Assembly (NCBI GenBank): GCA_900169235.1
Contig: FWCC01000543.1
Location: 1 to 48,878, forward strand
DNA from: Zarea fungicola
Taxonomy: Eukaryota; Ascomycota; Sordariomycetes; Hypocreales; Cordycipitaceae
Reading direction: 5' to 3'
DNA: 48,878 bases
Each line of letters begins with the position of its first letter. Position 1 is the stretch's first letter. A program made the position numbers and the translations under genes. The notes below the pieces were generated by a model that was not told the DNA's origin, searched no databases, and saw only the letters and a list, made by a program, of their open reading frames with translations. Below are positions 1 through 48,878 of the stretch, one piece after another.

Positions 1-252
1 TCTACTCTTGACGATACTTACAAGTGTACTGTTCGATATAACCTGACTTGCTTTAGAGCATACCCCAACTGTGACTTACGTCGATTAAGCCATCGTTACA
101 GAGATATGGGAGATGCAGATGCTTTGAACGTTTCAATCACACTTGACGGCGCCGATATGGATGTTTTGGATGGAATTGTCAAAACTCTAAATGCCAAGAA
201 TACTAGATTTACAATTACAATAAACAATAAAGAGACTCATAGCCAGACATAG
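1..252 (+). CDS. 3' end of an unidentified gene (partial)
   Basis: Frame 1 is open from the first base of the window for 83 codons to a TAG at 250-252, so this is probably the last exon of a gene that begins outside the window. The translated segment is mixed polar and hydrophobic, ends in a run rich in Thr, Ile and Asn (TITINNKETHSQT), and shows no domain I recognise. An 83-codon open frame can arise by chance in this base composition, so coding status is only suggested. No start codon, intron or partner is visible. It is on the opposite strand to the next gene, so the two are convergent. Confidence 0.3.
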   Translation, partial: STLDDTYKCTVRYNLTCFRAYPNCDLRRLSHRYRDMGDADALNVSITLDGADMDVLDGIVKTLNAKNTRFTITINNKETHSQT

Positions 253-679
253 AATATCATGATAAATAATCCATGCATTTGATTGCAGCAGCCCGCGCTA
301 TCGAGATAGCTGATACAAGGACAAGGGTGCTAGGTAACTACTCGACCACAGAGACCTAAAAAGATCAAACAATTACCAGCAATGGACAGATCTCCCTACC
401 ATCCAATATATACTTCTAGATCCCTGACAGCTGATGCGTGACTCTTCTGTTATACGTGCTAGAAAAAGCTACCGAAAACAGGTAATAACGATCGCCTTTG
501 ATTAGGGATTAAAGTAGTAGGATTTATAAAAGTTTAAAATCTCTCAAATTTAAAATAATTGTATATTCTCTATATCTCTATAGTTCTATCTTTGGGCTAC
601 CTCCTTTTACGACGTGTCTGGGTTTCACAGACAAAGCCATTAATGGAGTATTTGCAGCTGGTAGGCCAAATTCATTTCC
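253..679. other. AT-rich convergent intergenic stretch
   Basis: No gene-like reading frame is seen. The stretch between about 480 and 600 is very AT-rich and holds likely 3' UTR and polyadenylation sequence for the left-edge gene and for the ammonia-lyase that ends at 680. Confidence 0.5.
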
Positions 680-2847
680 TTATTGCCTTGCGACCTGCAT
701 CAGTTGTCCAGTTCGTAGTGCCTCGTACACTCTGCTAATATTGCTTCCAATCGTTTTCTTCATCGTTCCGTTTCTCATCGATTTGCTTCCGTATGTGGGG
801 TGGTCTTCCAATCCACGCTGAATCGGCACATCAAGACTTCTGCGTACGAAATTATACATTTGGCTTGATTTTGTGCATAAATAACCAGGGGTGGTAGGGT
901 TCTCGATGAAACTGGCCCGGACGCTACTGTAAGACGTGTGGAGGGCGCTAGCAATCTGATCTTTCCACAATTGGCGCAGGGAAAGCAAATCGTGAATGCC
1001 GACGGGGTTGAAGGCGCTAATGTGATCCAGAACAGTCTCTACACTCTGTGCAGCAACCACGGAAGCCCTGTCAGAAAGATCGTGCCTGGAGGCTTCGTCC
1101 CACTGCTGCAGCAAACGAGTGAGAATTTTGTTGCAAAGCTCTTCATGTTTGTCTGAAGGAACAATGTCGCCGAATATCCGGAGTGTGATGTGTACTACCG
1201 ACGTCCTTACGACCTTGACAAACTCCAAATGAAGTGCTCGCAGGTCCAATGCCTGGCATAGTACATAGAGATACGTGGCTGTCATGAGCGACAGGACCTC
1301 CACTGCGTCAGATGCGTATCGTGCTGCGATCAATGCCAGGGAATTCAGAGCCTGGTTGTGCATTTCGGCCGACTGCACAAATGGACTGACGGGGTGTGTC
1401 AGATAGCCCAGCTCCGACATGTATGAGGCCATGTTGATGTCAACTCCTTTGAATGAGAAGGATAAACTGGGATCATCGATGCAGAGGTTGGGCGGTAGAC
1501 CTTTGTTCAGCATAGGGTTGATAATTTCGCTGCACTGTGCAAACACCAGTTTTCCTAGCATTTGCATCGTGAGAAGTGTCTTCTCCATGGCTGATGTGAT
1601 TGCAGCCGCCTGGAAATTGCCTCCGTGGTGAATGGTATCTCTTTCAATGTCGATGAGAGGATTATCGGTAGTCGAGTTGAGCTCTGCTTCTACTTGCTTC
1701 TGCGCCGAAAGCAAATCCTCCAACTGGGGGCCAATCCACTGGGAGGATGTTCGTAAAGCGTATCGATCCTGTGCCAGTCCAATATTCTTGGCACTGGAGT
1801 CAATCGCGAGTGAGGAGTCGCTGAGCCAATTGAGGATATTGTGTGCTGCTTCCTTCTGACCAGGATGAGGCCGGACATCAGCGATGAACGGATGAAAGTT
1901 ATGAGTTGTTCCCAGTAATGCCTCAGTGCCCATGACTGTTAAAATCTGAGAATAAAGTGCCAGGTTTTGGGCCTGAGAGATGACAATGCTTGCCAGCGCA
2001 GTGCTTACACCAGTTCCATTCAAAAGCCCAAGTCCTTCCTTTGGCCCAAAGGTGAACGGTGCGAGGCCAGCCATCTGCATAGCTTCATCAGCTGGAATGA
2101 TGCGATAGTTGCGCGACTTGCCACCATTCACATAGATATCCGGGTTGCCTTCGAGAACACCGGCAATGTAAGCCAGGGGAGTGAGATCCCCGGATGCTGA
2201 TATGCTTCCACGGAGTGGTATCACTGGAGTGAGATCCTTTTCAATTAGAGTTACCATGGCTTCAATAAGCTCTAAACGGACGGCGGAATGGCCTCGTAGA
2301 AGAGCATTGGCACGAATGAGCATTGATGCGCGAGCCACTTGGTTTGGTAATGCGTGTGATTTTAGATCCTCCAACATCGGATGCGATTCATATCCAAGAT
2401 CCGAGGATAAAAGAATACCAGCATTATGATGCTGTACCAAGGCTTTCTGCAGATTTGTAACGTCGTCGGTTCGTGTATCTGCACTTCCACCGTAGCCTGT
2501 ATTGACGCCGTAGACCGCACGACCTTGGTCCAGGTGCTTGTTTAGAACCTCAAGACTCTGTCTCATTGCAGTTGAAACCGCTTCATCTGTCGACACAGTT
2601 GGGGTAACATCGTACCTAATCGCCAAGAGTCAGTGACATCCATGCTCAGCCAGAGTTTCAGGGGCGTATACTGTGCAACAGCGACCACATCAGCAATACT
2701 CAGAGACTTGCCATCCAGCACCACATTGGATTGACCTTGAATCAAAGCCTGTAGTCGGTCCCAAATAGCTGCAGTATTGGCAATATGGGCATCCGAATTC
2801 TTCACGAATGAAGGAGCAAAAGAGTCTGCCGGCGTTTCAATATGCAT
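680..2847 (-). CDS. Aromatic amino acid ammonia-lyase (PAL/HAL family), 703 aa
   Basis: Two exons, complement(680..2615, 2672..2847). The 56-nt intron has donor GTATAC, a CTGAC branch point and acceptor TTAG; removing it joins the frame as ...VVAVAQ-YDVTPTVS. Members eliminate ammonia from Phe, Tyr or His through an autocatalytic MIO cofactor; the MIO triad Ala-Ser-Gly is at about 199-201 (ISASGDLTPLAY). The catalytic Tyr motif VYGVNTGYGGSADTRT is near 94, the YALR motif and TTDNPLID are present, and AEMHNQALNSLAL lies in the C-terminal half. About 703 residues is normal for fungal PALs and longer than HutH. At the substrate-selectivity pair (His-Gln in the Rhodotorula enzyme) it reads His-His (QHHNAG, about 121-122), so Phe versus Tyr preference is undecided. 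It is divergent from the P450 across 426 bp, with an O-methyltransferase and an exporter next door, which suggests a cinnamate or coumarate entry step in a small cluster. Confidence 0.93.
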
Positions 2848-3273
2848 GGTGGAACAGACCAGCGTTTTCTAGGCAGCTAATATCTTAAGTTTGTTGGAAT
2901 GGTGTAGAGTGAACGATGGATGCTCTGAGATATACTTGGACGAAGGAGTGGTAACTGAGTGTAATATACTTTGTATTCTTACTTTCAGATATCAGCTACA
3001 AACTCAAATCAATCATCGGTCCGATACTGTAAGCCATTGGCTGAGCATGGCATCACAACTTTTATCTTGTATGACATGGACCCTGTCTGACATGAGCGCT
3101 GGTTTACCCGGGTCTGCCACGGGTTTCACAAATCTGTCCTATCTGACACGGGCCCGCCAGCAAGGTAAGGCAGATCCTTGAGTTATTCACAGCGATTAAA
3201 TTTCGACGGCCGTTTACGGGATATCATCTTCCCACAAACACCTTCAACTTGCCTCTCGAATCCCAACGCTGCG
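2848..3273. promoter_or_regulatory. Bidirectional promoter between ammonia-lyase and P450
   Basis: These 426 bp separate two divergent start codons. The half nearer the P450 holds related G/C blocks in AT-richer sequence: GACATGGACCCTGTC at 3073, ACCCGGGTCTGCCACGGG around 3106-3123 and GACACGGGCCCG at 3145-3156. The core GACACGGG recurs, inverted, in the other shared promoter of the cluster (6929-6938). Inferred to be candidate pathway-regulator sites. Confidence 0.5.
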
Positions 3274-4834
3274 ATGACTTCGACAGTGGCCTTCTGTTTC
3301 GCCTTGGCGCTAACAATCCTGTTGTGGCGGATGCTTAGCCTTCCCACTTCGCGCCCCCGGCAGATACCGACAATTCCATTTTGGATCTCTTTATTTGATT
3401 ATTGTCGTGGATATGGGAGGCTTGCTTTTTATGACTATCGGCTACGTCCATTGTTGGAAGCCCACGGCGCTGTCAATGTCTGGATCGCCGGCCATTGGAG
3501 CATCCTTGTCACAAAGCCAGCGTACCTTGTCGAGATTTTTCGAAATGAGCATGTCATTGCGAAAGCAGGGTTTCGGACCAAGGTCCCATGGGGAGTATTC
3601 GCTCGTTACTTTGGCGAGAGTGTCATCACTTCCCACGGCGAGACCTGGAAGGTCATGCACACCATTGTGCAGCCTGCAATAAACCGACCAATCGACATTG
3701 AGCGCATGAGATACAGAACACAAGAGCTGACTTCTGTTATATCGGCTCAAATACAACAATCAAATCAAACGCCGAATGGCAAGGCATCATTAGTCATCGA
3801 TGAGCTAGCTCAAAGATGGACCATCTCTATATTCGGTGACTTCTTCCTTGATATGGATTGCGGCAGACTAGATAACAATGACTCGCTGCTTGCACAGTTT
3901 TCTGAATTACAGAGTCGAATGAAAAGAAGCTTTCCATCACCCATATTTTCTGAGTTTCCGATCCTTGAAAAGTTTCCTTGGCTTTTCAAGTCCAGACAGA
4001 AAGCGTTTGAAAACATCGACCAGTTTGAGAAACTTCTCTTACAATCGACTGAGAAAATCTCCAGAGAGCATTCCAAAGACGATAAAAAACACAAATTAAT
4101 ATATCAACTGAAGGAAGCCCGGGAAAGCGGAGTCATGTCGGAATATCATTATCGGTCAAATATGAAAAACCTGTTCGCGGCCGGGCATGAAGACGTCGAA
4201 CAGGCCTTCATCTCGCTCATATGGACATTATCTGTGAACCAAGATCTACAAGAGCATCTGCGACAGGAGATTGACCTGAATCTTCCACTCGACTACAACC
4301 CTTCAGATCTGAAGGGGCTACCTTTTCTCTCGGCAGCGGTGTACGAAATATTCCGATTATTTCCTCCGATATTCCAACTCACAAACCGCATAACACTGCA
4401 ACCAACTATGATTGGTGATATACCAGTCCCAGCTGGAGTTTACATTGGCTGGAACGCATACGGCGTTCAGACAAACCCAGAGATTTGGGGCGACGATGCG
4501 AAGAAGTTCCGACCAGAACGTTGGGGGCAAACAGCGGCTGATGTTCATACGATGTGGCGCACACAGCAAGCCAAGGGCAATCTAATTACCTTTAATGGCT
4601 ACAAGCGCAAATGTCTAGGGGCAAACTTTGCCGTGGTTCAGCTCATGACCGGGATATGTGAGATGGTTCGACAGTTTACATGGACCGCGGATCCTTCATA
4701 CAAATTTCAAGTGACGACGGTTAGTTTCTACTGAAGCCTAGTTTGTTCTTTTGCTAACTTTGTACAAGGGCCCGATTTTATCACCGCGTAAACCTCTCAT
4801 AGTCTTTGAGAAGAGGTTCTTGACTGGACAATAG
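3274..4834 (+). CDS. Cytochrome P450, CYP56/Dit2-like, 503 aa
   Basis: Exons 3274..4719 and 4769..4834. The 49-nt intron (GTTAGT...CTAAC...CAAG) joins VTT to GPILSPRKPLIVFEKRFLTGQ, the usual P450 C-terminal strand. The frame extends upstream, but the first ATG with a proper N-terminal anchor (MTSTVAFCFALALTILLW) is at 3274. The heme-binding motif FNGYKRKCLG places the ligand Cys at 447; ExxR is YEIFR; the PERW motif is FRPERWG. The I-helix reads AAGHEDVEQ (about 303-310), so the usual acid-Thr pair is replaced by Asp-Val, resembling the AGHEN-type I-helix of Dit2-like fungal P450s that oxidise tyrosine-derived substrates. It is probably ER-anchored. Given its neighbours, an aromatic-acid or amino-acid-derived substrate is likely, but this is inference. 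Confidence 0.9.
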
Positions 4835-5262
4835 GCACTGAATTGCATGTGTAGTGCTAGCCGATATCTGCTTCAAGTCCCGTTACGGTCTCATATCCAT
4901 TACAGTAAAAGACTCTAGGAAGTGGCGGGAGCGGTTCAATAGGTCCAATATACACACACTATGAGGCTGGCGTCTGGTCCCGGTGAACTTGTGATGTGCC
5001 AGATTCTTCGAGTCGTATACCGATAATTCTTTGAAATAAGAAATAATAGGACGCTTTCAACACGCCTTTTAAAATGACCACGTAATATCAAAATTCATTG
5101 CCAGTCAGATCCAATGGGAGATAGTACACTGCTATGCAGCAAAGCGCAAAACTGTATACATTGCCTTATCTAGTTATCCCGAGGTCTGATTCAGAGAGCA
5201 TGTATAAACAATAGCAACAGGTTCGTATTTGCAATCATTCTTGAACAATCACGCGTATTAAT
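4835..5262. other. Convergent intergenic region, P450 / O-methyltransferase
   Basis: The 3' ends of two convergent genes face each other here. No open frame of note and no RNA gene are seen; the sequence is ordinary UTR-like DNA. Confidence 0.5.
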
Positions 5263-6775
5263 TTAATCCGCCAACTCTACTTCCAACAGTCCTGTGAGTG
5301 AGTGGTCCATCAATTTAACACTGACAATGCGAAGCCGAGAATCTGCTGCGTGTAGAATGCTTTCCCATTCTGGTAGTTCTCTTTCTCGCGCGTTTTGTAT
5401 AGTCATCATCCGAAGATCCATTGCTCTGATAATATCACAACATTAGTGGAGATGTTCTTCGTCTTTGGAAGCTATGCAACATGTTTCAGCAGTTTCTCAC
5501 CTGAGTTCCTTATCTGTGGATAGTGGCAGAACGCCCGGTCCGGGGATGATGTGATCATTGATCAAGATTCTAGAGCCGGGACGCAAGGCGGGGACTAGAG
5601 CCCTGATGATCCGCATGCACTCATCATCAGGCCAGTTGTGGAGGATGTAGCGCAGGAGGAACACATCCCCATGGGTGGTCTGCTTGTGAAAAATGTCATG
5701 ATCCATAAACGTGAAGCGAGGGCCGACCTCGGATGGAATGAGTTGCTCGGCGCCGGCGATCACATCTGGGAGATCCTGCACAACGAAGCGGAGAGACGGG
5801 AAGGACTCTGCCAGCTTGACGCTAATGTGGCCTTTCGAGCCTCCCACATCCACGACCGTGCCAGATCCGAGAGCACCCCAGGCGTGCTGGTCAATGAGGA
5901 AGCGCACTTGCGCACCGGTATCTGCCGAAAGGAGCTTCATGGCCCCCGCAAATCGACCGATGCGCGCAGGGTGAGTGCTCAAAAACTCGTAAAAGGACTT
6001 CTCGGTATTATTTGCCAACGCAAATCCCTGTTTATATCTTTTAGAAAAGCGACATCCCCTCGAGTCTGAATTTTATACGTACTGTTTGATGAGGCTTTCG
6101 ATCTGGAAACTGAACCAGCGCATCGACGGTCTGCACAGGGAGTTAATGATTCAATCTTTGCAATTCTTTCAATCTTTGCAGACCTTTGTATATGACGGTG
6201 CCCATTCTTCCACTGTCAGGCCAACCATGTCGCGGACATTGCTATTTTCAGCGAGCAGCTTTGATGCACTGGTATGAGCGACAACACCAGGGCGTGGTTC
6301 TTGAAAGACTCGATGGTGGAGAATGGCATATCGGACGACGCTTCGAAGGTCCTTCTCTGGTAGTCCGCATCTCTCGGAAAGGTCTTTATATGAAATTTCT
6401 TCGCCAATTGGAAACTTGGACGCTACGTCGAACCGATAAATTGCCTGCAGTGCGGCTGGGTTGGTCTAGTGACGCAAAAGACATTAGTGTATTTTTAAGA
6501 TCTGCAGTGTACTCTTCTTCTGTGAGACCGGCCATACTTACAATTGTCGTAATTAGTTTCCGTGGACCGAGCAGCAAATCATGGAGCTCCATGCAGGCGG
6601 AGAGAGCCGAGATTCGAGCATCGTCCATGTCTTTCAAGTTTGACGGGATTCCCAAATCGGCAGGCACGTCAACATTGAATGAAGGCGGTGGGATCCCATT
6701 GCTCTCGAAATAAGTAGCTAGTTTGGCTACGGAATCCTGAATGACGGAAACGAGTCTGACGATTTCAAGTGTCAT
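5263..6775 (-). CDS. SAM-dependent O-methyltransferase (Methyltransf_2 family), 417 aa
   Basis: Five exons, complement(5263..5425, 5501..6027, 6083..6130, 6184..6465, 6542..6775). Introns are 75, 55, 53 and 76 nt. An N-terminal dimerisation/winged-helix part (YRFDVASKFPIGEEISYKDL) precedes the Rossmann domain. The SAM loop is VVDVGGSKG at about 246-254, and the catalytic His is in LLRYILHNWPDDE (about 318). The last exon restores the family ending RAMDLRMMTIQNARERELPEW. The start at 6775 is the first ATG in frame; the upstream frame has only a TTG. The intron at 6131-6183 is the weakest call: donor GTCTGC, with a 13-bp direct repeat inside; without it the frame hits stops, while with it the family sequence SYTK-TVDALVQFPD is restored. 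It is convergent with the P450 and divergent from the MFS exporter, so probably a tailoring step of the cluster. Confidence 0.88.
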
Positions 6776-7109
6776 GTTGGGCGAGGCGGACCAGACCGTC
6801 AAAATTTACACTCTGATTAAAATTTTGAAATAGATTAACTGTACTATCATCTGTCACTTCCTACGTTGCTGTAGTATAATAAAGCATATGCATTGCTTAG
6901 AAGCAGCTTGGGTTTTCCGTGAGACGGGGACCCGTGTCAAAGGTCCACCAAGGAACCGTGTCGACATGGTGCAACAGTAAGCGGCAATTCAAGGCCGTAC
7001 TTGAATTAAGCACGTGCTCAAACTTCTAACTAATTCCAATTACTAGACCCTTTTTTGTATCTGTGAATTGCTGGCAAGGCTTCATTGCCAACTCCTTCAG
7101 TGAGGCAAC
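6776..7109. promoter_or_regulatory. Bidirectional promoter between O-methyltransferase and MFS exporter
   Basis: These 334 bp separate divergent starts. GACCCGTGTC at 6929-6938 is the reverse complement of GACACGGGTC and matches the core at 3145 in the lyase/P450 promoter. A second related block, CCGTGTCGACATGG, begins near 6956. Confidence 0.5.
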
Positions 7110-8730
7110 ATGGAGACGAATGGTACGACGCAGCCACCCAACGGCTGGGATGGGCCAGATGATCCTGACAACCCGATGAATTGGGAAACTGGCCAAAAAA
7201 CTCGACAAATTATAGTAATGGGTCTTAACAGCTTTGTAGCGTATATTTGTATTTCGCAGTCTGTTTAGCAGAGAATGAAGAGTGGTAACAGTTTTCTAGG
7301 TCACTCGCATCGACAATGTTGGCACCAGCGATCCCCCAGATCCTCCAGCAATACAATTCGACAAACCGGACCCTAGGCTCCTTTGTCGTATCGAGTTTCC
7401 AGCTTGGCTATACAATTGGGCCATTTTTCATCTCCCCAATGTCCGAGGTGTACGGGCGTGTGGCGGTGTACCACACTTGCAATATTCTCTTCTGCATATT
7501 CCTGGTCGCGAGCGCAGTGAGCAGTAGCCTGGCTCAGCTGATGGTTTTCAGAGTCTTGTCTGGTGTTGTTGGCGTGTGTCCCATTGCCATTGGGTCTGGG
7601 ACAATTGCGGACATGGTGCCGCGCGAAAAGATGGCGGGCGTCCTCGCGATTTGGTCTCTCGGGCCACTTCTTGGTCCGGTGCTGAGCCCTATCGTGGGAG
7701 GGGTGCTTGCGGAACGGGCTGGGTGGCGTTGGACTTTTTGGCTTTGCCTCATTCTTGTAAGTTGTTGGCTGTTGCGATGAGATGAGGAACTTGCCTTTTG
7801 TTTCTGTGTACGTGCCCTTGCTCAATTGTTTGCGCCGTTAGGCCGGAATCATCCTCGCCGTCAGTTTGTGCGTCTATCGAGAAAGTTACGCTCCGGTACT
7901 TTTACGACGCAGGGCGACTCAAGCGCAGAAGCAGGAAAACCAGGACTCAGAAAATATCCCGCCATTGACAGCGATGAAGCCGCTTTTAACCCGTGCCTTG
8001 CGTCGTCCACTGAAGCTTTTGGTACGGTCTCCCATCGTCGCAATTCTATCGTCGTACGTTGGAATCACTTTTGGATACTTCTACCTCTTGTTCACGACTT
8101 TTGCGGAGGCATTTGAAACGTGTTATGATTTTTCACAGCAGTCTGCAGGGTTCGCCTACCTTGGGTTTGGGGTCGGCGCCAGTGCTGGCTTGGCCATGTA
8201 TAGCTGGTATGCCAACAGAAGAGCAGCCAAGATGTTCCAGCAAGGCCGATTGACTCCTGAGTCTCGTCTTATTCCAGCCATGTATGGCTGCCTACTTGTT
8301 CCCGTTGGTCTATTTGTTTACGGTTGGACTCTCGACCGGTGTGTTCATTGGATAGCGCCAGTTATTGGATCAAGCATATTTGGCATCGGGCTCGTCCTAT
8401 CATTCGTAAGTAGCTCCCCCATTTTCTCTGCCCATCGACCGGAAATCATTTTTACAAAGGTGTGTCTACGTGTAGTTGCCATTAAACGCATATCTCATTG
8501 ATTCGTACACACTCTACGCATCCTCTGCCACGACGGTAAATACAGTCATGCGGTCCCTTCTGGGTGGGCTGTTGCCTCTGGCCGGGCCAAAGATGTACAG
8601 CCGGCTAGGTTTGGGCTGGGGGACGTCTGTACTTGCGTTGATTGCATTGGTTCTGTCGGTATTTCCTTTTGTATTCTGGCGTTATGGTGCGCAGATACGA
8701 AAGGCGACGGATCCCAAGTTGAATTTATAG
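7110..8730 (+). CDS. MFS transporter, DHA1-like drug/metabolite exporter, 468 aa
   Basis: Exons 7110..7240, 7300..7756, 7842..8405, 8476..8730. Splicing gives SFVA-SLASTMLAPAIPQIL at the first junction and LSF-LPLNAYLIDSYTLYASSA at the last, both typical of the family. The N-terminus carries the fungal DHA1 signature WDGPDDPDNPMNW, followed by about 12 predicted hydrophobic segments; SPMSEVYGR matches the loop 2-3 motif. It probably acts as a proton antiporter at the plasma membrane. It is divergently paired with the O-methyltransferase and sits at the end of the ammonia-lyase cluster, so export of the cluster product is the simplest role, though the substrate cannot be read from sequence. 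Confidence 0.9.
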
Positions 8731-9985
8731 AATGTTAACATAGCAGAGTACTACCAAGGTGATGGATTTGGAGAAGCTGAAGCAGTGCAAAAGTTCAAAA
8801 CAGTACTTCTCCTCAGACCGGGACTCGCTGCAGTGTTGATGCCAATCTTTTGCAACGTCGACGTGGCGGAAATGGAATCACCCCTAGATGATCCGTAAAG
8901 TGTAGACAGACGGCGTGGACCAGTAGGAATTACGCGATGCTTATATTAATCTTGGTGGAACCGGCATTAAGCACATCTTGCAAGGCAGGCGTGGCAGGGC
9001 AGACTCTGTGACGCCGTACAGCTGGAGAAACCTTGTTACGCATCATTAGGGTCCAGAAAGGTTGGTGGGTTGAGTGCAGTGCCGTCTAGCGAGACAAGAA
9101 ACGAAACAGGGACAAAACGAGTAAGCGCCAAGGGAGACGAAACAAAAAATGGGTGGTGATGCGGCTGTCGCAAGTGGGCTGATGTTTCGGCATGACGAGA
9201 GGATCAGAATGGCCAAGATGATGGGCCCACTTATTGGGATAAAACCGAGTGACGTCAGTCATTTGCTGCGGTTCAGCCGGGCCGGCGTGGAGGTACTTTG
9301 AACTGGGTACATGAGCATCTGGCCAAGACCGTTGGACAAGGTGACAAGAAGGTAATTTACTTTAAAATAGCATTTGAAAAGATGGAAAGAAACTACTTGA
9401 AAAAAAAATCATCGATCGGTTCGTTCCAATTTTCACAGCGATCATCGCAAATTAATTTGGGCGTAGCGTTCCCTGTTCCAAGGCACAAGAGAGAGCGCCA
9501 CGTCGACCTACCCGAACCCGAGCTAGCTTGCGGCGTACCGGTACCTTTAGCTCAGCTTAGCTCTGGGTCCCACTTGAGCTTTTCGTTCTCGGGTTCGCCT
9601 TGACTGGCCGCTGTTGACTTGGCCGGTAACTTGGCTGTGCTGCTGCGCCTTTTCTAGTGCACTCGGCGCAAGTTACAGGCACCGGCTACGCTAGAGCAGG
9701 GCGCTAACAGAAAAATTAGGTAGAATTAAAACCTGCTTCCACATCCTTGCGTCAGCGCCAGCCGGACATTCCAGTCTTGAACCAATTTCTTTTCCCCTTG
9801 CTTTTTTCTACTGTTTATTCACTGCTTTCCCTCGTGGATTTTGTTTCTAGATAACCCTCACGCGCCATCGTTTGTCCAGTCTGTTACGCAACGTCGCACA
9901 GCATTCGCTTCACTTCGGGGAAAAAGACACCTACCGCAAAGTAAACTTACCTTGAATTCGTACTAGCAAGATTCTACCCGTCGCA
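8731..9985. other. Intergenic / promoter and 5' UTR of MARVEL gene
   Basis: No convincing gene is seen in 1.25 kb. The right half (about 9450-9985), with CT-rich blocks and mixed GC content, looks like the promoter and leader of the MARVEL gene that starts at 9986. The 101-codon frame at 9298-9603 has no ATG and no domain. Confidence 0.5.
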
Positions 9986-10506
9986 ATGGAAGGCATCTCC
10001 ACCATTGTTCACGCCGTCGTGATTCTCTTGCTCATTATTGAGCTTGGTCTAACAGCCTACCGTACGTAACCAACACACACGATGCGCTCTTATCAAATCG
10101 CAAAAAAAGAAAGAAAAGGAATGGTTTGAGAAAGGGACAAGACACTAACGTTTGCGCGCACTACACTGTAGTTGTCAGTCAGGCCGCCGGTACCTCGTCG
10201 CGATTCAACTTTATGCTCTTCAACTCGCTCTGGACCCTCGTCGTCGTCATCTACACGGGCGTCATCAAGCGCGCGTTCACCGGCCTATACCACACCATTG
10301 TCGGCCTCGCCCTGCTCGCCGTCACGGCCATTTTCTGGTTCGCCGGCTCGATTGCGATTGCGGCCCAGATCCCGCTCCACTGCCACGGCTTCCACGTCTG
10401 CCAGGTCGCCCAGGCCGCGACAGCGTTTGGTTTCTTTCTCTGGGCGATTACGACGGGCCTGGCTGTCATTGAGGGTCTTGGCTCTCGTGGTGGTTCGCGG
10501 GTATAG
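9986..10506 (+). CDS. MARVEL-domain membrane protein, 136 aa
   Basis: Two exons, 9986..10061 and 10172..10506; the 110-nt intron starts GTACGT and ends CTGTAG. The joined product starts MEGISTIVHAVVILLLIIEL and has four hydrophobic segments spaced as in fungal MARVEL proteins, with two cysteines in the last extracellular loop (HCHGFHVC). These small tetraspan proteins act in membrane apposition and plasma-membrane domain organisation; the exact role here is unknown. A second MARVEL-type gene lies 2.7 kb downstream on the same strand. Confidence 0.85.
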
Positions 10507-11087
10507 AAACAACCTGAGTTCCGACGATGCCGTACACAAAAACAGACATGCCAATAACCCCATGGGTCAACGCAGAGTTGCGTGCGAAAAACAAGACCAA
10601 AAGCTTCTTGGTCGTGGTCGCAGTCGCGATCACTTCTACTCTGCGCCTGTGATTTTTAGAAGCTCATAGCTCATGTACATGATGCTGTTGGATTCACCTG
10701 GAGTAGCATAGTGCTATCCTTTTCTCTTCCTTTTCTATTCTTCTTAATCGGGATTATATGCGCGAGATACCCCTCGAGCCATTGTCTATACAATGATGCA
10801 AAGTATGAGTTTTTATTTTATTATTTGTTTGGATATGCCCAAGGTTCATGGGCTGGTACACATGGGAGGCAACGAGGCAACGAAGAGCTACGTAATTAGA
10901 GGAAGTCATTGTTATGTAACGAAATGAAAAGAGAAGGCCTCTTTTAATGGAAGCTTGTTTTGGACACATGCAACATTGTACAATGGGGCGATTTTTTATG
11001 ATGGAGGATCTTGTGTCGTGCTAGAAGAATATATACACACTGCTCCAAGCCCCAACAGGCCACCCACCAACTTGCTTCCTTATCTCT
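10507..11087. other. Convergent intergenic region
   Basis: 3' flanks of the MARVEL gene and of the VOC gene. No supported gene or RNA is seen. Confidence 0.5.
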
Positions 11088-11483
11088 TTAGACATCTTGG
11101 GCCACTTCCCAGCTGTGGCCGGCCGGGTCCTGAAACGAGGCAACGCGCTTGCCCCATGGCTTCGTCTCGGGGCCGAGCAGAATCTTGACGCCCTTGGCCT
11201 GGAGCTGGGCGACTTCCTTATCGACGTCGGCGACAAAGACGGACATTTGGCAGCGGTTGCCGGCCTCGCGCTTGGCGACAAAGTCGTCGCCGACGAGCTC
11301 GCCGGCGGCGCTGACGAGGAGGAGGTTGATGATTGTGTTGTTGAACCGGACGGAGCAGGACTCTGGGTCTTCAAAGAGGACCTTGGCCTCGAAGACGCGC
11401 GTGTAAAAGTCCTTGGAGGCGGCGAGGTCCTCGGTGAAGAGGGAGATGGCGGCGACGGTGCGGAGGGGGTTTGCGTCGGACAT
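11088..11483 (-). CDS. Glyoxalase/bleomycin-resistance (VOC superfamily) protein, 131 aa
   Basis: Single exon with ATG at 11483 and TAA at 11088. The protein has the paired beta-alpha-beta-beta-beta layout of one VOC module: AAISLFTEDLAASKDFYTRVF opens the first half, VFVADVDKEVAQLQAKGVKIL opens the second, and SFQDPAGHSWEV is the typical closing strand with an Asp-Pro-Gly-His segment. VOC proteins are metal-dependent dioxygenases, glyoxalases or binding proteins, and the substrate cannot be assigned. The gene is GC-rich with good fungal codon usage. It is probably cytosolic, as no signal peptide is seen. Confidence 0.88.
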   Translation of the reverse strand: MSDANPLRTVAAISLFTEDLAASKDFYTRVFEAKVLFEDPESCSVRFNNTIINLLLVSAAGELVGDDFVAKREAGNRCQMSVFVADVDKEVAQLQAKGVKILLGPETKPWGKRVASFQDPAGHSWEVAQDV

Positions 11484-13177
11484 GTTGTTTGGAAGTTTGG
11501 GGAGAGTATGGATTGATTATGGATTGGTTATGGATTGGTTACGGATTGAATTGGTGTGCGACTTTACATTCTGGATGCGATCAAGCTGGACAGATCTCTT
11601 TATAGCTGCTGGCAGCTAGGATGGACGATGCCGCAATGGGCAAGATGTACTTTAATTGCATGAATGCGAAGCACCTCAGCTTGATGGCTGCTAGCTATTC
11701 GTGGTGTAGCTTGTTGGATAAATGGGGCTTCTGCCTGGCTAGCCTTGCGCCACTTGAGGAGCTTCACGATGGATGAACAGAGATGGGTTGGTTCATAGGC
11801 AATTGAAGTGGTAAAATATGTCGGGACAGTTATTCGCCTGAAAAGTATGGCGCATTTCTGATTTCTTTGATCTCGTTTATCTCGTTTATTCCGTCCAAGA
11901 CTTCTTCGTTGCTTTTTGTCAAGTAGAGCTCTGAGAATGATCAACTAGCACACTGAGTCCGAGGGATGGTGGATTGTACTCCGTACAGTTTCCTGCTTTT
12001 GGCCCAGGACATGGGGAAGAGACATCAAGACAAAACAAAAACAAGACGGAAAAACAAGCGGGAAAGACAGATGTTGCCCTTGCATAAACGGCTCAGGAAC
12101 GTTTGACACTAGCTTGTTTTATTTTCGTTTTTGAATATCTTGATTTTTATCTCGTTTGCCCGATGGTTGGGAAATCCCTGCACAGCTTTTACAGTGGAAT
12201 AGTGTGGCTTTATCCCCAGCCACCTCCAGTCAGCCACATTGGCCCGTCTGCTGGGTATCAGTAATTATTTGTTCCTGAGCGGGTAGCGCAGGTAGGCCAC
12301 GTTTTCCAGCTCGAGATTCCCTTTGCTAGTTTAGCTGCATTTTTTATGCAGGGGACTTGATATGGATTGGAGTATGGAGTAGTGAGTACGGAGTAGCATG
12401 TCTTGATCTGCAGGTCGCACTCGGTCGGGTGGTTCGAGGGCGTGAACTGTTTGTGATGCAAGTCGCAATAGCGCAGCTGCTATAGCGCAAATCACTGGAT
12501 GGTCGACGTCACCAGGCCAGAAGCTGGAAACTGTCAGCACGGCTGAACAACACCAACAGCACAACTGTGCGCAATGGGAACTGCATACCCCAACAGCGAG
12601 AATAAATTTATTAAATACTGCACTGTACTATACTGCGCCGTACTGTACTGTAAATATTGGATAATAAAATATCCTTAGATCCCAAAAAGGTACCATTTTT
12701 CTTTTGCAAGCTTTTCAATTCACGGCAATGGTTCCTTCGCCCGTTTGTGCCGTCGCCTTGGCATCCCAGCCTCCCGTATAATTGACACCAATTTGCGACG
12801 CCACACCCCAGCCATACGAATATTCCTTTTTTTTTCTTGCCCTTTATTTATCTTGTACTCCCATGCGACCAGTGTTTCTATTTACTTTTTTTCTTCCTTC
12901 CTTTCAACATTCCAGTCGCACCTCTAATTATAGACTTGCTTCAACCAGAGCGTGCTGCTGTGTGCCCTCTACCACGCAAAGCCAAAGCCTACTGCACTCT
13001 GCGACAGAGCTGAATAGCTTCACCTCCCACCCCTCCCCCGCCTCGCCAGGACACATTTCTTTGTCCCTCACAATCATCCTCATTTTGGTATCTTCGTCGC
13101 CGTCTGGTCGGTAAAATTTGCCCATCATGCTTTTCGCTCTCATTTTTATTTGCACGCGTATATCGCAAATCACAACC
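11484..13177. other. Intergenic, promoters of VOC and MARVEL-2 genes
   Basis: 1.7 kb without a convincing gene. Short near-repeats of TATGGATTGG flank the VOC start (about 11510-11545), and a run of GTACTGTACT-like repeats lies at about 12615-12655. A CT-rich leader (about 12820-13110) precedes the second MARVEL gene. An in-frame ATG at 13127 would add 17 residues to that gene. Confidence 0.45.
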
Positions 13178-13863
13178 ATGGTAAGTTGCCCACTGCCAAA
13201 CTCTCCGTTTGCGCCCGCGCGCCGTGTAAATGCGCCTTTGCGCCCACGGCCACCACCACCACAAAAAAGTCCCTCTGTGCTAACTCTCGTCCTCGCCAGA
13301 TCATCATCATGGGCATGCTCTCCTGGTTCGTCGATAAATTCGTCGACGCCAACATCCTCACCCCCACCTCGGTCCTCATCCTCTTCATCGTCTCCATCCT
13401 CGCCCTCGCCTGGGCCATATTTACCCTCTTCAGCTACCACCGCTCCTCTGCCAACGCCTTTTTCGTCGCCGTCATCGACATTGCCATTGTCGGCGCCCTC
13501 ATTGCCGGCATCTACTACATGCGCAACATTCGCTTCGCCTCGTGCTCCTCCAATCCGAGCCCCTCCAGGCTATGGACAAACCTGCTGGGCGGCAACTTCA
13601 ACGCACTGTCGTGGAGCCCCGAAGGCCCCTGCAACATGCTCAAGGCCGTCTGGGCCTTTGCCATTATGAACACCGTCTTCTTTGCCACGACGGCGCTCGC
13701 GGCGTGGATGCATGGCGACCACTTTAGCGCCGCCGAGGAGAGACGGTACCGCAAGAGACATCACCACAGCAGCCGCCACACACACCGTCACCGCAGCCGT
13801 TCTCGCTCCAACGGCTCGCGATACAGCCACCACAGCCACCACTCTAGCCGAGTCTATGTCTGA
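13178..13863 (+). CDS. MARVEL-domain membrane protein with His/Arg/Ser-rich tail, about 188 aa
   Basis: The likely start codon is a nearly isolated ATG exon (13178..13180), followed by a 119-nt intron (GTAAGT...GCTAAC...CCAG) and exon 13300..13863. Splicing gives M-IIIMGMLSWFVDKF. Two alternatives are an in-frame upstream ATG at 13127, adding 17 residues, or the internal Met encoded inside exon 2. The product has four membrane segments (LTPTSVLILFIVSILALAWAI first) and an extracellular loop with conserved Trp and Cys (SWSPEGPCNMLKAVWAF), then a basic tail of about 40 residues dominated by His, Arg and Ser. A role in membrane organisation is inferred from the family; the tail may bind acidic lipid or be a regulated cytoplasmic domain. 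Confidence 0.8.
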
Positions 13864-14674
13864 GATGTAATAGAGTGGTTGGGTCTGGGAGTTGTAGAAT
13901 GGCGTTTTTTTATGTCTTGTTTTTGATTTTGGTACATATTATGGGTTGATGGAGTCAGCCAGGCGAGGGCGCTCAACAGCTCTGGCTGTCGCAGCTGCTC
14001 TGCCATGGCTGCTTCGCAAGACCCAACAGCCGGGAGTATAGGTTCGAATTGGCTACATCTGGTTATGATGTTTGGTACATGATTGGTACATGATTGGTAC
14101 ATTTGCTTTCCCTTTGTTCATGCTTCAATGTTGAACGTGTATGATTTTTCACGCAACACGAATCTCACGCCTCACGAGTACACAGGCTTTCTTTTATCGT
14201 ACAAAAAAGTATAGCTCAGATTTAAAAATTAGTAAAACAGAATTCTTTATAAGCATTCTCTCCTACATATTACAGTATACATCTCTCATGGGTGTCTTCT
14301 TCCAAAAGCACCACTTCCATCAAACCCAGCGCCTCCAAAACAAAGCACAAGAAAAAAGAATTAATGAAACTTGTATTCACTCTTCAAAAGAACTTGCTAG
14401 GATTAAGTAGCATCAGCACAATAAAGCAAGAGCCATCGTAGTTGTGCTGTGCTTTTCTTCCAACGTCAGTCTATGCAGTGACGCTCCTTCAATCGCTCCT
14501 CCCATGTGTTGCCAGAGTCTTGCACTGCCAACACGGCAACGCACCAGGCCTCTCGGCCAAGGCTTTGCCAACTTTGCGCATCATCAACCGGTCACAGTTA
14601 ACAAGTACCTTGCCGTTCATTATCTCAAACCAGAAGGTCCTTATAGCATCCAGTTTACCAAACTCCAGATTGAG
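13864..14674. other. Intergenic region upstream of UstYa-like gene
   Basis: 811 bp. Near 14075-14102 a short tandem repeat of TGATTGGTACA occurs. The reading frame of the next gene is open further upstream without a good ATG context. No RNA gene is seen. Confidence 0.4.
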
Positions 14675-15696
14675 ATGGCAACATACTTACTAGACTGCTG
14701 CGGAGAGACGGCAGATCACCCAGGGCTTGACCAACCATACACGATAAGCAGCGGAGAGTACAATAAAATCAAAAGGGACATAAGTTCAACTAGCCGCTCC
14801 ATTTTCTATACATGGTTATACATGCTACTCATGATTATCGCCCTTCTCCTTACCATTCTCTCGGTACGACAACTAGAGCGGAAGGTAGCAATCGTAGCAG
14901 CCTACCAAAAGCCAGTCTCAAAATATGGTATGCACGGTATCTTACGGCTACACGCTTTGATTTGCGCAATTTTTATGTGAACTCTACACTAATTTCTATT
15001 TCCTCCCTTGCATAGCAAACCCGGCTCAAGATGCCCCTGTGATGCAAGCTCGCGACACCAGTTACAACACCATGGATGGAGCAGCACAAGACACTGCCTG
15101 GTCGGCCGATGCCCTTGAAGCTTCAAATGGATTTCTGGCGTTGGAAGACACTTATACCCGGTCTGTTAGCCTCCCAGAGTCTCAGCGTTGGCCATGGTCG
15201 GACAGCAAGGGTGTTTACATCCTCGCCAGTTCCTACGAGCTGCACTGTGTGGTATGTTACTTTTACATACACCATAGGCATTGCGTTTTCATCGTCGTTA
15301 AAATAAATGTTGGAGAAGCTAACATGGATTTGTTTTTAGCATGTACTTCATCAAATCGCCAAGCAAGCCTACGACAAGAGTGAATTAAGCTGGCACCACG
15401 ACTACGCCATGCACTGCCTTAACCTCCTGCGCGATACCGTCATGTGCAATGCTGACGATGAACTGCTATCTACGGGCCCACCTCTGCATACACATACCGG
15501 TGTACCGAACTTGCGATTTGGCGCCCGCTTCAACAGAACCTGTCGAGATTGGGACAAGCTGCAGGAGTGGGCGCGCGAGCGCTCTGCCTGCTGGCAGCCT
15601 GTGAATGTCTTTGACAGGTCGTTTCCAGACGCAGAACGATACAAATTTTGCCCTGATGGAAGCACACCTTGGGAGCAACAGCAAGGGTCCAAGTGA
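14675..15696 (+). CDS. UstYa-like oxidase (DUF3328 family), 281 aa
   Basis: Three exons, 14675..14927, 15016..15251, 15340..15696. The layout is type II: a cytosolic N-terminus, one membrane helix (about 43-64) and a lumenal domain. Two conserved blocks are recognisable, SYELHCVHVLHQ (about 157-168) and HHDYAMHCLNLLRDTVMC (about 182-199), plus CRDWDKLQEWARER near the end. UstYa proteins cyclise or oxidise ribosomal peptides (ustiloxin, phomopsin, asperipin) and also act in other fungal pathways. In the family each block carries HxxHC; here both read YxxHC (Tyr158 and Tyr185), so the first His of each is replaced. No precursor peptide with repeated Kex2 sites, no tyrosinase and no peptide-cluster partner is seen nearby, so it is an orphan in this window. 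Confidence 0.85.
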
Positions 15697-17048
15697 GAAT
15701 GGATTCTGGGAAGGAGAATAGTAACAAATATCAAGGGTGAGATACAGTGCTAGGACTGCATGGAATTATTCATGGCGCCTTTGTTGTCACAGGCTGTCAT
15801 GGTAATATTTCAATGGGAGCATCATTGGCGAGTTGCCCTTTCAATGATGGGTTTTCTCGAGAATGTAGTCGCGGTTCCAACACCAAGACGTTGAACTACC
15901 TGCTGGCAAACAGCATGGGAGAGTTTTTGCAAGTAGCACTAATAAATCAATAAATTAATTGAAACCCGAATATTCAAATTTTACCCTTCAGTTCCTCTGC
16001 AAATCTGGCGTTTGGTCCCGAGAACTTGCTAAAGCAAGTTGTGTGTTTCAATACAGGGTAGGGGTACCATCGACAGCCCATCGCCAGCAAGAAAATCTGT
16101 AAACTCTGAATACGGTGAACAAAGTTATCTAGCACTGTGACCTGTAGTATAGCCTTCCTTATTAGGAATATGATTACAGCTTTTTCCTTTGTGAATCCCG
16201 TTTTCTATGCCCTCGGTGCCGATCAGCTGACTGCATTCTCGGCGACTCGTGCTTACCATTCCGGTACAGTACTGCCCCCTGCTCGCAGCCGGTTTGCTTA
16301 TTGTATTTTCCACCAGGTAGAACAATACCTGTACCAGTATGAAGAATTCTGAAAGGGACATATTAACTCAGTTATTAGCGAGCAGGTGTCTTATTCGTCA
16401 GCCCTGTCTAGAAGATATCGACAAAGCCGAGTTTACTTGTTTGCTGTTTGACCCTACGCAGTTTCCTGCGGTGGCCTGTTGTGTCATGTTTTCTTTTCCT
16501 TTGAATATTTCTGTACAAGGTGAAATTCGCATCTTCTGCACTATTCCCCTTCTAAAAGACAATTGTCCAGGAGGGGAAGCCAGGAAAAGCTGCGCACGCG
16601 ACGACTAGAACTGCTCAGCGAGAGCTGCCAGTATGTTTACTCAACAACACCACTACGGCAAAAGCGGGTAAGCTACTCCGTAATAGTTATTTTAATGTTA
16701 ATCGAGTACCGGGGATCATCTCCGACAGCAAAAAGTCCCACTTACTCCATATATGTCCATGTGCGTGGGTTTCGGTTCTACACGGACGAGCACTAAGCCG
16801 AATCTCTTTGTTAATCCCGCTTACGCTTGCTTATAGATGGAAGTAGACTACTAGGTCAATTGAATTTGTCTCGTGTCCATGATGCGTCTATTTCTTCTTC
16901 TTTCAGATACAGTGCATTCGTCATTTACCCACTATTTCTTTTTCTCTATATTCACACAGTACTTTGAAGCGCGACTTGCAACTTGTGGATCGCCGTACAC
17001 CAGGCATATGGGAGAGCGACTTACACAGACTCACGCCGAAAAGAAAGC
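15697..17048. other. Intergenic, no gene recognised
   Basis: 1.35 kb between the UstYa-like gene and nitronate monooxygenase. Short open frames on both strands lack domains, splice support or codon bias. The last 150 bp, CT-rich, is probably the promoter and leader of the monooxygenase. Confidence 0.5.
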
Positions 17049-18101
17049 ATGGGCCCCATCACAACTCCCCTGACCACTGTCTTAAAATGCGACCACCCGG
17101 TGATGCTGGCCGGCATGGCGGGTGTCTCAGGCGGTCCTCTCGCGGCCGCCGTGGCCAACGCCGGCGGCTTCAGCGTCATCGGTGGCTACCAGTGCACGCC
17201 CGAGCAGCTCCGCGCCACCATTGCCGACATGAAGGCGCGCCTCCGCCGGCCGGACCTCCCCTTTGGCGTGGACATTGCCGTGCCCCAAGTCGGCGCTGGC
17301 GCGCGCAAGACGAACCGCGACGTCAGCGGCGGCCGGCTGGAAGAGCTCATTGACATCACCATTGCGAGCGGCGCCGCGCTCTTCGTCAGCTCGTCGGGCG
17401 TGCCCCCGAGGCGCGTCATTAACAAGCTGCACGCCGCGGGCATCCTCGTCATGAACATGGTGGGACACCCGAAGCACGCGGCCAGGGCGCTGGACAGCGG
17501 CGTGGACATGGTCTGCGCTGTGGGCAAGGAAGGGCGCGGGCACACGGGCGACGTGCCAACCTCGATCCTCATCCCCGCCGTCGTGGCCGTCGCGCGACGA
17601 TACAGGCCCCCCATGCTGGGCGGGGTGGCGAGCGCGCTGGTGGTGGCGGGCGGCGGCATCGCCAACGGGCTGGGCTTGGCCGGCGTGCTGATGCAGGGCG
17701 CTGCCGGCGCGTGGGTGTGCACGCGGTTCGTGGCCGCGGTCGAGGCCGATGCCGCGGAGGAGGCCAAGATGGCGATAGTGGCTTGCGACTTTGCGGGCAC
17801 GGAGCGGACGCTGGTCCTTACGGGACGGCCGCTGCGGATGCGCGCCAACAACTACATACGGGACTGGCACGAAGCGCGGCGGGACGAGATCCAGCGGCTT
17901 TGTGAACAAGGAGTGGTGCCGGCGGAGCACGATCTCAAGATGGGAAAAGCAGTAGATGTGCCGTTCTTCATGGGTGAGGTGGCGGGTGCGATTACGGATA
18001 TTCGACCGGCGGGGGAGATTGTTGCAGACATGGTCAAGGAAGCGGCGGATATGCTGCGGATGGGGGAGGTGTATCTTGGTGGTGGGCAAAGCAAGCTTTA
18101 A
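17049..18101 (+). CDS. Nitronate monooxygenase (2-nitropropane dioxygenase family), 350 aa
   Basis: A single GC-rich exon. The frame runs upstream to 16983, but the first ATG that fits the family start (MGPITTPLTTVLKCDHPVMLAGM) is at 17049. The protein is an FMN-binding TIM barrel: the VMLAGMAGVSGGPLAAAVANAGG opening, the GHPKHAARALDSGVDMV strand, the phosphate-binding VGKEGRGHTG loop and the late VVAGGGIANGLGLAGVLMQGAAGAWVCTRF block are all present. These enzymes oxidise alkyl nitronates, such as propionate 3-nitronate, to protect respiration; some fungal members have other flavin-dependent roles. Codon use is strongly GC3-biased relative to neighbours. No introns are required. Confidence 0.92.
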   Translation: MGPITTPLTTVLKCDHPVMLAGMAGVSGGPLAAAVANAGGFSVIGGYQCTPEQLRATIADMKARLRRPDLPFGVDIAVPQVGAGARKTNRDVSGGRLEELIDITIASGAALFVSSSGVPPRRVINKLHAAGILVMNMVGHPKHAARALDSGVDMVCAVGKEGRGHTGDVPTSILIPAVVAVARRYRPPMLGGVASALVVAGGGIANGLGLAGVLMQGAAGAWVCTRFVAAVEADAAEEAKMAIVACDFAGTERTLVLTGRPLRMRANNYIRDWHEARRDEIQRLCEQGVVPAEHDLKMGKAVDVPFFMGEVAGAITDIRPAGEIVADMVKEAADMLRMGEVYLGGGQSKL

Positions 18102-18330
18102 GTGACGACTTTATTCGTTCTGATTTATTTGTTGTAAGTAATTATAATGCATATCTAACAGGAGTTTTCAAAACGGTTGTACATCTTTTCTTCTTTCGGT
18201 TTGTCTTATGTCGTAGTCACAAAAGCTGCAAGCCACATCTTTCACGTATGCATACTATATTTATTTTAATTACAAAAAAAAGAAATTTTGTCTATAATGA
18301 ATGCACTGAGTCGATGCAAAAGACCAATAG

Positions 18331-19570
18331 TTACAATCTTGCTTGCTGCCATACGCTTGAATACTGGGCAAGCTGCCAAGATAATTCCGCCAGCGGATTC
18401 TTAAGCGCTCCATATATGGCGGCCTGCTTGCTGCTCGCCTGACCAGCCACCAGGCGAGCATGTATACCCTGGCAGATGGCTGCCGTCTTGAATGTGTTAA
18501 AAGCCATGCCGAAATTCATATCCGGCTTCGGGTCGTAGAAGCCGGCGACGGCGTACCAATCGAGAATCTGGTCCGGCTGCGGTAGGCCTGGCATGCGACC
18601 GGGCAGCAGGCTTGAAATGTCGTACGGGGATGCGCCTGGATGTCGAGCCATGTAGAAGGGGGTAAGGAGGCTGCAGATGTCGGAGAGCGGGTGGCCAATC
18701 GTGGAACTTTCCCAACTGGATGTCGTGTGTTAGTACTTCATGCTTCTAATTTGTTTTTGGAGAGGGATACTTACTCTAGAATACCAATGACGCGAGGCTC
18801 TGTCTTGTGGAACATGAGGTTATCGATTCGGAAGTCGCCATGTACCAGGCACGATCGATCCCGAGGCTGCGCCGTCTCGTTCTTGAAGAACTGCATGCAC
18901 TCGTCGTAATAAGGCAACTGTCCTACCGGCTGTTTTGTTTTGGCATTGACTACTTTGGCTTGACTCGTGGAAACAGCATCCCACGATCGAATTTGTCGTT
19001 TGTAAAATCCATTGGCTTTGCCAAACGTCTCGAGACCGACGTCGCGAGGATCAATGGCGTGCATATTGATCATGACCTGGACGGCATCCTTCCAGATGGT
19101 TGCCCTGTCCTTGGCGCTAACACCAGGCATTCCAATGTCCTCAAAGATTCGGCCGTCTAGAAACTCCATGATGTAGAATGGCGTGCCAATGATGGACTCG
19201 TCGTCGCACATGATGTACGGCTTGGGAACCGGGACATTGGTATTGTGGAGAGCGACGAGGACTTGGTACTCGCGCTCTACGCGGTGGGACAGTTTGGAGA
19301 TTTGCTTCCCTGGGGGTCGCTTGCGCAGAACATATTTTTCTCCATTCGCAGAGAGAATCTGGTATGTTGGATTCGATTGGCCAAATTGAAACTGTAAAAA
19401 GGAAACGCAAAATAAAACAGTTGTTAGTCGCGTACATAGTTGTAAGTGGTTCACTTGTGTTATTGCCGTACCTGCTTTAGCTGAATCGGCGCTTTAATTT
19501 CGGGCACATTATCAAGCAAGAAGCTTTCCAAGGCAACTTGGTCAATTGGCTGTCGTACTCGTCCCGCCAT
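18331..19570 (-). CDS. Aminoglycoside phosphotransferase-fold kinase (ACAD10/11-N-like), 366 aa
   Basis: Three exons, complement(18331..18715, 18775..19391, 19472..19570); introns are 59 and 80 nt, with CTAAC branch points. The start is the ATG at 19570 (MAGRVRQPIDQVALESFLLD). Protein-kinase-like features are the nucleotide-loop region SNPTYQIL...KYVLRKRPPGK, the catalytic loop HGDFRIDN (His217, Asp219), and the metal-binding ILDWE formed exactly across the second splice junction (Asp239). Relatives fused to acyl-CoA dehydrogenases phosphorylate 4-hydroxy acids; standalone fungal members are mostly uncharacterised. Probably cytosolic or peroxisomal. It is tail-to-tail with the nitronate monooxygenase. 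Confidence 0.88.
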
Positions 19571-20646
19571 GTTTAAAAACAAAGAATTATGTTATTGAGG
19601 TTTAAAACAAGAGATTGGACCCTTCTTTACCAGAACCGAATGCCAGTTTGGTCTACATAAATACTCTTCCAGCCCTCAGCAGAAAGTGTAGAACGTCTCC
19701 CAACACAGATCCTATGAATTGAATGACCGCCATTGAAACCAACTTAGTTTAGAAACAATATAGTTGCAAGCTTGGTTATCCCTGGTGTGTAGTTTATTCT
19801 GATGTCAGCTTATAGTAAGCCCCGTAGTCGACCCTAGCAGTGGACAACTTAACCCAGCCTGCCGTCCATGATGAACCACGATCAAAGAGCGAATTCCGTA
19901 CCGCATCACCCCACCTATTTCTTCTTTAGGCAACTCAAATTCCCCATTTGTCTGCCTTTAGAATATAACTAGAACTTACACGGTCATTGATCATTAATCA
20001 ACAGTGCTGGATATGTACTAGCCCTGATGAAGGGCGTAAGTGGCTTGCCGGTTCACAGGATCAAACGGGTCGCAGTAAATCGAATCAGCGGGAAGAACAA
20101 GGCCGCAAAACAAATAACTTATCCCGTGCCGTTTCATAACAAGTTTACATGGGTCAAGGCTGGGTCTCGCCAGGATGATAACAAAATGACAAGGATAAAC
20201 AAATGGAAATACGAATACCGGCCAAACTTTCCACAGGGTTACGCGATTAACGGATCTATTTTACCGAATGCCTTATTGTCGGATATGAAGCCTTCGATCC
20301 GACGGCCCTGTTTTCTTTTGTCGCGTGCACAATGCCCAGTCTGGGCTTAATGCCGAGATACTCTCATCAGGAGAAGCACAAGTCCGGGCCGGGATATGTT
20401 TTGCGCTCTGTACGGTAGTGGAGAAGCGATAAATTATTACCTTGTTGATCAGGTTGAGAATGTGCATCGTTCTCACAGCAGCCTGAGTAAGCCCTTGCGC
20501 CTGCGTCGGAATGGCCTAGAATAGGCTCTCGCGGTATCACTTATATCATATTAATAATAATAGATTGCCCGTTTAATCCTTTCATAGTTGGAATATGTCA
20601 CCAACTTTGCCTTTTAATTTTCTCAACTTGGTTTCGTCGATTTACA
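19571..20646. other. Divergent promoter region, kinase / MCT transporter
   Basis: About 1.1 kb between divergent starts. Open frames here have no ATG support or domains. Nothing else recognisable is seen. Confidence 0.5.
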
Positions 20647-22093
20647 ATGTCAAGTACTCCCAAGTTTGACGAAGCCGTCACCACGCCCATGGCCAACAAT
20701 AGCGTGCGAGAAGGCTCGTCCCCAGATCTCTCTGATTCAGAAAAAGCAGTCAAAGATGCGCCCTCGCAGCCATCCCCTCCAGACGGCGGCTCTGAAGCCT
20801 GGCTGGTTGTCCTTGGTGCCTGGTGCACCGCCTTTTGCAGTTTCGGGTGGCTGAACAGCATCGGCGTCTTTCAACAATACTATCAGAAAGTGTTGCTTCA
20901 CAACGAGAACTCCAGCACTGTGTCATGGATTCCATCGTTTCAAATTTTCTTCATCCTGGGAATGGTTCGTACATGTTCCTATATGCTATACTTTCGCATT
21001 CTCTGACACTGTCACAGGGACCAATTGTTGGCACCTTGTTCGATCGGTATGGGCCCAGATGGCTGGTTTTGGGGGGCAGCTTTATGCACGTCTTTGGTAT
21101 TATGATGACCAGTCTCAGCACCAAGTACTGGCAAATATTGCTCGCTCAGGGTATATGCTCGGGCATTGGTGTCTCTTTCTTGTTTCAACCTCGTATGTCA
21201 ACTCGTTCGTTTTGCTCACATGAACGGAAAGGCCTTTTTGCTAATAATCATCATCAGCTCTGACCTGCGTTGGAGGCTACTTTGACCGCAAACGGGGCGC
21301 TGCCTTTGGTATCCTCTCCACGGGCGCCAGTGTCGGCGGTGTTATATGGCCCATCATGGTGACGCATCTCATAAAGGTCGTTGGCTTCGGATGGGCCATG
21401 CGAACATGCGCCTTTGTCAACCTCTTCCTCCTCACGATTTCAAACGTCACCGTCCGATCTTTCCTGCCCCCGTCGCCGAAGAAGATTACCGGCGCGCAGC
21501 TCGCGAAGCCGTTCCGGGAGATTGACTATCTCCTCGTCACGGGTGGCTTCTTTTTCCTGACCTATGGCGTCTTTGTGCCCCTCAACTATCTACCAGTGCA
21601 GGCGGCAAGTACCGGAATGAGCCCACAGCTCGTCCAGTACCTTCTTCCCATCCTCAATGCCTCGTCCCTGTTTGGTCGTCTTTTTGCGGGCATCATGGGT
21701 GATAAAATGGGGCGCTTCAACATCTTTATTGGCTGCTGCTACCTGTCAGGCATCTGGATTCTCGGGCTTTGGATACCTGGCAACAGCGAAGGTGCCCTCA
21801 TTGCCTTCTCCATCTTGTTTGGTTTCTCGTCGGGCGCATACATATCACTTGTGGCACCGCTGGTAATGCAAATTTCACCCTTTGCGGAAATTGGCTTCCG
21901 AACGGGCATTGTATTCTTCATTGCCTCGATTGGTGGGCTGACGACGAATCCCATCAATGGTGCGCTGGTGGATGGCTCAGCCGGCTTTACGGGAAGCAAG
22001 ATATTTGCTGGTATATTTTGCTTAGTCGGAACAAGCTTGGTGGTGCTGGCACGGCTACGAAAGACTGGTTACAAAGTACTTGTAGCTTTTTGA
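20647..22093 (+). CDS. MFS monocarboxylate-transporter-like protein (MCT/SLC16 type), 442 aa
   Basis: Exons 20647..20964, 21018..21192, 21258..22093, with introns of 53 and 65 nt. The acidic, Ser/Pro-rich cytosolic N-terminus ends in the MCT signature PPDGGSEAWLVVLGAW, followed by the first helix and FGWLNSIGVFQQYYQ. The junctions read FILGM-GPIVGTLFDRYGPRW and FQP-PLTCVGGYFDRKRGAAFG, as expected for the family. About 12 membrane helices are predicted. Fungal MCT homologues carry monocarboxylates, riboflavin, steroids or secondary metabolites; the substrate is unknown. It is convergent with the peroxisomal acyl-CoA ligase 187 bp away, so acid uptake coupled to CoA activation is a reasonable idea. 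Confidence 0.9.
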
Positions 22094-22279
22094 TGTGTTC
22101 CAGGAAAATTGTCCGTCCGGTGGTTGATATGAGAGAAAAAACGGGTGGTCGGATTTAATGAGTTTAGCATGAGCATCGATATCTATACCCGGATGCAGTA
22201 ACAATAACATGAAACTTCGAAGGACGAGGGCATTGGATAAATATTAACAGTAGTGCCTGAAAGTCAAGTATGTACATAT

Positions 22280-24025
22280 TCAAAGCTTGGCGCGGGAAAG
22301 GGTTTCTCGGACAACGGCAATTGACTCTACCGCCGACCTGTCGCGAAGCTTCCTCCGCAGAATCTTGCCCGACGGACTCTTTGGAATGCTATTGACAAAT
22401 TCAATCTCGGCAATCCACTTGGGCCGGGATTTATTTGAGCGAACGTATTCCAAAAGTGTCTTGCCTGATTCCTCGGCTCTGGAGGCATTGTCCTGCAGCA
22501 GCACGTACGCCTTGGGCCGTTCACCGGCACGATCATCGGCGATGCCGCACACGGCAGCGTCGCGCACAAGGGGGTGGCCGAGCAACATGTCCTCCAGCTC
22601 GGCTGGCGCAACACCAATGCCCTTGACCTTGATCATGTCCTTGATGCGGTCCGTAATCGAAACCATGCCCTCGGCATCAATGGAACCGATATCACCGGTA
22701 TGCAAGAAGCCCTCTGAATCAAACGACTCCGCTGTCGCCTTGGGGTTATCCAGATACCCCATGGCCACCTGCGGCCCTCGGGCCCATAGCTCGCCGGGTG
22801 TGTCGATTCCACAGTCCTTGCCAGTATCCGGGTCAACGATGCGCAGCTCAGTCGAGCCCACCAGCTGTCCGACCTTGTGCGCGTATTTATAGTTGTAATG
22901 GGTCGGGGGATGTCCACAGAGCACAGAACACGACTCTGTCATGCCGTAGCCCTGTTTGAACCCCGTACCGGGAAACCTTTTCTCCAGTGCGAGCAGTATT
23001 TCCTGCGAGAGCGGGGCGGCGCCGGAGGACCAGCGGCGTACGTGAGTGAGGTCGTACTTTGCGACGAGCTGCGGCTCACGCACGATGCGTATGATGATGG
23101 GGGGAACAAACAGAACCTCCTTGATCTTGTACTCTTGTACCGCGGCGAGGGCGGCTTCGAGGGAGAATCGGGGCACGACATAGACATTGGCGTTGAGGAG
23201 AATAGGCAGGTGGAATTGGTGGACCAGGCCGGTGATGTGGTAAAAGGGAAGCGCGGCGAGGATCTTGGTATGGTCGGGCGGCGTGATGGGCTGCATCTGC
23301 AGGCACTGCGCAATGACATTGGCGTGCGAGATCATGACGGCTTTGGGGAGGCCGGTCGTGCCGCTGCTGAACCCATAGTAGGCACAAATGTCGTGATTCG
23401 TCTTGCCCGCAGGAATCCTCCAGGCTAGGACTTGACCTGCGTCGCCCAGCTGCCTGCCTTGCTCAATCAGGTCATCGATGCTTAGCATGCCTTCGCGCGC
23501 TCCGTCAATGACGATGATGTTTTTCCTGGGCAGGCCGCATGCGGCGGCAGCTGACAGAGCCGTGTCGACTGCTTCGGGCCCGACAAAGAGGAATTTGGCA
23601 TTGCTCAGCCGCATGGTGTGGGACAATTCCTCGGCATTGTAGTCAGGGGAGGCACCGCAGGCGATGCCGCCAGCGCGGACAACAGACAGAGCAGCGACTG
23701 GGAAGAAGATGGAGTTTTTGCTGTAGATGATGGCCGCATCTCCTTTCACCAGGCCATACGACCTGACCAGTACTGATGAGATATAAGTGGCATACCCTTT
23801 TACGTTGCCAAAGCTCATGTGCTGCTTTGTATTCACATCCGTGAAGCCGGGCGCGGCGGCGGTCAGTCCAGTCTCCTGCTTGTATGCCTGGCCGGACTCG
23901 AGAAACCAATTCCAGATGGTCTGGTCCTTGGGATCTGTTGAGGAAGGTGGTTAGCCTCATGGAAGCTCGATTGGGCATTATTTATACGTACATGTGATGT
24001 CAGCTTGCTTCGATGTGAAAACCAT
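22280..24025 (-). CDS. 4-coumarate-CoA ligase-like acyl-CoA ligase with PTS1, 562 aa
   Basis: Two exons, complement(22280..23934, 23992..24025). The first encodes only 11 codons plus one base (MVFTSKQADIT) before a 57-nt intron; the junction gives ITYPKDQTIWNWFLESG. The adenylate-forming signatures are the P-loop SSGTTGLPK (about 201-209), the YGMTES motif, the GYLDNP and FLHTGDIG segments, and the C-terminal PKSPSGKILRRKL with the catalytic Lys. The protein ends in SRAKL, a PTS1 peroxisome signal, as in many fungal 4CL-like ligases. It probably activates an aromatic or medium-chain acid for peroxisomal degradation or synthesis. The ammonia-lyase at 0.7-2.8 kb could in principle supply cinnamate, but it is 20 kb away and a link is speculative. 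Confidence 0.92.
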
Positions 24026-25238
24026 GGCTGCAAAATATTGCTGGTGTATGAGTTCAAGATCGTGTGAGCTATGCGGGGAAGCTCCGTCGTACATGGCATG
24101 GGCCGGGCTTATTTATTAGTTATGCTGACTCTGTCCCCACACAGCCCCAACAACCCCAAATCTAAAGAACTCCATCTTTGTTATTTTGTTCAAGCCATAA
24201 TAGGCAATTTAGCTATCATTATGCCGATTCTGCGGGAGGGCGCTGCGGGGGACGGACTTTAGTGGCTTTTCGAACGACACCGGCCAATGCCGTCCACGCC
24301 TAGCAATTCAACAAATCTAGCCCGCACCTAGCTCTTTTCTTGCGCTTGTTGTTAGTGAGTTAGCCTGTCAGGGAAGCAATTGATACAGGCGCATAACCGA
24401 CTCTACTATGGACGCATGACTTCCCTGACGCAGCCCGCTCGTTGGTAAGAACACTCTGTAACATAGGTAAGTAATTTGCCTCGTGCTCCAAGCTTTATCA
24501 GGGCCATCTAAAGGCGCTGAAAATACCCCTAATACTTGTTGGCTAGTAGGCCAGTGTTGACAGCGTTTATAGCCTTAATTGGCGGTCTTGATCAACATTA
24601 GCCTTGATAGCCTTTATAATCTCAATTGAAAGCAGCTTTAATAGCCTCAACGACTTTAATTAAACTCATAGCCTTAATTACCTGGCTAGTGTTTAGTTTT
24701 GGGAATAGTCTTAACAGCTGGCTGGCTGGCTGGTAGGCGAATGCTGTCCATTCCAGCCTTTAATTTCTACTACTTGCTCGTCAAGGCTCATGCCCGTCGC
24801 TTACGGGCTCTAGAATAGCCCGGCTAATCCAAATAATGAGAGGACAAGCATTGATGCGGCTCATTAACTACTGGTTTTCTGAGCGCTTGCAAAGACGTGT
24901 CTCTATCGTGCTGCCGTTTTCGCCTGCAAGGGTGACCGTGCAGAGAGCCTCTACGATGGCCGCCAAGGCCCATTCTCCAAACTTCCAATTTCGCTAGCAA
25001 GACTGTCTACCAGTACATCCCCGTTTCTCTGTAAGATGCCACTCTCTCAGGTTACACAAACAGAAAACGCATGAAAAATATTCCAGCTCCGATGGTGCTC
25101 GGTGCATAAGAGTCACCGCGACATTTTCTCGCCCTCTTCCACGTGCACTCACTCTGCCTACACTCTGCAAATGCAAAACAAAAGTCCAACTTTAAAAATC
25201 AATTTTACAAGTCAACTTTATTACCCAAATACGTCATC
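24026..25238. other. Intergenic with degenerate AT-rich repeats
   Basis: 1.2 kb upstream of the acyl-CoA ligase and of a small gene. A degenerate AGCCTTAAT-type repeat occupies 24571-24680 and a GGCT tetranucleotide run lies at about 24717-24733. No gene is recognised. Confidence 0.45.
24571..24680. repeat. Degenerate AGCCTTAAT / TAGCCTTxAT repeat tract
   Basis: AGCCTTAATT occurs at 24571 and again near 24669, with variants (AGCCTTGAT, AGCCTTTAT, AGCCTCAAC) between them at irregular spacing. It looks like a decayed low-complexity or minisatellite-like tract rather than a mobile element. Confidence 0.4.
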
Positions 25239-25496
25239 ATGTCTGCGGCTCAGAAAATACCTCTATCACCAGAACAGGCTGCATTTTTCAATTCGTTTCC
25301 TATTCGCTCTACACCTTGCAATGTTGCCAATATCGACGACAATGACTACGACATTACTGGGCCACAACGGGAAGAGGTCTTGGCAGATTTTTTAAAATGT
25401 ATTGAAGGGGCTTTGAGTAACAAAGAATTTGCAGATAAATGGCAACATTTGAAAATAAAAGTGATGGGAGATGCCAAGGAGATGGCTAAGATGTAG
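25239..25496 (+). CDS. Small hypothetical protein, 85 aa
   Basis: ATG at 25239 (context CATCATGTC) to TAG at 25494-25496, no intron. The frame is open further upstream but the first good ATG is this one. The product (MSAAQKIPLSPEQAAFF... to ...GDAKEMAKM) is acidic in the middle, with a predicted helical C-terminal half (REEVLADFLKCIEGALSNKE), and has no signal peptide, membrane segment or recognised domain. A CT-rich leader with small-gene promoter character precedes it. I do not recognise a family, and a real small gene is more likely than not. Confidence 0.5.
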   Translation: MSAAQKIPLSPEQAAFFNSFPIRSTPCNVANIDDNDYDITGPQREEVLADFLKCIEGALSNKEFADKWQHLKIKVMGDAKEMAKM

Positions 25497-27058
25497 CTAG
25501 TTACTTGGAATAATGACTCTATTGTCCACAGTACACCGCCGTCTCGCCCTTCTAGCATGTGACGCGACATGAGTCGTGAACAATACCTCAGTGATCTAGC
25601 TATTTGATATTAATAGATTTGTAATACTTGCCGTTTTAATAGGCTCAACTCGGGCAGTATTCGATGTCGTACATATCGCAGGTCAACAAGCACTAATATG
25701 TCGCCAACCACGGGGATAGAGCCTGACGGGCAAAAGGAAAAGGGAATGACGGATCCTGTGCTCCACAGCACCTCCGTCACATGGCCAAATAAAAAAGGCC
25801 AAGATAACGAATTCTTCTTTTTCTTTTCTTTTGTTATTTAAAGTGGGAACAGGTACAATGGACCTACATACGAGACCTGTTCCTCTTGTAACATCTGTGG
25901 AGGGTTCCTATGGATTTCTCTCATTCTTGAAAATCAGCGTCGATGCAGCCAAAATAAATAAGAGGGATTTTGCTTTTTCTGTTCCCTTTTGCGTTGGTAA
26001 ACAGAGGTGCTTTCTAAGGTGACATGGCTGGCTAGGGCCTCTAGGCTAGATTGAACATCATTTTTTTTTGTATAAACTCACTTTAAATAACAAAATAAGA
26101 GAATAGAAAGAACTTGTTACCTGGACCTAATTAATAATGACAGCCCTGACTGATGGCAGACATCAATAGCTGCGACGGTTGCCGCCTGCAGCAGTGACTT
26201 GCCAAGAAAAGGATTGCCATCATGCCGTATCAAGTTCAAGCCCTCTTAGTCAAGCGTCTCGGATACAGCATTTGGTTCTTGTGGCATCTCCTTTAAATTC
26301 AGACTATATCAGACCTCTTAACCCTCATCAGGGAAAGATTGTAATAACCTTGTCCAAGTTGGCGGGTGCAATGGGGGAGATGCATGAAACCGCTGTGGAT
26401 ATGTAATTCGTACACCCCACTGTAGTTATCTCCATCCAACACCCTACTTTAGCCTTCACAAACGTGGGGAACTAGAGGCTAATCGTCGTCGGCTCAAGAA
26501 AAGCCACCGAGTTGTTGCTGTTAGAACTGCAAAAACCTTTCAAGCTATCCACCCTTTGTATCTCATAATACCATGGATTTTAAAAACGAGAATTCAAGAC
26601 CAAAATCTAAAACGACAGTCTGCCAAAGTAACAAAAAACCAGCTACACCATTGCTTTCTAGAGTAGTCAGGGCCACAGATACTATGCCCTAACACGATAT
26701 GTTAAGAGGGGCAGAAAAGAGCGTAGAATAGAGGTTCATATAAAAAGTTACAATTCCAATAGAAATGCGCCTATGGACTTGAATAAGATGCGTCAACGCT
26801 GTAAATGTGTGAATGGATGGATGCTGCACTATTTCCCCAAGGTGGGGGTTAGCGTATTAGATGAGGCGCCCAGCTGCTGCTCGGTCAGGTGAGAGGATGT
26901 GATGGTCTCGGTTCACTACCTGGGAATTGAAACACTAATCGTACAACTCTCCATAGCGTCCTCCAATCAATACGGCCCCATTCAAACCATCCCCTTGGCC
27001 CTTTATAAGCCAACCGACAGCAAAGGACGAGAGAAACGGCTCGACTAATCCCCAGCTC
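25497..27058. other. Intergenic region containing a small inverted repeat
   Basis: 1.56 kb with no supported gene. It contains an inverted repeat (25829-26095). The final 200 bp before 27059 is the promoter of the Zn2Cys6 regulator. Confidence 0.45.
25829..26095. repeat. Inverted repeat, MITE-like
   Basis: TTTTGTTATTTAAAGTG at 25829-25845 is repeated perfectly in inverted orientation as CACTTTAAATAACAAAA at 26079-26095; similarity continues outward as a T/C-rich arm of about 15 more bases with mismatches. The inner 230 bp has no transposase. The size and terminal inverted repeats fit a non-autonomous element, but I see no clear target-site duplication. Confidence 0.4.
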
Positions 27059-28803
27059 ATGGACCAGGACTGTGAACTCCGCCGGCGCCCCGTGAGAGCC
27101 CGACGCAAACCACCTCAGCGTCGCACTTTGGATTGTCTGCCCTGCCGAAGCCTCAAGCTGAAATGCAACCGTTGTGCTCCATGTGAGAGTTGTATTCGTC
27201 ATGGCCGCGAAGACGCTTGCCTACGGAACCCTCCCCCACAAGCACAGTCGTCCCAGCGTGGCGCCCTGGGCAACGTTTTGACACTGGAGACCGTGTTGCC
27301 AGCTCCTTCTCCTATTCGGACACCATTGCCACAGGGACTGGACTGGCCGATTCATGGACTCGAGGCGCCAATCCTCCGTGCTCGACAGCTACAACCTCAG
27401 CAGAGACCCGCCGTGACAACTCCGAGTCCCCTTTTGCCGATGGCTGAAGCCCGAATCACCTCTAGAACAGGCTCCGATACCCTCGAGCTACTCGAGCAGC
27501 TAACCCGACAGCTCCCAATGCAATCTCAGTGTGATGTACTATTGTCATTCTATGAATTGCACATGAACTGGGTGTACTCAGTGATTGACATGCCTGATTT
27601 TCGCAAGCAGTACAATGCCTTTTGGCTTACCCGCGCCGACGTAGATCTTACTTGGGTCGCCCTTCTCCACGCCATTCTCTGTGTCAGCGTGGTATATGCG
27701 CCCCCGGAAATGCTACAAATCCTCGAGTTTGGTGCAACCGCTGCGGAACTGGCTGAGAAATGGTACTTTGTGTCTCGGCAATGCCTTTTTGCTGCCAATT
27801 GCGAATCGCGGCCATCCCTTACACAACTTCAGTCGTTCATCATCACGCAACTATATTGGCACGCGACGAATGATCCTGAAACATTATACTCGTAAGATGC
27901 ACCATCAATGTGCGAAACTTTACTTTTGTACTGATTCTACCAGATGCCTGGGACAAACAATTTGCGCCGCTCAGCTCCTTAAGCTCGACCAAGACTCGAC
28001 TGATGAAATGCGACGTCGTCTCTGGTGGGAGATTTGTACCGCAGACGTGTATGTAATATCTTAACCCTCACTACATTGGGCCATCTTACAAGTGTACTAG
28101 ATCTCAGTCCATACACCTCGGTCGCCGTTCACTGACTCAGGCGCACAAATCGCCTGTCTCCTTCCCTGATAGCCCTGTCAATGGTCACAGAGCTCGTATA
28201 GTGAAGCTGCTAAGTCGAGCAACTGAAGCGACAACCTTTCAGGAGGTTTCGAATATCGACGCGCAACTTCTCCAGCTGGAAATGGTAGATGCGCAAGACT
28301 GGGAGTGCCATCTTCTCCATTCGTCGCTCCACGCTCACAGGATCAGAATGTGGAGCCGATACCTAACTGATTCTCTGCCTACCTGCGTCGATGCAGCCCA
28401 ACAGTGTTTTGCATTATACCGGAAGATGGACCGTACCTCCCCCAAATTCAGGGTACAGTCGTGGGGAAACATGGGTACGGCAATGGTTCTCGGTGTGCTA
28501 CTGCTCGTGGAAAGAAGTGAAAGTATCAGGGGAGATGTCGAATTGGTCTTGAGCGATCTGGAAAACTGCTCTGTGCCCGTTACAGCTTTGGGAACCGGCG
28601 TTTTACGACAGATACTTGACATGTACGGCCATGCAACAGAAGAAGAGACCGATTCTGTGGTCGCTCAGGTCTCTTCTCTGTGTGGGGGCAAGGATAGTGT
28701 CAGAAACTGGTTCCAGCGGCGATGTTCTTTTTTCTATAATCCATTCAACGTGGACGACTTTTTGGACTTGGAAAACCTTCAATTACCACTTTGGCAAAAT
28801 TGA
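27059..28803 (+). CDS. Zn(II)2Cys6 transcription factor, 546 aa
   Basis: Three exons, 27059..27891, 27944..28048, 28101..28803, both introns 52 nt. The N-terminal zinc cluster has Cys at 26, 29, 36, 42, 45 and 54 (x2, x6, x5, x2, x8 spacing) with an extra Cys39, preceded by a basic stretch. The middle homology region follows: YELHMNWVYSVIDMPDFRKQY, then RRRLWWEICTADVSQSIHLGRR restored across the second junction. The protein is nuclear and expected to bind CGG-type half-sites. It is immediately next to and convergent with the hydantoinase/DUF917 gene and is the only regulator in the catabolic island, so pathway-specific control of 29-37 kb is a natural inference. It is slightly short for the family, lacking a long acidic tail. 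Confidence 0.88.
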
Positions 28804-29024
28804 GTCGGTTTTTATTTACAACGCTACTATTAGATTCGTAGGCTACTTTATGAAATAAGCATTGCTCTGTGCGATCGTTCTGTTGGGTTTCAGAATTTCT
28901 AAAGTACTCGGCAATTCATATGTCCATTTTTGAGATAAAAGCAAGCTCGTTCAAGTTGCTGGCTATAGAGAGACCAGAATGACAAACTACATAAATTGGG
29001 GCGATTTGTCTTTGTCATTCTTCC

Positions 29025-32000
29025 CTAGGCGCCATATTTTGCAATAACAGATTCCGGTTCTTTCCAATCGTCCCCAATGGAAGTGTACTCCATGCTTAGG
29101 CTAAACCAATAGTCAGTAGAGGTTCAAAACATGCTATGTGGCGAACATCTCTTACCCAAATGCCTTTGGTTCCGCAGCACGCATTCCCTCAGGGGTCTTC
29201 CATAACTTATGTGCAGGCATGCCAACTACACTAAGTCTTAAACCATACCGTAACTCATGAGTGCCTACTGGCTCACCCTCGGAGTCAAGCACGCTGACGA
29301 GATCAGGCGTCGTGCAGATTGGTTTCAAGGACCCATCTTTCTCAACATACGCAACGTAGAGATATTCATTCTATGCCGACAAGTTAATTCGTGTCACTTG
29401 AGTGTAGCTCCTCATAGACATACCTGAAACTGGAGGACAACGGAGCGGTTCTCAGGTTGCTCGTTTTGTGCCTGGTCATCTAGACCTTCAATGACGACGG
29501 AACCAACGGTCCACCCATCCTTCTCTTTTCTTTCCAGGCGGATTACCTTGCCATAGAATAGCATGCGGCTGCCCGGAACAATTGATAGCTGTATGAATTC
29601 AGTAACGAAAGTTATAAAGGCTTGCACGATAGGCGTTACATACCGCCGCCGCCACAGGATCACGGCCTTCTTGTCGCGCGAGAAATACCTCACGCCCGAT
29701 GAACCACGAAACGGAAAGGCTCCGTGCCGGACAATAGTCTCTGGTGACACGTCCTGAATACGGCGCGAAAGTGATGGAATTGTACAGACCAAGCTCAATG
29801 GAGAGACTCCGTGACATGGTCTCGAACCGCGCCTGACTTTCTGACTTGACAATGATCTGTGAGTTGCCTCGCGCATCAACGCATGCTGCTGGCCACTGAA
29901 CAGCTTGTTTGTAGACATAGGGAAGTGCTAAATCTGAGCGTGGATATGCCCTACCCAGCGTGTCAGCATCAACCGTCGGGACCCCCATCCGTGCACCAAC
30001 GGTGAGGGAGGTGAGGCCATTCGAACCGCCAATCTCGGGACTAATGAATGCGTCAATCTTTGTTATGCCCAGATGCTTCTGTAACAATCTCGTGGAATCA
30101 ATTATCTCGTTACCGCCAAGGAGACGTTCATCGGATACAGTCGGTGCTCTGATCTGGTTAGCTGATGATAGGTACTGCTCCTCAAATGACACTGCTAGGG
30201 ACCATACCCAATATATGCCAACGGCACCTAGACTGTCAGTCAATTAACATATTAAGGCGGCATGATATGCTTACAACAACTGCATCATCCTTTAGTACTC
30301 CCGGATCAATGATGCGCATCCCGTCCGGAAATTCGCTCAGTTGCTGGAGACAATCCAGATATGTTGGTCGAACAGTACCACCACCCCCTTTTAGCCACAT
30401 ATTAGGAATACTTTCTCGTACAATCAGGTTGATGGGGTTAACTAACCAGTAGCCACTATACTGCAGCCAAGTGCCATGAAGGCGAGGTCAATAGCGCTGA
30501 CGAACCACTCTCCCGTATCCTTCGACACACAAGGCGTATAGTCTTTCAATAGAGGTTGCAGTAGTGGGTCAGTGACTAGATTCGGTTTTTTCACTTTACT
30601 TCCACATGGTTCCCTGTCAGACCGCTTTGGAGCCTTGGGAATAACTTGCTTAGCCTGCGTAGACACTGCTTGCCAGCTTAGCTCGCCAACCTGTGTAATG
30701 TTAGTTGGTCGTCAATTGAGTGCACGGATCGCACTATCTTACAGCTTTGACAATGGCGCGAACAGCTTTTGGACCGACAAATGGCAGTGGCAGGATGTCC
30801 ATCTGCACTATACGAATACTTCCGTGACGTGCCCCATTCAAGATGGCTATCTGGCAAGCATCTCGCTGTAAGGGATGTTGTCAAATTTGGCAATGCGGTC
30901 CACGTCCCCGGATACCTACCTTCTTGTTAACATTAAGCCATGAGTTATTAAGTAGAATTTTGCTTGCCTTTGCCATGGCTGCACCCACTGCGTTTGCGAC
31001 ATCATGGTGGGGGACGCGCAGACACTCTCGAACATTCTTCAGCTTCTCCATCTGAAGGAATGAGCCTCCACCGACGAACAGAGCGACAACATCAAGCTCT
31101 GACGACTTCATACTGTCAATAGAGCTCTCAAGAAGTTTTGTAATAGCCGACTTGGCTTTCTTTATGGTTGTTTCTGTTGGTGGAGCGCTCCATTTGGGTT
31201 GGATAAGAGTGCTGCCTGTTGCAACAACAATGTCTGTAGCTGTGAGGATGCTGCCGCCAAAGCACGTAGATAGTTCTGTCAACTTGTAGCCGACCGAATC
31301 TGGCCCTATAGATAGAACTGGTGATTCCTCGCCTGTTATTATTGACCCGCCGCCAAGTCCGATACTTAACACTTCGGGCATCTGGAACGCTGTTCTCACA
31401 CCACCAACTTTGACCGTAACAGGCGAGGGTCGGGGCTGCCCAGTAGAAGACAACGCCGCAAGTTCAGTTGTAGTTCCCCCTATATCAATCTGAGTTCGTC
31501 AGCGGAAAGGAATTAGATGCAGAGTGCAAGAGTACCAACCATAATCACTTGGCAATCCGTCAGTGAAAGCCTTTTTTCGATGCCTGATAAGAAAATTGCA
31601 CCAGTCAGGGAGTTCTAAAATCCGAGGTCAGTAATTTATACTGATAAAATAAAGTTAATCGTCAATACCGTTGGACCGGAACCAAATGTTAGGATTGGAT
31701 TCTTCGCAGCCTCTTGTGCAGATAGCAATGACCCGTTGTTCTGGGTCAGGTAAAGCGGGCAGTTAATACCAAGTTTCTCGACGCCGCTTTGAAAGCTGCT
31801 GATTGTCTCGGCTGCCATTTTTAGCACGCTGGCATTCAAGATGCTCGCATTCTCCCTCTCCATAAATCCACCGCTGCCCATGTCTCGTGAACATACGACT
31901 TGCACGCCGGGGAGAAACTCTTGCAGAATCTCCTTGACTTGTTCCTCTTGTGTGATCCCTGTTTCTAGCGCAGAGAACACGCCGACAACTGCTACGTTGT

Positions 32001-32620
32001 ATATGCCCAAGTCGTCAATGGCTTTGGCGTGACGTATAATTTCGTCTTTGTTAACATTGGCAATGACACGGCCATCCACTAGCTATGTAGTCAGATTTTG
32101 CCCAGTCTTTGCCTGAGATTGTTATGCGAGGTGTATACTCACCTTCGATACCGCCTGATGCATAAGCGCAATAGCCTTCCATGATATCTCTGAGCTGAGG
32201 TGGAAAGTCTACAAAAGGAGCTGGCGTTCTGCAGAATGGCCCACACAGTCGAATGACAGCCACGCGCTCGAGCTTGCTTGCGTCGGCCTGAATCACTGCA
32301 TTCACGAAATGCGTAGTTCCAATGTTTATGGATGCAATGGTATCGCGTGAAACAGCCGATTTCTCCAACAGGTTCTGGATTGCCGTGTAAATGCCGGTTG
32401 AAACATCGCTCGTCGTAGGCGACTTCATGGTTGCGATAACAGACACGTCCTGAACATCCTCACCATTTGATGTTTCGATGAATCCTTGTAGAAGGGCTGC
32501 GTCCGTATTTGTGCCGCCTTGGTCTCATAAGTAAAGGCACTTATGATGGCTATTGGTTTACTTACCAACGTCCACGCCAATACGAAAGCGTGCCACGTTT
32601 CCTGTAGAAACCGAATTCAT
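29025..32620 (-). CDS. Hydantoinase/oxoprolinase (HyuA)-DUF917 fusion protein, 981 aa
   Basis: Thirteen exons, complement(29025..29100, 29156..29370, 29424..29588, 29644..30148, 30208..30227, 30275..30387, 30447..30690, 30743..30865, 30920..31489, 31540..31614, 31669..32078, 32143..32517, 32566..32620); introns are 47-64 nt. Every junction restores family sequence, and the sum is 982 codons including the stop. The N-terminal ASKHA/hydantoinase_A part has VDVGGTNTDAAL at about 17-28 (split by intron 1), GTTHFVNAV, and a second phosphate loop IDIGGTTTEL at about 306-315. The C-terminal DUF917 part (about 610-975) has VPLAYIGAPTVSDERLLGGNE. Relatives hydrolyse five-membered cyclic amides (hydantoins, 5-oxoproline), usually ATP-dependently. 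One exon is only 20 nt. It is divergent from an NCS1 permease with an amidohydrolase beyond, suggesting uptake and ring opening of a cyclic ureide or amide. Confidence 0.9.
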
Positions 32621-33195
32621 GATACTTCCGAATAATTGGTACAAATATATTCTCTGCAATAAATTTGATGTAATCAATTTACTTAAGTTTGAGTCAACGC
32701 CAATTACTTTGGCTTTTATGATATTCGTAATCGGTCTCTCGGGATCGATCAATTCCTTCTCCCCAGCAGTTCCACTGCGGAGCTACATTGGCAATGAGAC
32801 AAATCCGACGCGCATAGGCCGGTGTAGGCCGGATCTAACAGTCTTGGGAACCGTGGCGGCTGTAGCTGAATACAATAGTCGACGTTGTGATTGGCGGATC
32901 CGCTAAGACGGAACATGATTGGCGGACTTGATCGGAGAACTAACGCAGTAACTTTAAAGTTTGGATTCTACGTCGAGTAAACGAGTCTTGCCACTCCTGT
33001 TCGTCAAATCGCTATCTATTTGGCTCGGCATATGGGATGAGTTCTATTTGTTTACACAGTCGCTCCTGAGCTTGCGCAAGGGAGCGGAGCATAAGAACTC
33101 TGTCTACCCGTCCCCATATCTGATCGATCTGCTCCAGAAAAGCCAGGTGCTTGACATCTTACTACAGCCAACCAAAACTTCAAATTTCGGTCAGC
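32621..33195. promoter_or_regulatory. Bidirectional promoter, hydantoinase / NCS1 permease
   Basis: 575 bp between divergent starts. It contains a perfect palindrome GCGGATCCGC at 32894-32903 (CGG-AT-CCG, a Zn2Cys6-type inverted repeat), and the 11-mer TGATTGGCGGA twice in the same orientation (32888-32898 and 32916-32926). TAGGCCGG is also duplicated near 32816 and 32826. These are candidate sites for the regulator at 27 kb. The open frame at 32961-33248 ends before the permease and is not supported as a gene. Confidence 0.5.
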
Positions 33196-35112
33196 ATGAC
33201 TTTTCTCGATTTCATCAAGATTCAAGGGGACGCTACTCGAGCAGTTAAGGTTACCCAATGGATCAGCCCAGATATTGCACCGCTACCACCAGCTCGTCGC
33301 ACTTGGGGCGCCTCTACCTATCTTGGATTTTGGGGAGTAGCAATGTAAAACTCCCCCCACATCCTCTTTGGCTTTTCTCTACAGAATCTAATTAATCTTG
33401 GGATACAGTCTGTCTGTAATCAACTGGCAAGCTGCAGCAAGCCTTCTCGGGCTGGGTTTCGGCGTTGGCGAAGCAATCGGTGTGACCATTGTAGCTCGAG
33501 TCATATCCTGTATCTTATGCATTGCACAAGGTTGGATTGGAGGTGATTGGCATATTGGATACACTATCATGCAAAGGTAAGGCACATAAATCGCCGATGA
33601 GGGGTGAAGTTGGTAACTAATCGGATGCAGGATTACGCTTGGCATGAATGGAGCATACATCGCAGTGGTGATGAGGATAATTATCGCGATTGTCGCATAC
33701 GCCGTCCAAGCCTGGCTTGGCGGTCTAGCAATGTCAGCTCTGCTGAGCTCACTCTCGCATAGCTTCGCCAACACAGATAGCAAGATCAACACTTACCTAG
33801 GCACGCGAGACTTTATTGGCTTCGTCATCTTCCAAATCATATGTGTACCGATGATGGTAAGTCAACCCAAGTTGATCCCATAATTTATTGTCTAATTGTT
33901 CTTCTAGCTAGTTCCGCCACATAAAGCAAGACGACCAGCCATCATTGGCGCTGGCCTCAGTTTCCTGACAATGATGTCCATTTGCATCTGGGCTACAATC
34001 AGAGGCGGGACTGGTCCACTCCTTCATTCTGGGGGGAATTTTACAATCATGTCACGCGGATGGGCTTGGATGTACGGGGTCTCCTCGGGAGTTGGTAGCA
34101 TCACCTCTGGTATACTCAACCAAGCCGACTTTACTCGATTCGCAAAACGCCAAGGCGTACAGGTCCCGGGAACAGCTATCGCGTTAATTATCTGGGGGGC
34201 AATTGTGCCTGTGTTTTCCATCCTCACCGCGTCCGCAACTGTCAATATATACGGTGGCGAACCTATCTGGAACCCGCTGACGTTGGTGCAGATGTGGTTG
34301 TCTACATCCTATACACCTGGATCGAGAGCTGCAGCTTTCTTTGCCAGCCTTGCTTTTGTCTTTGCACAACTTACGGAAAATATTTATGGCAACGGCTACG
34401 CCGCCGGAATCGATCTATCGGCTGTCCTCCCCAAGTACATCAACATTCGTCGAGGATGTATGATCTGTGCTGCTTTGTCCTTCACCGTCCAACCTTGGCT
34501 AATTCTCAACTCATCCTCCACGTTTTTGGCTACCATATCCGCTTTCACCGTCTTTTTACTACCGCTCATTGGAATCTGTGGTGGACTACTTTTTTATCCG
34601 TAAGCGTCATGTTGAATTGTCGCAGCTTTACACGGGATCTATTAATGGTTCCTATTGGTTTAATGCTGGTTTTAACTGGCGCGCCATTGTTGTCTGGTTT
34701 GTGTGCTTCGCACCGGCCATTCCCGGTCTCGCCTCATCCATCAACCCAAAGATCCATGTTGGAGATGGTCTGCAAAAATATTACCGAGGAAACTATGTCT
34801 GGGGTAAGCAGCCTGAAAATGTTACAAGTCTCCACCAGGATACTAATTTGATGCTCAGGGCTGGCGGCAAGCCTTATCCTCTATTATCTGGTTACGAGGA
34901 CCTTTCCACCACGACGGGTTGGATTTCAAGACGACAACGATATATATGGTGCATTCAGTGAGACTGAAGCGCTAAAGAAGGGCATTCTGCCTTTCCAAAT
35001 TCAGAACGGGTCTGACGAAGTTCCTCTGAACAGCCTGGAGCTTCAACGAACACTAGTAGAAAAGGAATACATTTCTGCTGTCGAGAAGTCCAAGGCTCCT
35101 GTTGAGCCTTGA
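33196..35112 (+). CDS. NCS1-family permease (hydantoin/nucleobase type), apparently frameshifted, about 563 aa
   Basis: Exons 33196..33344, 33409..33576, 33631..33856, 33908..34803, 34859..35112. The start MTFLDFIKIQ precedes the NCS1 N-terminal block (NKD-like region, then WISPDIAPLPPARRTWGASTYLGFWGVAI). Later hallmarks are GILNQADFTRFAK, LTENIYGNGYAAGIDLSAVLPKYINIRRG and, near the C-terminus, DYFFIRKRHVELSQLY and SYWFNAGFNWRA. Inside exon 4 the frame changes at about 34577: ...FLLPLIGI is read in one frame and VVDYFFIRKRH in the next, one codon apart in the family alignment, with no possible intron between. This fits a 2-base loss (or 1-base gain). It is either a true disabling mutation or a sequencing error. 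The predicted role is proton- or sodium-coupled uptake of a hydantoin, allantoin or pyrimidine for the neighbouring enzymes. Confidence 0.85.
34577..34577 (+). other. Frameshift position in NCS1 permease
   Basis: The upstream codons end GGA ATC (34571-34576) and the downstream frame resumes GTG GTG GAC at 34578, leaving one unpaired T. Loss of one CT unit from an original TCT codon would explain it. Confidence 0.6.
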
Positions 35113-35870
35113 GAGAGTCGTGGGAGAAGCACGCACATATTGTGAATTTGATATTTGATTTTGTGCATTGGTTCTTAATTAGTTCTGACGATATATCTGC
35201 TATGCAAAGGACTGTATACAACACCCTCTATGTACAAATGCAGCACTCGGCATACTCAGTTCTATTTATTTTACTAGTCTTTATTAGTTCCTTTTCGATA
35301 AGACAATAACGTGTTTAATAGACCCTGTATTGAGAGCATCGTAGACCGCTGGCCATTCGGTGTACTGTAATAATCGTATGATCCGGATTGTACAACAAGG
35401 CTATAGCCTGGGGAACCGACTGCTTATTGCGCCCGTATGAAGCCCTCAGACCTAATCACGGCACATTGAAATACCTAGAATGGGCGGTCTTTGTAATTAC
35501 AGACCCAGTAAAGAGCGTGCTTCTCTTAACTTCGGGCTTGAGCCAAGTTTCCGACTCCGACGTGATCCACCATGTAGATTGGCGCCTGCGAGCATGTTAC
35601 TGGTGGACTTCAATTTCATCTCCGACGAACCTCGTAGCTGATCACAGGTGAGCCGACGGTAGCCACTCGCAGGATTGCCATTCTTATCTAATTCGGTATG
35701 AAACTTAGTAGTTAACGCTACCTCAAGTTGTCTGATACTTGTTTATATAATTAATGCCGCATGCCGATTGAAGACCTTACCTTGACCGCGTCCTCGCATC
35801 AACACATCTCATTTGCATATACGTAGACTAAGCAGTTCTAACTTCAGTTGCAGAATCTTCAATTTACAAC
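35113..35870. other. Intergenic, promoter of amidohydrolase
   Basis: 758 bp between two genes on the same strand. AT-rich 3' flank of the permease, then promoter. No other feature is seen. Confidence 0.5.
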
Positions 35871-37178
35871 ATGGCTTCACAAAATCAGTCTCAATTTGAG
35901 CATGTCAAAGTTATCATTGCAGACACTTTGATTCCAGGAAAAGGCCAACCAATATCACCCGGGGCAATTGCTTACCAAGGCAAACGCATCATTTTTGCCG
36001 GGCCGAAACACAGTCTCCCAGCAGAGTACCAGTCCGCCAAACCGGTTCATTTTCCTGTCATTATGCCCGGTCTATGGGACTGCCATGTCCACTTCCTGGG
36101 CAGCCCACGGTTCTCATTCGACACGTTACTGAGCACACCACTGGTTTTGGTCGGCGCCAGGAGCGCATATGATGCTTCCCAAATCATCAACGCAGGCTTC
36201 ACTTCTGTGCGAGAGATGGGTGGTCATGGCGTGCATCTCGCGACTGCGATTGAGGAGGGGGTAGTTATTGGCCCCAACATTTATCCTGCTTGCTGCCTGA
36301 TCAGCCAAACGGGCGGTCATGCAGATGCACATAACGTTCCGGTTAATGTCTTTTGCGAGGCAGTCTCCAAAGGTCAACCATTTTGCGTGTGTGACGGCGT
36401 GGACGAGTGCATCAAGGGCGTGCGGACGCAAATTCGCCACGGGGCCAAGGTAATAAAGATATGCGCCAGCGGTGGTGTCGTCAGCTCAAGGGATAATCCC
36501 CATCATCAACAATTTTCTGTTGCTGAGATGCGTGTCATGGTAGAGGAAGCGGCACGCGGTGATCGTATTGTTGGCGCGCATTGCCATGGGAAGGCGGGCA
36601 TCATGGCCGCTCTCGAGGCAGGTGTCAAGACAATCGAGCATGGCACGTACCTGGACGACGAGGCCATACAGGCGCTGATTGAACATGATGCTATTCTGGT
36701 TCCAACCAGGTCGGCTATTACCGCAGCTCTACAACTCAAGGCCGCATTTGACCCAGAGTCGTACGAAAAACTAGCGGCCATCGTCCCCCAGCATCTAGAG
36801 GCCTATGGGAAAGCCATACAGGCTGGTGTCAGGATTGCGTTGGGTACAGATTTTGGCGTCAGCACTCCGGGTACTGTATTAAGCCATGGTAACAATGGAC
36901 GCGAGCTGGCCCATGCCGTTGAGGCGGGTATGACACCGCTGCAGGCAATCGAGGCCGCCACGGCCAATGCACCAGCAACATTAGGCCCCCAAGCACCACT
37001 TTCGGGACAACTGTTGGCTGGTTACGATGCCGATTTTATTGCCCTTTCAAAGAATCCGGCTGAAAACATCAATGTGCTCTCAGATACGACAAATATTACG
37101 CATGTCTGGAAAGGGGGCAGGCTATTGAAGTCACCCGAGGCGCCTGTGCATTCGCCCCTGTCGCATAACGGTATCTAG
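35871..37178 (+). CDS. Metal-dependent amidohydrolase (imidazolonepropionase/Xaa-Pro dipeptidase-like), 435 aa
   Basis: Single exon, ATG context AACATGG. The amidohydrolase metal site is complete: HxH as CHVHF (His72, His74), a candidate carboxylated Lys196 in GAKVIKICASGG, His237 in GAHCHG, His257 in IEHGT, and Asp327 in ALGTDFG. No signal peptide is evident, so it is likely cytosolic. This subgroup cleaves amide bonds in cyclic or N-acyl substrates, including prolidases and ochratoxinase-type carboxypeptidases. Its place beside the hydantoinase/DUF917 gene and permease suggests the hydrolysis of a linear N-carbamoyl or N-acyl intermediate, which is inference. It is convergent with the GMC oxidoreductase across 235 bp. 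Confidence 0.9.
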   Translation: MASQNQSQFEHVKVIIADTLIPGKGQPISPGAIAYQGKRIIFAGPKHSLPAEYQSAKPVHFPVIMPGLWDCHVHFLGSPRFSFDTLLSTPLVLVGARSAYDASQIINAGFTSVREMGGHGVHLATAIEEGVVIGPNIYPACCLISQTGGHADAHNVPVNVFCEAVSKGQPFCVCDGVDECIKGVRTQIRHGAKVIKICASGGVVSSRDNPHHQQFSVAEMRVMVEEAARGDRIVGAHCHGKAGIMAALEAGVKTIEHGTYLDDEAIQALIEHDAILVPTRSAITAALQLKAAFDPESYEKLAAIVPQHLEAYGKAIQAGVRIALGTDFGVSTPGTVLSHGNNGRELAHAVEAGMTPLQAIEAATANAPATLGPQAPLSGQLLAGYDADFIALSKNPAENINVLSDTTNITHVWKGGRLLKSPEAPVHSPLSHNGI

Positions 37179-37413
37179 GTATTGATTGCGTATACTAACT
37201 ACCGTAATGGGATAATTAAATGGAGACTGAGGAATGTATATTCTAAGCATATTATGTATTATTTGTTTCCCTGTATATGTCTAAACACACTGTCTTTGTA
37301 AGATGCTGTTCTGCTTTAAGTTGTCACCTATACATGCAAGATAAATGGTAAAGTCAGAAACGGCTCCAAACCCTTCTCCTCGCCATCGCGCCTTCACAAA
37401 CACACATTTTCAT

Positions 37414-39172
37414 TCACTTCTTCCTCAGCGCCAGAATTCTCTCTGCGCCCTTTTCTCCCGCCACCATGACGGCAAACTGCGGGTTGACTGTCATCGGAGA
37501 CAGGATCGATGCGTCAATAACATGCACATTCTGAGTGCCGATGACTTTGGTGTCGGCATCCACGCAGCTTCCAATGCGACAGGAGCTTGACCAATGGTTG
37601 ACCTGGCCCCTGGCATACGCCGACCATGTCGTAATGTATCGTTCAATGTCGGCCACCGTCGAATCGCGTGCAATGTTGAGCGGCGTCAGGCCATTGGCCG
37701 CCGGCGCACTTGGCGTCGAGGGCGGCAGCGCCTGGAAGATGTCGTGTATAAACTTGGCGATGGCCTTGGCGTCTCGCGGGTTCGAATAGTACACGTCGCC
37801 ACTGGCCCCAGCGACAAACTTGCCGTCGTCAGAGAGCTGGACGCGGCCGGTGGACAGCAGGCCCGACGTGCCATATACGTTGAGGGTGATGGTGTGGTTA
37901 TTAGTATAGTCTGCGTAGCCACCTGAGCCAATGGTGCCCTGGACACCGCTGCGCGTGCCGTCCTCGTTTGTGACGTACGTCCAGAAGGCGGCTACTTGGG
38001 AGGCAAAGGAGTATGGGCCGCTTCGCGACTGGAGATAGAGGTTCTTGTCCTGGGGCGCTGGGTCTTCATATTTGTAGGCATACGACTGAATGGCGGGGGA
38101 AGAGAGCTGAATAAAGGTATTTGGGTTGTCAAAAAGGCCCTGGCCGACTGAGGGCTGGTCAATCCACGAGGACTGTTGAGTGTACGGTGTAAATGACTTT
38201 GCGGCTAGAGCCTGAAGAACGCTCTGCGGGCCAATTCCTGAATACATCAGAATCTGGGGTGACTGGAGTGCGCCGGCACTGAGCACAACTCGGCCACCAG
38301 AGGCTAGGCGAATAGTAGCTATTTTGCCATTGCCAAGATCGACCTGGACGCCAGAGGCGTTTCCGCCTTGCTGATTTATATACTTGACCTTGACGCCAGT
38401 CGACAGATGGAAATTGCTGCGCGAGAGCGCCGTCTGTAGATACGTCGTCACGGGTCCTCCCCTCTGTCCATTCTTGTAGTTGTACACGGGCCGGCCGTAT
38501 GCTTTTTCCTTGTTGTTTGGGTCGTCTGCAAAGGAAACGTACTGGTACCCGGCGCCGTCCACAAGCCAGCTCTTGGTAGCGGCTTGGATGTCTTCTACAT
38601 ATGTCCTGCCGTCAGAGGAATAATTTGCCACGGCGGGCTGTCTTTGCAGAAGCCTTTGCGTGGCAGCTTGCACATCAGCGCTGTGCCATCCCGCTGGGTG
38701 GTAATTGTCCCAGTCGGAGGCAGGTGGCTGAAAGTAGAGGCCCGCGTTGATGGCGCTGTTGCCGCCCATTGTACAGGCTTGATAAGCTCTCACAGCATCA
38801 GAATTGCAAAGCAAGCTCGAGCTTGGGCTTCCAAAAATAGTAGAGTCTATACAATGATGCGCGTTAGCTTTTGGATCATTGCTGTCAAAAGCATGATAAT
38901 CACTTACATAGTCCGGGAACATCAACACGGCTCAAGTTTGTGCCTTGCAGCCATGATGGTCTTTCGGTTCCGCCGGTAATGCCATATGACGCGCCGCCTT
39001 GTTCAAGAAGCAACGTCTTCAGGCCGGCTTCACTAAGCCGATCGGCAACTATGATGCCGGATGTGCCGGCGCCAACGATAATTGCGTCCCATTCTTGAGC
39101 AGTCCAATCGTTGCTTGCGGTGGGAAAAGCGGCAGCCACTGCCGCGAGTAGAAAAACACTGCAATGCTTCAT
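37414..39172 (-). CDS. Secreted GMC (FAD-dependent) oxidoreductase, 565 aa
   Basis: Two exons, complement(37414..38846, 38908..39172), with a 61-nt intron (GTAAGT...GCTAAC...TATAG). A signal peptide (MKHCSVFLLAAVAAAFPTAS) precedes the FAD dinucleotide fold IIVGAGTSGIIVADRLSEAG (about 31-50). The GMC motifs are GGNSAINAGLYFQPP and SGGRVVLSAGALQSPQILMYSGIG (split here as two recognised signatures), and the C-terminal active-site block QVNHWSSSC (His506) with the partner Asn543 in MTVNPQFAVM. It is closest in style to the flavodehydrogenase domain of cellobiose dehydrogenase, without a heme domain. It probably oxidises sugars or alcohols outside the cell; the substrate is not assignable. Confidence 0.92.
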
Positions 39173-39931
39173 CTTTGGATTGCTAGTTGTGGATGTAAAG
39201 AACAATCTGAAAAAAGAAGAAAAATTAGTTGCATTTCCATGTCTTTTATACATGACAGATATGATTCTCGTTTTTCAGCTTCTGAATATGGCCCCATCGA
39301 CGTCATGCCAAGATGTTTATTTTTAAACAGAATCGATAGATAAACCCTTGTTTTAGAGTAGACACAACCTTTTTTCCTTGCTTATCGTTCACGGCTATCC
39401 TCCGTCTGCCGAATTTATTGGGTCTTGACATCCACAATTACGACTTATCAGTTGGGATGCATCGGACTGGAGTCAATATTGGAATCATATGCGAGGCTGC
39501 TGCAAGAGGAGGGAAAAAAGCGCAAAAGGCGGTATCAAAACTTTGCTCTCGGTGGGTTTTGTCAGGCATCGAGCTGAGAAAACAAATGTCTCACACATTT
39601 TCAATTACTGTCTCAACACGCTCAAAGAAAACGCTGGCTTTCATGTTTGGCTCTCTTGCTTTTGTTGGCCCATGCAAATCATACACCCTTTCAGCCTAGT
39701 TCCATCGTGTTCAAGGCACGCGGCCCTACATTCCAGCTGCAGGGACCAGGCCAGCCTGATGATGATTTGTGTGTGGAGAGCAAGGATTTTACCAAGTCAG
39801 AACTGAAAGGACGTGTTACCTGCAGGTGAGATTGCGTCAAAAATACTGCAGATTATAAATAAGTATTCTAAATGTAATTAAGAGGTTTTTCGTACTCCCA
39901 ACAAAAATTTCCCTTGAGAATCCAAAGTCCA
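39173..39931. other. Intergenic between GMC oxidoreductase and beta-tubulin
   Basis: 759 bp: promoter of the GMC gene at left, 3' flank of the tubulin gene at right. Open frames here are short and unsupported. Confidence 0.5.
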
Positions 39932-41726
39932 CTAAGCGATAGTCTCGTCCTCCGGCCCAGCTTCGGCCTCCTGATCCCAGTGCTCTTCTTCCTCGTCATC
40001 CGCAGTCGCATCCTGGTACTGCTGGTACTCCGCGACAAGATCGTTAAGGTTGGACTCTGCTTCTGTGAATTCCATCTCGTCCATGCCCTCGCCAGTGTAC
40101 CAGTGCAAGAATGCCTTGCGGCGGAACATGGCGCGGAACTGGTCTCCCACGCGCTTGAAGATCTCCTGGACGGCGGTGGAGTTGCCGACAAAGGTGCTCG
40201 ACATGTTGAGTCCCTTGGGAGGCACGTTGCACAGCGAAGACTGCACATTGTTGGGGATCCAGTCCACAAAATAAGTCGAGTTTCTGTCCTGGGCGCGGCG
40301 CATCTGCTCTTCGACCTCCTTTCCGGCAATCTTGCCGCGGAAGATGGCAGAGCAGGTGAGGAAACGACCGTTGCGGAAATCCGCGTCGGCCATCATGTTG
40401 CGAGGCTCCAGCATCTGCTGTGTGAGGCTGGCCACTGTGCTTGAGCGGAATGCAGCCGAGTCGCGGCTGGTCAAGGGCGCGAAGCCGACCAGGAAGAAGT
40501 GAAGACGGGGGAAGGGGACCTAAAGCACAGAGGTTTCTCAGTTAGAGTCGATGCCTAATAGAGTAGCAGTGCTACCTGTAGATGTGTAATCGTACCAAGT
40601 TTACACACATCTTTCTCATGTCAGAGTTGAGCTGGCCAGGGAAGCGCAGCGAGGTCGAGATACCAGACATGACATGAGAGATGAGATGGTTCAGATCGGC
40701 GTTTGACGGGTTCGCCAACTTCAAGTTGCGCTTGCAAATGTTGTCGAGGGCCTGGTTATCGATGCAGAACGTAGCATCCGAGTTCTCAACTAGCTGATGG
40801 ATCGAGAGAGTGGTGTTGTATGGCTCAACGACGGTGTCGGATGTCTCGGCCGAGGGTAGGACACTGAAGGTGGCCATCATGCGGTCAGGGAACTCTGTAC
40901 ATAGTCTTGGATTAGGCATTTTTCTTTACTTTGCGCCACTTTATTCAAGATACAGTACCTTCGCGGATCTTGGACAGCAGCAATGTACCCATGCCAGAGC
41001 CAGTTCCACCTCCTAGGGAGTGGGTGAGCTGGAAGCCTTGTAGACAGTCGCATCCTTCAGTCTCACGACGAATGACGTCGACCGCCGCCTCAATCAACTC
41101 TGCGCCTTCGGTGTAGTGGCCCTTGGCCCAGTTGTTGCCAGCGGAGGCTTGAGCAAAGACAAAGTTATCCGGTCGGAAAAGCTGGCCCAGAGGGCCGGCC
41201 CGCACAGCATCCATGGTGCCTGGCTCGAGATCGACCAGTACCGCGCGCGGTACATATTTCTGGTTGCCGGTCTGCGCGCTGCGCATTAGTCGAGGATGAA
41301 GGGTAGCGCACAAGATGGCAACGCGCGCATCTATCGAGCTTGGTACATACCTCGTTGAAGTAGACATTCACACGCGCCCTTCGCTCGTCGTCCTCGCCAC
41401 GATAGCTGGTAATTTGTTGTCAGAAGTGGGCTAAAGCACGCATTGAGGGCCAGCCTCTGTACTAGTGAGTACAATTGAAAAGCCAGTAAATAAACATACA
41501 TTCCATCATTGTCGATACCGTGTTCACCCAAGATAGTTTGCCAGAATGCACTACCGACTTGATTGCCCTGTGATGGTTAGCAAGCCACATAAGAGTTGGC
41601 GCGCGGAAAGCTTCTCTTACGCATTGGCCAACTTGGACTTGTACCTGCAGATCATTACAGACTCCAAATTAGTATTCCGGGCGTGCCAATTCTATCAGTA
41701 GTTGCATGACATACGATTTCCGGCAT
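39932..41726 (-). CDS. Divergent beta-tubulin paralogue, 452 aa
   Basis: Seven exons, complement(39932..40519, 40596..40894, 40959..41271, 41351..41405, 41500..41567, 41621..41644, 41715..41726); the first two are 12 and 24 nt, as in fungal beta-tubulin genes. The GTP-binding signature GGGTGSGM, the [13 protein letters not shown] block and the C-terminal [18 protein letters not shown] confirm the family. It differs from standard beta-tubulin at many normally invariant sites: it starts MPEI instead of MREI, has Gln at residue 6, reads [10 protein letters not shown] instead of FGQSGAGNNW, and has Ala at 198 (NSDATF instead of NSDETF). Tyr50, Phe167, Phe200 and Leu240 are standard. Residues 6 and 198 line the benzimidazole site. 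Filamentous ascomycetes often carry a second, less conserved beta-tubulin, but this one is unusually diverged. It ends in an acidic [24 protein letters not shown] tail. Confidence 0.93.
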
Positions 41727-43289
41727 CTTTGCTGTAGAAAGTGGACGAAAAATCAAGTTGAGCTTTTGGAATGCTACATACCGAGGAAGAAAAGAAAAAC
41801 CACAAAAGGGGCGCAGGCGAGATTATGAGAAATAACTTTTGGATAACCCCGCGAGTGGCAGGCAGCCATGTCACGAAAGTTTACAGTGGAGCTTCGGGAG
41901 CTTGGAGCTTGGGAGCTTGTTTTAATCTTGTGACCATTTGTTTGTATTGCTTGTGCTGTCTTGTTGCTGTCTCAAAGAAGCAGCCTACTACTCCGTAACA
42001 GACCTTGCAAGCCCTTTGACATTATTGAGCAAATGACTAGAATTTATTCAAATCTATATGTATTTTTTTAATTTTTATTTTGCCATGAGGCCATTGCGGA
42101 TTGCCGTGTCCGCTAGGCCCAGAGAAGACTGGGCAACAAGACAGGGCAGCAAAGACGGCGGCTTGGTTGCTGTGTAATCAGTAAGCCTGTCCAGTGCAAC
42201 AAAAAAGCGCCACCTGGATGTTCCAATAACTAGCTGCTTCAATCACGGCTCATTGACCCGGCCTGGCACGCAAAATTACCATGGTTGGCAAAGTACATGG
42301 TCCGCAAGGCAGCAAATTACAACCACCCGCCGCCATTGCAAAGTGCAGTCCACCCTTCTCCCCACGTCCAATTGTCTATAAGATAATATGGATGGACACA
42401 AGGGGTGACTTCCAAATTAAAAAGCTGCCTGATAAAAAGCGAGTGGTTGTTTGGAGTACTGGTAATCCTCTCTCAGCAACGCAGGCACCCATTTGGCGGC
42501 CCAATCAAATACTCTCCAATGTCTTGCCTACAGCCTTATCCCGCCGGCCTGCATTTAGGCATTGTTTGATAAACGAAATGACACTACATTGAAATATTCA
42601 ATCAGATACCAGCAAGTCAGAGCTCGCGATTCAACGCCAAGGTAACTAGTCGTTGTGACTCTCACAACCCCTTGTAAAAGGAGCCAGGCGTATCCGGACA
42701 GCCTTAAACAGTAAGTAAAGACGCCGAACGCTTTTTACTCTAGCTATCGGCCCATATCCGACCCAAAATTTCCAGTTAGCCATGTTGATTCCAGAATGTC
42801 GACCTGGTAACATTTCACTCTTCAGATTCATTTCCACCTTTTGCGTTGAGACTGATTTCCGCAGATTGACAAGGTACGAAAGTAATGAGCCGCGACTCGA
42901 TAAAATAGGGGGGGGTTTGGGGGCGGGGATGTCTCTGACTGACACAATTAGTGCAAGATCTGCCGACGGCACCCACTTCAGTACCGAAACTTTTCCAGGG
43001 CTGTTTGGTCACAGTGGTGACGTTTTGCATGTTATGTCAGTTACCTGGCATGGAAGGACAACCGCTAACTAGGTCAATACTCTGCGACTAGTTACTAACA
43101 AGCATCGGGGTTAGGATTAGAACCGCTGAATACATGAGCAAGGGACGAGGCTCGTCTCCGCGCCTTCTATGGAGGAAAGCCACTGAAGCGGACTAAAAGT
43201 ACTTCATCTACATCCGTAGATTCACTGAAATGATTTATCAAGAATACATTCATAAATGCTTTGCGGCCGTTTAATGCTCCAATTAACAT
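41727..43289. other. Intergenic, tubulin promoter to tRNA
   Basis: 1.56 kb. The left part (to about 42000) is the promoter and leader of the tubulin gene. No further gene is recognised; a G-run at about 42908-42916 lies within otherwise mixed sequence. Confidence 0.5.
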
Positions 43290-43361
43290 GGTCGCGTGGC
43301 CAAATGGCAAGGCGTCTGGCTACGAACCAGAAGATTGTGGGTTCGATCCCCACCGTGACCT
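43290..43361 (+). tRNA. tRNA-Arg(ACG)
   Basis: A complete cloverleaf folds: acceptor GGTCGCG pairs with CGTGACC (one G-T pair), D-arm GCC/GGC, anticodon stem TCTGG/CCAGA around the loop CTACGAA with anticodon ACG, and T-arm GTGGG-TTCGATC-CCCAC. The A-box (TGGCCAAATGG) and B-box (GGTTCGATCCC) are canonical. No intron. It decodes CGU, and by inosine CGC and CGA. Confidence 0.95.
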
Positions 43362-43372
43362 GTAAACGTTTA

Positions 43373-43377
43373 TTTTT
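43373..43377 (+). terminator. RNA polymerase III T-run after tRNA-Arg
   Basis: Five T residues begin 12 bases past the tRNA 3' end, the normal Pol III termination signal. Confidence 0.7.
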
Positions 43378-44747
43378 GTCGTTTTCTTTCTCCAGAATGA
43401 TGCTTTTGCAGCTTCTATGATTTTCTTTTTTATCAGCCGCAGTGCGTTGATTGTGTGGTGTTGAGTGATGGGGTTCCATTAGTTTAAAGGACCCGGGCGA
43501 TGGTATCTTAACTGTGGGTGCAATCCGATTCACAGGAATAGCTTGCCACGCATCATTGTTCAAAAGGCAGCAGAAATGTAGGAAAACTCAGTCATTTTAC
43601 ATCTTTTTAATGGCACCTTTGGTGCGAAGACTCACGGTCGTTCAGCGTCGACTGAGCGGGATCTCACCGAGGGAACTCACAAAGCAACTCATACTATAAC
43701 AGAAGAGGAAACAAAGGATGGCAGTCATGAATATCGAGCTACCCATTGCGTCACGTATATTCAATCCACTGACATAATGGTATTTGCTTAGGTTCCAAAT
43801 TATTGCCCACCACTTCTTCCCATGACCTGCCAGATTCGTGCTCATGGCTGTTCAAGTGCCGTCCAGTCTAGATACCTTGCAAAATGCGCCCGCATCTGCT
43901 GGGCCGCGTTTCGCCGAAAGGTGAAAGTTCCCATTATCGGAGAATTAGGAGTCTGTATGGATAGCTATATAAACTCACGGAGAAATATCCCATCGGCTTT
44001 CACATGGTCCAGAAATCCAATAATAATTTACATAGACGAGAAAGAAGTAACGATCACTTGGAGACCTCAGCTTCAGCTGGTGGAAGGCATCGAAACATCG
44101 AGACCGCAGTGGATCGTAACTATATCGGACCCTCGGGGCGCCACAATAACCACTTGACCCTGCCAGCTATGCATTTACCGCACGGGTTGCAAATTACCTT
44201 GTACAGAGCTTATCGAGATGCCTGTGTCGCTGGATCAAAACTGTACCCGTGGAATTTCTGCACCAATGAACCACCCTTTCGATTTAATAATGCACTTTTT
44301 TTCCTTCTGTCAGAACGACGCTCTAGATTAACTTCATTTGACTTCTCCATCGGCGACCTCGATTGCATCACATGATGAACAGCTCAATGAGCCTCCATTT
44401 ATACGACAGGGCATCCACCTACGACATCAACGCAGCCCGTAGCAATGCCTCCACATTTGGAGGCCTTGGAGATGCACACCATCAGCTCTCAACCGCTGAG
44501 CGTAATATTTAGTCTGAAGTATACCCATCAACACAGATAACTCACTGCACGGCGTTGGAGTTAGCTCTGCAGTCTAAGCTGAGCTGGGGGCCGTTAGTCT
44601 CAATGTGCGTAGTTTGCGAGAGCTGAACTGCACTGCAGAAGCCACCATAAGCTGCGAGGCAAACTTGGCTTTGGGGCCATGTTCAAAATAGGAAGGAGAT
44701 TACAGGTCCAGAAACTGATGACTGTCTGCAGCCTTCACTTCCTTCCA
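43378..44747. other. Intergenic, promoter of single-codon-exon gene at right
   Basis: 1.37 kb without a supported gene. Frames at 43822-44375 have no ATG with context, no domain and no intron logic. Confidence 0.45.
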
Positions 44748-44755
44748 TATAATTA
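44748..44755 (+). promoter_or_regulatory. TATA-like element of the single-codon-exon gene
   Basis: TATAATTA lies 126 bases upstream of the ATG at 44874, followed by a T/C-rich leader. Its position fits a core promoter with a leader of roughly 90 bases. Confidence 0.4.
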
Positions 44756-44873
44756 AGCCTTCGCAGCCTCTGTATATTCTGATTGACTCTGTTCTCTTAT
44801 TCTTGACATCTTTGATTATTTGTTTAAATATTATTAATTCGATTTAAAACGGCAAAGCTAACGTTTAGTGAAA

Positions 44874-46876
44874 ATGAAGAGCTTCTATCTCGTCATCGCG
44901 GCTCTTGCCAGTCTCGCCATTGCAGTTCCCGCTGCCGACTCTCTTTTGGGGGTGTGTTCTCGTGTCATCATAACTTAATTTGGCAAACTGACCAGATGCG
45001 TTTCCAATTCATAGGATAGAGCTATTGCCCCGGTAACTTGATCACGCTCAAATTTCAGCGCACGTTCTACCACTAACAGCTTCGGCAGTGTGTAAGTGTC
45101 GGCTCGATCCCCTAACTGCTACAAATATCTGACTTCAGCAGGGCGTATGTTGATAACTTGAAACTTCCGTCTAATTTCAAAAAGGCTCAGTTAGATTTAG
45201 GGCGTAAGTGTCCAGTCTTTAAGATAAGAAGTTGATGCTAATAAATTGATGCAGAAAGCCTGCGTTGGTACCCAAAGTCCAATTGTGCCACCGTTGTCTA
45301 ACCCGTCTTAGCCTGTACGATTACCTGCTGTGACCGAAACCAAGTCTATTGCTAACATTCCCGCAAGGCCGTACGTTGCATAATTCGAATCAAACAGAGA
45401 TATTTACTTAGCACTCCAATTACAGGGTGTAAGTGCCATGCTCTGTTGCCGAAACTGTACCTGAGACTCTGTTAACAAACCATCTCCAGACTGTATGTTT
45501 ACCATCTGACGTCTAACCTGATAGCCTTCTCTAACAGTCTTCAAATAGCGAGTAAGTGATTTATCTCATGCTACTGTTATTCAGCTCCGTCAGCTAATCT
45601 TAATGAAATTTAGTGCGTGAGTTGTTCCGTGGCCAGATCTGCAATTCTCATCACGAGACTGATAATCGATTTCAGTGCGTAAGTATTTGGGCTCCCCCGG
45701 TTACTGTTATCTTCCATCGCTAATAATGAGCAAGACCGTGAGTGAACTCTGCATCACCACATTGCAAAAGCTGCTACTAAACTTTTCATGGGTAGAACGT
45801 ATGTCGACAATGTTCAACGGACTGGCCTGGCGGGAGAGCTAATCAACCATATCTAGTGTGTAAGTGCATCACGCCAATATCCAACAACAACAGCCTATTC
45901 AGCGCTAATTTTTTGGAACTACAGGGCGTGAGTTTAAGCCTTGTGCCCTACGAAGAGGCGCCGTGCCACTAACCGGAGTTACCATATCCACTTTAGGGAG
46001 TAAGAATTCCCCAACATGCCTCTACTGAGCAGTGCTAATAGTATGCAACTTTAGGACGTATGTGAATGCCTTGGAATCATTGATTGGACGGATAGAAGAT
46101 GGCTAACATCATGGAATGTTAGTATGTATGTGTTGCACCTGAACCGTGATGCATGACCTGCTCCGCCGAGCAAAAACTGACGGATTCTGAATTCAGGTTG
46201 TAAGTACTACACTGCTTCCATTTCCCATGCACAGTATACTGAGCTGACAAAATGAAACAGTGCGTAAGAAATAAAATATTAAGCTCCACGAAACATGTAC
46301 TGAAACGTAGCACAGAGAGTAAGTGATAGTACATCATTCCTTGAGAAGTATCATTGCTAATACTATACACAGAGAGTAAGTAGCACCGAAGAGGAAGCCA
46401 CCTGAGTCCTGCATTAACTTACTTGGTTTATAGCCCGTAAGTTGTCAAGAAATGACCCAGATTCAATAGCAGAAGTATGTGATTGCTGAATGAAACATAC
46501 ACTTCAGGGCGTAAGTAAATCTACTCAGTTATCGGTACTTCAATTGGGCAATTAGACTAACTAACATGGTTCACAGCAAGCGGTAAGTGGTTCAGGCTCC
46601 CTGGGTACCAAAGTGAGGACCTACCTAACATGACCACAACAATCGCAAGTGTGTAAGTAGTTGCCGCTCCATCTTGCGTGTCATTTAAGCGTTTCTAATG
46701 TGGATACAAAGATTGTAAGTATTTCGAACCTCAGATTCATCTCTCGCAGCTTGCTTCAGCAGCCATCTTATCCGACGCGACGGAACCTAGTGCGTAAGTA
46801 TTTTCAGAATACCCACCATTCAGCTGCACTTGGGAAACGGTCTCTCTAAAAACTGTTTTCATATAAACAGCCATAA
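44874..46876 (+). CDS. Secreted 8-Cys peptide gene built of single-codon exons, about 64 aa, about 31 exons
   Basis: Exon 1 (44874..44951) encodes a signal peptide (MKSFYLVIAALASLAIAVPA) plus ADSLLG; exon 2 (45015..45032) encodes DRAIAP. After that almost every exon is exactly three bases between a canonical AG and GT. Exon starts with residues are 45089 C, 45142 G (or 45139 QG), 45201 G, 45255 KAC (9 nt), 45312 P, 45368 A, 45426 G, 45490 T, 45549 R, 45614 C, 45676 C, 45735 T, 45796 N, 45857 C, 45925 G, 45997 G, 46055 D, 46123 Y, 46197 V, 46261 C, 46316 R, 46373 R, 46434 P, 46508 G, 46577 QA (6 nt), 46650 C, 46712 I, 46791 C, 46871 P-stop. The introns are 48-77 nt, mostly with GTAAGT or GTATGT donors and CTAAC/CTAAT/CTGAC branch points, and are unlike each other in sequence. 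All junctions are phase 0. Cys spacing is C-x4-C-x5-CC-x2-C-x5-C-x6-C-x-C, like a disulfide-rich secreted peptide. Coding bases are about 10% of the locus. Function is unknown (effector, antimicrobial or signalling peptide are all possible). The last exon is the least certain. Confidence 0.82.
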
Positions 46877-47329
46877 ATTCATCTACAGAGAAATCGATCA
46901 ATGGTTCGAAAAACTCGAGCCTGGAATTTATGGAAGCTCTCGGTCGTTGTATGGAGTTCTTCACTGTAGCACCGCAAAATGCAAGCAGCTGGAGTTTAAG
47001 CTCGGCCGGCCGTCAGCGGGCAATACAAGGCAGAATACAGCATTTTTCACGCAATAAGACAAGTTCAAATACAATCAAATGTCTTGCCTTTCTCTCGTGT
47101 AGACTTTGCTGCTTGACCACCTAGGTTTTACTTCTCAGTTTCCAATTGGCTTCTCGACCAGTTCCATCCTTTATGTACAATGGAGTGACCCTGGAAATTT
47201 ATCACAAGAAATGCGCTGTCAGCATCTGGCGATTTCATGTGAGTAAATTTCTACTGCACAGCCTTCTGAGCAGAGCTACCTAGTAGTCTCACTATGAGTC
47301 GTCGACTATAGGGGCTTCCGTTCAACCAC
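46877..47329. other. Convergent intergenic region
   Basis: 3' flank of the single-codon-exon gene and of the permease. The reading frame of the last Cys codon stays open to 47057 if the last intron is retained. Confidence 0.45.
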
Positions 47330-48878
47330 CTATCGTTTTGACTCCTCGACTTCTCCAGCACTCTTTTCATCCAGTACAGTGTCGAGGTTGTCTGAGCGGT
47401 ACGGGTCAACAGCGACATGTCCAAACTTGCGAGCAGAGACCTTGTTCTCAAAAAGTACATCAATCTCGGCATACGTAAGACCCTTTGGCTCGGGAAGACG
47501 AAAATAAGTCCAGATTAAGCCGAGCAGGTTGGTGCCAGCCCAAAAGAAGCCTGCCTTCCCGCGCCAGTTCCAGGCGGTCGGGTTGAGGAACCGGGCCTGC
47601 AGGGTGCTAGTGACCAGGCCGGAGACCAGGTATCCATTGCGTGCGAGAACAACAGTCTTGATTCGAAGGCGGGAGGACGGTATCTCAGCGACGAGGGAGT
47701 AGCAAACCGGCCCGACGGTAACATCATACACAAAGGTAAGGATGAGGATAAAGGCGCCACTGGCCCAGCCCACACCTGAGCTCAGCTTTGGGACCCCGAG
47801 GCCGCCAATGACAACCAGAATTATCAGCATGACCATCTGACCCCAGAGGTACAGCGTGCGACGGCCGAAATGCGGCATCAAGAACCATGACGCGACAGTG
47901 CCGACAAAAGCCATCCCTGATTGCCCAACACCGAGTGAAAACGCGTTCGACGGGGAGAGGCCAGCTTGTTCCATAAAGTACGTTCCTGCACCAAGCATCG
48001 GGGACCCGGCAGTGTGCTGAATAATCCACGTCATGACAGCTACCTCGGTTCGGCGAAGGTTGGTACCTTTGAAACAGTCCCAGTATGAAGTACCGGCCGT
48101 CTGCTGAAGCTCCATCTCATTCGTATGTATCATCATTGCCAAGGTGTCTTCCACGTTAAAGTCTGGATTGGCTGTTTTAGACGTGAGACGAAGCAATGCA
48201 GCTCGGGCTTGATCAAGCTTTCCATGACGTACGAGCCACCTATATGCTAACTGTTAGACAGAAACTCGGGTTTAACGCTAATTAGGGGGTTGGAGGGAAG
48301 ACATGCCATGGAGACTCGGGAGCGAAGAACGCGATCAGGGCAATGGGAAGGGGCCAGACCCATTGAATTGCGTACGGGATCCGATACGCCCAGTCAGTGG
48401 TTCCCGAAACGAACCCTTTCAAAATTCCCGAGGCAATAAGTTGGCCAATGACCCAGCAGAGGTTAACATAAGTGGTCAGATACGGCCTCAGAGCGACAGG
48501 GCAGACTTCGGCGGCATAAGTTGTTGTCAAGGTTTGAAAGATGCCCCTACAAGCGGTTTAGTTAGTCGTTATTATTTGACTGGATGAAAGATGTTGTCAC
48601 TAACCATGGCAGACCTGACAAGATGTATGCAGCAAGAAGCATCTCGACATTGACTGCGAAGAACTGAATGAATATGAAGCAGCTGCTGGCAAACAGGGCT
48701 CCAATCATGGTCCAGCGGTAGCCAATTCTATCCGAAACAAAGCCATTGATAATCAGCCCAATGATTTGAGCAGTGGACGTTCCATTGCCCAAGGCATTCT
48801 GCCATTCAGCACTAAGTTGATATGTTGGGTTGCCATGCTTGTCAAATCCAGTGTGGTGCCAAGGGGGTGACAAAAAAA
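47330..48878 (-). CDS. MFS sugar transporter, maltose-permease-like (5' end beyond window)
   Basis: Visible exons, complement(47330..48239, 48307..48546, 48605..48878, open at the window edge). The sugar-porter features seen are SDRIGYRWTMIGALFASS (loop 2-3), the VCPVALRPYLTTYVNLCWVIGQ block (PxxxR motif region), APESPWWLVRHGK after helix 6, PHFGRRTLYLWGQ (loop 8-9) and the final RLPEPKGLTYAEIDVLFE signature. The closest style is fungal alpha-glucoside/maltose proton symporters. The second intron (48240-48306) needs a GC donor (GCATGT) to give ESPW-WLVR; a GT donor three bases downstream would break the frame. About 120 N-terminal residues are missing beyond the window. Confidence 0.9.

Follow-up and report, generated by a model that had tools for sequence, protein, structure and literature searches.

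A gene composed mostly of putative single-codon exons in Zarea fungicola and its place in a small family of candidate secreted-peptide genes

The micro-exon genes (MEGs) of schistosomes are described as carrying most of their coding sequence in very small symmetrical exons, which give rise to variants by alternative splicing, with the products present in secretions (PMC4350168). The bicycle genes of aphids possess about 17 exons on average, with internal exons almost all in phase 2, and one large gene related to them is reported to comprise over 100 micro-exons (PMC9168663). Extremely short exons are also on record singly: the 1-nt exon of Fusarium CYP621A, which has transcript support, has been called the smallest described in fungi (PMC12940212), and a 1-nt exon was reported in Arabidopsis APC11, the smallest alternatively spliced exon before it being one of 3 nt (PMC4674806). 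According to a mitogenome paper, 3-bp exons had been reported earlier in fungi (PMC12308204), and a paper of 2024 stated that functional micro-exons were undescribed in filamentous fungi (PMC11121469).

The stretch of DNA analysed here (the window; 48,878 nt from the mushroom parasite Zarea fungicola, a filamentous fungus of the Cordycipitaceae) is the whole of one contig, C30, and contains a predicted gene whose coding region is divided almost codon by codon. It shares with the MEGs the feature that the bulk of the coding region lies in small symmetrical exons, but MEG exons are longer than one codon, whereas 26 of the 29 internal exons of the window gene consist of exactly one, as do 46 of 46 and 11 of 13 in two sister genes of the same genome (C335 and C115, see below); MEGs belong to flatworms and the present genes to a fungus, and a sequence relation is not expected. 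The likeness to the bicycle genes, which are fast-evolving families of putative effectors, lies in the very many small exons of one phase, but bicycle exons span several codons and are in phase 2, whereas the exons predicted here span one codon and all introns are in phase 0. The tiny exons of APC11 and CYP621A show that such sizes can be spliced, and Fusarium and Zarea are both members of the Hypocreales; known exons of 1–3 nt are, however, isolated in ordinary genes, whereas here a whole gene would be built of them. The fungal mitochondrial 3-bp exons are not spliceosomal. Ratchet points likewise place an acceptor beside a donor and act in stepwise removal, but they leave nothing behind and serve long introns, whereas in the present genes each step would leave a codon and the introns are of about 60 nt; the zero-length exon of a ratchet point, i.e. 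AG followed directly by GT[AG]NGN, occurs nowhere in the gene interval. On the side of the product, the predicted protein recalls the small secreted cysteine-rich proteins of ascomycetes (a signal peptide and a short peptide with a CC pair), the genes of which usually have few introns; protein search, Pfam and NCBIfam gave no sequence match of the window peptide to this group. The preliminary description of the locus, made by inspection of the DNA, knew of no gene with most of its codons in separate exons, and no earlier account of a single-codon-exon gene was found among the top-ranked titles and abstract openings of the open-licence literature, subscription journals lying outside this search.

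The model of the window gene comprises 31 exons (Table 1), with a spliced coding sequence of 195 nt (MKSFYLVIAALASLAIAVPAADSLLGDRAIAPCGGKACPAGTRCCTNCGGDYVCRRPGQACICP) and a predicted product of 64 residues. Start, end and spliced length are the same as those proposed in the preliminary description; its suggestion of about 26 consecutive single-codon exons holds for the number but not for the continuity, as the 26 exons of 3 nt form runs of 3, 20 and 3, split by two slightly longer exons (6 and 27). All 29 internal exons are multiples of 3 nt in phase 0 and together account for 111 of the 195 coding bases. The 30 introns, all of them in phase 0, are 48–77 nt long (median 58.5). The donors comprise 15 GTAAGT (a count made earlier and reproduced here), 5 GTATGT, 3 GTGAGT, 2 GTAAGA and 5 others, 29 of the 30 fitting GTNNGN with GTAACT as the sole exception, and the acceptors comprise 14 CAG, 12 TAG and 4 AAG (YAG in 26 of 30). 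One more triplet, at 46476, was dropped as an exon candidate, because its flanking introns would be of 39 and 29 nt.

Table 1. Predicted exons of the window gene and the element in its 3' flank (positions in the window)
Feature	Position	Strand	Basis
Whole coding region, candidate single-codon-exon gene	44874..46876	+	pattern counts, gene model, parser
Exon 1, 78 nt, start codon and likely signal peptide MKSFYLVIAALASLAIAVPAADSLLG, donor GTGTGT	44874..44951	+	gene model
Exon 2, 18 nt, DRAIAP	45015..45032	+	gene model
Exon 3, TGT (C)	45089..45091	+	pattern site, gene model
Exon 4, GGC (G), NAGNAG acceptor	45142..45144	+	pattern site, gene model
Exon 5, GGC (G)	45201..45203	+	pattern site, gene model
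Exon 6, 9 nt AAAGCCTGC (KAC), weak donor	45255..45263	+	gene model; absent from both parser versions
Exon 7, CCT (P)	45312..45314	+	pattern site, gene model
Exon 8, GCC (A)	45368..45370	+	pattern site, gene model
Exon 9, GGT (G)	45426..45428	+	pattern site, gene model
Exon 10, ACT (T)	45490..45492	+	pattern site, gene model
Exon 11, CGA (R)	45549..45551	+	pattern site, gene model
Exon 12, TGC (C)	45614..45616	+	pattern site, gene model
Exon 13, TGC (C)	45676..45678	+	pattern site, gene model
Exon 14, ACC (T)	45735..45737	+	pattern site, gene model
Exon 15, AAC (N)	45796..45798	+	pattern site, gene model
Exon 16, TGT (C)	45857..45859	+	pattern site, gene model
Exon 17, GGC (G)	45925..45927	+	pattern site, gene model
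Exon 18, GGA (G)	45997..45999	+	pattern site, gene model
Exon 19, GAC (D)	46055..46057	+	pattern site, gene model
Exon 20, TAT (Y)	46123..46125	+	pattern site, gene model
Exon 21, GTT (V)	46197..46199	+	pattern site, gene model
Exon 22, TGC (C)	46261..46263	+	pattern site, gene model
Exon 23, AGA (R)	46316..46318	+	pattern site, gene model
Exon 24, AGA (R)	46373..46375	+	pattern site, gene model
Exon 25, CCC (P)	46434..46436	+	pattern site, gene model
Exon 26, GGC (G)	46508..46510	+	pattern site, gene model
Exon 27, 6 nt CAAGCG (QA)	46577..46582	+	gene model, parser
Exon 28, TGT (C)	46650..46652	+	pattern site, gene model
Exon 29, ATT (I)	46712..46714	+	pattern site, gene model
Exon 30, TGC (C)	46791..46793	+	pattern site, gene model
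Exon 31, CCATAA (P, stop)	46871..46876	+	gene model, parser
Dispersed structured element, 3' flank of the gene	46930..47023	+	also downstream of C115 gene

The predicted product starts with a likely signal peptide, judged by eye, and contains up to eight cysteines. This product stands as first proposed, with exon 6 being its least certain part: the donor of that exon is GTTGGT, and the parser with generic splice weights omits it, which yields 61 aa and seven cysteines. The acceptor of exon 4 is also unsure, since an exon of 6 nt is possible there. The lack of stop codons, which had been offered as an argument for the same product, is mildly unlikely by chance (P = 0.023 for 89 stop-free triplets over four loci) and carries little weight on its own. 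Were any of the 30 introns retained alone, a frameshift or an added stop would follow, while the loss of any 3-nt exon would, by frame arithmetic, leave the frame intact. The reading that a micro-exon gene is here decaying into a pseudogene appears very unlikely: one further candidate codon at the weak sister locus C124 has no GT donor, and some members may thus be in decay, but the 26 triplets of the window gene include no stop codon, its donors and acceptors are nearly all regular (29 of 30 GTNNGN, 26 of 30 YAG), and start codon, likely signal peptide and stop are all intact. In the same region, a 75-codon open frame (46830-47057, + strand) spans the last intron and the 3' flank and is probably due to chance; an alternative acceptor near 46823 would lead into it.

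The recurrence of AG-NNN-GT at nearly regular spacing, from which the gene was originally proposed, is borne out by counting. The pattern AG-N3-GT[AG]NGN occurs 26 times in 44950-46850, compared to 17 times in the rest of the plus strand (~47 kb) and 24 times on the whole minus strand of the window. Within the gene interval the excess is specific to n = 3 among all sizes of 0–30 nt, its 26 occurrences comparing with 6 for the next highest size, while outside the gene n = 3 is no commoner than other sizes on the plus strand of the window. When AG-NNN-GTRNG units separated by 45–90 nt are joined into chains, the chains of the window gene extend to 20 units at size 3, and none of the remaining sizes between 1 and 15 gives a chain of more than 2. 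In control DNA the longest chain for any size from 1 to 15 was 2; this set comprised positions 1-44800 of the window (plus strand), its minus strand, and 51 other loci (198,316 bases, both strands, a few of them overlapping), which are biased towards having such units, because many were chosen for one chance match to a pattern. Dinucleotide shuffling (300 shuffles of each gene, size 3 only) gave likewise a maximum of 2, so that random splice-like matches are insufficient to explain the chain, as had been argued earlier. The splice-like context of the triplets could also be confirmed: CTAAC or CTAAT lies 7–45 nt upstream of 18 of the 30 acceptors of the window gene, and of 3 of 251 AG-N3-GTRNG control sites.

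The whole genome (43.1 Mb, 456 contigs) was scanned with seven short patterns of the type acceptor, codon class, donor, which gave 39, 30, 63, 92, 139 (100 of the 139 were examined), 35 and 66 matches. These totals carry no signal, as the same patterns reversed gave 37, 33, 43, 129, 96, 61 and 109; the signal lies in the clustering. Clusters identified by eye comprised the window gene itself and groups of matches on C115, C124, C335 and C230, and such a scan could overlook members of the family that have few units or whose codons the patterns do not cover. The C230 cluster, with a period of 57 nt, was rejected as a coding repeat: at C230:114301-117300 an ORF of 623 aa on the minus strand contains 19-residue repeats, which mimic AG-NNN-GTGAGT on the other strand. 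Three sister loci remain, two strong (C335 and C115) and one weak (C124). Both strong loci lie on the minus strand. In C335, exon 1 (MKYFVAIVLLLIGACMAIPIPEVNAEEG) is followed by 46 single-codon exons in a hand-curated model and by CATTAA, and the curated product, ITDLPIGVLHGILKGIAIGVYTGFHDVLGDFATVLGNSLPFFPKRPH, has no cysteine beyond exon 1 and is dominated by no such residue but rich in hydrophobic ones. This model was edited at the 3' end, where the raw parse replaces one triplet by an exon of 16 nt and overruns the stop; the intron after the AAG codon seems to be of the GC-AG type (AAG, then GCAAGT, the sole GC donor of the model), and the first intron, of 114 nt, may hide one more codon. 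In C115, exon 1 (MKFEIMIMTVLVAVVAASPVNKWFDPLEAR) is followed by M C D C N PR FG C C T C E C, with the two internal exons that are not single codons being of 6 nt and the stop coming directly after the last CAG. C124 is short and uncertain: in the part kept, 5 of 5 internal exons are single codons, but the longest chain is 3, the model needs introns of 140 and 151 nt, and the parse with default settings differs. The first exons of the window gene, C335 and C115 all read as signal peptides by eye. The content of cysteine in residues from internal exons differs between the genes, with 14 of 52 in the window gene and C115 versus 0 of 46 in C335 (p = 6e-5). No further chains were found in four stretches of 3–4 kb (on both sides of C335 and on one side each of C115 and C124).

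The loci were also analysed with a parser using hand-set generic fungal splice weights, in which exons of 1–59 nt are allowed and the exon-length penalty favours short exons, but not multiples of three. Of the internal exons that it predicted, 26 of 28 were 3 nt long in the window gene, as were 45 of 47 in C335 (44 of 46 with the first parser version) and 11 of 13 in C115; the scores of these genes were 320, 519 and 150, respectively, and C124 scored 68 (85 with longer introns allowed). Parses from 43 control starts scored 36.4 at most and contained 3-nt exons in 6 of 73 internal exons. Over the four loci CTAAY precedes 59 of 97 acceptors, a count that is partly circular, as the parser itself scored branch sites at the other three. 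An origin of the pattern by chance, by an artefact of assembly or by a coding tandem repeat has next to no probability. The C230 cluster shows that a coding repeat can mimic it, but chains never exceeded 2 in controls and shuffles, ORFs of at least 60 aa overlapping the gene region are short (five, the longest of 83 aa), only at the 3' end of C335 are units repeated copies of one another, and the design is found in strong form on three contigs and in weak form on a fourth. A tandem-repeat origin of the introns of the window gene was considered separately and rejected, as the gene contains no tandem repeat, just short direct repeats mostly centred on splice sites.

The strongest evidence that precisely the triplets would be read as codons comes from the 3' part of C335, which is a tandem repeat of 145 nt in four copies, each unit comprising two introns and two codons. 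In this one array of four copies in one gene, intron sites differ between copies in 73 of 702 pairwise comparisons (~10%; 25 of 139 columns vary), whereas exon positions differ in 23 of 36 (64%; 6 of 6 columns vary), and the contrast between columns is significant (Fisher p = 6.3e-5, or 1.1e-4 for four-copy columns only). The codons of the successive copies are TTG, AAT, TTG, TTT in the first exon position (A) and GGG, TCG, CCG, TTT in the second (B); among all 99 triplet windows of the array, exon B diverges most, and second place is shared by exon A and a window that overlaps exon B. In a neighbouring pair of C335 units the introns are 92% identical, and the units end in AAG in one case and AGA in the other. 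Such change confined to triplets is as expected for codons under diversifying selection. The array thus gives a snapshot of duplication and diversification at the level of codons, with nearly identical introns and mostly different codons, and it apparently reveals how residues are added, namely by duplication of an intron-plus-codon unit. The same manner of growth may apply to the other genes, but outside the array few intron pairs exceed the 99.9% level of shuffles (with a slight mean excess over shuffles), so that the duplication history of the window gene is not visible.

The array bears also on the idea that the AG-NNN-GT sites are stepping stones in the removal of one long intron, in which case the triplets might be joined for a short time, but most of them would be absent from the mature mRNA, and the product would be made of exons 1 and 2 plus the last exon, or be a mixture of forms. 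The layout is indeed close to that of recursive-splicing ratchet points, with an acceptor next to a donor, and the frame is kept when any 3-nt exon is skipped; on the other hand, short fungal introns need no stepping stones, the identity of skipped triplets would not matter, while their cysteine content is gene-specific, and the hypervariability in the C335 array is confined to the triplets. We regard this possibility as improbable.

A somewhat different question concerns the origin of the introns, i.e. whether an ordinary peptide gene of one or two exons was riddled by a burst of introner-like elements inserted between codons, a scenario compatible with the coding reading of the triplets. The introns are alike in size and all in phase 0, and the mean score of intron pairs within the window gene is 2.5, compared to -0.3 for shuffles, in which the branch site is broken too. 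Nevertheless, only 1 of 435 pairs within the window gene and 5 of 1410 pairs between the window gene and C335 exceed the 99.9% level of shuffles, and closely similar introns in many places, as introner-like elements would leave, were not found. A DNA search of the genome with the window gene returned just the match to itself, though this search is insensitive and missed the C115 copy of the 3' element described below. Random insertion, moreover, would not yield phase 0 alone. On balance such a burst seems rather unlikely.

Searches for homologues of the window peptide (protein search, Pfam, NCBIfam, PDB) revealed none at convincing scores, Pfam giving no match to the window gene at all, and the conserved peptide in related genomes, for which the preliminary description had proposed to look, did not emerge from the protein search. 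The protein search of the fungus' own genome has no power, as it misses even the window gene. For the C335 product only exon 1 finds a homologue, with no convincing match to a family or in the PDB. The hit is a predicted protein of 59 aa from a 3.8-kb contig elsewhere, in which 27 of 28 residues equal C335 exon 1 and which continues with VSARI, the translated start of C335 intron 1; the C335 locus therefore seems to be present in another sample. The alignment between the window and C115 peptides is no better than for shuffles (p = 0.77), and a common origin of these two peptides is unsupported. Likewise, blastn revealed no DNA common to the four loci, except for one element that lies in the 3' flank of the window gene and in that of C115; the kinship of the four genes rests therefore on their design. 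On the best reading, the window gene would be one member of a small gene family in its genome, united by this design.

The 3' element is a dispersed sequence of about 60 nt with the core GTTGTATGGAGTTC...GAGTTTAAGCTCGGCCG, found in 8 places, and its outer 6-bp stem shows compensatory changes in 3 of 6 pairs; an assignment of an inner stem was discarded, as 4 of 9 inner pairs are never formed, while the outer stem stands. No Rfam match for it was found in the window. Only 2 of the 8 copies lie in 3' flanks of micro-exon genes and six where no chain was found, and the element was therefore rejected as a sign of common descent of the window and C115 genes. The neighbours of the window gene include genes for an aromatic amino-acid lyase, P450, O-methyltransferase, MFS, AMP-binding, amidohydrolase, GMC oxidoreductase and sugar-transporter proteins and a tRNA-Arg; the amidohydrolase (35871-37178) is 95% identical to a Zarea fungicola protein, the next named matches being at most 66% identical. 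In positions 1-24000, the aromatic amino-acid lyase, P450, O-methyltransferase, MFS, a nitronate monooxygenase and the AMP-binding enzyme lie close together and could form a secondary-metabolite cluster.

The controls, the sister loci and the C335 array support the original proposal of a gene mostly of single-codon exons with a cysteine-rich product and a signal peptide. What the sequence itself displays is the exon chain above chance, its uniform phase, the existence of sister loci and, in the tandem array of C335, variability limited to the codons. The explanation we favour, with a probability of about 0.86, is a small family of secreted-peptide genes, in which the mature peptide would be encoded by nearly one codon per exon, spliced stepwise and extended by duplication of units. 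We infer that these genes are transcribed and completely spliced, and that their products are secreted, form disulphides and have a function. An ordinary exon 1 would encode the signal peptide, and almost each codon of the mature peptide would form a separate exon. In fungi the intron is the unit of recognition, and the introns of 48–77 nt, with strong GTRWGT donors, CTRAY branch sites and YAG acceptors, would be recognised singly by intron definition. They would presumably be removed stepwise, since an exon of 3 nt should be too short for two spliceosomes at once; each splice would add one codon and bring the next donor up against the lengthened exon, much as happens at recursive splice sites. 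The strong donors fit such a model, because the three exon-side positions of the donor are occupied by the codon.

The signal peptides, recognised by eye, and the cysteines suggest secreted disulphide peptides. For the window gene, the secreted peptide would have about 40 residues and be rich in disulphides. It would probably be deployed against other organisms or in contact with them, a role that is guessed from the kind of molecule and from the probable way of life of the fungus. The family would grow by tandem duplication of intron-plus-codon units, with the codons then diverging much faster than the surrounding introns. It is tempting to speculate that these genes act as codon-by-codon peptide generators, in which one gene would yield a library of length variants and residues would be duplicated in and retuned singly under strong diversifying selection. 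A library of variants would be possible, since nearly every exon is one whole codon and any pattern of skipping gives an in-frame peptide, but we consider this idea tentative and somewhat doubtful. If true, it would represent a distinct way to make and evolve peptides.

If transcripts confirm the predicted exons, we know of no gene design that would be more finely divided, as a single gene would have up to 46 single-codon exons. Such a design would bear on the minimum size and crowding of spliceable exons, on whether splicing in fungi is strictly stepwise, and on the way in which residues are added to peptide genes. Genes of this kind are likely to be missed by gene finders and by standard RNA-seq aligners, and whole classes of secreted fungal peptides may therefore lack annotation.
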